Under the pieces are notes generated by a model. The model saw only the letters and a list, made by a program, of their open reading frames with translations, ran no database searches and had not been told where the DNA came from. A DNA stretch of 60,559 nucleotides from Bacillota bacterium (GTDB taxonomy: Bacteria; Bacillota_I; Bacilli_A; Erysipelotrichales; Coprobacillaceae): contig JAUNWT010000005.1 of assembly GCA_030540195.1 (NCBI GenBank), positions 1 to 60,559 of the forward strand, given 5' to 3'. A program made the position numbers and the translations under genes. Below, piece after piece: positions 1 to 60,559 of the stretch (within the stretch, counting starts at the first letter, position 1; each line of letters opens with the position of its first letter).

Positions 1-2
1 GA

Positions 3-137
3 GGACAAAGAAAGAAAAATATTGAACATGTAAGAAATTTAATGAATGAACTTCAATGTTCTAAACAAAGAGCCATGGATATTTTAAAATTGACAACTTC
101 TGAAAGAAAAGAAATCGAAAAATATTTTCATTCATAA
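3..137 (+). CDS. C-terminal fragment of an unidentified gene (possible Rpn/PD-(D/E)XK-type protein)
   Basis: An open frame enters from the left edge and ends at a TAA at 135-137. The 44 visible codons encode a charged, helical tail rich in Lys, Arg and Glu, ending in TSERKEIEKYFHS. A short charged stretch followed by a hydrophobic LMNELQCSKQRAMDILKL helix resembles the C-terminal tails of Rpn-family (PD-(D/E)XK) recombination-promoting nuclease/transposase proteins. That is inference only, because the catalytic part lies outside the window. The stop is immediately followed by a terminator hairpin, which supports a real gene end. Confidence 0.45.
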   Translation, partial: GQRKKNIEHVRNLMNELQCSKQRAMDILKLTTSERKEIEKYFHS

Positions 138-164
138 AAGAACGTGCAAGTTACACGTTCTTTT
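136..164. terminator. Bidirectional terminator between convergent genes
   Basis: An 11-bp perfect stem, AAAAGAACGTG / CACGTTCTTTT, with a 7-base loop has an A-run on one side and a T-run on the other, so it can work in both directions. The stop codon of the minus-strand phosphotransferase (151-153) lies in the loop. Confidence 0.85.
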
Positions 165-1584
165 GTTTATTGATCAATACTTTTCTATAAAATTTAGAAT
201 ATTTAGTTACTTCGCTATTAATTTTTTTGACCCCATATTTTTCTAGAAGTGTTTTTTCATCACTAAATAAATTCGTTCCTAACCCTAAATGTTCTCCTTT
301 AATTTTAACTCCTAAACTAGCAAGAATTGTCGGATAAAAATCAAAAATCGCAAATTTTCTATTTTTAGGTTGAATCGGTTCAATAGCACTATTAATAAAA
401 CAATTATAAGGGGTGCGTAAATAATTTTTATCTAAATGTTTAAAAAATTTTTCAGACATACTTTTATGATCGCCCGTAATAACAATTGTTGTATTTTCAT
501 ACCAATCTTGTTTTTGACACCAACGTACAAACGCTTCTACTTGTCTTGATTGACAACTGATAACATTAGCATATTGGCTTTCATATTCATGGTTACATTC
601 TTCACAAATATAACCGTCTGGTGTATGAGTATCAATTGTGACAAGTTCCATACAGAAGGGTTGTTTACTTTTTGCCATTTCAACAAGATCTTCTTTCGCA
701 AATTCAAAGACCTTCTTATCTTCAAATCCCCAAAAGACATGATAATCTTGTGGTAATCGTCCTTCTTCTTTTAATGAAGTCGTATCTTCAATCTTAAAAT
801 TTCCATGTTGTTTATAGAAATTTGAAGTACAGCCAAAATTAGCATCTGAACCCATCAAGATACGATTTTGATATCCTTGACTTTCTAAAATTTCACCTAA
901 TGTATAGCATCCTGATAAAAAAGAAGAATGTTCATCATACTTATCTTTTGAAAGTGGAAATAAAAGTGGAATTCCTGCTTCTTGGCCAACCATGGAAGCA
1001 ATGGTCCATTGTGTTCCCTCAATTGTATAAGAACCTCCTATTTTATTAGAATGTGAAAAATTAATATTTTCTTTTGCGAGCATACCTAATTCTTTAATAT
1101 AGTTATTTTCTTCTTGTCCACCATCTTCTTTAGAAAGATACGTATTTTCCACTGACTCTAAATAAATGTGAATTAAATTTCTTTTTTCTGTAAATTCTAA
1201 CTCAACGGCTTTAGGATCCACATAATGTTCTTCATAAAGTTTCGATGTTCTCACCATATCAAAAACATACGTAATAATTTGATAATTGACCAACGCATAA
1301 AGTATTGTTCCAAAAATTAAAATCGCAATACAAACACCTTGATAATCAAACAAAAAAACTAGTGGTGTTTTATAAAGAAGAACACTTCCAATAACAGTAG
1401 CTATCAAAGCTGGTGGAAAACAATTAACAAACCAATCCTTAAAAATACCTTCATCTGTTCCATCACAGGGAACTACCATGTGATAAATCATTTGATTTAA
1501 AGTTTTTACAGAAAAAGTACGATTCCCCCATAAAATACTAAAAATCACCAACATTACAATAAATAAAATTATTATTAAACTCAT
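151..1584 (-). CDS. LTA synthase-like / sulfatase-fold phosphoglycerol transferase
   Basis: Membrane-anchored member of the alkaline phosphatase/sulfatase superfamily (LtaS/MdoB type), which transfers glycerol-phosphate or a similar group onto cell-envelope polymers. At 477 aa it is shorter than classic LtaS (about 600-650 aa). It has about three membrane segments (residues 1-20, 57-80, 82-110) instead of five, followed by an extracellular catalytic domain. Visible active-site elements are Glu143 in IYLESVENTY, the nucleophile region GTQWT (Thr191/Thr194) and the metal ligands in TGDHKSMS near residue 370. The ATG at 1584 has AAAGGAATGATGAT in front. The substrate is unknown; it could equally decorate a glycolipid or capsule. 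The superfamily call is firm, the exact role is not. Confidence 0.8.
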   Translation of the reverse strand: MSLIIILFIVMLVIFSILWGNRTFSVKTLNQMIYHMVVPCDGTDEGIFKDWFVNCFPPALIATVIGSVLLYKTPLVFLFDYQGVCIAILIFGTILYALVNYQIITYVFDMVRTSKLYEEHYVDPKAVELEFTEKRNLIHIYLESVENTYLSKEDGGQEENNYIKELGMLAKENINFSHSNKIGGSYTIEGTQWTIASMVGQEAGIPLLFPLSKDKYDEHSSFLSGCYTLGEILESQGYQNRILMGSDANFGCTSNFYKQHGNFKIEDTTSLKEEGRLPQDYHVFWGFEDKKVFEFAKEDLVEMAKSKQPFCMELVTIDTHTPDGYICEECNHEYESQYANVISCQSRQVEAFVRWCQKQDWYENTTIVITGDHKSMSEKFFKHLDKNYLRTPYNCFINSAIEPIQPKNRKFAIFDFYPTILASLGVKIKGEHLGLGTNLFSDEKTLLEKYGVKKINSEVTKYSKFYRKVLINKQKNV

Positions 1585-1679
1585 ATCATCATTCCTTTAT
1601 TGGTTCATTCTAACATACTTTTTTTAAAAGAGCGAGTAACTTTTATAAAACAAAATATCCCATTTTTTTAATTATTCGT

Positions 1680-1697
1680 TATAATACCTACGAAGGA
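1680..1697 (+). promoter_or_regulatory. -10 box and ribosome site of the HAD gene
   Basis: A perfect TATAAT lies at 1680-1685 and a GAAGGAG ribosome site at 1692-1697, so the predicted transcript has a leader of only about 15 bases. No good -35 box is visible at 17 bases upstream. Confidence 0.5.
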
Positions 1698-1705
1698 GTA
1701 ATAAA

Positions 1706-2488
1706 ATGGAAGATAGAAAATTATTATTTTTTGATATTGACGGTACACTATTAAGCGAAAAAACACATACGGTTCCTCAAAGTGCCAAAGATGCTTTAAA
1801 AAAAGCAAAAGAAAAAGGACATTTGATTTTTATTAATACCGGTAGACCTATTTCTACAATTGACCAAGAAATCCAAGACTTAAACCCTGATGGGTATATT
1901 TGTGGCTGTGGAACTTATATTACCTATCATGATCAAGTAATTTATCATCATCAATTATCGAAAGAAAGATGTAAAGAAATTGCATCTCTTATAGAAAAAT
2001 ATGAGATTGATGCTGTTTTAGAATCAAAAGATCATGTTTATTTTAATACAAATATTAAAAATTCTTTTGTTCAAGAAATCCAAGAGAGATATACAAATAA
2101 CGGTTTTAATGTTTCAACAAGTGAAGATCCAAATCTTTCTTTTGATAAATTTACAATTTGGTTCGATCATAACATTCAAGAATTTAGAGATAATATCTCA
2201 CAGGATTTTGATATCATTGAACGTAGTGAAGAAATGTGGGAAATTGTGCCAAAGAATCATTCAAAAGCCACTGGTATTCAAAGTGTTGCTGATGATTTTC
2301 AAAGTGATTTAAATCAATGTTATGTTTTTGGGGATTCTTTTAATGATGAAAGCATGCTTCGTTATGTTAAACATTCTATTGTTATGGCCAATGGTGTACA
2401 AGCGATGAAAGACATTGCTTATTTTGTAACAAAAGATATTGAAGATAATGGTATTGCTTACGCTTTAGAAAAACTTGAACTTATTTAA
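1706..2488 (+). CDS. Cof-type HAD-IIB hydrolase
   Basis: Cytosolic HAD-superfamily phosphatase of the Cof/YkrA type, 260 aa, a normal length. Motif I is FFDIDGT with the nucleophile Asp near residue 10. Motif II is the Thr in NTGRP (about 45-49), and motif IV is FGDSFNDESM (about 214-223). A C2-type cap of about 100 residues lies between motifs II and IV. Such enzymes dephosphorylate small phospho-sugars or flavin/PLP precursors; the substrate cannot be read from sequence. It is a single gene with its own promoter and terminator. The start is fixed by GAAGGAG seven bases upstream. Confidence 0.88.
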   Translation: MEDRKLLFFDIDGTLLSEKTHTVPQSAKDALKKAKEKGHLIFINTGRPISTIDQEIQDLNPDGYICGCGTYITYHDQVIYHHQLSKERCKEIASLIEKYEIDAVLESKDHVYFNTNIKNSFVQEIQERYTNNGFNVSTSEDPNLSFDKFTIWFDHNIQEFRDNISQDFDIIERSEEMWEIVPKNHSKATGIQSVADDFQSDLNQCYVFGDSFNDESMLRYVKHSIVMANGVQAMKDIAYFVTKDIEDNGIAYALEKLELI

Positions 2489-2505
2489 GTTTAAAGATGA
2501 AATGT

Positions 2506-2530
2506 TAAAAACCTGCAAAAGCAGGTTTTT
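2506..2530 (+). terminator. Terminator after the HAD gene
   Basis: AAAAACCTGC and GCAGGTTTTT form a stem around a 4-A loop, followed by a T-run. It also reads as a terminator for the minus-strand acetyltransferase just to its right. Confidence 0.85.
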
Positions 2531-2568
2531 ATTTATACATTTTAGAAATACATACAAGTTAATATCGA

Positions 2569-3114
2569 TTAACCTTCTAACTTACATAACATAATGCCTG
2601 GATTTTCTTCATATGCCTTAAATCCCATTTTTTCATAAAATCTAACTGCACGTTTATTATTTGTATCAACCAAGACACATATACCAGGTACTTTTTCTTC
2701 TTTTAAAACTTCAAACAAAGCCTTCATTAACTTTGAACCTACACCATTACCAGTATATTCTTCTAATATATCAATATGAATATGTGCTGGATATTCAGGA
2801 TAAAAACGTTCTAGTTCACGATTAGCATTAGGAAATCTTTCTGCCTTTACTTCATCTAACTCTTTCAAAGTCAAATAATAAGGGTAAGCATTTTTTTCAT
2901 AAGCCTTTAGATCCTTGGCACATAAAATATAACCACAAACCTTATCCTCATCACTTTTAAGCATTAAACAAATTTCTTTATCAATATAAGGATCACAGTA
3001 TAAAGCTAATGTTGCCTTTTTCGCATTATCATCCTTATATCTAGATGTCGATTGAGAAATACACACATTTTGTACTTGTTGTTTATATTTTGGTTCATAT
3101 TTAACTATTTCCAT
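2569..3114 (-). CDS. GNAT-family N-acetyltransferase
   Basis: 181-aa acetyl-CoA-dependent acetyltransferase. The C-terminal half shows the GNAT core: HIDILEEYTGNGVGSKLMKA, where the GNGVGS turn corresponds to the Q/RxxGxG/A acetyl-CoA loop, then the strand GICVLVDTNNKRAVRFYEKMGF with the Asn-Tyr pair typical of the last GNAT helix. The N-terminal half (residues 1-95) is longer than in minimal GNATs and includes a KAYEKNAYPYYLTLKELDE segment, as in some O-GlcNAcase-linked acetyltransferase domains. The acceptor is unknown. It is monocistronic, with AGGT ahead of the ATG. Confidence 0.85.
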   Translation of the reverse strand: MEIVKYEPKYKQQVQNVCISQSTSRYKDDNAKKATLALYCDPYIDKEICLMLKSDEDKVCGYILCAKDLKAYEKNAYPYYLTLKELDEVKAERFPNANRELERFYPEYPAHIHIDILEEYTGNGVGSKLMKALFEVLKEEKVPGICVLVDTNNKRAVRFYEKMGFKAYEENPGIMLCKLEG

Positions 3115-3242
3115 TTTTTTACCTAAAAAGAACTATTTAAAGCTCTTTCCTTTCATTTTTATCATTCAAATTATCGCATAAAAACTACTAAGTCATCAAG
3201 TTCTTTCAAACAGTTCAATTTAATTCTTAATATTTCTAAGGA

Positions 3243-3285
3243 TAAAAAGAGTATTTATGAAACTTCATTTCACAAATACTACTCT
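3243..3285 (-). terminator. Terminator of the folD-DUF951 operon
   Basis: On the minus strand AGAGTAGTATTTGTGAAA pairs with TTTCATAAATACTCT and is followed by TTTTATCC. The DUF951 stop codon is inside the stem. Confidence 0.75.
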
Positions 3286-3467
3286 ACATGTTCAACAACT
3301 TTTTTTAGACGTTTTTCAAAATCACGTCTAGAAAACATAACAATCGCATTACATCCTAAACATTTCACTTTAATATCTGCACCCATTCTTACAATTTTCC
3401 ATTGGTTTGACTTTTTACATGGGTGTTGTTTTTTCATTTCAACAATATCATTTAATTGGTAGTCCAT
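3279..3467 (-). CDS. DUF951 domain protein
   Basis: Small 62-aa protein of the DUF951 family, common in Firmicutes near DNA-metabolism genes. It has the family layout: an N-terminal VEMKKQHPCK, then a WKIVRMGADIKVKCLGC segment, ending in a helix FEKRLKKVVEHV. Cys17, Cys35 and Cys38 could form part of a metal site. The fold is SH3-like, and no function is established. It starts three bases after the folD stop, so the two are surely cotranscribed. Confidence 0.9.
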   Translation of the reverse strand: MDYQLNDIVEMKKQHPCKKSNQWKIVRMGADIKVKCLGCNAIVMFSRRDFEKRLKKVVEHVE

Positions 3468-3469
3468 AA

Positions 3470-4318
3470 TTATTCTCCTTGATGATGATAAAATGCTTCT
3501 AAAGTATTTTGTAATAACATCGTAATGGTCATTGGTCCAATTCCACCTGGAACAGGTGTAATCGCATAAACTTTATCTTTCACATCTTCAAAGTCAACAT
3601 CTCCACAAAGTTTATTATTTTCATCACGATTAATTCCTACATCTAAAACAACGGCACCTTTTTTAACATAATCACTATTGATCATTTTCGCACGACCAAC
3701 AGCCGCAATTAAAACATCCGCTCTTTGACAAACTTCTTTTAAATCTTTTGTTTTACTATGTGCAATCGTCACTGTTGCATTTTTTTGTAAGCATAATAAA
3801 GCTACTGGTTTTCCAACGATATTACTTCTTCCTACCACAACAACTTCTTTACCTGTTAAGTCATAATTGATTTCATCTAATAAAACCATCATTCCTTTAG
3901 GTGTACAAGGTACTAAACTTTTTTGTCCTAAAAACAATTTAGCAACATTTTCAGGATGGAAACCATCTACATCTTTTGATGGATCGATTGCTTCTAAAAC
4001 CTTATCTTCGTTAATATGATCTGGTAATGGTAATTGTACTAAAATCCCATCAACTGTTTCATCTTCATTTAATTGTTTAATTTCATTTAAAAGTTCTTCT
4101 TCACTAAAAGTTGCATCATGTGTAATTTTTAAAGAATCAATACCAATATAGGCGCATCCTCTTTCTTTATTTCTTACGTATACTTGGCTTGCTTGATTTT
4201 CCCCTACTAAAATAACCGCAAGCTTTGGTAAACGATTGTATTTGTTTTTAATTTGTTCAACCTCTTCTTTTAATTGATCCTTGATCTTTGTTGAAATCTC
4301 TTTTCCGCTAATAATCAT
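3470..4318 (-). CDS. folD: Bifunctional methylene-THF dehydrogenase/cyclohydrolase FolD
   Basis: Cytosolic enzyme interconverting 5,10-methylene-, 5,10-methenyl- and 10-formyl-tetrahydrofolate with NADP(H). It supplies one-carbon units for purine and formyl-Met synthesis. 282 aa, the standard length. Visible motifs are YVRNKERGCAYIGI with the catalytic Tyr/Lys pair near residues 49-54, DGILVQLPLP (about 97-106), the Rossmann signature VVGRSNIVGKP near 160-170, and the C-terminal PGGIGPMTI. The ribosome site is GGGGGA, 8 bases before the ATG. It leads a two-gene operon with DUF951. Confidence 0.97.
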   Translation of the reverse strand: MIISGKEISTKIKDQLKEEVEQIKNKYNRLPKLAVILVGENQASQVYVRNKERGCAYIGIDSLKITHDATFSEEELLNEIKQLNEDETVDGILVQLPLPDHINEDKVLEAIDPSKDVDGFHPENVAKLFLGQKSLVPCTPKGMMVLLDEINYDLTGKEVVVVGRSNIVGKPVALLCLQKNATVTIAHSKTKDLKEVCQRADVLIAAVGRAKMINSDYVKKGAVVLDVGINRDENNKLCGDVDFEDVKDKVYAITPVPGGIGPMTITMLLQNTLEAFYHHQGE

Positions 4319-4373
4319 GATATGTCCCCCTCATATTATCTATGATTATAAAGGAAGAAAAAGGCAAATTCAA

Positions 4374-4403
4374 TAAAAAAGGTATAAGCCAAAGCCTATA
4401 CCT
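4374..4403 (-). terminator. Terminator of the PTS operon
   Basis: On the minus strand GGTATAGGC, loop TTTG, GCTTATACC, then TTTTTT, ending just after the EIIC stop codon. Confidence 0.85.
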
Positions 4404-4408
4404 CCCTA

Positions 4409-5686
4409 TTATTCACCTTCATGTTCTAAAGTGTTTTTTTCATATACTTTAAAGAATGGATAGTAAACAACTACTGAAAGTGCTACTAACACAAACATGA
4501 AAATAACATTTCTAAGATCTAACGCTGATAAGAATCCTTGCGCAAAGAATGGAGTAAATGATGGATCGACAATATAACCTAAAGAAACAAGTCCCATACT
4601 TTGAACAAGATATCCAAGTCCCGCTGAAAGACATGGCATAATCAAAAATGGAATCGATAAAATCGGATTTAAAACGATTGGTGTCCCAAAAATAATTGGT
4701 TCATTAATTCCACAAATACCTGGTAATACACTTAAACGTCCAATTGAACGAATATGTTTTGATTTTGATTTGCACATTAATAAAACAAGTCCTAATGTAT
4801 TCCCTGCTCCACCTAATAATACATATCTAAACATTTGTAAGTTAATTAAAGCTGTTGGTGCTTTTCCCGCATTAACAAGTTCAGCATTTACTCCAGTATT
4901 TGCGATACATAAAGCAAATACAATTGGGAAAACAATTGAAGAACCATTAATTCCAAATAACCATAAAATATTTGAAAATAAATAAATTCCCATAAACATC
5001 CAAATATTATCTACACCTGAAATAGCTGGTGTTAAAATAGACATAATAAAATCGGGTAAGTTTTTACCTGTAGCTGCCATCAAAGCCACATTTAAACCAT
5101 AGATAATAATAATGTTTGCAGCTAGTGGTAATAAACTATTTACAAAATCAGTAACTGCACTTGGCACACTTGCTGGAAAGGAAATAACAAGTTTTTGACT
5201 TACAAAACGTGAAATTTCCACAGAAACCAATGCAATAATGATAGCAACAAATAACCCATCAGCTCCTAAATAGCTTGTTGAAATACCACCATCTTTTAAT
5301 GGTGCTGACACCATTAGGAAAGTACACATAGCAATAATTCCATAAACAGCTGATTTCATTTGATAACTTTCCGCTAAACAATAAGCAATCCCAAAAGCAG
5401 AAATTAAACCAACTAATCCCATTGTATAATTATAAGGTAAAGTTAATACATCATAGTTGGCAACCGCAAATTGTTTCCAACTGATCAAAGCTTTTAAAAA
5501 GATATTTCCTGTATGTAAATCTACTAAATCTAAGTTGATTGGTGGATTGGCAACAATTAAAAATAATGATCCAATCACAATTAATCCTAACGGCATCATC
5601 ATTCCTGATGAAATTGCTTGTAGATGTCTTTGTTGTGCGAGTTTATTCGCAAAAGGCTCTAGTAACTTCTCTAATTTTTCTATCAT
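4409..5686 (-). CDS. celB: PTS cellobiose-type permease, EIIC subunit
   Basis: Integral membrane EIIC of the lactose/cellobiose PTS family, 425 aa with about ten hydrophobic segments. It imports and phosphorylates a beta-disaccharide together with EIIA and EIIB. The family hallmark is WLFGINGSSIVFPI (about 242-255), followed by GGAGNTLGL (about 293-301) and GICGINEPIIFGTPIVLNP (about 323-341), the sugar-binding and phosphotransfer loop. No EIIA or EIIB gene is adjacent; the free EIIB proteins at 31.5-32.1 kb could serve it. It is 31 bases downstream of the RarA C-terminal-domain gene and probably cotranscribed with it. The divergent RpiR regulator at 6382 is the likely controller. The true substrate is unknown. 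Confidence 0.92.
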   Translation of the reverse strand: MIEKLEKLLEPFANKLAQQRHLQAISSGMMMPLGLIVIGSLFLIVANPPINLDLVDLHTGNIFLKALISWKQFAVANYDVLTLPYNYTMGLVGLISAFGIAYCLAESYQMKSAVYGIIAMCTFLMVSAPLKDGGISTSYLGADGLFVAIIIALVSVEISRFVSQKLVISFPASVPSAVTDFVNSLLPLAANIIIIYGLNVALMAATGKNLPDFIMSILTPAISGVDNIWMFMGIYLFSNILWLFGINGSSIVFPIVFALCIANTGVNAELVNAGKAPTALINLQMFRYVLLGGAGNTLGLVLLMCKSKSKHIRSIGRLSVLPGICGINEPIIFGTPIVLNPILSIPFLIMPCLSAGLGYLVQSMGLVSLGYIVDPSFTPFFAQGFLSALDLRNVIFMFVLVALSVVVYYPFFKVYEKNTLEHEGE

Positions 5687-5717
5687 TTTATATTCCCCTC
5701 AAAATATAATCTATCTA

Positions 5718-6329
5718 TTAAAATTGCCAACCATTAAATGTAAAGGCTGTATCTACAACGTTTTCTGGATCATATTCTTCTAAGATTTTTGCATAACGTT
5801 CTTTATAATCGTTATCTACTTCCATTTGTGGGATAACTCTGCTTGCTTCATGTAAGAAATGGAAAGAATCACGTCCCATTGCTTTTCCTCTTACTGTATG
5901 TTTATCTAAAGCAACATCTGGAATTTCTGGGAATTTACCCATCGCAAATGATTTAATACAAATATTTTTTAATAAATCACTTGAACGATCTTTTTGACAA
6001 CTACATAAGTAACGAATTGCATGAATGAAATACATTGGTTGATCTCCATCAGCATATTCAAAGTTTTTAGACATTTGGTAGAGGTTATTCACTAAAACTG
6101 CAGCCATTGGATCTCCCATCCCAATATCTTCTACCGAAATAGTTAATAAACGTCTCCACATTTTTTCTAATAATTGTGGTGAAGAGATATACATTTCATA
6201 AGCGAACATACATGCATCTTCTTCTTTTGCACGTCTAATTGATTTTTGTAATGCAGAAATCACTTCATCTCCTGCATATCCATTTTTTGTAACGATTTTT
6301 GACCATGGGTCGTACATTGCTTTTGCCAT
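5718..6329 (-). CDS. Stand-alone RarA/MgsA C-terminal domain protein
   Basis: 203-aa protein matching only the C-terminal half of the AAA+ protein RarA/MgsA, which acts at stalled replication forks. The family blocks YDPWSKIVTKNGYAGDEV, ISALQKSIRRAKEEDA and RRLLTISVEDIGMGDPMA are present near the start, and the tail includes an RGKAMGRDSFHFLHEAS stretch. There is no Walker A or B motif and no AAA+ domain, so it cannot be an ATPase. The ATG has AAAGGAG upstream, so this is a genuine start and not a truncated reading. It lies first in a two-gene unit with a cellobiose EIIC, an odd partner for a DNA-repair domain. Homology is fairly clear; the function is unknown. Confidence 0.75.
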   Translation of the reverse strand: MAKAMYDPWSKIVTKNGYAGDEVISALQKSIRRAKEEDACMFAYEMYISSPQLLEKMWRRLLTISVEDIGMGDPMAAVLVNNLYQMSKNFEYADGDQPMYFIHAIRYLCSCQKDRSSDLLKNICIKSFAMGKFPEIPDVALDKHTVRGKAMGRDSFHFLHEASRVIPQMEVDNDYKERYAKILEEYDPENVVDTAFTFNGWQF

Positions 6330-6357
6330 TATTCTTGCTCCTTTATTTTATCTGTGA

Positions 6358-6368
6358 CATAATTTATG
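6358..6368. promoter_or_regulatory. Small palindrome in the divergent promoter gap
   Basis: CATAA-T-TTATG is a perfect 11-bp palindrome in the 52-base gap between the EIIC operon and the RpiR gene. It is a plausible regulator site, but short and AT-rich. Confidence 0.3.
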
Positions 6369-6381
6369 CGAGGTGAAACGT

Positions 6382-7068
6382 ATGAATATTGATCATCTAA
6401 AAGATAAATTTGATTTAAATGAATTAGAAGTTTCTTTATTGGAATATATCAAAAAGAATCAAAACCAATTAAAAAATATTACAATTCGACAAATGGCCAA
6501 AGATAACTTTACATCAACTTCTGCCATCTACCGTTTATGTAACAAATTAGAATTTAGTGGTTACAGCGATATGATTTATCATCTATCAGACAATAACCAA
6601 TCATCATCCAAACATAAAAAGTATGAAAACTATTTACCCCATTTTACACAATTACTAAACAAGCATAAAAACAGTCGAATTATTGTTTTTGGTATGGGCT
6701 TTTCTGCACCTATTTCTGATTATATTTCTCAAAGATTGACGCTTAATGGTTTTTGTGCCATGAGTGTTGTTCATATGGAAATGTTGGATGCCAACTTTCA
6801 AGATTCAACACTTCTTATTGTTATCTCTAATTCAGGGATTACGACAAGACTTGAGGAAGTCGTTGAAACGGCTAAAAACAATCATATTGATATCATTACT
6901 TTTACCGGTAATGAAAAATCAAGAATAAGTCAGTATGCTACTTTACCTATTATCATTGGTCACTATAATCCTTTTTACCATGATAATCTTGTTCCTAATG
7001 CTTTTTTTGGACAAGTTCTCATTATTTTTGAATCTCTTCTCTATTCTTTTTTGTCCTCAAAAAAATAA
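6382..7068 (+). CDS. MurR/RpiR family sugar-phosphate-responsive regulator
   Basis: 228-aa transcription factor with an N-terminal RpiR helix-turn-helix (about residues 10-70; TIRQMAKDNFTSTSAIYRLCNKLEFSGYSD) and a C-terminal SIS phospho-sugar binding domain (about 95-220; IIVFGMGFSAPISDYISQRL and LIVISNSGITTRLEEVVETA). An upstream in-frame GTG exists at 6373, but GAGGTG at 6370-6375 is the ribosome site, so the ATG at 6382 is preferred. It is divergent from the EIIC/RarA_C operon with only 52 bases between them and very likely regulates it. Confidence 0.88.
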   Translation: MNIDHLKDKFDLNELEVSLLEYIKKNQNQLKNITIRQMAKDNFTSTSAIYRLCNKLEFSGYSDMIYHLSDNNQSSSKHKKYENYLPHFTQLLNKHKNSRIIVFGMGFSAPISDYISQRLTLNGFCAMSVVHMEMLDANFQDSTLLIVISNSGITTRLEEVVETAKNNHIDIITFTGNEKSRISQYATLPIIIGHYNPFYHDNLVPNAFFGQVLIIFESLLYSFLSSKK

Positions 7069-7109
7069 TATACTTTCATGTCCTCAATTAAAATAATTTG
7101 ACAAGACAA

Positions 7110-7142
7110 AAAAACATGTTCCCATTTTTGAAACATGTTTTT
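7110..7142. terminator. Bidirectional terminator between convergent genes
   Basis: AAAAACATGTT / AAACATGTTTTT with a 10-base loop, and A-run/T-run on both sides. It serves both the RpiR gene and the FAD dehydrogenase. Confidence 0.85.
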
Positions 7143-7149
7143 CTTTTTA

Positions 7150-8568
7150 TTATTTAATATTTTCAACAATATGTCTTGCAACTAAAATACCATTTGCACC
7201 TGCTTGAGCAAGTCCTCTTGTAAGTCCTGCACCATCACCAGCTACATATAAATCATCAATTTCAGATTCAAAACCATCTCTTACTTTTGGTCTTGCTGAA
7301 TAGAATTTAGCTTCTACACCATATAATAAAGTGTGTTCATTAGCGATACCTGGTGTTACATTATCTAACGCTTCAATCATTTCAATAATTGATTTCATTG
7401 TATTGTATGGTAAAACAAGACCTAAATCTCCTGGTACTGCTTCTGGTAAAGTAGGATCTGTATACCCTTCTTTTAATCTCTTATAAGTTGTTCTTCTTCC
7501 TCGTTTGATATCTCCATATCTTTGAACAATAACTGAACCATTTGATAATTTATTCGCTAATCTTGAAATTTCGTGAGCAAATTCATTTGGTTCATTGAAT
7601 GGTTCACTAAATGTATGAGATACAAGTAAAGCAAAGTTTGTATTCTTACTTCCTAGTTTTGGATCATGGTAAGCATGTCCATTCGCAAGCATTGTTCCAC
7701 TATGGTTTTCAATAACAACATGACCACTTGGATTTGAACAGAAAGTTCTTACTTTTGTTCCTACTGAAGTATTATAAACAAATTTACCTTCATATAAGTT
7801 TTTATTTATTTCTTCCATAACGATATTACTTGTTTCTACACGTACCCCAATATCTACTTGGTTATTATAAAGTTTTAATCCTTGATTTGATAAAACTTTT
7901 GTAAGCCATGCAGAACCATCTCTACCTGGCGCTAAAACAACTTTTTTAGCGTGAATTGTTCTTCCATCTTCTAAAACAATTCCCGTTGCATGATGATCTT
8001 CTACAATAATATCTTGAACAGCTGTTTTAAATTGTAAGTCCATATGTTGTTTTAATTCATTAGACATTTCTGTCATAATTCTTAAGTTTTCTTCTGTACC
8101 TAAATGTCTCACTTTTGCTCTTAAAAGCTTTAATCCTACAGCATATCCACGATGTTCAATTTCTTTTACTTTATCTGTTGTTGGATCTGTAATTTCTTTA
8201 GTAGCCCCATGTTTTAAATAAAGGTTATCTACATAATGAATCACATCTTCAACTTCATCATTACTTAAGTAGTCTGTTAACCAACCACCAAATTCACTTG
8301 TAATATTAAATTTACCATCAGAGTAAGCACCAGCTCCACCAAAACCATCGGTAATAGAACAAGCTGGTAAACATCCCGGTTCACGATCTTTATGAACTGG
8401 ACAATGTTTAATTTTTTTATCTTTAATAGGACAATGTCTATTCATAACATCATGTCCTTTATCTATAAGTAATACTTCTAATTCAGGATTTTTTAAATAT
8501 AATTCATAACATGTCATAATTCCTGCTGGACCTGCACCAACAACGATTACATCATAATTTTCTTTCAC
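7150..8568 (-). CDS. FAD-dependent dehydrogenase (COG2509 type)
   Basis: 472-aa flavoprotein of the NAD(P)/FAD-dependent oxidoreductase family COG2509. The N-terminal dinucleotide fold shows VIVVGAGPAGIMTCYEL, and LLIDKG ends the second strand. A Cys cluster follows (HCPIKDKK..HCPV, GCLPAC) just before the conserved DGFGGAGAYSDGKFN block. The C-terminal FAD motif is DLYVAGDGAGLTRGLAQA. The physiological electron donor and acceptor are unknown. The start is taken as GTG at 8568, because AAGGAG sits 6-7 bases upstream; the in-frame ATG at 8583 lacks a good ribosome site. Monocistronic. Confidence 0.9.
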   Translation of the reverse strand: MKENYDVIVVGAGPAGIMTCYELYLKNPELEVLLIDKGHDVMNRHCPIKDKKIKHCPVHKDREPGCLPACSITDGFGGAGAYSDGKFNITSEFGGWLTDYLSNDEVEDVIHYVDNLYLKHGATKEITDPTTDKVKEIEHRGYAVGLKLLRAKVRHLGTEENLRIMTEMSNELKQHMDLQFKTAVQDIIVEDHHATGIVLEDGRTIHAKKVVLAPGRDGSAWLTKVLSNQGLKLYNNQVDIGVRVETSNIVMEEINKNLYEGKFVYNTSVGTKVRTFCSNPSGHVVIENHSGTMLANGHAYHDPKLGSKNTNFALLVSHTFSEPFNEPNEFAHEISRLANKLSNGSVIVQRYGDIKRGRRTTYKRLKEGYTDPTLPEAVPGDLGLVLPYNTMKSIIEMIEALDNVTPGIANEHTLLYGVEAKFYSARPKVRDGFESEIDDLYVAGDGAGLTRGLAQAGANGILVARHIVENIK

Positions 8569-8672
8569 TTTTTTCTCCTTCATTTTCCAAAAATATCCAA
8601 ACCTTTCACATTATAGACGACTCTTTCTTATATCGCAAGTATTTACATGTTTTTTTATTTCGCAAAATGTTT

Positions 8673-9496
8673 TTATAATTGATGAAAGATTGGTTTCATT
8701 TTTTCAAAAGTACAATAAGTTTCAAAACCTAATTCTTTTAATAATTCTTTAGCTTCATCAATATAAGCTCCTAAATGTTCTACTTTATGACTATCACTAC
8801 CAATCGTAATAATCTTTCCACCTAATTCTTTATAAAGTTTTAAAATATCTCTTGAAGGTGTTGAATCTTTTAAACCATAACGATGACTCGAGGTATTGAT
8901 TTCAATACCTTTACCATCATGAATCACAATTTTTAATATTTCTGTAATTATTGATTTTACTTTTTCAAAAGGATAATTGCCTATTTCATCATAACGTGTC
9001 ATCAAGTCCAAATGACCTAAAACACTATAATTTTTATATTTCTTAATCACATTCAACATTTCTTGATAATAGCCTTCCATATATTCTTGTTGTGATTTTC
9101 CTTTTTGATAATCTTGTGTCCAAAATTCTTGATCATTGACTTGATGTATAGATAAAATAATAAAATCAAAATCATATTGTTTATAAAGCTTTTGATAACG
9201 TGATATTGTATGAACTTGCACACCAAATTCCATACCTTGTCTAATTATAATTTCAGGATATTTTTTTCTTAAACTTTCAATTTCTTTAAAATACTTTGGA
9301 TAATCTACATTGACTTGTGGTTGTCCGTAAAGGTATTCTACCGGACCTTCATCCCAATCTTTTTTTATACCGTAATCCACATGATCCGTAAAACAAATTT
9401 CATCAATACCTTTTTTTAAAGCATCTTTGATGACATCTTCCATGAGATATGTACTATCATCACTATAATAAGTATGTACATGATAATCTTGATACA
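8673..9496 (-). CDS. hisJ: PHP-domain histidinol-phosphatase-type protein (HisJ/HisK)
   Basis: PHP-family phosphoesterase of the HisJ type, about 274 aa. Metal-binding motifs appear in order: YHVHTYYSDDS (about 5-15), FTDHVDYG (about 36-43), GMEFGVQ, LSIHQV, LGHLDL, INTSSHR, and the C-terminal TIGSDSHKVEHLG. Family members hydrolyse L-histidinol phosphate, but no other his genes are nearby, so a general phosphatase role is possible. Candidate starts are GTG 9506, ATG 9503 and ATG 9496. GGGGTG at 9505-9510 is correctly spaced only for 9496. Confidence 0.87.
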
Positions 9497-9536
9497 TTTT
9501 CATCACCCCATCTCATTTTATCAAGTTTATAAGCAC

Positions 9537-9556
9537 AAAAAAAGCCTCTCGGCTCT
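9537..9556 (-). terminator. Terminator-like hairpin in the hisJ leader
   Basis: On the minus strand AGCC-GAGA-GGCT is followed by a run of seven T, about 40 bases upstream of the hisJ start. The stem is only 4-5 bp. It may be the terminator of an unseen small transcript or a leader attenuator. Confidence 0.4.
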
Positions 9557-9753
9557 CTTTGATATATATAATTGGGAAGGGAATATGAAAAATTATTCAT
9601 ATTGTAAAAGGTTATTTATCTTTTACATGTTTAATATACCCAGCTTTTGTGAACTCAATACAACTTTTTTGTGTCAAAAGTGTAAAGAATTACCGTGAAT
9701 TATGTGATTATATTCTTGTTACATCTTTCCATAATGTAAATGGAGGTGTTTTT

Positions 9754-10314
9754 ATGTCGATGCTCTATAAAGAAGTTGAGGACTTTGAAGCTATTGCTTA
9801 TCATCAAAAACAATTCAAAAAAGTAACAAAAAAAGATCTTTTAGGCAAATGGAATCTCTTTTTCTTCTATCCTGCCGATTTTACCTTTATCTGTCCTACC
9901 GAACTCGAAGACTTACAAGAAAAATATCAAGAATTTAAAAATGCAGGATGCAAAATTTATGCCATTTCAACCGATACCCATTTTGCCCATAAAACTTGGC
10001 ATGATATTTCTGAAAATATATCTAAGATAGAATATCCTATGATTGGTGATCCCCGTCATGAACTTGCATATAATTTTGATATTTTTGATGAAAATGAAGG
10101 TCTTGTACAAAGAGGCAGTTTTATTATTGATCCTGAAGGGAAAATTGTTGTTTATGAAGTCAATACTGGAAATGTTGGTAGAAATGCAGATGAACTTTTA
10201 AGAAGACTCCTTGCTTGTCAATTTGTCTATAAACACGGTAATGATGTATGTCCCGCTAAATGGCAACCAGGAAATCAAACAATTAAAACATCTATTGAAA
10301 ATATTGGTAAATAA
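9754..10314 (+). CDS. ahpC: 2-Cys peroxiredoxin AhpC
   Basis: 186-aa typical 2-Cys peroxiredoxin that reduces H2O2 and organic peroxides. The peroxidatic Cys47 sits in FTFICPTE and the resolving Cys near residue 166 in VCPAKW; both spacings match AhpC. Arg of the active site is in the GDPRHELAYNF region. The frame is open further upstream, but TGGAGGTG lies 6 bases before the ATG at 9754 and the AhpC fold begins there. No ahpF is in the window, so the reductase partner must be elsewhere. It may be cotranscribed with the RpiR-like gene 34 bases downstream. Confidence 0.95.
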   Translation: MSMLYKEVEDFEAIAYHQKQFKKVTKKDLLGKWNLFFFYPADFTFICPTELEDLQEKYQEFKNAGCKIYAISTDTHFAHKTWHDISENISKIEYPMIGDPRHELAYNFDIFDENEGLVQRGSFIIDPEGKIVVYEVNTGNVGRNADELLRRLLACQFVYKHGNDVCPAKWQPGNQTIKTSIENIGK

Positions 10315-10348
10315 AATGTAAAATAGAATTGTTGAAGGAGGGACCAGC

Positions 10349-11083
10349 ATGCTTATTGATAAATTAAATATTATTTTAAATTCAAGTGATGCATTTTCTC
10401 CAAAGTATGTCATTAGTTTATTTGTTAAAAATAATTTAAATGATATTCCAACAATGTCTATTGATACTATTGCCCTTTCATGTCATACATCTAAAAGTCA
10501 AGTTTCTAAATATGTAAAGTCCTTAGGTTACGAAACGATGAAAGATTTTAAAGAGGCTTGTTTGGATAATATTTCTAGTATAGAAAGAACCAACAAAACA
10601 CCATTTTCATTACAGGAAAACATTGAAAAACAATTCACAGATTTTACTACAAATATTATGAACGAATTACATTATACAATGAATCAAATTGATGAAATCA
10701 ATTTAATAAAATTAGTAAATAATATAAAGAAAAGTAAACGTATTTTCGTTTATGGACACGGTCACGCTAGAACTCTTTGTTCATATATTCAAAATGAACT
10801 TTCTACCAAACAAAAAGAAGTAATTATATGTGATGTTGATTTTGAAAAAGAATATCACTTTCAAGATAATGATCTTCTTTTACTCATCAGCATCAACGGA
10901 AATACATTTCATTTTGATAAAAGAGTGATTCACCATATTTTAAAATATTCGGTAAATACATGGCTTATAAGTTGTAAAAAGGATATTTCTTTTCCTAAAA
11001 ATTATTTATATATTCCAACCACAAATGATAAATACAATGATTATTTATTAAGGCATATTATTGATTTTATCTTGATGTACTAA
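10349..11083 (+). CDS. Divergent MurR/RpiR family regulator
   Basis: 244-aa protein with an N-terminal winged helix of RpiR type (about residues 12-75; the recognition region SCHTSKSQVSKYVKSLGYE) and a C-terminal SIS-like domain (about 110-235; KRIFVYGHGHARTLCSYI and DLLLLISINGNTFHF). The SIS Ser/Thr loop is altered (SINGNT in place of the usual SxSGxT), so ligand binding may differ. GAAGGAGG precedes the ATG. It stands directly before the 6-phospho-beta-glucosidase gene on the same strand, with a terminator between them, and probably controls that gene. Confidence 0.8.
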   Translation: MLIDKLNIILNSSDAFSPKYVISLFVKNNLNDIPTMSIDTIALSCHTSKSQVSKYVKSLGYETMKDFKEACLDNISSIERTNKTPFSLQENIEKQFTDFTTNIMNELHYTMNQIDEINLIKLVNNIKKSKRIFVYGHGHARTLCSYIQNELSTKQKEVIICDVDFEKEYHFQDNDLLLLISINGNTFHFDKRVIHHILKYSVNTWLISCKKDISFPKNYLYIPTTNDKYNDYLLRHIIDFILMY

Positions 11084-11106
11084 GTTTCCAAAATGGAAAC
11101 TTTTTT
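11084..11106 (+). terminator. Terminator after the RpiR-like gene
   Basis: GTTTCC / GGAAAC stem with a short A-rich loop and TTTTTT, starting at the base after the stop codon. Confidence 0.8.
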
Positions 11107-11163
11107 ATTTTATTGATATTTATTTTCTATAATAACTTTGTAATTAAAAGAAAAGGAGCATGA

Positions 11164-12588
<1,425 letters not shown>

Positions 12589-12591
<3 letters not shown>

Positions 12592-12616
12592 AAAAACAGC
12601 TACTGCTGTTTTTTTA
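12589..12616. terminator. Bidirectional terminator
   Basis: AAAAAACAGC-TACT-GCTGTTTTTT between the convergent GH1 and Nudix genes. Confidence 0.85.
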
Positions 12617-13085
12617 AATATCTTTCTAAAAATGAATGTGCAAGAGATCCTTGCTTAATTTTTCTTCTTGCTTCTTCAATTGAATACCAATGTGCCTCAT
12701 CGACTTCATTTGTGAGTTTAAAATTTTCACTATCAACCACAGCAGCATAATTATGCATTAATGTGTTGGATGGTTGATAATATTCATTATCGTTGTACAC
12801 ATAATCAATCACATTTAAATTGACTTCTTCTTTGATTTCTCTAATAAGTGTTTCTTTCGCATTTTCACCTTTTGTAATATATCCAGCCACTAATACATTA
12901 AAGTCTTTTCCATATTGTTTAATAAGTAAAATTTTATCTTTTGTTGGATTAAAGATAATCGTAGAAATAGCACTATTAAACATGGGAAAACGAAATTGTT
13001 TACATGTTGGACAATAAGGAACAAGTCCATCAATACCACATTCTTTTAAAATTAATTTTGTTCCACATTCACTACAATATTTCAT
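12600..13085 (-). CDS. Nudix hydrolase with N-terminal zinc ribbon
   Basis: 161-aa Nudix enzyme in the NudC/NADH-pyrophosphatase style. An N-terminal zinc ribbon holds CSECG and CPTC (residues about 4-36). The Nudix box GYITKGENAKETLIREIKEEV (about 73-93) has the REIKEE metal-binding helix, though the usual GX5EX7REUXEEXGU is shifted to ...EEVN at its end. Such proteins hydrolyse nucleoside diphosphate derivatives such as NAD(H) or capped RNA. The GTG at 13094 overlaps the AAAGGTG ribosome site, so the ATG at 13085 is the start. It overlaps the upstream MFS gene by 14 bases, which implies coupled translation. Confidence 0.85.
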   Translation of the reverse strand: MKYCSECGTKLILKECGIDGLVPYCPTCKQFRFPMFNSAISTIIFNPTKDKILLIKQYGKDFNVLVAGYITKGENAKETLIREIKEEVNLNVIDYVYNDNEYYQPSNTLMHNYAAVVDSENFKLTNEVDEAHWYSIEEARRKIKQGSLAHSFLERYLKKQQ

Positions 13086-14304
13086 TTCTATCACCTTTGT
13101 TATTATAGCGTGAACAAATCACCAATAACAATATTAAATTAATAAGATGAAAGAACAAAGCAATGATAAAGACAACTTGATAACTCTGAGTAAAGTCATA
13201 TAAATAACCAATTAAAGTTAAAGAACTCGCACTTCCTACATTCGTTAAGAAACCAATGACTGCATACGTTTGACTATAGTTTTCACTGCCAAAAAAATAA
13301 CGTGTCAACATTGGTATTCCTACTGCCCCTACTGAATAAATAGAACCAAAGATAAAAGAACCTATCGTTAACAAAAGAACTTGGTGTTGTAAAACACCAA
13401 CAAATAATAAAACTAAAGAAAAACAATTTGTCAAAATCATGATAATTACCGCTTTGACCGGTGTAAACAAATCACTTAAAAAACCAATCAATAACTTTGT
13501 ACAAATATTGCCAATCATCGCAAGTGACATAAAAGTAGCCCCTATATTTGTAGAAAGTTGAATACTTAGCGCAATTCCTGATAAGTGTTGAGAAATACCC
13601 GTGATAGATGTATGTAAAACAGTGAATAAACACATACATAAAAAACTAAGGGTTAAAAGATTGATTTTATTTTTTGATACAGTTACTGTTTCTCTCCTTT
13701 GGTAACCATACGGCAATAGCCCTTCTTCTTGTGGTTTTATTTTCCAAGGAATGATTAATGCAGGAAGCACAAGAATAAAGACACATATAGCCATGAAACG
13801 ATAGGTTATTTGCCACCCATAGTAATCTATCCAAGAACTTAATAAAGGAGAAAAGATAGCACCGGCAAGTCCACTAAAACTTAAAGCAAGGCTTGTTGCC
13901 AATCCATGTTTTTGATCAAACCAATTGGTAATGACTACCGTAAGTGGCACCATTCCATAAATTCCTACCCCTATTCCTCTTATTATCCCTAAAATATAAA
14001 ATAAATAAACAGATGAACTATAGGACATCAACCACGTAGAAACACTTGTCAATAATACACCTATTAATAAAACTTTTTTATAATTATATTTTTTAATAAT
14101 TTTCGACATTTTTAAAGATGTCAAAGCTGTCGCAAGTGTTGAAAGTGTTGCATGTAAAGCAAAAGTTCCTTTCAATACATGTAAGCTTTTTGAAACTGGT
14201 ACATAAAAAACACCAATAGCATTAGTACATAAACCAATCGAACTTGCGGCTAAACAACACATTAATATAACAATAATCCAATGCTTATAACTTTTATTGA
14301 TCAT
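13072..14304 (-). CDS. MFS transporter (OFA/oxalate-formate antiporter-like)
   Basis: 410-aa major-facilitator permease with about twelve membrane spans. The N-terminal half resembles OFA-type carboxylate transporters, with the glycine-rich IRGIGVGIYGMVPLTVVITNWFDQKHGLATSLALSFSGLAGAIFSPL block around residues 105-155, and a second half beginning near residue 215. The substrate, probably a small organic acid, is unknown. It is the first gene of an MFS-Nudix unit. The DJ-1/RpiR operon lies immediately upstream on the same strand, separated by a terminator. Confidence 0.85.
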   Translation of the reverse strand: MINKSYKHWIIVILMCCLAASSIGLCTNAIGVFYVPVSKSLHVLKGTFALHATLSTLATALTSLKMSKIIKKYNYKKVLLIGVLLTSVSTWLMSYSSSVYLFYILGIIRGIGVGIYGMVPLTVVITNWFDQKHGLATSLALSFSGLAGAIFSPLLSSWIDYYGWQITYRFMAICVFILVLPALIIPWKIKPQEEGLLPYGYQRRETVTVSKNKINLLTLSFLCMCLFTVLHTSITGISQHLSGIALSIQLSTNIGATFMSLAMIGNICTKLLIGFLSDLFTPVKAVIIMILTNCFSLVLLFVGVLQHQVLLLTIGSFIFGSIYSVGAVGIPMLTRYFFGSENYSQTYAVIGFLTNVGSASSLTLIGYLYDFTQSYQVVFIIALFFHLINLILLLVICSRYNNKGDRNEIL

Positions 14305-14371
14305 ATTTTTACCTCCCTAGTAAAAACATAAATCAATATTTAATTAAAAGCATTCGATTTCCTAAATTAAG

Positions 14372-14399
14372 AAAAAAGGATAGCCGTTAGACTATCCTT
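14372..14399 (-). terminator. Terminator of the DJ-1/RpiR operon
   Basis: On the minus strand GGATAG-TCTAACGG-CTATCC followed by TTTTTT. The stop codon of the RpiR gene (14387-14389) lies in the loop. Confidence 0.85.
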
Positions 14400-15151
14400 G
14401 CATATTCTTGACTAATAAGTCCTGCAATAAATTGAAGTTGATAGGGATGACTATTTTGGTCTTGTAAAGAATCAAAAGTAATCACATGATCAACAAATTC
14501 TGGATACATTTCCTGTTTACTTGAAATTAACCAGATTTGTGGAGCATTGAGTTTGTTTTTTAGTGCTCTTAAATCAGGATAATCAAAATAACATCCTGTA
14601 TAAGAAAAGATAATAATTAAATCATCCTTAGTCGCTGATAAAATGTATTGTAATTGTTGTTTATAAGAAATATTTGAATAGATTTGTTTTCCTAACATCA
14701 ATAAGTCTGTTTGTAAGTTAAAAGCTACTGTTCCTGCTTTAAGCAAGCCAAAAGCAGCTACTTTTTCATATTTTTTTATTTCTTTGCATAATAAATCTAT
14801 TTGTATAATATTAATCGAATTTTCAACCATTTCTATACTTTCTTTGACTTTTAAACTATACGCTTTTAATCTTTCTTCACCAGATGAAGAAAGAGAATTT
14901 TGTTCAAAACTCATATTTGTAGAAACTAATAATTCTCTTAATTCATTAAAATCATGAAGACCAATTTCTTTACAAAACCTTGAAATAGAACTCATCGCTA
15001 CATGACATTCTTTAGCCATATCTTGAATTCCAATATCTTTAATCTCTTCTAAATGATCTAATAAATAAGAAGCAATTTGACTATTGGTTGAATCTTTCTT
15101 TTCACTCGCTAAGGTACTTAAGAATACAATAGGTAATTTATCATAAAGCAT
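14387..15151 (-). CDS. MurR/RpiR family regulator
   Basis: 254-aa transcription factor with an N-terminal RpiR helix-turn-helix (about residues 20-80; DMAKECHVAMSSISRFCKEIGL) and a C-terminal SIS domain (about 115-245). The SIS loop LIIFSYTGCYFDYP keeps the phospho-sugar contact strand in altered form. It starts 8 bases after the stop of a DJ-1 gene and is the last gene of a DJ-1/DJ-1/RpiR operon. It probably regulates this operon and perhaps the MFS-Nudix unit below. Confidence 0.82.
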   Translation of the reverse strand: MLYDKLPIVFLSTLASEKKDSTNSQIASYLLDHLEEIKDIGIQDMAKECHVAMSSISRFCKEIGLHDFNELRELLVSTNMSFEQNSLSSSGEERLKAYSLKVKESIEMVENSINIIQIDLLCKEIKKYEKVAAFGLLKAGTVAFNLQTDLLMLGKQIYSNISYKQQLQYILSATKDDLIIIFSYTGCYFDYPDLRALKNKLNAPQIWLISSKQEMYPEFVDHVITFDSLQDQNSHPYQLQFIAGLISQEYARIV

Positions 15152-15159
15152 AATCTCAT

Positions 15160-15711
15160 CTACTTTCCTCTAGCAAAATTATACATTAATCTCTCTTTCA
15201 TTTCAGTAACATCTTTTCCTAAGACCTCTAAGATTTTAAAAGCAAAAGGATAAGGAGTTGCCGGTCCTTGACTGGTAATGATATTTTGATCAAAAACAGC
15301 TACATCATCAACAAAATTTCCACTTAAAAGTTTATCTTTGTAACCTGTATAACCTGTTACCTTTTTTCCTTTAATCACATCGGCAACTTCTAAAGCAATC
15401 GTTCCTGAACACAAGGCTCCTAAATATTTATGATGTTCATTAAAATAGCGAATCATCGAAATAACTTCAGGATTTTCTCTTAAATTTTGTCCACCTGGTC
15501 TACCTCCCGGTAAAACCAAAACATCATATTCTTTAATTTCTTCACCAAATATTTTATCTGCTTTGATATACATTCCATGCATTCCTTTTACATATTCTTC
15601 TCCAAAACTAAACGTATGACATTCAATTCCTCCTCGGCGAAGTAAATCAACAATCGTCAAAGTTTCTCCTTCTTCATAACCTTCTGCCATTAATACTGCA
15701 ACACGCTTCAT
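15160..15711 (-). CDS. DJ-1/PfpI family protein (copy 2)
   Basis: 183-aa DJ-1/PfpI superfamily protein. The family includes glyoxalase III, protein deglycases and stress chaperones. The catalytic Cys lies in the nucleophile elbow LGALCSGTIALE (about residue 104), and the conserved Glu in MAEGYEEGE near residue 15. VLPGGRPGG forms the typical strand-loop. An in-frame ATG 9 bases upstream sits on the AAGGAGG ribosome site, so the ATG at 15711 is chosen. It follows its paralogue by a single base, with the ribosome site inside the upstream gene. Confidence 0.87.
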   Translation of the reverse strand: MKRVAVLMAEGYEEGETLTIVDLLRRGGIECHTFSFGEEYVKGMHGMYIKADKIFGEEIKEYDVLVLPGGRPGGQNLRENPEVISMIRYFNEHHKYLGALCSGTIALEVADVIKGKKVTGYTGYKDKLLSGNFVDDVAVFDQNIITSQGPATPYPFAFKILEVLGKDVTEMKERLMYNFARGK

Positions 15712-15712
15712 T

Positions 15713-16273
15713 TTATTCATCCTCCTTGACATCAAATGCATTAAAATAAACCATTCTCTTTTTAACAGTCAGAGAATCCCCTCCAAGTAAATCTAAAAGT
15801 TTATAAGCAAAAGCGTAACACGTTGCTGGTCCTCTACTTGTCACAAGATTTCCATCAATCACAACTTTATCTTGCAAAAAAATTCCTTGTTTGATTTTAT
15901 TTTCATACCCTTGATAAGCCGTAAATTTTTTATTGATTAAAAGATTCGCTTTTTCTAAAGCAGCTGGTGCAGCACACATAGCACAAATATATTTATGATC
16001 TTTATTCATTGATTGAAGTAAAGAAAGAAACTGTTTATTTTCCTTCATCGCTTCAACGCCACCATAGCCTCCTGGTAAAACAACCATATCATAATCAAGT
16101 AAAGATTCATTTAAAACAGAATCACATCGTAAAACAATTTCATGTCCTCCTTGAACTTCTTTTTCAAAGCCAATGGTATCACATTGGATTTGACCTCTTC
16201 GTAAAATATCTACAATCGTTAATGCTTCCCCTTCTTCAAAACCCGAAGCAATAATCACTGCAACTTTTTTCAT
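15713..16273 (-). CDS. DJ-1/PfpI family protein (copy 1)
   Basis: 186-aa paralogue of the following gene, with the same fold and key residues: Glu in IASGFEEGE (about 14-16), VVLPGGYGG (about 70-78) and the nucleophile Cys in ICAMCAAPAALE (about 99). The Cys elbow has an Ala after it (CAAP), as in the YajL/DJ-1 group, whereas copy 2 has CSGT. The divergence at the active site suggests two substrates and not simple gene dosage. First gene of the operon; AAAGGT lies upstream. Confidence 0.87.
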   Translation of the reverse strand: MKKVAVIIASGFEEGEALTIVDILRRGQIQCDTIGFEKEVQGGHEIVLRCDSVLNESLLDYDMVVLPGGYGGVEAMKENKQFLSLLQSMNKDHKYICAMCAAPAALEKANLLINKKFTAYQGYENKIKQGIFLQDKVVIDGNLVTSRGPATCYAFAYKLLDLLGGDSLTVKKRMVYFNAFDVKEDE

Positions 16274-16346
16274 ATTTATTCCTACCTTTCAAAAATACAA
16301 TAATCCTTTCAATAAAAACAAACTATTGATTTCCAAAATTAAGAAA

Positions 16347-16373
16347 TAAAAAAGCCTTGTATTTCTACAAGAC
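16347..16373 (-). terminator. Terminator of the DUF6465 gene
   Basis: On the minus strand CTTGTAGAAATACAAG, then GC and TTTTTT. Confidence 0.8.
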
Positions 16374-16389
16374 TCAACCAATCAATCTC

Positions 16390-16770
16390 TTATTTTCTAG
16401 TTTTTTTAACTGGAGCTTTTTTTGTAGCTGGTTTAGCAGCTACAACTGGTTTTTCTTCTTTAGCAGCTACTGCTTTTTCAGCTGGTTTAGCGGCAGCTTT
16501 TTTAGATGGAGCTTTTTTTGCAGCTGGTTTTTTTACTACTTCAGGATATTCAGGCATTGCATTAACATCTAATTCACCTTTATATTCAGAACCATCTTTT
16601 TTAATAGCTACAAAGAATACTTTAGCTGTTTCTGGTAAATAATAAATATTTAAAGTATCAACCTCAGTTGATTTAACACCTTGTTCTTTTAAAGTTTCTT
16701 TAACATATTTATCTAAATCACCATTTTTAACATTTTTTTCTTGGTATTGTACTTCGATCATTGTTTTCAT
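16390..16770 (-). CDS. DUF6465 family protein with Lys/Ala-rich tail
   Basis: 126-aa protein in two parts. Residues 1-75 form a small alpha/beta domain (MIEVQYQEKNV, then TLNIYYLPETAKVFFVAIKKDG) typical of DUF6465 in Clostridia and Erysipelotrichia. Residues 76-126 are almost only Lys, Ala, Pro and Glu, with repeated PAAKKAP-like units. The tail is low-complexity and strongly basic, like bacterial histone-H1-like proteins. DNA or RNA binding is inferred, not shown. The gene is monocistronic with its own terminator. Confidence 0.75.
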   Translation of the reverse strand: MKTMIEVQYQEKNVKNGDLDKYVKETLKEQGVKSTEVDTLNIYYLPETAKVFFVAIKKDGSEYKGELDVNAMPEYPEVVKKPAAKKAPSKKAAAKPAEKAVAAKEEKPVVAAKPATKKAPVKKTRK

Positions 16771-16889
16771 TTAAATAACTTCAAAACCTAAGTTTCTACT
16801 TCCTCCTTGTTAAGTATTCTATACTAAAATATTTTTTTGTAAAGGTTTTTTCCTAAAAAAAACCGCATATAATCAAGACTTTTCTTAAT

Positions 16890-16934
16890 AAAAAAAGGAG
16901 AAATGTATAAAAATTTATTACTTTCTCCTTTTTT
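16890..16934 (-). terminator. Terminator of the MMPL operon
   Basis: AAAAAAGGAGAAA and TTTCTCCTTTTTT pair across a 19-base AT-rich loop, just past the stop codon of the heptad-repeat gene. Confidence 0.75.
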
Positions 16935-16947
16935 GTAAAAATATGAT

Positions 16948-18519
16948 TTATTTTTTAGACTTTGAATCGATAATCATAATGAATTTAGTACTTGCATCGA
17001 CACCGTCTTTTGAACCTGTAAGAGTCTTATATTCATTAGCAAGATCCATTAGTTTTTCTGTTGTTTTAACATCTTTTTTAACTGTATTATTTAAAACATC
17101 AGAAATCTTATCTAAACCTTTACTTTTAAATAAAGTTAAACCTTCAACAAGGGCATCACTACCACTAGCAAGTTGTTGATTTGCATCTTTTAATTGACTA
17201 CTTGCACTTGCAAGAGATTCACTTCCACTTTCAACCGCAGTAATTCCTTCTGTTAATTGTTTTGAACCATCTAAAGCACTTTGTGAACCTTCTTTAAGTG
17301 CGGCAACACCTGCTGTATAACTTTGTAAACCTTGATAGAATTTATTATAAGCATTTAATTGATCTAAAGCACTTTGAATAGAAGCACTCGCTTGTGCTGG
17401 AAGTTTAGCCATAAGACCTTTTAATACTTCTTGATAGTTATCAGTTGTTAAAGCGATACTGATGTTATAAGCCGCAAGTTGACTATTAATTTGTGTTTGT
17501 GCAGTATTTAATAAAGTATCAAAGACTTGTTTAGCACCCGCTACTAATGTAGCACTTTGACTATCAAGTTCTGTTAAGCCACTTGCAATCCTTTCAATTC
17601 CTGCAGATAAGTTTTGTGAACCTGTAAGAGTTGCAGCGACACCTGTTTTTAAAGAACCAACACCTTGATCAAATTCACTATATTTAGAAGCATATTGTTT
17701 TAATCCTGATTGTAAAGCTTGTCCTCCTGAAATAATTTGATCGTAAGAACTGTTTAATGTATCAACGCTATCATAAATATCATTCATATCATCAAAGTTA
17801 ATATCTGTATCTGATAATAATGATGGTGTAGCAACGGACATTAAACTATTTAATTTAAATTTTGTTGTATCATATTTAATTGTAACTGAATTAAATTTTT
17901 CTAAATCATCATTATTATCATAGTTTTTTGATAAACCAGGTGCAGCAATTGCCATGACAATATTTGATGATCCATTACTAATAACTTTTCCATTTGTAAC
18001 TTCTACATTAGAAGCATTCTTTGTTGGAAGCATTGTTCCTGTTGTAACAACGAAAGGAACATAAAGTTCTTTTCCATCCACTGTTTTTGTTTCATTATTT
18101 GTATAATCAATTTTGATTTCTACTTTTCCTTTTTTACCAAGCATTTCTTTTAACTTCATTTTTTTACCATCTAATTTATATGTTACTTTCATTGCAATTG
18201 GTAATGATGCTTTCGTTTTTCCTTGGTAATAAATATCTTGACCATCACTTGTTTGCCAAGTAATGGTTTCTCCGTTTTGTTCAAATGTTTCTTTTCCATT
18301 CATGTTTTTAACATTTGTAAGTGTTGTTTGATCTTCAAGGGTTGTTTCTTTTTGATCATTTATAAGATGTTGAGAAACAATTGTTGTTTTTTCTGTACCA
18401 TTTGTTTTTAATTTTGTATAAACTGTTTCTTCTTTTGAATAAGCAAAGGCAGGAACAACTGAACCCATAACTAAAGCCGATGCAACTGTTAAAGATGTGA
18501 TTAATTTTGTTTTTTTCAT
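16948..18519 (-). CDS. Secreted/surface XXXLxxG heptad-repeat protein, partner of MMPL exporter
   Basis: 523-aa exported protein. A signal peptide spans residues 1-27 (KLITSLTVASALVMGSVVPAFA). A beta-rich region follows to about 240. From about 255 to 490 it has repeated SGxxxLxxGxxxL heptads, predicted coiled coil, as in YhgE/Pip-associated proteins (SGGQALQSGLKQY, GSQNLSAGIERIASGL, GSDALVEGL). There is no clear C-terminal anchor. One base separates it from the MMPL gene, so they form an operon. Such proteins are thought to be periplasm-side or wall adaptors for the RND exporter; that role is inferred from pairing. Confidence 0.82.
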   Translation of the reverse strand: MKKTKLITSLTVASALVMGSVVPAFAYSKEETVYTKLKTNGTEKTTIVSQHLINDQKETTLEDQTTLTNVKNMNGKETFEQNGETITWQTSDGQDIYYQGKTKASLPIAMKVTYKLDGKKMKLKEMLGKKGKVEIKIDYTNNETKTVDGKELYVPFVVTTGTMLPTKNASNVEVTNGKVISNGSSNIVMAIAAPGLSKNYDNNDDLEKFNSVTIKYDTTKFKLNSLMSVATPSLLSDTDINFDDMNDIYDSVDTLNSSYDQIISGGQALQSGLKQYASKYSEFDQGVGSLKTGVAATLTGSQNLSAGIERIASGLTELDSQSATLVAGAKQVFDTLLNTAQTQINSQLAAYNISIALTTDNYQEVLKGLMAKLPAQASASIQSALDQLNAYNKFYQGLQSYTAGVAALKEGSQSALDGSKQLTEGITAVESGSESLASASSQLKDANQQLASGSDALVEGLTLFKSKGLDKISDVLNNTVKKDVKTTEKLMDLANEYKTLTGSKDGVDASTKFIMIIDSKSKK

Positions 18520-18520
18520 A

Positions 18521-20608
18521 TTAGCATTCCCCTTTTACATTAAGCTTTTTTAAACCAATTGTTGTACGAATGATGACTTTATCAAAGACAAGTAAAATCG
18601 CTGGTATTACACAAATAACAATGATCATTGAAATAAGTGCTCCTCGTGACATTAAATTACATAATGAACCAATCATATTTAATTTAGAAATCATACCTAC
18701 ACCAAACGTAGCTGCAAAAAATGACATTCCTGAAACAAAGATTGAGCCCGCTGAAGTAGAAATTGCATGGTCCATAGCTGGTATTTTTTCTAAACCACTT
18801 GAGCGATTTTCTAAATATTTTGTTGTAAGTAAGATGGCATAATCAATTGTTGCACCTAATTGAATTGTTCCAATAACAATAGAAGCAACAAATGGTAAGA
18901 CATCTCCTGTATAATAGCTGATTGCCATATTAATAAAGATTGCAAGTTCAATACCAGATACAAGGAGTATTGGTAATGAAATTGATTTTAAGACAAACAA
19001 CATAATAATGAAGATAACCCCAATTGAGGCAATACTTACATTTTTAAAGTCTTCATCTGCAATATTAACCAAATCCTTCATGCAAGGACCTTCCCCTGCC
19101 ATTATAGCATTTTTATCATATTTTTTGATGACTTTTTCAATTTGATCAATGACTTTATTTAATTCATCTGTCGCAATTTCATTTGTTGAATTGACAAAAA
19201 TCATTTTATAACGATTACTTTCAAAAATATCTTTAACATCACTAGGAATCATTTCATCAGGAATCCCTAGATTAGAAAGTTGAGAAGGTGATAAAACAAG
19301 ATTGACTGAATCAATCTTTTCAATTTCATCAACCATATCATTAAGATCATTATCTTTGATATCTTTATTAACTAAAATAACTTGTGAAGCCACTAAATCA
19401 AAATCTTCACTTAATTTACTATTAGCCACACAACTCTTTAAATCTTGTGGTAGATCCTTTGTTAGATTGTAATAACTTTTTACATGATTATTTCCATAGA
19501 AAGCTGGATAAGCAATCACCAATGCAACTACTAAAATAATTTTATAATGTTTAACAACAAAATTCTTGATTACATTGAATGATGGAATCAATGGTTTATG
19601 TTTTGTTTTGAAAACAACTTTATCAAATACTAATAAAAATGCTGGGAAAATTGTAACAGTTGAAAGTACTCCAATGAATACACCTTTTGCCATAACAACT
19701 CCAATATCAAAACCTAAAGTAAGTTGCATTGTACATAGTGCTAAAAATCCAGCAATTGTTGTTAGTGAACTTCCTGCAATAGAAACAAGGGTATCTCCAA
19801 TAGCAAGGGTCATCGCTTCATTGTTTGTTTTTACTTTTTCTTTTGCTTGTTCATATTTGTGATACAAGAAAATTGAGAAGTCTGTTGTGACCCCAAGTTG
19901 TAAAACAGCAGCAATGGCTTTTGTAATATAAGAAATTTCACCGATAAAAATATTTGTTCCCATATTATAAAGAATCGCAAGTCCAATGTTTCCTAGCAAT
20001 AAAAATGGAACGACATAAGAATCTAAGGAAACCATCAAAACAAGTAGAACCAAAGCAACTGCTACTAAAACATACGTGATGATTTCACTATCGGCTACGA
20101 TACTTGTATCTAAAGTAGAAGCAGACATTCCACCAATTTTAACTACTTCTTCACTGGTAAGCGTACGCATTTCTTCAATCGCATCGATTGCAACTGTACT
20201 ATCTTTAAAAGTAACCAGCATTAATTCACTATTTCCTTTTTTATATTGCTTTGTTACTTCACTTGGTAACATTTCTTGAGGAATTGTTGTTCCAATAAGA
20301 TCATTAGCGGAAATAACTTTAACAACTCCATCAATTTCTTTATATTGATCTTCTAAATCTAAAACATCTTTTGAATCCATGTTTTCAACAATACACATCG
20401 CAAAAGACCCCATATCAAAATCCTCTGCGAGAATATCCTGTCCTTTCATGGTTTCAATATCTTCTGGTAAATAAACCAAAATATCATAATTGATCTTTGT
20501 ATTAAGATATCCAAATATCGATGGAATACAAAGAAGTAATGATGCAATAACAATAAAAAGTTTATGCTTTACGACAAATCTTCCTATTGCTTCTCCAAGC
20601 TTTTTCAT
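18521..20608 (-). CDS. MMPL/RND-superfamily exporter
   Basis: 695-aa membrane transporter with two repeats of one membrane helix, an external loop and five to six helices (external loops about 40-165 and 375-520). The Gram-positive MMPL/YdgH-like fold is clear: LQLGVTTDFSIFLYHKYEQ (about 236-254) in the first half and IQLGATIDYAILLTTKY in the second carry the membrane Asp residues of the proton relay. It may export lipids or amphipathic drugs; the substrate is unknown. The ATG at 20608 is preferred over an upstream in-frame codon, because AGGAGG lies 7 bases before it. TetR-type palindromes overlap the promoter. Confidence 0.9.
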   Translation of the reverse strand: MKKLGEAIGRFVVKHKLFIVIASLLLCIPSIFGYLNTKINYDILVYLPEDIETMKGQDILAEDFDMGSFAMCIVENMDSKDVLDLEDQYKEIDGVVKVISANDLIGTTIPQEMLPSEVTKQYKKGNSELMLVTFKDSTVAIDAIEEMRTLTSEEVVKIGGMSASTLDTSIVADSEIITYVLVAVALVLLVLMVSLDSYVVPFLLLGNIGLAILYNMGTNIFIGEISYITKAIAAVLQLGVTTDFSIFLYHKYEQAKEKVKTNNEAMTLAIGDTLVSIAGSSLTTIAGFLALCTMQLTLGFDIGVVMAKGVFIGVLSTVTIFPAFLLVFDKVVFKTKHKPLIPSFNVIKNFVVKHYKIILVVALVIAYPAFYGNNHVKSYYNLTKDLPQDLKSCVANSKLSEDFDLVASQVILVNKDIKDNDLNDMVDEIEKIDSVNLVLSPSQLSNLGIPDEMIPSDVKDIFESNRYKMIFVNSTNEIATDELNKVIDQIEKVIKKYDKNAIMAGEGPCMKDLVNIADEDFKNVSIASIGVIFIIMLFVLKSISLPILLVSGIELAIFINMAISYYTGDVLPFVASIVIGTIQLGATIDYAILLTTKYLENRSSGLEKIPAMDHAISTSAGSIFVSGMSFFAATFGVGMISKLNMIGSLCNLMSRGALISMIIVICVIPAILLVFDKVIIRTTIGLKKLNVKGEC

Positions 20609-20625
20609 AGTCTCTCCTCCTAAAA

Positions 20626-20638
20626 TGACCACCGGTCA
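20626..20638. promoter_or_regulatory. TetR operator-like palindrome 1
   Basis: TGACC-ACC-GGTCA, centred at 20632, lies between the MMPL -10 box and its ribosome site. Confidence 0.75.
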
Positions 20639-20639
20639 G

Positions 20640-20672
20640 TTATGATATTAGCACCAAAATGACCGTTGGTCA
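20640..20672 (-). promoter_or_regulatory. MMPL promoter with TetR operator-like palindrome 2
   Basis: On the minus strand TTGACC (within 20668-20673), a 17-base spacer and TAATAT form a good sigma-A promoter. The palindrome TGACC-GTT-GGTCA (20660-20672) covers the -35 box, so TetR binding would block RNA polymerase. Confidence 0.75.
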
Positions 20673-20680
20673 ATATATAA

Positions 20681-20695
20681 ATGACTAAAAGTCAT
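20681..20695. promoter_or_regulatory. TetR operator-like palindrome 3
   Basis: ATGACT-AAA-AGTCAT is a perfect 15-base inverted repeat, a looser match to the other two (shared TGAC/GTCA ends). It lies closest to the tetR promoter and may serve autoregulation. Confidence 0.55.
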
Positions 20696-20721
20696 TTTTT
20701 TAATAATTTCATGATGTTTCG

Positions 20722-20750
20722 TTGACTTTTTATTTTGAAAAACCTAAAAT
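20722..20750 (+). promoter_or_regulatory. tetR promoter
   Basis: TTGACT (20722-20727), a 17-base spacer, TAAAAT (20745-20750). The predicted start of transcription, near 20757, falls just before the AAAGGATG ribosome site. This rules out translation from the upstream GTG. Confidence 0.7.
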
Positions 20751-20772
20751 TAATGCTAAAGGATGTGTTAAA

Positions 20773-21393
20773 ATGGCAATTCAAGAAATAAAATCAAAAA
20801 TAAATGATAATAAATTAGAAAAAGAACGTAAGTTATTAAATACAGCCCTTCGTCTTTTTACAGAAAAAGGAATTAAAAAAACTTCGATTCAAGATATTGT
20901 TCATGATGCAGGAATTGCGAAAGGAACTTTTTATCTTTATTTCAAAGATAAATATGAATTACAAGATGTATTACTCGCAAAAACATCACATGAATTTTTC
21001 TCTAATGCTTGTAAAGAAGCAAGTAAACATCATTTTGATCGTTTAGATGATAAAATTGTTTTTATTATTGATTCGATTATTGATGCTTTAATTGCACGAC
21101 CTAACATTCTTAAGTTTATTCAAAAGAATCTTTCTTTAGGACTCTATAGTGAAAAATTAACAGATTTACTCGATAGTGAAGAATTAGGAATTAAGGAGTT
21201 ATTTATTAATGAGGTAAAAGAAAAGGATATTCCGTTAGAATATCCTGAAATGACTTTGTTTATGATTATTGAACTTGTTAGTTCTACGGTTTTTACTTCC
21301 ATTGTAGAAAAACAACCTCTTCCTATTGATGAATTTAAACCCCATCTTTATAAAACAATTCGTTTATTAATTAATGAAAAAGTGGAAAAGTAA
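20773..21393 (+). CDS. TetR/AcrR family repressor of the MMPL operon
   Basis: 206-aa TetR-family protein. The N-terminal helix-turn-helix (about residues 20-65) reads LLNTALRLFTEKGIKKTSIQDIVHDAGIAKGTFYLYFKDKYELQDVLL, a near-consensus TetR signature. The helical C-terminal ligand domain (70-205) resembles the YfiR/AcrR group. It is divergent from the MMPL/heptad-repeat operon, with three palindromes in the gap. It is therefore the likely repressor, released by an amphipathic ligand. The start is fixed by the promoter position and AAAGGATG. Confidence 0.9.
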   Translation: MAIQEIKSKINDNKLEKERKLLNTALRLFTEKGIKKTSIQDIVHDAGIAKGTFYLYFKDKYELQDVLLAKTSHEFFSNACKEASKHHFDRLDDKIVFIIDSIIDALIARPNILKFIQKNLSLGLYSEKLTDLLDSEELGIKELFINEVKEKDIPLEYPEMTLFMIIELVSSTVFTSIVEKQPLPIDEFKPHLYKTIRLLINEKVEK

Positions 21394-21407
21394 TTTTCCA
21401 TTTTTTA
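21383..21407. terminator. Terminator overlapping the tetR stop codon
   Basis: TGGAAAA-gtaa-TTTTCCA, then TTTTTT. The TAA of tetR (21391-21393) is in the loop; the minus-strand lactonase-like gene ends in the T-run. Confidence 0.8.
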
Positions 21408-22244
21408 TATAACAATTTCCTTTTGTCTTGTTTCTTCATGATTTGCAAGTGTGCAAATACATAACGGATCCAAACTCATTTGTCGAATCCATTCTAAGGA
21501 TTGTTTTTGTGCTTGACGATTAGAAGCAATACCTGAAACAATTCCTTCTTCCCATGATTTTCGAGCATAACCACCATCTGAATACAATAAAACATATTCT
21601 CCTTTTTTATTAGTAATTTTTACCGCAAATAAGCCATCACTATGTCCTGGAATATTAATAAGTTCTACACTCCCATCATCAAATAAATCATAAGACTTTT
21701 CTGCTGGTCCTTTACAATCATTCCATTCAAAAGTATCTAGATTAATATCTTTCCACCATTTCTTTTGATAACGTATAAATGGATGTTTTAAGGCAAACAT
21801 CATTTCATCTTTTGAAACAAGGATTTTCTTTGCATCCTTTACTTGTTTTAAACCATTTGCATGATCACAATCCAAATGCGTTAATAAAACATAATCTATT
21901 TCATTTGTTTTAATTCCTATTTCCTTTAGCTGTTCATCAATTGTATGTTCTACAACACCCTGATTAACCAAATATAGTAACGGTGAGCCTAATGACTTGA
22001 TCTGTGCTTTTTGATCATATATTCCTTTAGGCGACATTTCTCGATTCCAACCACAATCTACTAAAATCTTTCCTTTAGGATGTTCAATTAAATAAGATGA
22101 AACCGGTAACCATAGTCTGTTTGACTTCCTAGTAAAAATTCCTGAAGCTTTTAAAAGCGAACAATTTTCCCCACCAAAGGGCAAGTCCTTACTCACACAC
22201 ACTTTTCCTACTTCAAATATATGTATTTTAATTTTCTCATTCAT
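21405..22244 (-). CDS. Metallo-beta-lactamase-fold hydrolase (AHL-lactonase-like)
   Basis: 279-aa MBL-fold hydrolase. The metal motif HLDCDH is in YVLLTHLDCDHANGL (about residues 118-132), the form HxDxDH seen in AiiA/AttM-type lactonases. A second His is in NIPGHSDGLFAV (about 197), the Asp bridge in YSDGGYARKS and the last His in CTLANHEE. A role in lactone or thioester hydrolysis is inferred; quorum quenching is only one option. It is the last gene of a three-gene operon with the small heme-like membrane protein and the SDR enzyme. Confidence 0.85.
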   Translation of the reverse strand: MNEKIKIHIFEVGKVCVSKDLPFGGENCSLLKASGIFTRKSNRLWLPVSSYLIEHPKGKILVDCGWNREMSPKGIYDQKAQIKSLGSPLLYLVNQGVVEHTIDEQLKEIGIKTNEIDYVLLTHLDCDHANGLKQVKDAKKILVSKDEMMFALKHPFIRYQKKWWKDINLDTFEWNDCKGPAEKSYDLFDDGSVELINIPGHSDGLFAVKITNKKGEYVLLYSDGGYARKSWEEGIVSGIASNRQAQKQSLEWIRQMSLDPLCICTLANHEETRQKEIVI

Positions 22245-22254
22245 AAATAATCTC

Positions 22255-22569
22255 CTATATAATTACATGTAAAACTATAAAACAAATTAAAATAATTCCT
22301 AGTATTCCATGGATTTTTTTTCCTTTATTTTTCATAACAAAAATTCCCAATAACATTTCACTTAATAATGCTACCAATATTAAAATACCACTTATTTTTT
22401 TCAGAGTATTTGCTGTTAAAAAATAATGCATTCCATGTATAATACCATAACTAGCCAATAAACAGCTTAATCCTATATGTCCATATAAAAAATATTTTTT
22501 TATTTTTTCATCTTTTATCAATTTCATCATAAGTAAAATAATTATAAATAATATACCAATCTTAACCAT
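22255..22569 (-). CDS. Small four-helix membrane protein with two His-X13-His motifs
   Basis: 104-aa integral membrane protein with four predicted helices (about 3-18, 27-50, 59-79, 86-104). His31 and His45 lie in helix 2, and His87 and His101 in helix 4, each pair separated by exactly 13 residues. This is the bis-His spacing of diheme b-type cytochromes and ferric-reductase helices. An extra His48 is next to His45. I do not recognise a named family. A mini cytochrome b is inferred; heme binding is not shown. Gaps are 1 base to the SDR gene upstream and 10 bases to the hydrolase downstream. Confidence 0.7.
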   Translation of the reverse strand: MVKIGILFIIILLMMKLIKDEKIKKYFLYGHIGLSCLLASYGIIHGMHYFLTANTLKKISGILILVALLSEMLLGIFVMKNKGKKIHGILGIILICFIVLHVII

Positions 22570-22570
22570 T

Positions 22571-23341
22571 TTATTCTCCTTTATTAATTAAATATGCTAT
22601 TGGATTGACCCATTTTCTTGGTAAAAATCGTGTCAAAATATTATAGCTATAAGTAACGATTCCATGATATTTTATACTTTTTCCTTTCATTGTCGCTTTA
22701 TATCCTGCTTTGGCAACATTCTTAGCTGTTTGTGGAAACAAATGAAACATCTTTGATTGCTTCATATTGGCATTCTTTTCAAATCCCGTTATTGTTGGAC
22801 CGGGACACATGACTGTTACAGTTACACCTGTATCTTTCAACTCTTTGTTCAGTGCTTGTGAAAAAGATAAAACAAATGCTTTGCTTGCATAATATAATGA
22901 CATATAAGGTCCTGAAGAAAACGCCGCAACAGATGCTATATTCAAAATCCTACCCTGTCCTCTTTTCTTCATTTGTTTTGCAAGATAATATGTTAATTCG
23001 ACAAGGGTTATCATATTTAATTGCATCAATTCTTTTTGATTTTTTAAAGATGTTTCTATAAAACTTCCTTGTATACCAAATCCGGCATTATTGACAAGAA
23101 CTGAAACTTCTAAATCTTGTTCAAGTAAATAATTATTCACTTCTTTTGCTGACGTTATTTTTGATAAATCCTTTTGATAGACAATAACTTTTCGAGAATA
23201 TATTTCTTCTAATTCTTTTTTTAATTTATCTAACTTTTCTATATTTCTTGAAACTAATATTAAATCATGATCTCTAATAAACTCTTTTGCTAATTCTTGA
23301 CCTATTCCACTTGAAGCACCCGTAATTAAAGCATAACTCAT
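22571..23341 (-). CDS. Short-chain dehydrogenase/reductase
   Basis: 256-aa classical SDR with NADP-binding TGASSGIGQELA (about 7-18), NNAGFG (about 85-90), catalytic Ser in NIASVAAFSSG (about 138) and YYASKAF with the Tyr/Lys pair (about 152-156). The C-terminus is extended and hydrophobic (YNILTRFLPRKWVNPIAYL), as in the DltE/3-ketosphinganine-reductase-like subgroup, suggesting a lipid-like substrate. It is the first gene of the SDR/membrane protein/MBL operon and is preceded by a TetR-type palindrome. Confidence 0.88.
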   Translation of the reverse strand: MSYALITGASSGIGQELAKEFIRDHDLILVSRNIEKLDKLKKELEEIYSRKVIVYQKDLSKITSAKEVNNYLLEQDLEVSVLVNNAGFGIQGSFIETSLKNQKELMQLNMITLVELTYYLAKQMKKRGQGRILNIASVAAFSSGPYMSLYYASKAFVLSFSQALNKELKDTGVTVTVMCPGPTITGFEKNANMKQSKMFHLFPQTAKNVAKAGYKATMKGKSIKYHGIVTYSYNILTRFLPRKWVNPIAYLINKGE

Positions 23342-23396
23342 AATCTCTTCCTTCTTTCAAATAAAATTCTAAATGTTTTACTTCATTTTTTATACG

Positions 23397-23415
23397 ACAC
23401 TTTTTATAAAAGTGT
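23397..23415. promoter_or_regulatory. TetR-type operator in the SDR promoter
   Basis: ACACTTTT and AAAAGTGT form an almost perfect 19-bp palindrome centred at 23406. On the minus strand a TATAAA box begins two bases past it, so the palindrome occupies the -35/-10 spacer region of the SDR operon. The tetR gene at 23439-24005 is next to it and is the likely binder. Confidence 0.6.
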
Positions 23416-23416
23416 A

Positions 23417-23441
23417 CAAAAAAAGTCATCAAAGATGACTA
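23417..23441 (-). terminator. Terminator of the LysR-TetR unit
   Basis: On the minus strand TAGTCATC-TTT-GATGACT, then TTTTTTT. The TetR stop codon lies at the edge of the stem. Confidence 0.85.
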
Positions 23442-24005
23442 ATTAAAGGTCGAAAGAACCTTAGAAATAATTTCACTTACTTCCTCATAATTTATACTTT
23501 GAGGATTTTCTAACAAATAAGAATACGCCGATATTGTTGCAGAAGCAATAACTTCAAGCATAAAATCATTTTTTGAAATGTAATCTTTTCTTTGAAAAAG
23601 GTGGTATTTAATAGCTTGTTTCCATTTTTTAATAAATCGATAATTTGGTTGTTCTATCAAAAACAGTTTAAATACTTTTTCATTTTCTTCAACAAATTGG
23701 ATTGTTTCTTTATAAAAAAGAAAATCTTCTTTTGATTGATATTCTCTTTTCATTATTTTTTCATTATTTTGAATCAATATATATAAAAGTTGATTTTCAA
23801 TTTCTATAAGTAAATCATCTATATTTTGATAATAAGCATAAAATGTACTTCGTGCAACAGCAGCCTTTTGACACAACTCTTTTACATTTATTTCATATAT
23901 TTTTTTGTTTCTAGAAAGTTCAAGCAACGCACTTTGTATAGCCACTTGAGAAGCCGTTAGGTGTTGTTTTTGAATACGAGTTATCTCTTTATAGGGATTT
24001 TTCAT
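23439..24005 (-). CDS. TetR/AcrR family regulator
   Basis: 188-aa TetR-like protein with the DNA-binding region at residues 18-65 (SALLELSRNKKIYEINVKELCQKAAVARSTFYAYYQNIDDLL), the FYAYY signature being typical. The C-terminal domain resembles the TetR_C group of DhaS-like regulators. It overlaps the 3' end of the LysR gene by 17 bases, so both are cotranscribed. Its probable target is the SDR operon directly downstream, through the palindrome at 23397-23415. Confidence 0.85.
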   Translation of the reverse strand: MKNPYKEITRIQKQHLTASQVAIQSALLELSRNKKIYEINVKELCQKAAVARSTFYAYYQNIDDLLIEIENQLLYILIQNNEKIMKREYQSKEDFLFYKETIQFVEENEKVFKLFLIEQPNYRFIKKWKQAIKYHLFQRKDYISKNDFMLEVIASATISAYSYLLENPQSINYEEVSEIISKVLSTFN

Positions 24006-24870
24006 TTTTATTTTCCTTTATTTGTTCATAAAAAGCTTTTGCTACCCTACTAAAAGTAGCTTCTTTTTTCCATACAAGTGCATATGACTCATTTAATTCA
24101 GGCTCTAAATACTTAAAACAAATATCTTCATCTAAAGTTTGCGTTAGATGATCATTAGTTGTAAGTAAATATCCCAAATTACTTCTTACTAATTCAATAT
24201 CTGATCCATTAATCACATTATATGTTGCTTGAACTTTTAAATCTTTTAAATCGCATTGTGCCCAATGTGCTAATCTTTGTTGGAGTCCTAGACGTTGATG
24301 AAGAATTAAAGGCATTGTTTTTAATTCTTCAGGAGTAATTGTTTCTAATTGAGAATAAGGACTCTCCTTTTTCATTAAAACACCCCATTTTGTTTTTTCA
24401 TTTAATGAAAGATAATTAAATTTTGTCGTATCAACAGGTTCTAGCATCACCGCAAAATCAAGCAACCCATGATTTAATCTTTCACTAATATCCACCGCAT
24501 CATTACTGTAAAAATGTAGTTGAATATGGGGATATTTTTCTATCAATGTTGATGCTTCTTCAAGAATGATTTTTGTTGTTCCACCAAGATAAAGGTCCCC
24601 GGATAAAATATGATTATCTTGTGACATTTCATCTTCTGTTTTTTGTACAAGTTCAATGATTTCTTCAGCTCGTTTTTTTAATAAAATACCATCCTCTGTC
24701 AATTCAATCTTTCGTTTACCACGAATAAAAAGTTTTTTACCAATATGATCTTCCAAATCCATCATTTGTTTAGAAAGTGAAGGCTGTGAAATATGTAAAC
24801 TTTCTGCTGCTCGGGTGATATTAAGCTCTCTTGCAACCGCTAAATAATAACGTAAAACTCTAATCTCCAT
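23989..24870 (-). CDS. LysR family transcriptional regulator
   Basis: 293-aa LysR-type regulator. The N-terminal winged helix (residues 1-60) has MEIRVLRYYLAVARELNIT, then AAESLHISQPSLSKQMMDLE and LFIRGKRKIELTEDG. Residues about 90-290 form the periplasmic-binding-like effector domain. The in-frame start further upstream is rejected, because AGGAGG is 7 bases before the ATG at 24870. It is divergent from the aldo-keto reductase/alcohol dehydrogenase pair and should control it. Confidence 0.92.
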   Translation of the reverse strand: MEIRVLRYYLAVARELNITRAAESLHISQPSLSKQMMDLEDHIGKKLFIRGKRKIELTEDGILLKKRAEEIIELVQKTEDEMSQDNHILSGDLYLGGTTKIILEEASTLIEKYPHIQLHFYSNDAVDISERLNHGLLDFAVMLEPVDTTKFNYLSLNEKTKWGVLMKKESPYSQLETITPEELKTMPLILHQRLGLQQRLAHWAQCDLKDLKVQATYNVINGSDIELVRSNLGYLLTTNDHLTQTLDEDICFKYLEPELNESYALVWKKEATFSRVAKAFYEQIKENKNEKSL

Positions 24871-24916
24871 CTTGATTCCTCCTACACAAAGTGTATCATT
24901 CCTTATCATTCTTGTA

Positions 24917-24936
24917 AACTATGATAAATGATAGTT
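24917..24936. promoter_or_regulatory. Inverted repeat, candidate LysR box
   Basis: AACTAT-N8-ATAGTT in the 134-base divergent gap fits the general LysR layout of an interrupted AT-rich dyad. It lies about 30 bases upstream of a TATAAT box of the reductase gene. Confidence 0.45.
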
Positions 24937-25004
24937 AATAGATATTGGATATTATGAAATTATTGGTTTTATAATGTGTATGAAAAAAAGAAAAGGAGCT
25001 TATT

Positions 25005-25862
25005 ATGGAAAAGAAAACATTTTATAATCAAATCTCAATACCACCTATTGGTTATGGTGTCTATCAAATAACTGATCAAGAACTTTGTGAAGAATATGTT
25101 GTTCAAGCGATTCAAAGCGGGTATCGTTTGATTGATACCGCAGCTGCTTATGAAAATGAAGAAGCTGTTGGGCGTGCCCTTAAAAGATGTGGTGTTCCTC
25201 GTGAAGAACTCTTTATTACTACTAAATTGTGGGTAAGTGATACTTCTTATGAGAAAGTAAAAGATGCTTTTAATCGTTCTTTAAAAAGATTAGGTTTAGA
25301 TTATATTGATCTCTATCTTATTCATCAACCTTATAATGATTATTATGGGGCATGGCGTGCCATGGAAGAACTTTATCAAGAAGGGAAGGTAAAAGCAATT
25401 GGTGTAGATAACTTTAAACAAGATCGTCTTGCTGATTTTCTATATTTCAATAAAATCAAACCCATGGTAAATATGGTTGAATGTAATCCTCTTTATCAAA
25501 GAGAAGATGATTTAACTTATTTAAAAGAAAATGAGATACAAATGCTTGCCTGGTCTCCTCTTGCTTCAGGAAAAGACAATATTTTAAAAAATGAAGATTT
25601 AAAGAAAATAGCACAAAAATATGATAAATCTATCGCTCAAATTACTTTACGTTGGCTTTATCAAAGAGGTATTGTGCCACTTGTTAAATCTACTAACAGT
25701 CAACGCATAAAAGAAAATCTTGATATTTTTGATTTTGAACTTTCAAAAGAAGATATGGGAGTTATTGCTAAACTCGATCAAGGTCATACTTGTTTTCATG
25801 AACGTGATACTGCTGAAAAAGTGAATCACTTTTTAGAACAAGCATTTAAATTTAATGTATAG
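25005..25862 (+). CDS. Aldo/keto reductase
   Basis: 285-aa NADPH-dependent AKR of the 2,5-diketo-D-gluconate reductase/YvgN type. The catalytic tetrad is visible: Asp and Tyr in LIDTAAAYENEE (about 43-54), Lys in FITTKLW (about 75) and His in YLIHQP (about 107). The cofactor loop is LVKSTNSQRIKENL (about 225-238). It reduces reactive aldehydes or keto-sugars. GGAGCTTATT precedes the ATG. It is 11 bases ahead of the Fe-alcohol dehydrogenase, so the operon may handle aldehyde and alcohol steps of one pathway. Confidence 0.92.
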   Translation: MEKKTFYNQISIPPIGYGVYQITDQELCEEYVVQAIQSGYRLIDTAAAYENEEAVGRALKRCGVPREELFITTKLWVSDTSYEKVKDAFNRSLKRLGLDYIDLYLIHQPYNDYYGAWRAMEELYQEGKVKAIGVDNFKQDRLADFLYFNKIKPMVNMVECNPLYQREDDLTYLKENEIQMLAWSPLASGKDNILKNEDLKKIAQKYDKSIAQITLRWLYQRGIVPLVKSTNSQRIKENLDIFDFELSKEDMGVIAKLDQGHTCFHERDTAEKVNHFLEQAFKFNV

Positions 25863-25873
25863 AGGATAAAAAA

Positions 25874-27073
25874 ATGAAAAATTATACAAAAAATACACTT
25901 CCTAAAATTATTTGGGGAAATGAAAGTTCAAAACAATTAGTAAATGAATTAAAAATATTAAATATTAAAAAATGTTTTATTATTTCTGGAAATCATATTA
26001 TTCACCATGAAATCAGTCAAAGAATCTTAACTGATTTAAAAAATGCAGCCATCGATTATGACGTGTTTTCCAATGTCACACCTGAGCCAACAGATGTTTT
26101 ATGTTTAAAGCTGGCAAGTATGATCAAAGAAAGTCAATGTGATTGTGTTATTGGACTTGGTGGAGGAAGTCCTATGGATGCTGCCAAAGCAGCTACTCTT
26201 ATTGCTGGAATCGATGAAGAAATTGAAGACTTACATGATTATGGAAAAACAGGTACAAAGATGCAACCTGAATGGATGCGCCCTTGTCCTCTTATCTTAG
26301 TACCTACGACTTCTGGTTCAAGTGCTGAAACAACAGCCAGTGGTGTTATTACAAGTACAATTCATCATTTAAAATTCAGTTTTGGTAATCAACATATTCA
26401 AGCAGATCTTGCCATTATTGATCCACTTTTTACAGTCGGTATGCCTAAAAACGCAACCATCTATGGTGGTCTTGATACTTTAAGTCATGCAACTGAAAAT
26501 CTTGTTGGGACTGCATCTAATGAATATACCAATACAATGATGTTAAAATGTATTGAAAAAGTATTAAAGTGGTTACCTATTGCTGTAAAAGAACCTGATA
26601 ATCTTGAAGCGAGAGAACAACTTTCTTGGGCCAGCCATAATAGTCTTGCCAATGGTGGAATTCCTAATGGACACGCTATTGCTCATGCTCTTGGTAGCCT
26701 CTATCATTTAACACACGGTCATGCTTGTGCCCTTGTTTTACCAAATGTTATTCGTCATTTTGCCTTAACTGCATCAAATCAAATTAAAGACCTTGCTTTA
26801 TTGATGAATTTAGAAATCGATGATGATCCAGAAAAAAACGCAAATGCAGTTGCATTATATCTCGTTGATTTTTATAAAAGTTTAGGTTTAAAAACATTGC
26901 AAGAAACTTTTAAAGAAAAAGATATTCATGAAACAAATGACTCTTTTGCCTCTAAAATGATTCCTGTTATTTTAGATGATTTTAAATCTAAAGAATGGTT
27001 GCCTCCTATTCATACAGGAGATTATCATACTAAGATTTCTAAAGTATGTGATATGATTTTTAATGAAAAATAA
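25874..27073 (+). CDS. Iron-containing alcohol dehydrogenase
   Basis: 399-aa group III alcohol dehydrogenase. The NAD(P) site is GLGGGSPMDAAKAA (about 96-109), followed by the Thr-rich LVPTTSGSSAETT (about 140-152). Metal ligands are the Asp in ADLAIIDP and the His residues of PNGHAIAHALGSLYHLTHGHACALVLP (about 258-284). It resembles butanol dehydrogenase/YugJ-like enzymes; substrate unknown. It is the last gene of the AKR-ADH operon and is followed by a strong terminator. Confidence 0.93.
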   Translation: MKNYTKNTLPKIIWGNESSKQLVNELKILNIKKCFIISGNHIIHHEISQRILTDLKNAAIDYDVFSNVTPEPTDVLCLKLASMIKESQCDCVIGLGGGSPMDAAKAATLIAGIDEEIEDLHDYGKTGTKMQPEWMRPCPLILVPTTSGSSAETTASGVITSTIHHLKFSFGNQHIQADLAIIDPLFTVGMPKNATIYGGLDTLSHATENLVGTASNEYTNTMMLKCIEKVLKWLPIAVKEPDNLEAREQLSWASHNSLANGGIPNGHAIAHALGSLYHLTHGHACALVLPNVIRHFALTASNQIKDLALLMNLEIDDDPEKNANAVALYLVDFYKSLGLKTLQETFKEKDIHETNDSFASKMIPVILDDFKSKEWLPPIHTGDYHTKISKVCDMIFNEK

Positions 27074-27100
27074 AAAGAAAAATTAGAAAAAAGAGCGAAT

Positions 27101-27145
27101 AAATAGAGTGAAAATATATTTGAGGAACTTCACTCTATTTTTAGT
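27101..27145 (+). terminator. Terminator of the AKR-ADH operon
   Basis: AAATAGAGTGAA pairs with TTCACTCTATTT around a 14-base loop and is followed by TTTTAG. Confidence 0.85.
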
Positions 27146-27210
27146 TAAAAATATGCATGATATACTTATTATTTAAGGTATATTGTGCCTATCTTTAACT
27201 ATTTTCTACT

Positions 27211-27231
27211 AAAATAAGGAGCTTTCGCTCC
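27211..27231. other. Left half of a terminator split by the insertion element
   Basis: AAAATAAGGAGC-TTTC-GCTCC: the left arm of the original RpiR terminator (AATAAGGAGC / GCTCCTTATT) with a short right arm supplied by the target duplication. The matching GCTCCTTATT arm is at 29226-29235, on the other side of the element. Confidence 0.7.
27221..27231. repeat. Target-site duplication, left copy
   Basis: GCTTTCGCTCC, identical to 29220-29230. The exact length (9 to 11) depends on where the element is taken to begin. Confidence 0.75.
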
Positions 27232-27234
27232 CAG

Positions 27235-27250
27235 TGGCATGAACTTAAGA
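27235..27250. repeat. Left terminal inverted repeat (core)
   Basis: TGGCATGAACTTAAGA; the reverse complement is at 29198-29213. The bases outside the core are CCCAG here and ACCCAA at the other end. Confidence 0.85.
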
Positions 27251-27441
27251 AAAATTTTATTTCTTAGGTTTGTGCCTTTATTATTATGGTGATTTTATCA
27301 AAACTGTATATAAAAAAAGCGCAAAAAGCACCTAATAAAATTTATCATTTTTTTAAATTTTTCAGTTGTGTTTTATCTCATATTATCCTATCATTATTGT
27401 AACGATGGAAAAGGGATTTTCCTATACTACAGGGGCTGGAT

Positions 27442-29050
27442 TTAGTGATTGGTGGTCACAAATCCAGTTTTTCCTTTTACTACCGGTGGATTCCTACTTC
27501 CATCTATTCTATGCCTTGTTGTCGGTATACTACTAAAAAATTTATTCCATCTCTTGTAATGTCTTCCTTTCCTGATAGATACTTTTTCTTTTGCTCCTGC
27601 TGATATGATTTTTTCGACAATTTTATCCATGGTATTCATTTTAAAACTTACAATGAAATCATTGTGATGTAGTAAATTGATGATATATTTGTTATTTGGA
27701 ATATATTCATATTTACATTTTTTGTTTTGTTTGATTCTTTTTCTTGATTCTATAAAGATTATTTGTTCAATATTATAAAATATGACCTTTCCCATTGTTT
27801 CATTAATAATGCCTATTGGATTATGTGTATTGTTCAATGTTCAAACTGTTTTTCAAAACGTCATATGCATTTTCTACATTCCATCTTTCATGATGATACA
27901 GATCAATAATATCTGCTATATCAAATCCTCCATCAAGATTTGTAAAATATTGAGTTTCTACAGTGACTTCTCGTTCTTTCTTTTTGCTTTTTTCATTATA
28001 CGTATATGTTCCTCTTACAACACGTATGTCCATTTTGGGATCTTCATTCATTGATTTTCTTACTTCATCGTTCTTGATTCTTCTTATCCATGCTTTATCC
28101 AATTTGATATTGATATTAAAATTTATTTCTCCTTCATGCTTTTCAATATAATGCTTGAAGAAATTCTTCTTTACTCGAACGATGTATTTAATATTATGCA
28201 TTTCACAATATCTAAACAGTTCTACTGAACCATAATATCTATCGGCCAGCAGAATTATTTTTTTATCACAGAAGAATTCCTGCAGCTTCTTAAGATGTTT
28301 AAAGAGAAGTGGGATTTCAGATGTTCTATAATGAGAAATAGAAAAATCTAAAACAATCTTATTAAGTACATCGTAAATCATCGAAACCTTTGCCTGTGGT
28401 TTTTTGATATCCGAAATCTTCATTTTTGACGTTTGATTTCCTCCAAAGTAATGATTCAAAGCGATATGTGGTGGAAGATCAAGAAATGAACCATCAACTG
28501 CAAGGATTATATAATCCTTGAAATTAATAAGAGGCAGTTCATTATATATTTCATTTCGAAATCTATCCATGATAGAGTCCCATACATCATAGTTGAGAAT
28601 CGACATACTTTTAATCATGGCTTGTCTGGTAGGAATATCAAAATCACACAATGCACCAAAGTAGGAAACAAGATCTTCTGAAAGTACATCATGATTTCTA
28701 AAGATAAGATAGTTCAGCAGGTTATCAAGAGAGATTTTGCGTTTTCTAGTAAAGGAATTACGAATAATTTGTGCGTGCTCAATAAGCGATTCATCATTGA
28801 TAATGTTAGACAATACAGAGATAGCATCATGAGCCATCATATTCTTTACTACAATTTAGTCATCATAGACAAGACGAGGTTTCTTTTTTGCGAAAGCAGC
28901 TTTAATATAGGGAACCTGATCATCATCAAAAAGTCCAAGATTTCTGATTGTACGATGTTTAACCTTTCCATCTTCACGATAAGATTCAACAATTGAGATA
29001 AAAGAGGTATTTGGACGACCTTTATTATTTTTTACAACTTTTACAAACAT
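27442..29050 (-). pseudogene. DDE transposase, interrupted by one stop and one frameshift
   Basis: The transposase reads in three blocks, about 535 aa in all. The first (28856-29050, 64 aa) is the N-terminal domain with SFISIVESYREDGKVKHRT. It ends at a TAA (28856-28858), after which the same frame continues five codons into the main block. The main block (27821-28840, 339 aa) carries the catalytic Asp in LAVDGSFLDLPP, the Asp in LLADRYYG and the Glu in YHHERWNVENAYDVLK. A +1 shift near 27821-27837 leads into the C-terminal block (27442-27837). All catalytic residues survive. Translation would need stop bypass and a +1 shift, and no classic slippery site is seen, so I call it a pseudogene. 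Confidence 0.82.
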
Positions 29051-29197
29051 AATATCACCATCCTATACTACAAATATATAGTAAAATACTTTAAAATAAA
29101 AGTAATATGATTATAAGGTCTATACTACATTAAAAGAAATACAAGATACTATTACAAAAAAAGGATAAAAATAAAAAGGCCTGAGCCTAAGATTATA

Positions 29198-29213
29198 TCT
29201 TAAGTTCATGCCA
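29198..29213. repeat. Right terminal inverted repeat (core)
   Basis: TCTTAAGTTCATGCCA, the reverse complement of 27235-27250. Confidence 0.85.
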
Positions 29214-29219
29214 TTGGGT

Positions 29220-29230
29220 GCTTTCGCTCC
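29220..29230. repeat. Target-site duplication, right copy
   Basis: GCTTTCGCTCC, identical to 27221-27231. It runs straight into the remaining terminator arm and the RpiR stop codon at 29231-29233. Confidence 0.75.
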
Positions 29231-30094
29231 TTATTCTTCGTATTTATTGACTGCAGATAATCGTGCATACTCAATTTTCTTTTCTAAATTATTTTTGTAG
29301 TCTTTTTCAAAATAACAGCTATAAAGACCATCTAGAATATAAAGTAAAGATAATCTTGTAGAGAAATTTGCGACCTTCATATATTTATGTTCATAAGAGG
29401 ACATATAAATATGATAATCAGGCACTAAATTTTTCATTTTATAATCACAGGAAGAAATAAGTAAAACTGCTGTTTTATTTCTTTTTAATAAATCAGAAAT
29501 GAGATCGATATTGATGAGCCTTCCTTCATACGAAATAATGATTGCTAGATCATCAGGCCCACTTGTTGTTGCTAGCAAACGTTGTTCGTATTCATCATAA
29601 GGAACATCAACACGTACCCCTATTTCTTGCATCTGCATTTTAAAGCTTTGCGCAAAGAAGATATTATTGGCAGATGTGTAAACGGTAATATGTTTCGCTT
29701 TTTCCATCTTTGAAACTACTTTGCGAATTTCATCCGTTTCAAATAAATCGAACGTTGATAGGAGTGTTTGTTCGTAATTTTCTTTGAGCGAGCTTAATAC
29801 TTGATATTGTGTTTGATTTTCTTTAAAGGGAAAATTGTAATCAACTGTTTCTTTCTTTTGGGTATATTCTGATAAAGAATGTGATAAACGTACTTTAAAA
29901 TCATTATAACCATCAACCCCTAATTTATCACATAACCGATAAATAGCTGATGTTGAAACATAACACGCTTCTGATAATTCTTTGATGGACATCGCCATTA
30001 CCGTATCAGGGTGTGTTAAAATATACTGTACAATTTTATTTTCACTTTCTGTTATATTTTGAATATTTTCAAGTTTAACAAACATATTAATCAT
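29231..30094 (-). CDS. MurR/RpiR family regulator of the EIIB/ROK operon
   Basis: About 287-aa RpiR-type regulator. The helix-turn-helix region spans about residues 8-75 (ITESENKIVQYIL, then ELSEACYVSTSAIYRLCDKLGVDGYND). The SIS domain runs about 120-260 (KHITVYTSANNIFFAQSFKMQM and LAIIISYEGRLINIDLI). The SIS motif SxEGR resembles the serine-containing phospho-sugar loop. Several starts are in frame; the ATG at 30094 has GAGG about 9 bases upstream. It overlaps the fusion gene by 8 bases. It is the last gene of the EIIB-EIIB-fusion-RpiR operon. Its natural terminator was split by the insertion sequence. Confidence 0.85.
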   Translation of the reverse strand: MINMFVKLENIQNITESENKIVQYILTHPDTVMAMSIKELSEACYVSTSAIYRLCDKLGVDGYNDFKVRLSHSLSEYTQKKETVDYNFPFKENQTQYQVLSSLKENYEQTLLSTFDLFETDEIRKVVSKMEKAKHITVYTSANNIFFAQSFKMQMQEIGVRVDVPYDEYEQRLLATTSGPDDLAIIISYEGRLINIDLISDLLKRNKTAVLLISSCDYKMKNLVPDYHIYMSSYEHKYMKVANFSTRLSLLYILDGLYSCYFEKDYKNNLEKKIEYARLSAVNKYEE

Positions 30095-31493
30095 TTTCAT
30101 TAACCTCATCAATACATAATATCAATGTGCCAAGAAGCATATATTCCTCTAAATAATAAATTTGTATGATATCTGGAAGGTATTTTTTAGGAATATACTC
30201 TTCTACTTCCTGTTTGACATCTTCAAGATCAATTATTAAGAAACAAAAGAAAACAATGCATTGAGGATCCAAGATGCTAGTAATAGATGCAATGGTTTTG
30301 CTCAATGCCTCTAATGATCCTTCCGGTGTTTTATGAAGTTCTAAAACATTTTTAGAATAGTCTAATGGTAAATATTGTACTTCTCCAGCAATATGATGAC
30401 TTCCTTTAATAAGTTTTCCATTAACTACATTTCCAACACCACTTAAAGTAACCATTGGTTGGAAAATAAAAGATACTGTATCATATTCAGGTGAAACTGC
30501 ATAAAATCCTTGAGCTACTGCATTTGCTTCATTTTCGAATACAAAAGTTTGAGAATATCTTGATTTAAAATCTCTTTCAATATCAATTTCTTCAAAACCT
30601 TCAACACTAATTGAAACAATCTTATCTTCTTCAATTATTCCTGGTGTTGATAACCCAATCACTTCAATATCAGGATAATGCACTAACATACTATCTATAA
30701 TATCATAATAGTCTTGTAAATAAAGTTTTCTTTTGATAATGATCTTATTTTCTAATATTTCATTATTTTCATCATATAAACGATATAAAATATGAACACG
30801 ATGTCTATTTCTAATTAATGATAAACATAATATCTTTTTACCACTCTTTTTTAACCCTTCTATTTGCAAAGGTTCTTTATTAGTTGTTTCTTTACCTACT
30901 TCTTTTTGATTATTTTCAATAAGACGTATACATTCTCTAACATCATATTTTCCAAAAATTTGAGGTGGTATTTTTAAAACAACTTGTTTCTTTAAGATTT
31001 TTTTGACTTCACTGTATAAATAAGATACTTGTGGTGCAAGTAAAACCATATCATAATCTTGTGCTATTTGATAAACTTCACCATAACCTCTTGCATCTAC
31101 TTGCATATTCAATTTTAAAAATTCAACTGCTTCTTTTAATTTTTGTGCAAAATATCCTGTTGTTAGCCCACCTGAACAAACAAGAAGCACTTTTAAACTA
31201 GAACTTTTATGGATATGTTTGATTAATCCAAGCATCTCATTAAAGAGTTCCATAGCATGTTGAAAACTATGAAATTGGAAATGAAGATAAAACTCGTTTT
31301 CTTGTGTTTTTTTATTAACTAAAACATATTCTATGATTTCATGATCATAAAAATTAATATGACCTATGGCCTCATTTCCTTCAATAATAATATTCTTTTC
31401 TTCATCCTCTTTTATTGAATAATGCTTACTCTGATGAAAAAGAACCCATTTTTTAAATAAAGATATATAAATCTCTTTTAAATAATTATCCAT
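30087..31493 (-). CDS. Fusion of a PTS EIIB-like domain and a degenerate ROK domain
   Basis: 468-aa soluble protein with three parts. Residues 1-97 are a domain I do not recognise. Residues 99-190 match a lactose/cellobiose EIIB: VLLVCSGGLTTGYFAQKL carries the phospho-accepting Cys106, and VLLAPQVSYLYSEVKKIL is the second EIIB signature. Residues 218-460 follow the ROK fold: GLSTPGIIEEDKIV (280-293), FENEANAVAQGF (319-330) and VVNGKLIKGSHHIAGEVQYLP (356-376). Kinase hallmarks are gone: there is no DxGxT loop near 221-231, the catalytic Asp is Glu322, and the CxCGxxGC zinc motif after GEV is missing. The likely role is a phosphorylation-dependent sugar sensor and not a sugar kinase. It starts two bases after the second EIIB gene. 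Confidence 0.75.
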   Translation of the reverse strand: MDNYLKEIYISLFKKWVLFHQSKHYSIKEDEEKNIIIEGNEAIGHINFYDHEIIEYVLVNKKTQENEFYLHFQFHSFQHAMELFNEMLGLIKHIHKSSSLKVLLVCSGGLTTGYFAQKLKEAVEFLKLNMQVDARGYGEVYQIAQDYDMVLLAPQVSYLYSEVKKILKKQVVLKIPPQIFGKYDVRECIRLIENNQKEVGKETTNKEPLQIEGLKKSGKKILCLSLIRNRHRVHILYRLYDENNEILENKIIIKRKLYLQDYYDIIDSMLVHYPDIEVIGLSTPGIIEEDKIVSISVEGFEEIDIERDFKSRYSQTFVFENEANAVAQGFYAVSPEYDTVSFIFQPMVTLSGVGNVVNGKLIKGSHHIAGEVQYLPLDYSKNVLELHKTPEGSLEALSKTIASITSILDPQCIVFFCFLIIDLEDVKQEVEEYIPKKYLPDIIQIYYLEEYMLLGTLILCIDEVNEND

Positions 31494-31495
31494 TT

Positions 31496-31801
31496 TTATT
31501 TAGCATCTTCAACTAATTTAATTGCAAAATCTAAGACTTTTCCACCATTCATCATTCCATAATCTCTCATATCAATAACTGATACCGGTTTATCTGGATA
31601 TTTACTTTTAACATTATTTAATTCATATCTTACTTGAGGTCCAAGTAAAATAACATCTGCATCACTTGCATATTTATCAAGACTTCCAATTGGATAAGCA
31701 TTGATTTCTAATGCCATTCCTTTTTCTTTTGCTGCTTCATTCATTTTATTAACAAGTAGACTTGTTGACATTCCTGCAGCACATACTAATAAAATATTCA
31801 T
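31496..31801 (-). CDS. PTS EIIB, lactose/cellobiose type (second copy)
   Basis: 101-aa free-standing EIIB protein carrying phosphate between EIIA and EIIC. The phosphocysteine is Cys7 in ILLVCAAGMSTSLLVNKM. VILLGPQVRYELNNVKSKY (about 50-68) is the partner-contact strand-helix, and VIDMRDYGMMNGGKVLDFA closes the domain. It is closely similar to the first copy, including the C-terminal block. It lies 15 bases after that gene and 2 bases before the fusion gene. No EIIA or EIIC is in this operon. Confidence 0.92.
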   Translation of the reverse strand: MNILLVCAAGMSTSLLVNKMNEAAKEKGMALEINAYPIGSLDKYASDADVILLGPQVRYELNNVKSKYPDKPVSVIDMRDYGMMNGGKVLDFAIKLVEDAK

Positions 31802-31816
31802 AATTTTTCTCCTCCA

Positions 31817-32122
31817 TTATTTAGTTTCTTCAATAGTTTTAATTGCAAAATCTAAGACTTTTTCTCCGTTCATCATTCCATAATCTCTCATATCAATAAG
31901 AACAACAGGTTTTCCACCAGCTAACTCTTCAATATTTTTCTTTTGTGTTCTTACTTGAGGACCAAGCATGACAATATCAAAATCATTGATTACTTTTTGA
32001 ACTTGTGTTGCTGGTACAGCATCAATTACTGCATTTACGCCTTTAGCCTTAGCAGCTTTATCCATTCTTTGAACAAGCATACTTGTTGACATTCCTGCGC
32101 AACATACCAATAAAATTTTCAT
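31817..32122 (-). CDS. PTS EIIB, lactose/cellobiose type (first copy)
   Basis: 101-aa EIIB with Cys7 in ILLVCCAGMSTSMLVQRM (an extra Cys follows at position 8), IVMLGPQVRTQKKNIEEL (about 50-67) and VLIDMRDYGMMNGEKVLDFA near the end. A longer in-frame reading exists, but GAGAGG lies 9 bases before the ATG at 32122, giving the same 101-aa length as its neighbour. It is the first gene of the operon, behind a sigma-A promoter with an overlapping cre-like site. Confidence 0.92.
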   Translation of the reverse strand: MKILLVCCAGMSTSMLVQRMDKAAKAKGVNAVIDAVPATQVQKVINDFDIVMLGPQVRTQKKNIEELAGGKPVVLIDMRDYGMMNGEKVLDFAIKTIEETK

Positions 32123-32186
32123 AACTCTATTCCTCTCTTTCTTTTCTACACATATACTATAGCGCACACTTTTATCTAAAGTATTC

Positions 32187-32215
32187 ATTATTCTCATTTA
32201 GAAAAAAATTATCAA
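32187..32215 (-). promoter_or_regulatory. Promoter of the EIIB/ROK operon
   Basis: On the minus strand TTGATA (32215-32210), a 17-base spacer and AATAAT (32192-32187). It lies 65 bases upstream of the first EIIB start. Confidence 0.65.
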
Positions 32216-32226
32216 AGCGTTTTCAT
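32211..32226. promoter_or_regulatory. cre-like catabolite repression site
   Basis: ATCAAAGCGTTTTCAT matches the CcpA consensus (WTGNAARCGNWWWCA) except C for G at the third base. It overlaps the -35 box of the EIIB/ROK promoter, so repression by CcpA in rich sugar is expected. Confidence 0.55.
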
Positions 32227-32323
32227 TTTTTATGTGTTTTTTTGAAACTTTTTTATTTTTACCATTTATATAATGAATTACGAAAGTACTTTTGATAGGA
32301 TAGGATTATGTGGAGGAATGATT

Positions 32324-32983
32324 ATGATTAAAGCAATTATTTTTGATATGGATGGATTATTAATTGATAGCGAAATGGTTTCTTATAAATGTTATCGTGA
32401 TTTAATAGAAAGTTATGGGTTTGAATTTACCTTGAAAGAATACATAAAAGATTATCCTGGTAAACAACTTATCACTTCTTTAAACTATATTAAAGACCAT
32501 TACCACCTTGATTATGATATAGAAGAAACAATTACTGTTTTTCATGAAAGTGAAACAAAATATATCAAAGAAGATGGCGTTGATTTGAAACCCGGTGCAA
32601 ATGAACTTCTTAAATACTTAAAAGAACATCATTATAAAACCATTATTGCAACCTCTAGTAGACAAGAACGTGCTCAAGGTTTATTAGAAAAACATCAAGT
32701 GATGCAATATATGGATGATATTGTTTATGGTTTTGAAGTTGAACATGGAAAACCAGCACCCGATATTTTTTTAAAAGCGTGCGAAAAACTAAATGTACTT
32801 CCTGAAGAAGCCCTTGTATTAGAAGATAGTGAAGCAGGAATTGATAGTGCTTATCAAGCACATATTCCCGTTATTTGTATTCCTGATTTAAAAAATCCTG
32901 ATGCTTTGCATCAAGAAAGATGTACAACTCTTTTAAATTCATTGGATGAAGTTATTGAATATATTGAAAAAAGCAACACATAG
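32324..32983 (+). CDS. HAD-IA phosphatase (beta-phosphoglucomutase-like)
   Basis: 219-aa HAD hydrolase of subfamily IA. Motif I FDMDGLLIDSE (about 8-18) has the nucleophile Asp and an acid Asp two residues on. The Thr/Ser of motif II is in IATSSRQERA (about 107-116), the Lys in GKPAPDIFLKA (about 144-154) and motif IV LEDSEAGIDSA (about 168-178). It may dephosphorylate sugar phosphates, fitting its position divergent from the EIIB/ROK operon. Earlier in-frame codons exist; GGAGG is 7 bases before the ATG at 32324. Confidence 0.9.
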   Translation: MIKAIIFDMDGLLIDSEMVSYKCYRDLIESYGFEFTLKEYIKDYPGKQLITSLNYIKDHYHLDYDIEETITVFHESETKYIKEDGVDLKPGANELLKYLKEHHYKTIIATSSRQERAQGLLEKHQVMQYMDDIVYGFEVEHGKPAPDIFLKACEKLNVLPEEALVLEDSEAGIDSAYQAHIPVICIPDLKNPDALHQERCTTLLNSLDEVIEYIEKSNT

Positions 32984-32995
32984 TTGCTTTTTATA
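32968..32995. terminator. Bidirectional terminator
   Basis: AAAGCAAC-ACATA-GTTGCTTTTT between the convergent HAD and dusB genes. Confidence 0.85.
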
Positions 32996-33965
32996 ATGTA
33001 TCTAAAAATTGTTCATAATCTTTAAGAATCTTTTCTAATTCTTCATACGTATTTACTTTTGAGAGTTCATTTTTAACGGCTGAAGAATTTTTTAAGCCTT
33101 TAATATACCATGGAGCATGTCCTCTCATTTGAGACATTGCAATACGTTCAGGCTCAATAGACATTAATCTTTTGGCATGTGTTAAACACCAATCTATTTT
33201 TTCTTTATATGTTGGTTCCGGTAAATCACTTCCATGTTCTAAACTTTCAACAACCTGCTTAATCAACCATGGATTTCCTAAAGCAGCACGTCCAATCATG
33301 ATTGCATCACATCCTGTTTCTTCTAACATTCTTCTAGCATCTTCTACACTGCGAATATCCCCATTACCAATAACAGGAATAGAAACTGCTTCTTTAACTG
33401 CTTTAATGATTGACCAATCAGCTTTTCCTTCATACATTTGTGAACGCGTTCTTCCATGAATAGCAATCGCACTTGCCCCTGCTTTTTCAATAAGCTTTGC
33501 AACTTCTACCGCATTGATATGTTCTTTATCAAAACCACTTCTAATTTTTACCGTGACAGGTTTACTTACATTTTTAACAATATTACTTACAATATCATAA
33601 ATCAATTGGGGATTTTGTAATAATTTACTTCCCGCATTCGCTTTTAATACTTTATTTACAGGACAACCACAGTTAATATCAATAATATCGCAATTGGAAT
33701 GTTGATCGATAAATTTAGCGGCTTCAACCATACTTTCTACTTCTCCACCAAATAATTGAATGCTAACAGGATGTTCTCCTTCATCCACTTGTAACATTTC
33801 AATTGTTTTTTGATTTCCATAACAAATAGCTTTATCGCTTACCATTTCTGAATAAACAAGACCAGCGCCAAATTCTTTCACGATTTTACGAAAAGCCATA
33901 TTGGTGATTCCAGCCATTGGTGCCATAATGACGGGATTTTTTATTTCAATCTCTCTAATTTTCAA
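32991..33965 (-). CDS. dusB: tRNA-dihydrouridine synthase DusB
   Basis: 324-aa FMN enzyme that reduces uridine to dihydrouridine in tRNA D-loops. Visible are [17 protein letters not shown] (about 9-25), the catalytic Cys in [17 protein letters not shown] (about 100), the FMN-phosphate segments GNGDIRS and [11 protein letters not shown], and the C-terminal helical RNA-binding part. The start is TTG, supported by GGAGG 9 bases upstream and by alignment to the family's usual MKI beginning; no ATG fits. It belongs to the ftsH-hslO-dusB neighbourhood known in Bacillus. Confidence 0.93.
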
Positions 33966-34014
33966 ATTACTTGTCCTCCATGTATATTTTTATTTTCTTT
34001 GTACATACTGTATA

Positions 34015-34072
34015 TAGATAACTTATAAGTTCCCTCTATTTTCCTCCCCTAAAAATAGTTATAAGTTATCTA
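34015..34072. repeat. 14-bp inverted repeat in the dusB leader
   Basis: TAGATAACTTATAA (34015-34028) and its perfect complement (34059-34072) enclose a 30-base loop. On the dusB transcript the loop is purine-rich (GGGGAGG...AGAGGG). It could be an RNA control element or a protein site; there is no T-run, so it is not a terminator. Confidence 0.6.
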
Positions 34073-34094
34073 TCAATTGAGTTGATTTCCTAAA

Positions 34095-34125
34095 AAATAA
34101 AGACGTATGTCTTTATTTTTTTGTT
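34095..34125. terminator. Second hairpin terminator in the hslO-dusB gap
   Basis: AAATAAAGAC-GTAT-GTCTTTATTT flanked by A- and T-runs, so potentially active in both directions. It lies just after the hslO terminator. Confidence 0.65.
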
Positions 34126-34133
34126 TTCTTTTT

Positions 34134-34162
34134 TAAAAAAATCACATTTTTCAATGTGATTA
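34134..34162 (-). terminator. hslO terminator
   Basis: On the minus strand AATCACATT-GAAAA-ATGTGATT, then TTTTTT. Confidence 0.85.
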
Positions 34163-35029
34163 TAAACGATTTATTAAATTTTTCAATTCTTCTTCATCAA
34201 ATTGATATTTTGTATTACAGAATTGACAAGTAATTTCACAACCATGATCTTCATCAATCATACTTTGTAACTCTTCTTTACCTACTGTTGAAAGTGCATT
34301 TAACATTTTGTCCTTTGAACAATCACAAGTAAAGAATAAATCTTGATGATCTGTAATTTCAACATCTTCAAATAACATCTTTAAGATTTCTTCTGGTGTT
34401 TTTCCCTCATGAATGAGTGAAGAAACAGCAGGGAAATCTTTCATTCTTTCCTCAATATAAGTAATATCTTCTTCTGTTGCTTCTGGAAGTAATTGAATAA
34501 TAAATCCTCCTGAAGCTAAGATTTCATTTGTTTCTTCCACTAAAACTCCGACAGAAACAACCGATGGTGTTTGTTCACTTGCCATGAAGTAATATGAAAA
34601 ATCATCACCAATTTCTCCTGTTTGAAGTGGTACTGTACCACAGAATGGCTCTTTTAAGCCCATATCTCTAATAACTTGTAAGCTTCCTTGTGTACCTACT
34701 GCAACTCCTACGGCTAAATGGCCTGTATCATTATATGTATAATGAACATGTGGATCTCCGACAAATCCTTTAATATGTCCATCTCCACAAGTAACAGCCA
34801 TCATAGTACCGATTGGTCCACCACCATTAATTGTGACTGTCATTTTTTCATTATTTTTATTCATGGCAGCCATCATTAAAGTTGCTGACATCATTCTTCC
34901 AAGTGCCGCTGAAGCTGTTGGCCACAAGTCGTGGTCTTTTCTTGCTTCTTCTAATAAATTTGTTGTATGACAAGCAAAAACACGGCAATTTTTACTGTTT
35001 ACTAATCCTCTTACTAAATAATCTTTCAT
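34160..35029 (-). CDS. hslO: Redox-regulated chaperone Hsp33
   Basis: 289-aa holdase chaperone activated by oxidation. The N-terminal substrate domain spans 1-180 (ACHTTNLLEEARKDHDLWPTA and TINGGGPIGTMMA). The C-terminal redox switch has four zinc-binding Cys in FFTCDCSK (about 238-240) and TCQFC (about 270-273), with a normal 30-residue gap. It is downstream of ftsH, as in Bacillus, and 9 bases after a 28-codon membrane peptide gene. Together with ahpC it is one of two oxidative-stress functions in the window. Confidence 0.95.
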   Translation of the reverse strand: MKDYLVRGLVNSKNCRVFACHTTNLLEEARKDHDLWPTASAALGRMMSATLMMAAMNKNNEKMTVTINGGGPIGTMMAVTCGDGHIKGFVGDPHVHYTYNDTGHLAVGVAVGTQGSLQVIRDMGLKEPFCGTVPLQTGEIGDDFSYYFMASEQTPSVVSVGVLVEETNEILASGGFIIQLLPEATEEDITYIEERMKDFPAVSSLIHEGKTPEEILKMLFEDVEITDHQDLFFTCDCSKDKMLNALSTVGKEELQSMIDEDHGCEITCQFCNTKYQFDEEELKNLINRL

Positions 35030-35038
35030 CTTTCTTTT

Positions 35039-35125
35039 CTATAAAAAGAACACGGAAGAAAATATAGGAATAATCATACTTAACGTGATTAAAATGATTA
35101 CAATTCTCTTTGTACGTGTACTCAT
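35039..35125 (-). CDS. 28-residue single-span membrane peptide
   Basis: A short reading frame between ftsH and hslO: ATG at 35125, AAGGGG five bases upstream, TAG at 35039-35041. The product has a basic N-terminus (STRTKR) followed by a hydrophobic span of about 21 residues rich in Ile, Leu and Phe. It resembles DUF4044-like small membrane proteins in size and layout, but the match is weak. Correct spacing and the operon position support a real gene; a role with FtsH is only a guess. Confidence 0.6.
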   Translation of the reverse strand: MSTRTKRIVIILITLSMIIPIFSSVFFL

Positions 35126-35144
35126 ATTTACCCCTTTCTAAATG

Positions 35145-35166
35145 AAAAAAAGCGAAAACCGCTTTA
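35145..35166 (-). terminator. ftsH terminator overlapping its stop codon
   Basis: On the minus strand AAAGCG-GTTTT-CGCTTT followed by TTTT; the TAA of ftsH is just before and inside the stem. Confidence 0.8.
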
Positions 35167-37119
35167 TTTCATTTCATCTAATAAATCATCTTGATCATCA
35201 ATAGAAGGTTTTTCTACTGTTGGTTCTTCAACTTTTTGAACAGGTTCTTGATTTAATGAACCATCATGATGTTCTAACATTTTACCTGTATTGTATAAAG
35301 ATTCAATATCTTCACCAGATAATGTTTCATATTCAAGTAAAGCTTCAGCAATACAGATTAATTTTTCTTTATTTTGTTCAACAATATTTGTTGCTTCTTG
35401 ATAACATTCATCAATGATCTTACGCACTTGAACATCAATTTCATAAGCAATTTGTCCAGAGTGTGTATTACTTCTTTGTGTATAATCTCTACCTAAGAAA
35501 ACTTGTCCATTTTCAGAGTCATATTGAATTGGTCCAAGTTCAGACATACCTAATTCAGTAACCATCATACGTGCAATACGTGTAGCTTGTTCGATATCGT
35601 TATGAGCTCCTGAACTAACATCACCAAAGAAGACTTCTTCAGCAACACGTCCACCCATATATCCTGAAATTGTTGCTTTTAATTGATTCTTTGTTTGGAA
35701 ATATGTTTCTTCTTTAGGTGTCATTAAGTTATAACCACCTGCTTGTCCACGAGGAACAATTGTAACTTTTTGTACTTTATTGGCATCTTCTAATGTTAAA
35801 CCAATTAAAGCATGTCCAGCTTCATGGTAAGCAACTAAACGTCTTTCTTTTTCAGTATACTTACGAGATTTTTTCGCAGGTCCACCCATAACACGGTCTA
35901 CCGCTTCATCAATATCGGCCATTGTGATTAAGTCGTGACCTTGTCTTACTGCAAGTAATGCAGCTTCATTTAATACGTTTGATAATTCTGCCCCAGAGAA
36001 ACCTGGTGTACGTTGCGCGATATTATCAAAGTTAACATCTGGTGTAAAACGTTTATTACGTGCGTGTACTTTTAAGATTTGACTACGTGCACGTTTATCT
36101 GGATTTGCGACTTGAATTTGACGGTCAAAACGTCCTGGTCTTAATAACGCTGGGTCTAAGACATCGGCACGGTTTGTTGCCGCTAAAACGATAATTCCTT
36201 CATTTCCAGAGAAACCATCCATTTCTACTAATAATTGGTTAAGGGTTTGTTCACGTTCATCATGTCCTCCACCCATACCAGTACCTCTTTGACGACCAAC
36301 CGCATCGATTTCGTCAATGAAGATAATACATGGTGCTGTTTGTTTTGCTTTTTTAAACATGTCTCTGACACGTCCAGCACCAACACCAACAAACATTTCT
36401 ACGAATTCAGAACCTGAAATTGAATAGAAAGGTACATTAGCTTCGCCAGCAACGGCTCTTGCAAGTAATGTTTTACCTGTACCTGGTGGACCTACTAATA
36501 AGACTCCACGAGGGATTTTAGCACCCATATCCGCAAATTTCTTTGGTGTTTTTAAGAAATCAACAAGTTCTTTGACCTCTTCTTTTTCTTCATCCATTCC
36601 GGCAACATCGCTGAAATGTGTTTTTGAATTCTTTTCTAGTTTAGCTCTTGAATTACCAAATTCAAAGGCTTTGTTATTTCCTCCTGCAGTATTTGACATC
36701 ATTCTAAATAAGAAGAACATTCCTGCAATTAGAAGTACATAAGGTAAGATTCCTAAAATGATATTTAAGAATTGGTTTCTTTGTGCTTCATCAACAACTG
36801 TAATTTGTGTTCCATTTTCATCTAATAAGCTCACTAAAGAATCTAATTCTGTTTCTGTTCTAGGAATAACAACAGAGAATTTTGTTGTTTCTTCTTTTCC
36901 CTTTACTGTTTGTGTATATGTCCCATTAACATCAATAACTAAAGATTGTGGAACAATTTCTACTTCTTTTACTTTTTCATCTTGAACTATCTTTATAAAC
37001 TTATCATAACGAATTTCTGAGGACTCACTTTGATTAAAGAAAGGAATAGCCACAGATAATGCCGCTAAGACGATAAGCCATGGAAGGATAGACTTCAACA
37101 ATCCTTTTTTGTTACCCAT
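35164..37119 (-). CDS. ftsH: ATP-dependent zinc metalloprotease FtsH
   Basis: 651-aa membrane protease that degrades misassembled membrane proteins and regulatory factors. Two N-terminal membrane spans (about 10-28 and 120-140) flank an external domain. The AAA+ module shows Walker A GPPGTGKT (about 207-214), Walker [10 protein letters not shown] (about 262-270), the pore loop FVGVGA and the second region of homology RPGRFDRQI. The M41 zinc site is HEAGHAL (about 430). The Gly-rich [11 protein letters not shown] is normal. Last 40 residues are acidic and low-complexity. It follows hpt by 12 bases in the spoIIE/tilS/hpt/ftsH block. Confidence 0.98.
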
Positions 37120-37131
37120 AAAATCTCCTTA

Positions 37132-37665
37132 CTATTTTTTATAACAATCTTCTTTTAAAATACCTATATAAGGTAATTGACGATAACGTTCATTAAAATC
37201 TAAACCGTATCCTACAACGAAAGCATTAGGAATCTTAAATCCCGAATAATCAGCTTTCATGTCAAAAACACGACCTTCTTCTTTATCTAATAAAGTAACG
37301 ATCTTCACACTTTTTGCATGTCTTTTTTCTAACATTTCTTTAACGTTATAAAGTGTTTTTCCTGTATCTAAAATATCTTCAACAATTAAAACATTTTTAC
37401 CACGAATATCTTCTTTAATATCTTGTCTTACTACAAGTGTTTTAGATTCAACACCACTATAACTACTTACAGACATAAAGTCGAATTTAACATCACTTTT
37501 TAGATGTTTGGCAAGTTCCGCCATAAAAGGGACAGATCCTTTCAATAATCCTACTAATAAAATTTCTTGACCCGCATAATCTCTATCAATTGCTTGAGCG
37601 AGTTCATCACATTTTGCTTTAATTTCTTCTTCTGTATATAATATTTCTTTTATATCTTTGTGCAT
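37132..37665 (-). CDS. hpt: Hypoxanthine phosphoribosyltransferase
   Basis: 177-aa cytosolic purine salvage enzyme converting hypoxanthine or guanine with PRPP to IMP or GMP. The PRPP motif is VLIVEDILDTGKTL (about 91-104). The flexible loop SSYSG (about 67-71), FVVGYGLDFNERYR (about 147-160) and the base-contact Lys in PNAFV are all normal. It is 10 bases downstream of tilS; the pair is conserved in Firmicutes. Confidence 0.96.
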   Translation of the reverse strand: MHKDIKEILYTEEEIKAKCDELAQAIDRDYAGQEILLVGLLKGSVPFMAELAKHLKSDVKFDFMSVSSYSGVESKTLVVRQDIKEDIRGKNVLIVEDILDTGKTLYNVKEMLEKRHAKSVKIVTLLDKEEGRVFDMKADYSGFKIPNAFVVGYGLDFNERYRQLPYIGILKEDCYKK

Positions 37666-37675
37666 ACTTTACACC

Positions 37676-38917
37676 TCACTTACATGTGTCATATTTTATC
37701 ACAAAAACATTCGGTTTTGTATATAAATACTTGATATTTTTAGCGATATGAGGGATCAAAATGATTTCTCCTTGGCTATTTTCCACAATTGGCCAAACTT
37801 TTCGATCTTCTTTAGGTATTTTTTGATCAATAAAAAGTCTTGAAACCTTTTTTGTCCCTCCAGATGTGACGATTTTATCTCCGTTTTGAAAGCTTCTAAT
37901 GGTAATTGGAAAGTCTTCTTTTTGAAGATAAATGCCATCATGAAGATGTCCTGTATCGCTTAGAAGAAAGTGTTTTTGTTGATCTTTATAAAATGATTTA
38001 TATTTTATAGAATAAGTATCGTCAGATTCTTTTTTTCTAACGGCTATATTATTATATACTTTTGTGAACACAAAATTAACGGGTAGTGTTATTTCAATAT
38101 TTGGTTTTGTTGATTGAATTTGTTTTTTGATTTCTTGAATCAATGATTGTGAAATGTAAGGAGGATAGATATCTTTTTTCAACATTTCATAAAGTATATC
38201 TTCTAAATCTTCTTGTTTGATTTTATTTAAATTTAAAAAATGTTGTTGCTTATAAACTTCCATCATTTGTTTTAAATATTCTTGTTTTTTTAAATAATTT
38301 TCATTATGCCTTTTAGCATAAGCAAGTAACTCTTTTTCATCATAATTTTTTAAGTCAATATGACGAATATAATTACGGAGATAACTTGTGTCATAATTTG
38401 TATAATCTTCGTGATAGTCAATTTGATTTTCTTTACAGTAACAATAAAGTTCTTCCTTTTTAACCTTTAATAAAGGACGTAATATTGTCATTTTTTGAAC
38501 ATAAGAAACTTCTTGGATGCCAAGATAACCTTTGGTTTTCTTTTGTTTTATTTGCATGATTATATTTTCTAAATAATCATTTAAATGATGTCCTAAAATA
38601 ACCTCATTTATACCTTCTTGAATTCCTATTTCATGATAAAAAGCATAGCGTTTTTCTCGTGCAACTTTTTCAAAATTACCTTGATATTCTTCAACACATC
38701 CTTGTTTTACATAAAAAGGAATTTGATGTTGTTGACAATAAGAAAAAACCAATTTTTCATCAACATCACTATCATTTCTTAAATGATAATTATAATGAAC
38801 CACACTTACTTGATATCCTTTTTTAACTAACATATCTAATAATGCCATGGAATCGACACCACCAGAAACCCCAACCAAATAGCGTTTCTTTTTATCTAAC
38901 AAACTTTCATTCAACAT
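37676..38917 (-). CDS. tilS: tRNA(Ile)-lysidine synthetase
   Basis: About 413-aa essential enzyme that attaches lysine to C34 of tRNA-Ile(CAU), changing its codon specificity. The PP-loop SGGVDS (about 18-23) binds ATP, and HHLNDYLENIIMQ (about 108-120) is the TilS central motif. The C-terminal domain from about 330 is the TilS_C fold with DGDKIVTSGGTKKVSRLFID. An in-frame start upstream overlaps spoIIE; the ATG at 38917 is preferred, because GGGTG is 5 bases before it and an extended -10 box (TGTTATAAT) lies just upstream. Confidence 0.94.
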   Translation of the reverse strand: MLNESLLDKKKRYLVGVSGGVDSMALLDMLVKKGYQVSVVHYNYHLRNDSDVDEKLVFSYCQQHQIPFYVKQGCVEEYQGNFEKVAREKRYAFYHEIGIQEGINEVILGHHLNDYLENIIMQIKQKKTKGYLGIQEVSYVQKMTILRPLLKVKKEELYCYCKENQIDYHEDYTNYDTSYLRNYIRHIDLKNYDEKELLAYAKRHNENYLKKQEYLKQMMEVYKQQHFLNLNKIKQEDLEDILYEMLKKDIYPPYISQSLIQEIKKQIQSTKPNIEITLPVNFVFTKVYNNIAVRKKESDDTYSIKYKSFYKDQQKHFLLSDTGHLHDGIYLQKEDFPITIRSFQNGDKIVTSGGTKKVSRLFIDQKIPKEDRKVWPIVENSQGEIILIPHIAKNIKYLYTKPNVFVIKYDTCK

Positions 38918-38934
38918 ACCATCACCCATGACAT

Positions 38935-38943
38935 TATAACACA
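38935..38943 (-). promoter_or_regulatory. Extended -10 promoter of tilS
   Basis: TGTTATAAT on the minus strand at the very end of spoIIE, about 20 bases before the tilS start. No good -35, which is usual for extended -10 promoters. It would free tilS from sporulation control. Confidence 0.5.
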
Positions 38944-41127
38944 TTAATTTCGACAAATAACTTTAACTACAATAATTGTCATATCATCTAAATCCTTTTT
39001 AGAAAAAGCTTTTTGATAAAGAAAAGAAGCCATTTCATGAACATTCATCTCTTCTAAATCTTCTTTATAAGTTTCTAATACACTTAAAAAATGTTCTCCT
39101 ACACCATCACTGACAATAATAAATAAATCATTTTCTTGTATTTTCATATCATAAGAAAGCATCTTTAAACGCGAAGACATTCCTATTGGAAGAGAATGTG
39201 ATTTAAGCGTATCAATTCTTTGATTTCTAATCAAATAACTTTCATAAGCACCATATTTAATCACTTTTAAACGAGAACTCATTAAGTTAAAATCAAATAA
39301 ATCTAATGTCGTATACATATCTCCTTGATTTTTAATCTTTAATAGAGCATTGACGGTATTGATCGTATCTTTTAAAGAAATCCCGTTTTTTACTAATTGA
39401 CTTAAAACATCTAATGTTAATTTACTTTCTTTATAAGCCACATAACCTTGTCCCATTCCATCAGATAAAGCGACATAGTGATGTTCATCAAAGCCAAAAG
39501 ATAGAAAACTGTCACCACAATTTTGACTTTCTAGAGCATATTGTTTTTTAGATATTTGTAAGGCATATTTAACTTCATGTTTTAAAAGTAACGAAACATA
39601 ACCTAAATGATGATATTGTTTCTTCAAGGAAACAATATCAAGTGTTGTATTTAAATATGTTTCTAAAATAGGAAGGAGTTCTTCTTCAATCGTTTTTTGA
39701 TCAATATCTTCTAAGCCTATTTCTAATAAATAGTTTTGATAATCTTGTTTTATTTTCTTTAAATAATAAACTTCAAAATGATAGGCTTTTAAATGTTCAA
39801 GCAATCTTTTTCCATCATTTTCATCCTCTAGTCTTTCCGAAAAGTTTTGAAAAACATGTCCCATAATAGAGAATTCTTGCAATAAATCCTTCTTTAAATG
39901 AAGTTGAGCATGATCGAGTTTCATCATCTTATAATAACCCTTTTGGTGATTATTCAAACTTCTTAAATATTCATCTGGTTTTAAACAATGTTGATAAACA
40001 TAATCAAAATCTAAAGCATCTAAATCTCTTTGAATTCCTTTAGAAATCAATTTACCTAAACGACTCATCCCTTCTTGTTTATAAAAACAATAATTCTTTG
40101 AGGAACAGTTATAACAAACATCCTCATAAACATATCCTACATATTCTGATAAATGAGTAGTTTGCGATTCTTCTTTAAAGACTTGTGTTAACTGATTAAA
40201 TAATGAAGAAAAAGCTTCTGCTTTACTTTTTAATTGTTCCTGATAAGTTTTTTCTTTATAGTTTTTATCAATTGATAGAGCTTGTGTTTTTAATTGTGGA
40301 GAAAGCATAAATAAAAAGACAGGTACTAAGATAACAAATGCATAGTAATAATAATCATAGGTAATAAAGAAAGGTAATATAATATGACATAGCATAAAAA
40401 ATGAAATAAAAAGATATTTATTTTTAGGTTGGATCATAAAGAAACAACCCATAGGAAGAATAAGAGATAATACTTCATCTTTGAGTGTTGGTGATATAAA
40501 AACAAAGATGATGGAAAGATACAAGATAATAGGCATGACTTTTTCTATTGATAGATAGTAAATAGAAAGCAATAAGAAATACCGAATAAATATCATGGTA
40601 TAAGTTGTATTATACGGAATAAAAGCAATAAAGAGCGTACAAATCATAAGGATGAGTGATTGTAGTCTTTGGATTGTGATTACATTTTTATTTTGATGAA
40701 TAAGTAAAGGAATGATATTTTGATCTATGATTCCATTAAAAAATGTAAGTAATGTTAGAAAACTTATTTGAATAAGATTGTAATGATTGGCATAAAGAAA
40801 CGGTAATAAAATCAAACTAATAATGATGGGTAAGTATTTGGTTTTTAAAAGATGCGTGACATTAAGAAGTAAAAAAGTTAAAGCAACTGTTATAAAGACA
40901 GTTAATGTAAAGAAATCTTGTTGAAGAATACTTAAGAAACTGATAATCGATAAATAGCCTATAAAATAGAAGGTTCCACTTCCAAAGGCAACAATGAATA
41001 AAGAAAGGGTAAAAGGTAACGATGTTCCTTGTATTTTTGAATAATAAAAAATCATGGTTGTCATCAACAAGGTCAATGGTAAAATATAATGCATACGTTT
41101 TTGTTTATTTTGTATAACTAACTCCAT
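38944..41127 (-). CDS. spoIIE: Stage II sporulation protein E (SpoIIE) phosphatase
   Basis: 727-aa membrane PP2C-type phosphatase which, in Bacillus, dephosphorylates SpoIIAA to switch on the forespore factor sigma-F. There are about ten membrane spans in residues 1-275, then a coiled central region (290-510) with a CYNCSSKNYC cysteine cluster. The C-terminal PP2C domain (about 525-727) has ALSDGMGQGYVAYKESKLTL, MYTTLDLFDFNL and FIIVSDGVGEH, giving the metal-binding Asp residues. It is slightly shorter than the 827-aa Bacillus protein. Its promoter has a 21-bp spacer (see 41148-41180). It implies a sporulating organism. Confidence 0.92.
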   Translation of the reverse strand: MELVIQNKQKRMHYILPLTLLMTTMIFYYSKIQGTSLPFTLSLFIVAFGSGTFYFIGYLSIISFLSILQQDFFTLTVFITVALTFLLLNVTHLLKTKYLPIIISLILLPFLYANHYNLIQISFLTLLTFFNGIIDQNIIPLLIHQNKNVITIQRLQSLILMICTLFIAFIPYNTTYTMIFIRYFLLLSIYYLSIEKVMPIILYLSIIFVFISPTLKDEVLSLILPMGCFFMIQPKNKYLFISFFMLCHIILPFFITYDYYYYAFVILVPVFLFMLSPQLKTQALSIDKNYKEKTYQEQLKSKAEAFSSLFNQLTQVFKEESQTTHLSEYVGYVYEDVCYNCSSKNYCFYKQEGMSRLGKLISKGIQRDLDALDFDYVYQHCLKPDEYLRSLNNHQKGYYKMMKLDHAQLHLKKDLLQEFSIMGHVFQNFSERLEDENDGKRLLEHLKAYHFEVYYLKKIKQDYQNYLLEIGLEDIDQKTIEEELLPILETYLNTTLDIVSLKKQYHHLGYVSLLLKHEVKYALQISKKQYALESQNCGDSFLSFGFDEHHYVALSDGMGQGYVAYKESKLTLDVLSQLVKNGISLKDTINTVNALLKIKNQGDMYTTLDLFDFNLMSSRLKVIKYGAYESYLIRNQRIDTLKSHSLPIGMSSRLKMLSYDMKIQENDLFIIVSDGVGEHFLSVLETYKEDLEEMNVHEMASFLYQKAFSKKDLDDMTIIVVKVICRN

Positions 41128-41147
41128 TTTATTTCCACCTCATAGAC

Positions 41148-41180
41148 ATTATATAGACTTCTTTTTAAATATTTTGTCAC
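41148..41180 (-). promoter_or_regulatory. spoIIE promoter with 21-bp spacer and 0A-box-like sequence
   Basis: On the minus strand GTGACA (41180-41175), a 21-base spacer and TATAAT (41153-41148). The -35 region on the plus strand reads TTTTGTCACTAAA, 9 of 11 matches to the Spo0A box TTTGTCRAAAA. The wide spacing is that of Spo0A-activated spoIIE and spoIIG promoters in Bacillus. Confidence 0.55.
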
Positions 41181-41299
41181 TAAAAAAAGACATCTTAAAA
41201 TTGATGACTATTTGTTTTATGTATATTCTTTTTTACACATTCGTGTTTGTTGATGTATAATTAAAAAGAAACAAATTGGAAGTTGTGGAGGTAATGATT

Positions 41300-41773
41300 T
41301 TGAAGGTTGAAACATATAGCGGAAAATTTGATGATGAAATTATCTCACTTATTCTTTCTATCCAAAACGATGAAGCAAAAATCGGACTATCGCTTGGGGA
41401 ACAGCCGGATTTAATGGATATTCACAGTTGTTATCAACAGCCTGGTGGTGAATTTTGGATTGCTTTATCAGATGACAAAGTGATAGGTACGATTGGACTG
41501 ATGTTAAAGGAAAATCACTGTGCTGTTTTGAAAAAATTTTTTGTAAAAAAAACATTTCGTTCGCAAAAAGTCGGACTTTCCTTATATAATGAACTTTTGA
41601 AGTATGCCATTAGCAAAGATATTCATCATATCATTTTGGATACACCTGCAGTTGCTCATGCCTCACACAAATTTTATGAAAAGGCAGGCTTTTTCAAAAT
41701 CAGTAGCGCAGAATTGCCAGTGGCATATTCTTATCCTGACAGGGATAGTATACTTTATCTATTGAACCTGTAA
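41300..41773 (+). CDS. GNAT-family acetyltransferase
   Basis: About 157-aa N-acetyltransferase. The acetyl-CoA loop lies in FFVKKTFRSQKVGLSLYNELL (about 84-104), with RSQKVG in place of RGQGIG. The last strand-helix is HASHKFYEKAGF, a standard GNAT end. GGAGG at 41287-41291 is 8 bases before a TTG (41300) and only 2 bases before an ATG (41294), so the start is between these; TTG fits better. The acceptor is unknown. Single gene on the plus strand within a minus-strand block. Confidence 0.82.
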   Translation: MKVETYSGKFDDEIISLILSIQNDEAKIGLSLGEQPDLMDIHSCYQQPGGEFWIALSDDKVIGTIGLMLKENHCAVLKKFFVKKTFRSQKVGLSLYNELLKYAISKDIHHIILDTPAVAHASHKFYEKAGFFKISSAELPVAYSYPDRDSILYLLNL

Positions 41774-41784
41774 ATTCTAGCTTG

Positions 41785-41827
41785 AAAAAAGCGTATGACT
41801 TTTAAAGGAGACCATACGCTTTTTTTA
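41785..41827. terminator. Bidirectional terminator
   Basis: AAAAAAGCGTATG and CATACGCTTTTTT pair across a 15-base loop between two convergent acetyltransferase genes. Confidence 0.85.
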
Positions 41828-41841
41828 CTATATTAATTGTT

Positions 41842-42339
41842 TTATTTATTTAACATTTTTCGATATAAGACATCTTGATAAAACCATGATTTATGTATTC
41901 TATCAAAACCATGTCTTGTCAGTAGTTTAATTGAACGATCATTATCTTCATAGACATGACATAAACAAATCTTAAAATGATATTCTTCATACATATAGTG
42001 AAGAATTGCTTCTAAGGCTTCACTGGCATATCCTTTAGACCAATAAAGACTATCTAAAGTATACCCAAGGGTAAAAGTTGTATGTCCATCTATTTCTATA
42101 AAAAGATCACCAATAAGATAATTCTCATCTTTTAAATAGATTCCTAATTGATAATTACCTCTTTTTCCATGAAAAGGATGCTTTATACAATAAGTAATAC
42201 GTTGTTTTGCTTTTTCTATTGGATATTCATCCCATGATTGATACTCAGCTACTTCTTCTTTATCACGATATTCACTAAAGCGTTCAATATCTTGTAAAGA
42301 TAAAGCTTGTATCTTTATTCTTTCTGTTTCTATCATCAT
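41842..42339 (-). CDS. RimJ/RimL-type GNAT acetyltransferase
   Basis: 165-aa member of the RimJ/RimL group, which acetylates N-termini or other amines. It starts with the group signature IETERIKIQALSLQDIERFSEYRDKEEVAEYQSW, and TLGYTLDSLYWSKGYASEALEAIL contains the acetyl-CoA loop SKGYAS (about 103-108). NDRSIKLLTRHGF ends the core. Its ATG overlaps the prmC stop (ATGA), so it is translated with prmC-prfA; a ribosomal target is therefore plausible. Confidence 0.87.
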   Translation of the reverse strand: MMIETERIKIQALSLQDIERFSEYRDKEEVAEYQSWDEYPIEKAKQRITYCIKHPFHGKRGNYQLGIYLKDENYLIGDLFIEIDGHTTFTLGYTLDSLYWSKGYASEALEAILHYMYEEYHFKICLCHVYEDNDRSIKLLTRHGFDRIHKSWFYQDVLYRKMLNK

Positions 42340-43193
42340 TTTAAATTATAATAGATAAATAACATTCTATCTTTTCCATTAATATCTTTTATGATTTCAA
42401 AAGGATAATCTCCAAAGAATTCTTTGATTGCTGTTTCCATCAATTCTCTTTGATCAAATCCCATTTCAAAAGCTAATAAAGCTCTATCATTTAATAAAGG
42501 TTTTACTTCTTTAAAAATCTTACGATAGAAATAAAGACCATCATTTCCTCCAAATAATGCTACATGAGGTTCATTGTCTTTAACCATTGCTTCAATATCT
42601 TGATCATTAGGAATATAAGGCGGATTAGAAACAAAGATATCTACTTTTTCATGTGTATCTAATAAAGGTTGTAACATGTCTCCATTTCTAAATTCTACAT
42701 TTGCACCTAATGTTTTCGCATTATCTTGAGCGACAACTAAAGCTTCTTTAGAAATATCTGTCGCAATGACTTTTAAACGTGGTTCTTCTAAAGCAAGAGT
42801 AATTGCAATAGCCCCACTTCCTGTACCGACATCACATAAATGAATTTCTTTGTAATCATTAAAATAATCATCAATACGATATAAGATATTTTCTACTAAT
42901 TCTTCTGTTTCATAACGAGGAATAAGTACATCTTCATTCACTTTAAAATCTCTACCAAAGAAACTTTCACAACCTTTAATATATTGGATAGGTTTTCCTT
43001 GATAATATTCTTCCATACCTGCAAGAAAAGCTTTTTCTAATTCAGGTTCCACTTCTTCATTCATCATTAAATAAAGTTCATGAGGTTCTTTTTTAGCAAG
43101 ATGATAAAATAAGACTTTTGCGACATTAACATCTTTATGTTCATCATCTAATTTACTTTCGGCTTCTCTAATTAATTCTCTAACTGTTTTCAT
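42336..43193 (-). CDS. prmC: Release factor glutamine methyltransferase
   Basis: 285-aa SAM-dependent enzyme that methylates the Gln of the GGQ motif in RF1 and RF2. Motif I DVGTGSGAIAI (about 117-127) binds SAM and NPPYIPN (about 190-196) is the catalytic glutamine-binding loop. The N-terminal helical domain (1-80) is present. It overlaps prfA by one base (TAATG), so target and modifying enzyme are made together. Confidence 0.96.
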   Translation of the reverse strand: MKTVRELIREAESKLDDEHKDVNVAKVLFYHLAKKEPHELYLMMNEEVEPELEKAFLAGMEEYYQGKPIQYIKGCESFFGRDFKVNEDVLIPRYETEELVENILYRIDDYFNDYKEIHLCDVGTGSGAIAITLALEEPRLKVIATDISKEALVVAQDNAKTLGANVEFRNGDMLQPLLDTHEKVDIFVSNPPYIPNDQDIEAMVKDNEPHVALFGGNDGLYFYRKIFKEVKPLLNDRALLAFEMGFDQRELMETAIKEFFGDYPFEIIKDINGKDRMLFIYYNLK

Positions 43194-44269
43194 TATTTTT
43201 GTCCTTCTAATTTAAGACGTTGATCTTCATTGATTAAAGCAGTAATAATATCATCTAATTTACCTTCAATAATACGATCTAATTGTTGAATTGTAAGTCC
43301 AATACGATGATCTGTTACACGGTTTTGTGGATAATTATAAGTTCTGATTTTTTCAGCACGATCTCCAGTACCGACTTTCGATTTTCTTTCACTATCAATT
43401 GCTTCTGTTTGTTGAGATTGGAAGTAATCATAAACACGTGCTACTAAAGCTTTCATTGCTTTATCACGGTTATCATGTTGAGAACGTCCATCTTGGCTTG
43501 TTGCTACAATTCCTGTAGGTAAGTGAGTAATACGAACAGCTGAGTCTGTTTTATTGATATGTTGTCCTCCGGCACCACTTGCACGATAAGTATCAATTCT
43601 TAAATCACTTTTATTAATTTGTACATCGACTTCTTCCATTTCAGGCATAACTAAAACTGTTGCAGTTGAAGTATGCACACGTCCTTGTGTTTCCGTCTTA
43701 GGAACACGTTGAACACGGTGAGATCCTGATTCATATTTTAATTTACCATAAACACCATCACCAATCACGTTGAACGAAATAAGTGAGAATCCTCCAGCTT
43801 CAGATTCTTCAGCTTCCATAACTTCTACTTTCCATCCTTGGCTTTCAGCATATTTTACATACATTCTATATAAGTCACCTGCAAAGATATTTCCTTCATC
43901 TCCACCGGCAGCCCCACGGATTTCCATGATAACATTTTTATTATCATTTGGATCTTTTGGAATTAATTCTAATTCTAATTTTTTAATGATTTCAGGCATT
44001 CTTTCTTCTAATTCATCTAATTCCATTTTTGCCATTTCTTTAATTTCAGGATCATTTTCCTTCATTAATTCTTTAGCACCATCAATACCATCTTTTACTT
44101 CTTTATATTCTTGAAACAAATCATAAGCTGCTTGTAAAGAAGCTTGTTCTTTTGTAACATCTGTCATTTTTTTAATATCAGTTCCAATATCTGGATCCAT
44201 TAACATATGACCTAATTCTTCATATCTATTTTCCATAGATACTAATCTATCTAACATACTTTCATTCAT
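43193..44269 (-). CDS. prfA: Peptide chain release factor 1
   Basis: 358-aa RF1 recognising UAA and UAG. The codon-recognition region shows GRVHTSTATVLVMPE (about 181-195), and the catalytic loop is ASGAGGQHINKTDSAV with the GGQ near 232-234. The frame is open upstream, but GGAGG is 8 bases before the ATG at 44269 and gives the normal RF1 length. First gene of prfA-prmC-acetyltransferase. Confidence 0.97.
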   Translation of the reverse strand: MNESMLDRLVSMENRYEELGHMLMDPDIGTDIKKMTDVTKEQASLQAAYDLFQEYKEVKDGIDGAKELMKENDPEIKEMAKMELDELEERMPEIIKKLELELIPKDPNDNKNVIMEIRGAAGGDEGNIFAGDLYRMYVKYAESQGWKVEVMEAEESEAGGFSLISFNVIGDGVYGKLKYESGSHRVQRVPKTETQGRVHTSTATVLVMPEMEEVDVQINKSDLRIDTYRASGAGGQHINKTDSAVRITHLPTGIVATSQDGRSQHDNRDKAMKALVARVYDYFQSQQTEAIDSERKSKVGTGDRAEKIRTYNYPQNRVTDHRIGLTIQQLDRIIEGKLDDIITALINEDQRLKLEGQK

Positions 44270-44343
44270 AGCTTTTACCTCCGTTAAATTTTTATACTCA
44301 TAGCACAATAATAATACATGAAATAGATGATTTAAACAAGAAA

Positions 44344-44361
44344 AAACGGGCATTAATGCCC
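44344..44361 (-). terminator. Terminator overlapping the DUF1275 stop codon
   Basis: On the minus strand GGGC-ATTAAT-GCCC, then G and TTTTTT. The stop codon (44353-44355) is in the loop. Confidence 0.75.
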
Positions 44362-45141
44362 ATTTGGAACTTGATCTAATAATTCTTTTTCTTTAACTAA
44401 ATCTGCATATAATAAGTCCCCTTGTAAAATAACCAAGAAAATAAGAGCACCCCAAATAGCACGACCTTTAAAATAAGCACATAAAACAGTTGAGAAAATA
44501 GCTCCACCAATAAAACATAAAATCATACATAAATGTCTTAAAGAACGATTTAAGTATTTCTTTTCATGTCTCTTTCTTAACCAACGTACAAAGAAACTTC
44601 CTGTTTGTCTAATATGATTTGTGACAAAAGTTGTTGCCATCCCCACCTTTTCTGCTTGTCTAAAGGTATTAAACTGCATGGCACATATAAAGTTGATGGT
44701 TACTTGAAAAACTTGGTCTGGAACACTGCTTGGTAACAAGCCTAAAATGATAACCGTAATAATTTCAATACCAATTAAAATAGTATCCCATCTTAATTTT
44801 CTATACTTCTTTATTTTTAAAGCTAAGTATTCTGAAACCATGGTTCCAATAAAATAAGAACTAATAGGAATCAATAAATAAGCCGCTCTTGCCCAATTCC
44901 TATTTCCCAAAGCCATACCAAATAAAACAATATTCGCTGTTTGAGCATTACAGAAAACACCACCTTTAACAGAGAAAGTATAAGCGCCAAAGAACCCACC
45001 TACAGTAATCAGCAATAAGAAACAACGCCAACGTTCACATTCTAGAAAGCCTTCTTCTTTTTGTTCAAGTTCTTCTTCAACTACTTCTAATTCATCCTCT
45101 AATTCTTCCACATTCTGTTCAACTTCGTCATAATTCTTCAT
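44353..45141 (-). CDS. DUF1275/YoaK family membrane protein
   Basis: 262-aa protein. Residues 1-35 are a very acidic, Glu-rich helix (EELEDELEVVEEELEQKEEG), likely coiled coil and cytosolic. Then come six membrane spans typical of DUF1275 with GGFFGAYTFSVKGGVFCNAQTANIVLFGMAL (about 45-75), FGMAL being followed by a second conserved TTFVTNHIRQTGSFF block. The family is linked to SLC26-like and unknown transport. The ATG at 45141 follows GCGGTGAT; the longer reading is rejected. Confidence 0.85.
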   Translation of the reverse strand: MKNYDEVEQNVEELEDELEVVEEELEQKEEGFLECERWRCFLLLITVGGFFGAYTFSVKGGVFCNAQTANIVLFGMALGNRNWARAAYLLIPISSYFIGTMVSEYLALKIKKYRKLRWDTILIGIEIITVIILGLLPSSVPDQVFQVTINFICAMQFNTFRQAEKVGMATTFVTNHIRQTGSFFVRWLRKRHEKKYLNRSLRHLCMILCFIGGAIFSTVLCAYFKGRAIWGALIFLVILQGDLLYADLVKEKELLDQVPNGH

Positions 45142-45197
45142 ATTTATCACCGCGAATATTATAGTCCTATGATAAATTGTTATCAAGATGGAATTCC

Positions 45198-46364
45198 TTA
45201 TTTATTATCTATATATTTTGTAATAATTTTATTTTTTAAGACTTTAATTTCGTAAGTTCCATTATCATAGACATTATCTTTTTTGATAAAAGATTGGATT
45301 GCTTTTTCGTAATGATAATAGTGTGTTTTATTACTATCCCATGAAACTTGGGATTTTGATCTTACTTCTTTTTCATAATTTAAATTATCTCTTGTATCAT
45401 GATCCGTTTTAATGATGACATATTTTAAAATCTCATCTTTATATTGAGGCTTTTTAATAAAGATATCTAATTGTGGATAATCACTTGTTGTATAATCCAC
45501 TTTCTTTTCATAATTTGTGATTTTTGTTTTAACAGTCCAACTTTCAAAAAATGAATCATTACTTTGCGTATTGCTTGCTGGAAAAAGGATTCCACAAAGA
45601 GCTATCGCTACAAATGCAGCAATAGCACTATTATATTTACTATCCACAAAACGTGATAAAATCACACCAACGATACATACGAGTATCATATAAATAATAA
45701 ATTTCAAATCAAAATGAAAGACTGAATAACATAAATACATGATTCCACTTATTAAAGTTATAACACTAAAGATAATCGTTAAATAATCTTTTAGTTTATT
45801 TATTTTCTTTAATCTATTTAAATCTTTATCTAACTTTAAAGCATAAAGAATAGAAAAGTTTAAAATGGTGATAAAGAGTAATATGATTGCTAAAAAGATA
45901 AAAATGATACCAAATCCTAAAGAACCTAAACCCTCATAATAAAGAGCCGGTTTCCCAATTTCAATAAGATCTTTAACAAACAATTTACCTAACCAAAATA
46001 AGAAAAATGCTAGTACTGGATAGATAAAATATCTTTTCTTTTTAAATTGTTCGATTTTATTATTTTTATCAAAGAGAAATTCCGTATTTAAATCGGGTGC
46101 TTCTACATTTTCATTTTCTAATACTTTAAAGCCTTCAAATGAATTATCAACCTCATGGTAACCCATTTCTTCTAGTATATCTTTATATTCTCTTGATGCA
46201 GGTGTGTAATCTATTTGATACTTATAAACATGTTCATCTTTTATAAAACGATAATAATAACCTACAAAATCTAGACGCCATCCATTTTTAGACATCTCAT
46301 TAAAATACTCTTGTAATTCTTCATCTAAATACAAACTATTTCTTAAGGCATATTTGTATTTCAT
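45198..46364 (-). CDS. DUF2812 domain membrane protein
   Basis: 388-aa protein. Residues 1-75 form the DUF2812 domain (LYLDEELQEYFNEMSKNGWRLDFVGYYYRFIKDEHVYKYQIDY), which in many Firmicutes is encoded next to a PadR regulator. After a linker there are six or so membrane spans (about 112-265) and a C-terminal external or cytosolic beta-rich part (270-388). The function is unknown. It is 16 bases after the PadR gene and cotranscribed; PadR/DUF2812 pairs usually respond to membrane or antimicrobial stress, an inference from family context. Confidence 0.85.
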   Translation of the reverse strand: MKYKYALRNSLYLDEELQEYFNEMSKNGWRLDFVGYYYRFIKDEHVYKYQIDYTPASREYKDILEEMGYHEVDNSFEGFKVLENENVEAPDLNTEFLFDKNNKIEQFKKKRYFIYPVLAFFLFWLGKLFVKDLIEIGKPALYYEGLGSLGFGIIFIFLAIILLFITILNFSILYALKLDKDLNRLKKINKLKDYLTIIFSVITLISGIMYLCYSVFHFDLKFIIYMILVCIVGVILSRFVDSKYNSAIAAFVAIALCGILFPASNTQSNDSFFESWTVKTKITNYEKKVDYTTSDYPQLDIFIKKPQYKDEILKYVIIKTDHDTRDNLNYEKEVRSKSQVSWDSNKTHYYHYEKAIQSFIKKDNVYDNGTYEIKVLKNKIITKYIDNK

Positions 46365-46380
46365 AAGTCTATCCTCCTAT

Positions 46381-46677
46381 TTAATCTAATAATGAAATTT
46401 GTTTGAGCATCCTTTCTTTTTCTTTTTGTAATTTCTTTTTCCCTAGGTTTGTTATTTGATATATTTTTTTATTATTTTCAACTTTAACAAGTTGGATATA
46501 ACATTCTTTTTCAAATTTTGGTAATAAAGTATATAAAGTCCCCGCTCCTACATTGATTTCTCCATTTGTGATTTTGGTAATTTCATTCATAATTTCATAA
46601 CCATGCATCGGTTGATGTAATACAAGTAACACATAATACATTTGTGGGGTTAAGACTTCCATTTCTCTTTTTGGCAT
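46381..46677 (-). CDS. PadR family transcriptional regulator
   Basis: 98-aa PadR-type winged-helix repressor of the short (subfamily 2) type. The signature LTPQMYYVLLVLHQPMHGYEIMNEI (about 7-31) and VGAGTLYTLLPKFEKECYI (about 42-60) are present. There is no long C-terminal dimer domain. AGGAG is placed for the ATG at 46677; the ATG at 46686 is too close. Two near-identical palindromes lie in its own promoter (46693-46707, 46724-46746), so autoregulation with the DUF2812 gene is expected. Confidence 0.9.
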   Translation of the reverse strand: MPKREMEVLTPQMYYVLLVLHQPMHGYEIMNEITKITNGEINVGAGTLYTLLPKFEKECYIQLVKVENNKKIYQITNLGKKKLQKEKERMLKQISLLD

Positions 46678-46692
46678 TACATTCATCTCCTA

Positions 46693-46707
46693 TATCGTTT
46701 AACGATA
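46693..46707. promoter_or_regulatory. PadR operator 1
   Basis: TATCGTT-T-AACGATA, a perfect 15-bp palindrome at the expected start of transcription and just before the ribosome site. Its centre is 35 bases from operator 2. Confidence 0.75.
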
Positions 46708-46721
46708 CTTTCTTCACTCTT

Positions 46722-46750
46722 ATTATATATCGTTAAACGATATATATCAA
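46722..46750 (-). promoter_or_regulatory. padR promoter with built-in operator 2
   Basis: On the minus strand TTGATA (46750-46745), exactly 17 bases, TATAAT (46727-46722): a near-perfect sigma-A promoter. The 23-bp palindrome centred at 46735, with core ATCGTT-A-AACGAT, fills the spacer and part of both boxes, so a bound repressor would exclude RNA polymerase. Confidence 0.8.
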
Positions 46751-46751
46751 T

Positions 46752-46787
46752 AAAAAAAGAACACATGTTATCTCAACATGTGCCTTT
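46752..46787 (-). terminator. tdk terminator
   Basis: On the minus strand CACATGTT-GAGAT-AACATGTGT followed by TCTTTTTTT. It sits about 60 bases past the tdk stop and next to the padR promoter. Confidence 0.75.
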
Positions 46788-46849
46788 TCTTTGTTTATAT
46801 TAAGGGGAGGTTTTCTTTTACACCCTTATAATAATAAGTCAATGTTAAT

Positions 46850-47464
46850 TTATTGTGAACTTTTTAGTCTTTTTTTAATTTTTATTGGTTTGTTGACAAC
46901 TTCATGACAATGACGACATCTTGGTTCATAATGATCAACGGCACCTACTAAAACAACGGGATCATCAAAAGATGCTGGTTTTCCATCAACAAGTCTTTGT
47001 GTACGTGTTGCGGGTGAACCACATTTTGCACAAACAGCAGTAAGCTTTGTGACAAATTCTCCTCGTGTAAGAAGTTCAGGCATGACACCAAATGCTTCTC
47101 CTCTAAAGTCTTTATCAAGTCCTGCAACCATAACACGAACCCCTTTATCTGCAAGGTATTCACACACATCAACGATTTTTGAATCAAAGAATTGAACTTC
47201 ATCGATGGCAACAACTTGTACATCATCTGTGACTTTATCTAAGATTTCTTCAGGATCATCAATTGCATAACAAGGAACTTTTCTTCCTGAATGAGAAGCA
47301 ATTTCTATTTCTGAATAACGATCATCGATTTTTGGTTTAAAAACAAGTATTTTTTGTTTGGCATAGGATAAAACATTAATACGACGAATCAATTCTTCTG
47401 TTTTACCTGCAAACATACATCCACATATAACTTCTATATATCCTTCACGATATTGGTGATACAT
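46850..47464 (-). CDS. tdk: Thymidine kinase
   Basis: 204-aa type II thymidine kinase for deoxythymidine salvage. Walker A is GCMFAGKTEEL (about 11-21), the Asp-Glu of VVAIDEVQFFD (about 83-93) is Walker B, and the lasso region binds thymidine. Zinc is held by CAKC (about 144-147) and CRHCH (about 182-186). It starts 12 bases past the dnaB stop, an unusual join, since Bacillus tdk is with prfA. Confidence 0.96.
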   Translation of the reverse strand: MYHQYREGYIEVICGCMFAGKTEELIRRINVLSYAKQKILVFKPKIDDRYSEIEIASHSGRKVPCYAIDDPEEILDKVTDDVQVVAIDEVQFFDSKIVDVCEYLADKGVRVMVAGLDKDFRGEAFGVMPELLTRGEFVTKLTAVCAKCGSPATRTQRLVDGKPASFDDPVVLVGAVDHYEPRCRHCHEVVNKPIKIKKRLKSSQ

Positions 47465-47475
47465 TTTATTCTCTC

Positions 47476-48849
47476 CTAACTTCTTACATCTCTTACCCCT
47501 TGGCCTCCACCATCTGGACCAATAGGTGCTAAATCACTAAAACGACTGAAATTCTTTTCAAAGGCAAGATTAACTTCTCCTGTTGCCCCATTTCTGTGTT
47601 TAGCGATAATAATTTCTGTTAAGCCATTATCTTCTTCCTCTTTACCTTCACTGGCTTTATAATAACCTTCACGATAAATGAACGTAACGATATCGGCATC
47701 TTGTTCGATAGCTCCTGATTCACGTAAGTCGGACATCATTGGACGCTTATTTGGTCTTTGTTCAACAGAACGTGATAATTGCGATAAAGCAATAACTGGA
47801 ACATCTAATTCTCTGGCTAACATTTTTAATTGTCTTGAAATATCTGAGACTTCTTGTTGTCTTGATTCTCGATTATTTGAACTTCCCGTAATTAATTGAA
47901 GATAATCAATAACAATTAAACGTAGTCCATGTTCTTGTTTTAATTTACGGCATTTGGCGACAATTTCATTGATTTTAACCCCTGGTGTATCGTCTATGTA
48001 TAAATTACATTTACTGACTCTTTCAGCCGCCGCATAATATTTATTTGCGTTTGTACGTAAAATTTCACCTGTTCTCATAGTTGAACCTTCAATTCCACCC
48101 ATGGAACAGATAATTCTTTGTACCAACTGACTGGCTGGCATTTCTAACGAAAAGATAGCAACCGGTTCTTCTGCTTGGTACGCCACATTATGGGCAATAT
48201 TTAAGGCAAAGGCTGTTTTCCCCATGGCAGGACGAGCCGCTAAAATAATTAAATCGCCCTTTTGTAATCCTGAAGTGATCTTATCAAGATCTCTAAATTT
48301 TGTACGTATACCAGAAATGTTTCCATCAATACTTTGTAACTTATTTAATCGATCTGTTACTTCACGGATAACATGTTTAACATCTACGAATTCCCCGGCA
48401 TTACGATCTCGCGTAATGGCAAGCATGGTTTTTTCACTATCATCAATAAAACCATCAATGTCTTCAATATCGCCATAAGCGCCTTCCGCAATGCGTGTTG
48501 TTTCATTAATGATTTTTCTTAAGATTGCTTTATTGTGAATAATTTTTAAATAATATTCACTATGTGCTAAAGTAGGCACAGAATCACTTAACACACGTAA
48601 GTATTCCACACCACCTACTTTATCTAATTGATTATGATCCAAAAGATAAGATGTGACGGTTGTCACATCAACAGGAATCATTTGTCTTGAAAGCTCACTC
48701 ATCGCTGTAAATAAAAGCTTATGTGCTTCTTCATAAAAATCACTTTCCACACACTTATTTAAGATATCTTGACAAACATCTTTAGAAATAAGCATAGCTC
48801 CTAAAAGTGAACGTTCTGCTTCTAAATCATGTGGGAAAACTCTAGGCAT
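47476..48849 (-). CDS. dnaB: Replicative DNA helicase
   Basis: 457-aa hexameric helicase that unwinds DNA at the fork. The N-terminal collar domain spans 1-105 (HDLEAERSLLGAMLIS), followed by a linker and a RecA-like C-terminal domain. The latter has Walker A ARPAMGKTAFALNI (about 202-215), Walker B LIVIDYLQLI (about 310-319) and the arginine-finger region near SDLRESGAIEQDADIV. It follows rplI by 11 bases in the conserved yybS-gdpP-rplI-dnaB block. Confidence 0.97.
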   Translation of the reverse strand: MPRVFPHDLEAERSLLGAMLISKDVCQDILNKCVESDFYEEAHKLLFTAMSELSRQMIPVDVTTVTSYLLDHNQLDKVGGVEYLRVLSDSVPTLAHSEYYLKIIHNKAILRKIINETTRIAEGAYGDIEDIDGFIDDSEKTMLAITRDRNAGEFVDVKHVIREVTDRLNKLQSIDGNISGIRTKFRDLDKITSGLQKGDLIILAARPAMGKTAFALNIAHNVAYQAEEPVAIFSLEMPASQLVQRIICSMGGIEGSTMRTGEILRTNANKYYAAAERVSKCNLYIDDTPGVKINEIVAKCRKLKQEHGLRLIVIDYLQLITGSSNNRESRQQEVSDISRQLKMLARELDVPVIALSQLSRSVEQRPNKRPMMSDLRESGAIEQDADIVTFIYREGYYKASEGKEEEDNGLTEIIIAKHRNGATGEVNLAFEKNFSRFSDLAPIGPDGGGQGVRDVRS

Positions 48850-48860
48850 CTCTATCCCTC

Positions 48861-49307
48861 CTATTTTTCAGATAAGTGAACTCTAATTGTTGCGATAACT
48901 CCTTTATATAGTTCCACTTTTAAATTTGAATAACCTAATGCTCCAATTGGATGGGCATTAATGAATTTTCTTTTATCTACTCTAATATCATATTTTTCTC
49001 TTAATTGTTCAACAATATGTTTTGTTGAAACACTTCCAAATGTTTTACCATCTTTACCAGATTTTAAAACAAACTCTAAAGTAATACCTTCAATTTTTTC
49101 TTTTAATGCTTCAGCATTCTTTTTATTTTCGATATCTTGTAATCTCGCTTCTTCTTTTTGTTGTTCTAAAATCTTTTTAGATGCTGGTGTTTCTTTTACT
49201 GCAAGTTTATTTTTAATTAAGAAGTTTTGTCCATATCCATCAGATACAGTCACAACATCTCCTTTTTTACCTACTTTTCTAACATCTTCTAATAAAACTA
49301 CTTTCAT
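48861..49307 (-). CDS. rplI: 50S ribosomal protein L9
   Basis: 148-aa L9 that bridges the L1 stalk to the body of the ribosome. The N-terminal KOW-like domain (MKVVLLEDVRKVGKKGDVVTVSDGYGQNFLI, 1-31) and the long connecting helix (40-75) are clear, and the C-terminal domain follows from about 80. It starts 5 bases after gdpP. Confidence 0.98.
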   Translation of the reverse strand: MKVVLLEDVRKVGKKGDVVTVSDGYGQNFLIKNKLAVKETPASKKILEQQKEEARLQDIENKKNAEALKEKIEGITLEFVLKSGKDGKTFGSVSTKHIVEQLREKYDIRVDKRKFINAHPIGALGYSNLKVELYKGVIATIRVHLSEK

Positions 49308-49312
49308 CTTTT

Positions 49313-51268
49313 TTACCCTCTTTCATCCAAATATTGATCAATCGCTTCTTCAAGCTTATTGATTGTTTCTTTTATACTCTTTTCTTCAACTTGACAGGCG
49401 GCCATTGAAAAATGACCTCCACCCCCTAATTTTTCCATAATAAGTTGAACATTAATATCCGTTTTCGATCTTGCTGAAATCGCAATTTTATCTTTATCAA
49501 CACGTCCTACAACGAATACGGCCTTAATTTCTGAAATATTTAATAACTCATTTCCAACTTTCGCAAGAAGTGGTCGTGTATGAATATCCTCTTCATTTCC
49601 ATAAGCAATAAGTGCATCATTACCAAAACGATAAGCATTGGCAGATATATTCATCTTTTCTAAAGTTGTCTTGTAATCATCTTGTAAGATTTCATACGCT
49701 TTAGAAACATTCGCTTGCATTTCTTTTAAACGAGAAGCTACTTGGAATGTTCTTGAACCAACATGGGTTCTAAAATAGTTTGTATCAATCAACATTCCAG
49801 CATACATGACTGTAGCTTCCATTGGTAAAACTTCTATTTCTACTCTTTGATATTCAAAAAGTTCAACAATTAGTTCTACTGTCGATGACGCTGCTGGTTC
49901 CAAGTAAGTTAATATTGGTGAATCAATAAAATCTTCCCCTCGACGATGGTGATCAATAACAACCACTTTATCTGCTTTATCAATGACTTCTTCACTGATT
50001 GCAAGGGTTGGTTTATGATTATCTACACAAATCAAAAGTGTTTCTTCATTTATTAAATCCATTGCTTTCATTGGTGAAATAATTGTACCCTTATACATAT
50101 CTTCTTTCATCAACTTGCGGGCAATATTCCCTGTTTTTTCTTCCAATGAACTTTCATCTAAGATAACATACGCTTGTTTTTCAAAAGCATCTACAAATTT
50201 TTTTATGGCAAGTGAAGCTCCAAACGAATCTAAATCAGATTGTTTATGTCCCATGACAAGTACATTTTCACTTTGTTTAATTAAACTCGCAAGTGTTTGT
50301 GAAATAACACGTGCTCTAACACGATTCGCTTTTTCACTATTTTCACTATTACCACCAAAATAACGAATTTCTTCATCTAATGTTTTGACCGCCACTTGAT
50401 CTCCACCTCTTGAATAAGATAAAGAAATGGCACTAAATGCAAGTTCATCAAGTTCTCTTAAAACCTTTGAGCCTCTACCAATTCCCATTGATAAAGACAT
50501 TACAGCTCCAATTTCTTCCATTTTCGTTTTAAATTCATCCAATATACTAAAATGAACTTCAACTTGTTTACGATAAATTCTTTCATTGAAAACAGCTAAA
50601 TAGCCATCTTCTTTATATCTTTTTAAAATAATTCCATTATCTTTTGCCCAATCAAAAATCATTTGTCTTGATGTTGTTTCAATCATAACTGATTTTTGTT
50701 CATCGGCATATTCAATTGAATCATCATAATTATCAATTGTAAGATAAGCGACACAAAGTTGTTGATCTGTATATTCTTTTTGAATTGTTGTAAGATCTGT
50801 CACATCTTTTAAATAAAGTAAACGTGTTGCTCTAGAATTGTATACTTCATACCTTCTTGAATTGATATCAATTGTACGTACATCATCATCTTCAAATAAT
50901 GTTGCAAGCAAAGGTTGCCATTCAAGTAATTTCTTACCTACAACACGTAAACCAAGTTCATAGAGTAAATCGCTGACCCATTCAATATTTCTATTTTCAT
51001 CATATTTAATAAGCCCAATACCACCAAAAATCAAGGCATTTTTAGCTTCTGCATGTAAAGCATCTTGCACACTATAATTACTTTCAACAATGGTTTGATG
51101 AATATAATAAATACCTACACTACATAAGATATTTTTTATAAATATATAAACCATTAATGCAAAAGCAATGGTACTGGGAAAAAACATATAGACTAATAAA
51201 GAGATTACAAATTCAACGGTCAATAAAACAATAACCATATTTCTAAATTGCATCAGCTTTTTGATCAT
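49313..51268 (-). CDS. gdpP: Cyclic-di-AMP phosphodiesterase GdpP
   Basis: 651-aa membrane enzyme hydrolysing the second messenger c-di-AMP. Two N-terminal membrane spans (about 10-55) are followed by a degenerate PAS domain (80-150), a degenerate GGDEF domain (165-300, with SYSRGGDQ in place of GGDEF) and the DHH/DHHA1 module (about 330-650). The latter has QSDLDSFGASLA, LICVDNHKP, VVIDHHRRGEDF and GGGGHFSMAACQ. Its level sets osmolyte and wall balance. Sits in the usual place before rplI. Confidence 0.95.
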   Translation of the reverse strand: MIKKLMQFRNMVIVLLTVEFVISLLVYMFFPSTIAFALMVYIFIKNILCSVGIYYIHQTIVESNYSVQDALHAEAKNALIFGGIGLIKYDENRNIEWVSDLLYELGLRVVGKKLLEWQPLLATLFEDDDVRTIDINSRRYEVYNSRATRLLYLKDVTDLTTIQKEYTDQQLCVAYLTIDNYDDSIEYADEQKSVMIETTSRQMIFDWAKDNGIILKRYKEDGYLAVFNERIYRKQVEVHFSILDEFKTKMEEIGAVMSLSMGIGRGSKVLRELDELAFSAISLSYSRGGDQVAVKTLDEEIRYFGGNSENSEKANRVRARVISQTLASLIKQSENVLVMGHKQSDLDSFGASLAIKKFVDAFEKQAYVILDESSLEEKTGNIARKLMKEDMYKGTIISPMKAMDLINEETLLICVDNHKPTLAISEEVIDKADKVVVIDHHRRGEDFIDSPILTYLEPAASSTVELIVELFEYQRVEIEVLPMEATVMYAGMLIDTNYFRTHVGSRTFQVASRLKEMQANVSKAYEILQDDYKTTLEKMNISANAYRFGNDALIAYGNEEDIHTRPLLAKVGNELLNISEIKAVFVVGRVDKDKIAISARSKTDINVQLIMEKLGGGGHFSMAACQVEEKSIKETINKLEEAIDQYLDERG

Positions 51269-51314
51269 ACAATAACCTCCTCTTTATTACTTTATATTAT
51301 ACACGAATCAAATA

Positions 51315-51884
51315 TTATTTCATCCCGTTATTTTTATTCATTCTTAAAATAAAGATATTTGTATAAACTTTAATAATATACACTTCTGAAAAAGATAATA
51401 CCAACCATAAAATAATAAACATACTATTCATTAAAAGATCACTCTTTAAAAAAGGTAAAACACTCACAATACTTTGATAGATTTCTTTAGTATCTTGAAA
51501 CGTATTTAAACCAAGTAAAGAACCTAACAAAAATAAAATAATAAAATTCTTAAAAGCACTATATCCTCTTAAAACCCACTTTGTTCGTTTAATATCATGT
51601 CTTTGACAATAAATATATAAAATACCTAAGGGCAACGTAAAAAACGAGTACAAAGTAAAAAAGAGTTCTCCTGTCATAAATAAAACGACTGTACTTGTAA
51701 GCCATACTAAAAGTGCCATTTTTTCATTAAAACGAAACGTATAATAAGCAAGTGCTACCGTCATCAAATAGATAAACAAAATATCAAACATTGTTCCTGT
51801 ATAAACATTGATAACCGATAAAACCCCAAAGACAGCAGCCATCAAAGCTCCTGTAACCATTTGTTTTGTCTTTTCTCTATTCAT
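51315..51884 (-). CDS. yybS: YybS-like (DUF2232) membrane protein
   Basis: 189-aa protein with about six membrane spans, starting REKTKQMVTGALMAAVFGVLSV like S-component ECF-type and YybS proteins. Its position directly upstream of gdpP-rplI-dnaB is that of Bacillus yybS, but the Bacillus protein is about 310 aa, so this is a short version. The ATG at 51884 has AAGGTGAT upstream; the longer reading is rejected. Assignment rests on synteny and membrane layout. Confidence 0.65.
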   Translation of the reverse strand: MNREKTKQMVTGALMAAVFGVLSVINVYTGTMFDILFIYLMTVALAYYTFRFNEKMALLVWLTSTVVLFMTGELFFTLYSFFTLPLGILYIYCQRHDIKRTKWVLRGYSAFKNFIILFLLGSLLGLNTFQDTKEIYQSIVSVLPFLKSDLLMNSMFIILWLVLSFSEVYIIKVYTNIFILRMNKNNGMK

Positions 51885-51937
51885 TTTATCACCTTGTTTA
51901 TCATACAACTTTATTCCATTTATGTCACTTATCTAGA

Positions 51938-51961
51938 TAAAAAAGAGATTCCTTGGAATCT

Positions 51962-51963
<2 letters not shown>
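51938..51963 (-). terminator. GH1 terminator overlapping its stop codon
   Basis: On the minus strand AGAGATTCC-AA-GGAATCTCT, then TTTTTT. The TAG stop (51962-51964) is at the stem base. Confidence 0.85.
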
Positions 51964-53449
<1,486 letters not shown>

Positions 53450-53473
53450 CTAGTCACATCTTAACACCTTATA

Positions 53474-53513
53474 TAAAAAAAGCATGATTATTTCATTTAA
53501 TGAAAATAATCAC
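53474..53513 (-). terminator. parB terminator
   Basis: On the minus strand TGATTATTTTCA-TTAA-TGAAATAATCA, then GC and TTTTTTT. Confidence 0.8.
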
Positions 53514-53532
53514 ACTTCTCTACTTTTTCATT

Positions 53533-54405
53533 TTAGCTTTCTTCAATGACACCCATTAATTCTAATAAACGATTTAAATCTTGAGTATCTGTATATTTAA
53601 TCGTAATTGATTTATCATCCACTTTAATACGTGTACGATATTTTTTTCTAAGTAAACCTTCTACATATTGATACTCTTTAGGTTTTTCTACTTTTGGTTT
53701 ATTTTTTCTTGCTTCTTGTAGTTCAAAACCTTTTACAATATTTTCAACATCTCTTACTGAAAGTTTTTCATCAATAACTCTTTTCGCAATTCTTAATGCT
53801 TTTTCTTTATCTAAAGTAATAAGAGCACGGGCATGTCCCATCGATAAAGAACCATCTAAAACATATTCTTGAATCTTTTTTGGTAAGTTTAAAAGTCTTA
53901 ATGTATTGGTAATATGTGTTCTTGATTTACCTATTCTATTTGCAAGTTCGTTTTGTGTTAAATGAAGCTTCTCCATCATTGTTTGATAAGCTTGTGCTTC
54001 TTCGATTGCATTTAAGTCTTCTCTTTGAATATTTTCAAGTAAGGCAATTTCCATCATTTGTTGATCAGTAAAATCAACAATGATTGCTGGTACTTCATCA
54101 AGTTCCGCAATTCTTGCCGCACGACATCTTCTTTCACCAGCAACAATTTCATAACCTTGAACTGATTTCTTTAAGATGACTGGTTGGAAAATACCATGTT
54201 CTTTAATTGATAATGCTAATTCATTTAAAGCTTGTTCATCAAATACTTTTCTTGGTTGATAAGGGTTTGGACGAATTTCATCAAGTTTGATTTTTTCTTG
54301 ACTACTTTCAGGTGTATTGTTTTCAATATCATCAATAAGCGAAGTAATATCTCCACCAAAAATTGCATCTAATCCCTTATTTAACTTTTTCTTTTTCTCA
54401 GCCAT
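53533..54405 (-). CDS. parB: Chromosome partitioning protein ParB/Spo0J
   Basis: 290-aa CTP-dependent DNA clamp that loads at parS sites. The N-terminal CTPase region carries EIRPNPYQPRKVFDEQALNELALSI (about 43-67) and GYEIVAGERRCRAAR (about 88-102), the helix-turn-helix MTQNELANRIGKSRTHITN is seen as LTQNELANRIGKSRTHITNTLRL (about 150-172), and a short C-terminal dimer domain ends the protein. It overlaps parA by 8 bases. No parS sequence was seen in the window. Confidence 0.95.
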   Translation of the reverse strand: MAEKKKKLNKGLDAIFGGDITSLIDDIENNTPESSQEKIKLDEIRPNPYQPRKVFDEQALNELALSIKEHGIFQPVILKKSVQGYEIVAGERRCRAARIAELDEVPAIIVDFTDQQMMEIALLENIQREDLNAIEEAQAYQTMMEKLHLTQNELANRIGKSRTHITNTLRLLNLPKKIQEYVLDGSLSMGHARALITLDKEKALRIAKRVIDEKLSVRDVENIVKGFELQEARKNKPKVEKPKEYQYVEGLLRKKYRTRIKVDDKSITIKYTDTQDLNRLLELMGVIEES

Positions 54406-55165
54406 TTCTACTTAACACTTCCTTTGCAAGTTCTTTATAGGCTTGTGCTCCTACCGAAGAACCATCATAATCAAAAATACAAATTCCAGCACTTGGTGCT
54501 TCTGATAATTTAATATTTCTTGGAATTACTGTTTTATATACTTTTTCTTTGAAGTATTTTCTAACTTCTTGAGAAACTTCTAAACCTAAGTTTGTTCTTT
54601 GATCTAACATTGTAAGTAATAAACCTTCGATAGAAAGTTTTTTATTAAAATGATTTTGTGTTAATTTGATTGTATTTAATAATTGTGTCAATCCTTCAAG
54701 TGCATAGTATTCACATTGTACTGGAATAAGCACTGTATCACATGAAGTTAAGGCATTGGTATTTAATAAACCAAGTGCCGGTGGGCAATCAATAAATACA
54801 TAATCGTAATAATTTTTAACTTTATCCAACGCTTGTTTTAAGCGAATTTCTCTACCTTGTTTTACGTGCGCTAATTCTAAATCAATTCCTGCAAGATCGA
54901 TTTCTCCTGGCGCAACATCTAAGTTTTCAATATAAGAATGTTGAATTACTTTTTCTAAACCAACTTCTCCTGTTAAAACATGATATGTTGATAATTCAAT
55001 ATAATCTCTATTGATTCCTATTCCTTGTGTTGCATTGGCTTGAGGATCCATATCTATTAATAAAACTTTGTATTTCATCTTCGCAAGTGCAGCAGCTAAA
55101 TTAACGCTTGTTGTTGTTTTACCTACGCCACCTTTTTGGTTGGTAATTGCGATAACCTTTGTCAT
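54398..55165 (-). CDS. parA: ParA/Soj chromosome partitioning ATPase
   Basis: 255-aa deviant-Walker ATPase. Walker A is TNQKGGVGKTTTSVNLAAAL (about 8-27), with Walker A' LLIDMDPQANATQG (about 36-49) and Walker B DYVFIDCPPALG (about 117-128). It works with ParB in origin positioning and replication or sporulation control. Its ribosome site GGGGTG overlaps the psd stop codon, so it is translated together with the phospholipid genes. Confidence 0.96.
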   Translation of the reverse strand: MTKVIAITNQKGGVGKTTTSVNLAAALAKMKYKVLLIDMDPQANATQGIGINRDYIELSTYHVLTGEVGLEKVIQHSYIENLDVAPGEIDLAGIDLELAHVKQGREIRLKQALDKVKNYYDYVFIDCPPALGLLNTNALTSCDTVLIPVQCEYYALEGLTQLLNTIKLTQNHFNKKLSIEGLLLTMLDQRTNLGLEVSQEVRKYFKEKVYKTVIPRNIKLSEAPSAGICIFDYDGSSVGAQAYKELAKEVLSRNG

Positions 55166-55167
55166 CT

Positions 55168-56028
55168 TTACACCCCTTTACACCCAATTTTTTGTCCTAA
55201 TAAAACTCTCGTTTCTACATTCTCACGAGAATTGTTTATAATATCATTATCTATAATGACAGTATCTTTCTTAAAAATCAAGACAACTGTCGATCCACCA
55301 AATTCAAAATAGCCTTTTTCTTTTCCTTTAGAGGCAATTTCATGACGATAATTGACAATCTTGCCAACCATCATTGCGCCTACTTCCATTTGAATTATTT
55401 TTCCAAAGTTTTTTGAATCAATCACAGTATACTCTCTACTATTCATTTTATAAATAGGGTAGTAATCATTTGCGATAGGATTTACCGTATGGAAAATCCC
55501 TTTAATTTTTTTATGTCCTACAATTTTACCATCATCTACATAACTGTAGCGATGATAATCATCAACTGCTAAACGAAAAACCAAACATACTCCTCCATCA
55601 TATTCACTTGCGAGTTGTTGATCTTGAAGTAAATCTTTTAATTGATATTTTGTATCTTTGATTTCTAAAATTGTTTCTTCATTTATTGGATAATAAGTGA
55701 GTTTACTATCGGCTGGTGCCATTAAAATAGAATCACTTTTATCAAATGGTCTTTTTCCTTCTTTAATTCTTCTTGTAAAGAAATCATTATAACTTTTATA
55801 TTTCTTTTCTTCATATTGACTCATATCAATTGAGTTATTTTTAATAAAAGAAGGAATACTTGTTTTTGATAAAGGAGATGACATATAAACTCCACCTAAA
55901 TGTGTAATAAATGGTGAAACTAAGATTTTTAAAGCACATCTACCAATAGATGTGCTGTAGAGTTTTTTTAATAATTGATTTTGTCCTTCTAATTCTCTAA
56001 CTATTTGTCCTTGACGATCTTTAATCAT
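55168..56028 (-). CDS. psd: Phosphatidylserine decarboxylase proenzyme
   Basis: 286-aa type I/II Psd that turns phosphatidylserine into phosphatidylethanolamine; the pyruvoyl group forms by self-cleavage. The cleavage motif reads FGGSTVV near residue 250, as GGST instead of the usual LGST. DDYHRYSY has the active His (about 134-141). HTVNPIAN and FGKIIQMEVGAMMVGKI are conserved. Its ATG overlaps the pssA TGA (ATGA at 56025-56028), so coupled translation is certain; a GTG nine bases upstream is rejected. Confidence 0.94.
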   Translation of the reverse strand: MIKDRQGQIVRELEGQNQLLKKLYSTSIGRCALKILVSPFITHLGGVYMSSPLSKTSIPSFIKNNSIDMSQYEEKKYKSYNDFFTRRIKEGKRPFDKSDSILMAPADSKLTYYPINEETILEIKDTKYQLKDLLQDQQLASEYDGGVCLVFRLAVDDYHRYSYVDDGKIVGHKKIKGIFHTVNPIANDYYPIYKMNSREYTVIDSKNFGKIIQMEVGAMMVGKIVNYRHEIASKGKEKGYFEFGGSTVVLIFKKDTVIIDNDIINNSRENVETRVLLGQKIGCKGV

Positions 56029-56639
56029 GAAAAACACACAATTTGCACAAGTTCAACGACAACTAAAATGCCGAGTGCAATAAGTCCTTTCCCTTTTAAT
56101 TTTGGAACTTTAAAATCAACGATAAATAAAATTCCCGTAATTAACATCAAAGTACCATATAAATAATCCAATCCAAAAATCACATACCTTAAAGCGAATG
56201 CAAAAGGTAAAATAAAGGCAGATGTTGTTACTGGTAATCCCTGATAATATTTTCTTTTCTCTGTTGTTTGTTGCTGTCTAGTTTCTTCAGTTACATTAAA
56301 ATAGGCTAAACGAATAACAGCTGCAAGCACATAAAGTATTTCAATTGCAAGCCATCCAACTGAAGATAGTCCTAAATTATATCCTAGTATCGCAGGGAAA
56401 ACACCAAAAGAAATTAAATCACATAAAGAATCAATTTGAATACCAAATTTCTTTTCTTCTTCTGTACGATTTTTTTTACTTCTAGCGACCATTCCATCAA
56501 ATGTATCACAAATACCACACATCATCAAACAGATAAATGACCATTGATATGCACCGATCACCGATAAATGGATTCCTACCATTGCAAATACTAAAGATAA
56601 GTATGTAAGAATGACAGTATAACTATAAAATCCTATCAT
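56025..56639 (-). CDS. pssA: CDP-diacylglycerol-serine O-phosphatidyltransferase
   Basis: 204-aa membrane enzyme making phosphatidylserine from CDP-diacylglycerol and serine. The CDP-alcohol phosphotransferase motif D-G-x2-A-R-x(n)-G-x3-D-x3-D is present in DTFDGMVARSKK and KKFGIQIDSLCDLISFG (about 45-85). Six membrane spans. GGGAG precedes the ATG. First gene of pssA-psd-parA-parB. Confidence 0.95.
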   Translation of the reverse strand: MIGFYSYTVILTYLSLVFAMVGIHLSVIGAYQWSFICLMMCGICDTFDGMVARSKKNRTEEEKKFGIQIDSLCDLISFGVFPAILGYNLGLSSVGWLAIEILYVLAAVIRLAYFNVTEETRQQQTTEKRKYYQGLPVTTSAFILPFAFALRYVIFGLDYLYGTLMLITGILFIVDFKVPKLKGKGLIALGILVVVELVQIVCFS

Positions 56640-56718
56640 ATTCTACTCCCTCTATAATTAACGAAAACATTATAGCATAATTTTATCTAATAATGTAGTT
56701 TATTTCGTCTATATCGCA

Positions 56719-57273
56719 TTATTCATGTTTTTGAAATTCTCGATTTATATTTAAGTCTTTATAGAGAACAACTTCATTTCTTTTTAAACTTTCTGGAACA
56801 TCAATAATTCTTTGATTTGAAGAGCCTCTAAATTTCAAACTTAAATCTTTTAATTCCTCAACAAATTTTCCATCAACAAGAACATCAATATAAGATAAAA
56901 GTTCGTCGGTTACTTCACATCTTGCTCTGCTTTCTTGTAAAAGTTCTTGATCAAAAAGATAACCTGTGTAACACCAAATGTCTTTTTTAGGATAAATTTC
57001 TTTCACTTTTTTAATAAAAGAAACAAGTGCTCTTTGATTACTTGGTTCCATCGGTTCTCCTCCTAAAAGAGATAAACCGGTAATATGTTCTGGTTTTAAA
57101 TAATCAATAATTAAATCTTCAACTTCTTTGGTAAATTCTTTTCCATATTTAAAATCCCATGTCATTTGATTAAAACAGTTTTTACAGTGATGTGTACATC
57201 CTGAAACAAACAAAGACACACGAACACCCAAACCATTGGCTATATCAAAATTTTTAATTTCCGCATAATTCAT
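56719..57273 (-). CDS. nrdG: Anaerobic ribonucleotide reductase activating protein
   Basis: 184-aa radical-SAM activase that places the glycyl radical on NrdD. The cluster motif is CTHHCKNCF (about 26-34) and the SAM glycine loop is SLLGGEPMEPSN (about 66-77). Length is typical. nrdD is not adjacent in this window. It shows an anaerobic deoxynucleotide route. Confidence 0.95.
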   Translation of the reverse strand: MNYAEIKNFDIANGLGVRVSLFVSGCTHHCKNCFNQMTWDFKYGKEFTKEVEDLIIDYLKPEHITGLSLLGGEPMEPSNQRALVSFIKKVKEIYPKKDIWCYTGYLFDQELLQESRARCEVTDELLSYIDVLVDGKFVEELKDLSLKFRGSSNQRIIDVPESLKRNEVVLYKDLNINREFQKHE

Positions 57274-57349
57274 TTCTATTCCTCTTTTCTAAAAGACTAT
57301 ACCACATTTTTCTTAGGATATCTCCTCTTGTACTTTTTATTTTTTAAAT

Positions 57350-57372
57350 AAAAACACGGTTCCCCGTGTTTT
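57350..57372 (-). terminator. Terminator of the surface protein gene
   Basis: On the minus strand ACACGG-GGAA-CCGTGT followed by TTTTATTT. Confidence 0.85.
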
Positions 57373-57373
57373 A

Positions 57374-60300
57374 TTATTTATGTTGATTTGCTTTTTTCAA
57401 ACATATAACTACTAAAGCAAAAAGACAAGAACCAAGTAATAAAATCAAATACATAGAAACATTTGTATCATCACCTGTATGAGGTTTTGCCTCTAAAGTA
57501 TTTGTTTTTATTGAATTCTCTTGAAAACTTTCCTCTTCTTTATTAGAGTTTGGTACTTCAATACTTGGTTTTAAATTATTCATTGGCATATATTCATTTA
57601 AAATAGTATATCCTTCTATTGTTGTTATATAACCTTGAATCGATTCTATTTGTACAGTATAAATAATATCTTTTTTATTTTCACGTATTGGTAAATTTTC
57701 AAAAATATATTTCCAATTTCCTTCATTATTTACATAAACTTCTTTTTCCAATTGTTTCTTCCCATTAGCATAAAGAATAACTTTTATATTTGAAGGTCTA
57801 TTTTGAAGATATTTTTCATCACCCTTCCACTTAATCATTCCTGAAACAGTGGTTGTTTCAGGATGATAGTTATTTATAACTGTGTAATCCTCTATTATGG
57901 TTGAATAATCTTGAACATTTTTTTCTTTAATTGTATATTTTATTTCTTTTCCATTGCTTCTTATTGGAAAAGAGCCAAATTGATATCGCCATTGACTTGT
58001 TGCATCAACATCCATTTGTGCAATTTCTTTTCCATTAGCATAAAGAATCAAATGAGCTTTATCCGGTCTTGCACCCTTATAATCTTGCTCATCATTCCAT
58101 TGTACGCGACCAGCAATTAATATCTTTTCTGGCGTATATACATTTGTGATATTAAAACCTTCTATAGAAGTCGTATAATCCGTAATGGTTTCTTGTTTTA
58201 CAGTATAATTAATAATCTTTCCTTTATTCAATACCAATAAATCATCGAAGGAATAAGTCCATTGATCTTCTTCTCCTACCACTTTTTGCGCTATTTCTTT
58301 TCCATCACCATACAAAATCACCTTTACTGACGTTGGACGTGCTTTTAAATCATCTTCGTCCCCTTGCCAATTTATTTTTCCAGAAACGGTTGTTTTTTGA
58401 GGTTGATATGTATTTGTAATGTCAAAGCCTTCTATTTGATTCCCTGTTATTGTTGTTTGATAATAATCAATATTATCAAAACGATCGAAATCTATAGAAT
58501 AATGATACTCCACTTTATTTTCTTGCAGGCGAACATTTTTAAACGAACCTGTCCATCCATTTTCTTCACTTAATTCAATTGAATTAGCCGTACGAACACC
58601 CTCTTTAACAAGCCAAACTGTGATATTCTCTGGTCGAAGTCCGTCCTCATTTTTAGAGTCTTTCCAATTTATAACAATGGGAATATCCCCTACCGTAAAA
58701 TCTGGCTGGCAATGAACTTTAACTAATGCATGGTTAGAAAAATGCCATATTCCATTTTCATCTAGCCAAGAAGGATCACTATTATACTCTCCTTCATTTC
58801 CTTCACGATATTTCGTAGGATCTACGGTAATTTTATAATCACGATAACCATCTTGATCACTTGCAGAGTCATAAGCAACATTTCCTACTTTAACAACTCT
58901 TAAAGTATAGGTTGCGACAGAACCATTAACATATAATGGTAAATCATTCCATGTATATTTCCATTCATTTTCATTATTAAGCTCTTGTGTATATTGATTT
59001 CCTACAAGTTTAGAACCATTACACCAAAGTTCAACTGTCATTGGCAATTTATTATCTTCTGAAGCTTTCCATTCACCTTGAGCAGTGACTGTTGTTAATT
59101 GTTTTGATGTATTTTTAATCATGCACATGCTTTCTGTCGTTTCTATTTGATTAATAACTTCTTGATTTTCTTCATTATAAGCTTTGCTTTCGCTGATCTT
59201 CCCATTTGCATCAATTGAAAAATCAATTTTCTTTACACCTTCATAGCCTACTGGAACATTTTCAACAAGACGATATTTTCCTTGTGATATTTTTAACTGA
59301 ATTTCACCTTTAGAATTCGTTACTAATTTATCCGTTTTAACATAACCTTCATTTAAAGATTTTGCTTCTGTTGAATACTGCTCACCTTTTTTATAAATCG
59401 TTATTGATTTATTAGATTGATCCGTAAGTATAAAAGAAACATTTTCAAGCCCTTGTTTACTAAATGCATCTTCTTTAATAAATGTAATAAATCCTGCTTG
59501 AACATAAGTATTATAAAATGATACTGTTTGATAACTTGTATAATTGATATCATTTGGATAGGAACTTGCCGTTACCTCTACACCTGTATCATTATAATCC
59601 TGCCAAGTATCCGTTGCATCTGATGAATTGGTAATCATATAACGATTAGAATGATACCATGTATTATCAACCATATAATTATTTTCCTTCAATATATACT
59701 GTGATCCTGGTCGCACTTTTAAAACCCATGTATAGGTATCCGTTTTTTTATCATAATATTTATACCCTGAAGTATTGTCATCTGATTCTTGACTTAAATT
59801 TAAATTATAAATTGTATTGTTTTCCGTTGTCGTTGTTCTTTGTACAGAAATAGAATAATTTCTTTTAATTTGATCAATTGCTTGGCTGTCTCCCGAGAAA
59901 GTCTTCTTTACAACAAGATATCCTTCTTTGGCGACTAAAACACCATCAACATGCCATCCATCTTCTTTGACATACTTTACTGCATACCAACGAATCTTAA
60001 AATGATCCGTCGTTAACTCATCCTTGTCTACACTTTGATCATCAACTTTTATATCTGCATTGGAATTACGCAATTGTTCAAGAATTTCTTCATCAGAAGG
60101 CATCGTATCTGCCGTAACTCCCTTGATTGGCGTTGTTACCATACTATGTATTTGAGCATCTTTTTCGTAAGCTTCTTGTGCTGATGTTTCGGCATCTACC
60201 AACGAATAATTCCAATCTCCATTCGAAGCAATCGGTATATTTTCTGTCCCTTTTAAACTCGTCGTATAAAGAGAAGACGTAAAATTCTTTTCATCTACTT

Positions 60301-60496
60301 TTCCAAAACCATTAGATGTATTATCTGAAACTTCACAGTCTAAACTTAAATAGAAATTTGTGGAAGTAATTCGACTATTTGTATCTAACGCACTCCACAT
60401 TGCGTTTAATTCAAGTATGCCATTGTGTTCAAAGCGTGCAATATCTTTACGTTCTAATTGTTGGTTAGCAGGAATTATTTTATTAGAATTCCCCAC
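57374..60496 (-). CDS. Cna-B repeat, sortase-anchored surface protein; 5' end missing or broken
   Basis: The open frame ends in a sortase signal: PHTGDD (a variant of LPxTG, about residue 1003), a 20-residue hydrophobic span and a KKANQHK tail. Before it are about five Cna-B domains (about 465-960), three of them near-repeats sharing ARPxxxKVILYxxGKxI cores. A SpaA-like prealbumin domain (about 335-450) and a region of unknown fold (40-330) come first. The frame begins mid-domain: residues 1-36, with the preceding LTGWK codons, look like the end of an InlB/Listeria-Bacteroides repeat. There is no signal peptide, and all three frames hold stops between 60520 and 60559. The GTG at 60496 is only the first possible start. 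Most likely a truncated gene or cassette. Confidence 0.75.
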   Translation of the reverse strand: MGNSNKIIPANQQLERKDIARFEHNGILELNAMWSALDTNSRITSTNFYLSLDCEVSDNTSNGFGKVDEKNFTSSLYTTSLKGTENIPIASNGDWNYSLVDAETSAQEAYEKDAQIHSMVTTPIKGVTADTMPSDEEILEQLRNSNADIKVDDQSVDKDELTTDHFKIRWYAVKYVKEDGWHVDGVLVAKEGYLVVKKTFSGDSQAIDQIKRNYSISVQRTTTTENNTIYNLNLSQESDDNTSGYKYYDKKTDTYTWVLKVRPGSQYILKENNYMVDNTWYHSNRYMITNSSDATDTWQDYNDTGVEVTASSYPNDINYTSYQTVSFYNTYVQAGFITFIKEDAFSKQGLENVSFILTDQSNKSITIYKKGEQYSTEAKSLNEGYVKTDKLVTNSKGEIQLKISQGKYRLVENVPVGYEGVKKIDFSIDANGKISESKAYNEENQEVINQIETTESMCMIKNTSKQLTTVTAQGEWKASEDNKLPMTVELWCNGSKLVGNQYTQELNNENEWKYTWNDLPLYVNGSVATYTLRVVKVGNVAYDSASDQDGYRDYKITVDPTKYREGNEGEYNSDPSWLDENGIWHFSNHALVKVHCQPDFTVGDIPIVINWKDSKNEDGLRPENITVWLVKEGVRTANSIELSEENGWTGSFKNVRLQENKVEYHYSIDFDRFDNIDYYQTTITGNQIEGFDITNTYQPQKTTVSGKINWQGDEDDLKARPTSVKVILYGDGKEIAQKVVGEEDQWTYSFDDLLVLNKGKIINYTVKQETITDYTTSIEGFNITNVYTPEKILIAGRVQWNDEQDYKGARPDKAHLILYANGKEIAQMDVDATSQWRYQFGSFPIRSNGKEIKYTIKEKNVQDYSTIIEDYTVINNYHPETTTVSGMIKWKGDEKYLQNRPSNIKVILYANGKKQLEKEVYVNNEGNWKYIFENLPIRENKKDIIYTVQIESIQGYITTIEGYTILNEYMPMNNLKPSIEVPNSNKEEESFQENSIKTNTLEAKPHTGDDTNVSMYLILLLGSCLFALVVICLKKANQHK

Positions 60497-60559
60497 CTTC
60501 CATCCTGTTAAACCGCAGATTCAACACACCAGCCAACCGCAAATTATATTAACCATTAA

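Follow-up and report, generated by a model that had tools for sequence, protein, structure and literature searches.

Introduction

The cytochrome b subunits of bc1 and b6f complexes bind two b hemes within a four-helix bundle, two of whose helices carry the HX13H pattern. The ferric reductase domain of the NOX, FRE, STEAP and YedZ/MsrQ proteins, which has six helices in its known forms, likewise places four His on two helices, with spacings of X13 and X12-13. In human NOX2 these are His101/115 (X13) and His209/222 (X12), with the inner heme expected on His101/His209 and the outer heme on His115/His222, and most short bacterial forms of the domain retain just two or three of the four His (PMC3591440). 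The DUF4405 proteins, to which the ferrosome protein FezC is related, are a class of six-helix, four-His cytochromes often encoded beside apbE; heme b was present in a purified DUF4405 protein, whose four central His were compared with those of PepSY and MsrQ cytochromes (PMC11334425). Two b hemes in four membrane helices are described for the superoxide oxidase CybB (PMC11869295) and for CytbX, a designed membrane bundle of 113 residues (PMC10120048).

Here we examine a bacterial gene for a membrane protein of 104 residues, which lies in a window of 60,559 nucleotides (contig JAUNWT010000005.1 of assembly GCA_030540195.1; the window is the whole stretch of DNA that was analysed). The original prediction, made from the DNA letters, had taken the protein for a possible miniature diheme cytochrome b, with a His pattern like that of ferric reductases.

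Results

The gene lies in a probable operon with SDR and metallo-hydrolase genes

The ORF was found on the minus strand at 22569-22255, as predicted. Its designation as a four-helix membrane protein and proposed diheme b-type cytochrome draws on the ORF and its translation, the ribosome-binding site, a DUF4405 match and a family alignment. A single base separates its start codon from the stop codon of the upstream gene for an SDR oxidoreductase (22571..23341, minus strand; PF00106, E 1.6e-46), and its ribosome-binding site, GGAG, sits within the end of that gene. On the other side, an AGGAG site lies 5' of the downstream gene for an MBL-fold, AHL-lactonase-like metallo-hydrolase (21405..22244, minus strand; PF00753, E 9.4e-13). 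Further upstream is the gene of a TetR-type regulator (23439..24005, minus strand; PF00440, E 1.9e-4, below the cut-off), with a terminator-like hairpin (23424-23440) between it and the SDR gene. With this layout, the SDR, membrane protein and MBL genes look like a three-gene operon adjoining a TetR regulator.

The same set of genes recurs elsewhere. Loci L065 and L066 keep a TetR-MBL-SDR module, and L067 and L073 keep part of it, all without the cytochrome. The metallo-hydrolase has 63-64% identical homologues in L065, L066 and L067, the SDR is 47% identical to a homologue encoded next to MBL and TetR in L065, and the regulator is 32-37% identical to TetR proteins beside the module in L003, L065 and L067. 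In L003 (genome G037), TetR, the cytochrome and an MBL gene are found together; here the MBL gene (L003:1839-2053) is a decayed pseudogene, and the adjoining cytochrome and TetR genes are intact. Since the module occurs without the cytochrome, and since L003 has the cytochrome and TetR with a decayed MBL gene, the putative cytochrome is, as judged from gene order, an optional member of the TetR-SDR-MBL module. The idea that its electrons come from the adjoining SDR or metallo-hydrolase found no support in this comparison with other genomes, and the SDR as a dedicated electron donor is unsupported, given that in L065 and L066 TetR, MBL and SDR occur together and the cytochrome is absent.

Four predicted helices carry two exact His-X13-His pairs

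We next consider the protein itself. AlphaFold2 returned a model of moderate confidence (mean pLDDT 73, pTM 0.54; four sequences) with helices at residues 2-16 (22522..22566), 21-50 (22420..22509), 55-79 (22333..22407) and 84-103 (22261..22320), all encoded on the minus strand. The His are at positions 31, 45, 48, 87 and 101. Helix 2 carries H31 (22477..22479), H45 (22435..22437) and H48, and helix 4 carries H87 (22309..22311) and H101 (22267..22269), so that H31-X13-H45 and H87-X13-H101 make up two His-X13-His pairs. Both the exact spacing and the assignment of the pairs to helices 2 and 4 of four had been predicted; H48, a fifth His, had gone uncounted. Foldseek searches of the PDB and of viral models with the AlphaFold2 model, and a VIA-align search, gave generic four-helix bundles only (TRPV and voltage-sensor domains), results that amount to neither support nor refutation when the model is a helical bundle predicted with moderate confidence.

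Loop 1 (KDEKIKK) and loop 3 (KNKGKK) are both lysine-rich, and the positive-inside rule would therefore place them in the cytoplasm and both termini outside. Helices 2 and 4 would point the same way.

A protein family conserves the four His most strongly

Close homologues were not found. Peptide-pattern scans of genome and viral contigs gave none, either for the 104-residue protein or for one relative, a search of the PDB with its single sequence gave no match, and a PHROGs search gave a match at chance level only. A single-sequence search of family and order genomes, before any profile was made, detected L003 at E 7e-4 and L016 at E 6e-3; in each, all four His are present at X13/X13. Profiles from the first homologues then led to a family of proteins of about 104-142 residues across the order and the class. 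Other candidates from the first family- and order-wide searches (L004, L012-L015, L017 and L018) were other membrane proteins or chance frames, and were rejected as unrelated.

Shuffling gave a first measure of how often the His pattern would arise by chance. Two disjoint HX13H pairs appeared in 0.44% of shuffles of the protein, and two disjoint pairs in 2.1% when any one spacing from X11 to X15 was allowed. By itself this frequency is weak evidence, because many ORFs had been scanned when the pattern was noticed. Conservation among homologues, on the other hand, rules out chance as the sole cause. In an alignment of 25 family members, His is present at positions 31, 45 and 101 in 25/25 and at position 87 in 24/25, and the four His are its most conserved positions. 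Its invariant columns are H31, H45, G61 (in helix 3) and H101, against a mean column identity of 31%. The X13/X13 spacing is exact in 25/25 members, although the segment that links the two pairs ranges in length from 40 to 50 residues. Members found by profile are biased toward the profile's conserved columns, a bias of which L003, L016 and the independent Pfam matches are free. Conservation of the four His had been named beforehand as one point on which the cytochrome proposal hung, and the alignment bears it out. The sole exception is L020 (L020:1498-1809), a relative of 104 residues with Asn in place of H87. This substitution would leave a single bis-His heme site, with the loss at the inner heme; loss of an inner-heme ligand has been reported for YedZ and STEAP proteins, in which another residue is lost (PMC3591440).

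The family is linked to DUF4405 and to the ferric reductase domain

The best Pfam match of the 104-residue protein was DUF4405 (PF14358; E 1.1e-4), which covers helices 3-4 and at 23.1 bits falls below the curated cut-off of 26.7 bits; on this profile comparison the protein is related to DUF4405 but formally no member. It shares with the DUF4405 proteins, FezC included, the conserved central His and, through its relatives, the association with FMN_bind and ApbE. DUF4405 proteins have six helices, however, and the sites of FezC are formed as a homodimer, whereas the model here has four helices in 104 residues. The same genome encodes a second DUF4405 protein (L005:1282-1890, contig C109) of 203 residues with two HX13H pairs, and 3' of its gene lies that of a flavodoxin-like protein with an N-terminal anchor.

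A second link is to the ferric reductase domain. Ferric_reduct (PF01794) matched 15 of the 25 family members at E<=0.01, and its cut-off of 28 bits was exceeded by L003 (31.8), L022 (33.8) and L023 (28.9). The profile comparison with cytochrome b and ferric reductase families proposed in the original prediction was thus positive for several relatives; the 104-residue protein itself scored 7.8 bits and stayed below the cut-off. The family profile aligned with 8qq7, a NOX-type FAD-binding FR-type protein of solved structure, at positions 9-114, which is nearly its full length, and with His on His at 4/4 sites (E 0.77). Its top match was FdnI, the cytochrome b556 of formate dehydrogenase (E 0.016), and further weak matches included cytochrome b-245 and cytochrome b6. 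The E-values are unimpressive taken singly, but the profile matches listed were mostly diheme b cytochromes, the exceptions being an oligopeptide symporter and a designed protein. The likeness to the ferric reductase domain consists in the four His on two helices, their X13 spacing and the proposed inner and outer pairing, which would be the same, and the difference in the four helices of the 104-residue protein, which is also without an FAD/NADPH domain.

The remaining known systems are more distant. Cytochrome b of bc1 and b6f has the HX13H pairs on two helices in common with the protein, but it is much larger, works within a quinol oxidase complex and has no significant sequence similarity to it. 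CybB, a prokaryotic b561, is alike as a natural four-helix membrane protein, but belongs by sequence to another family, and its superoxide and quinone sites are unrecognisable in the 104-residue protein. CytbX matches it in bundle type and about equals it in length, but is artificial and unrelated in sequence to natural proteins.

Several relatives are fused to, or encoded beside, electron carriers

In two relatives, L024:1444-2238 and L052:1084-1881, the four-helix cytochrome continues past helix 4 into a fused C-terminal FMN_bind domain. These domains carry DTVSGAT and DSVSGAT, respectively, a flavinylation-type motif. A third, L056:1081-2733, is a compact operon of FMN_bind, four-helix cytochrome and ApbE behind a regulator, and at L054:1087-1848 and L057:945-1806 a gene for a cytochrome b5-like lipoprotein adjoins that of the four-helix cytochrome. 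Because flavinylation by ApbE is extracytosolic (PMC8238504, PMC11334425), the position of FMN_bind after helix 4 in L024 and L052 agrees with a C-terminus that faces outward. Elsewhere in the family the neighbours are unrelated, for example a converging aldo-keto reductase gene in L043, L045 and L047.

At the locus studied here, FMN_bind and ApbE were not found encoded with the 104-residue protein. One match to each was present in the genome, about 2 kb apart on contig C1, where the ApbE locus adjoins Rnf genes, and these were the only ones. The usual partner of the protein is thus not obvious in its own genome.

A probable minimal transmembrane electron conduit

Taken together, the conserved His, the relatives that exceed the PF01794 cut-off, the alignment with 8qq7 and the flavin and cytochrome b5 partners support the original prediction of a miniature diheme cytochrome b of ferric-reductase-like pattern. 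We consider it likely that the protein is a ferric-reductase core trimmed to four helices, which would bind two hemes and serve as a b-type diheme electron conduit across the membrane; it is probably one of nature's smallest transmembrane electron wires. Two b hemes would be stacked across the membrane between helices 2 and 4, with H31 and H87 as ligands of the inner, cytoplasm-side heme and H45 and H101 as those of the outer one, a pairing as in NOX2. A quinol or a cytosolic flavoprotein would reduce the inner heme, and the outer heme would pass the electrons on to an acceptor outside the cytoplasm; in the relatives that acceptor would be an FMN_bind domain with covalently bound flavin or a lipoprotein of the cytochrome b5 type. 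From sequence and gene context we infer heme binding, the topology, which way the electrons move, and the organism's own donor and acceptor. Counting against this reading are the scores of the 104-residue protein below the curated thresholds of both Pfam families, a genome in which neither ferrochelatase nor an obvious partner turned up, and the moderate confidence of the model.

The protein could instead hold heme in the membrane for storage or redox buffering, with no wire to a defined acceptor, as does HsmA of Clostridioides difficile, which binds heme in the membrane, does not export it and gives protection against redox stress (PMC12670364, PMC11442138). Heme handling would matter here: ferrochelatase was undetectable in the genome, which is 97% complete, and heme would therefore have to be scavenged from outside. 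Moreover, no dedicated acceptor gene adjoins the 104-residue gene, and one family member gave a weak match (0.0038) to the HsmA family model TIGR03987; a search for HsmA loci yielded none anywhere and thus speaks for neither side. The 104-residue protein itself, however, had no match in NCBIfam, and its relatives are fused to or lie beside electron carriers, so we regard a purely heme-holding role as unlikely.

A stand-alone, quinone-linked oxidoreductase that moves electrons between superoxide on the outside and quinone, as CybB does, would need no partner gene, and quinone was among the electron sources originally named. CybB is also a bundle of comparable size, and its four helices hold two b hemes (PMC11869295). 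The match to its b561 family (Ni_hydr_CYTB, PF01292) was nevertheless insignificant (10.2 bits, E 0.66, below the cut-off of 30.1), and the periplasmic Arg/Lys cluster of CybB has no clear counterpart, as the outer loop has K57/K58 only and the C-terminus is uncharged, which makes such an enzyme quite improbable here. Least probable is a protein that is no cytochrome at all: four His in a bundle could bind zinc or copper or be structural, and heme in the four-helix subgroup is a prediction, but the exact X13/X13 is the spacing of heme-stacking helices in cytochrome b and ferric reductase proteins, several relatives pass the Ferric_reduct cut-off, and flavin or cytochrome b5 partners accompany some relatives.

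If the proposed conduit does bind two hemes, the heme core of ferric reductases can work with four helices and about 100 residues. The protein would then offer a natural minimal model of how electrons cross membranes, with a bearing on the origin of the six-helix ferric reductases and NADPH oxidases. It is also a likely redox module of fermentative gut Erysipelotrichales, here in a genome with no detectable ferrochelatase. Diheme cytochromes of the ferric reductase and DUF4405 types, the natural four-helix CybB and the designed CytbX are already known. What may differ is the free-standing four-His, four-helix form at 104 residues, as judged from a sample of the literature that leaves room for an earlier description. 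More tentatively, it is conceivable that a natural, free-standing four-helix diheme cytochrome of ~104 residues is the smallest autonomous transmembrane electron wire of the ferric reductase type, and that gut bacteria which scavenge heme employ it as an interchangeable module. Its acceptors would then vary, from flavinylated FMN_bind or cytochrome b5 to, in this genome, an operon of SDR and metallo-hydrolase under TetR control. Were this true, it would be a natural counterpart of the designed minimal cytochromes and possibly a living relic of the core behind the six-helix domain.

Features of the metallo-hydrolase and of neighboring genes

Lactonases usually carry the motif H-x-H-x-D-H. The MBL-fold hydrolase encoded at 21405-22244 has H-x-D-x-D-H (HLDCDH) instead, and its relatives read HLDFDH in L068 and L070, HMDIDH in L073 and HMDVDH in L074. 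The AttM model matched the hydrolase at E 4.2e-29, far below the model's cut-off. Beyond it lies another TetR gene (20722-21393, plus strand), which adjoins minus-strand genes for a large RND/MmpL-like membrane protein (18521-20632) and for a secreted long-repeat protein (16948-18519).
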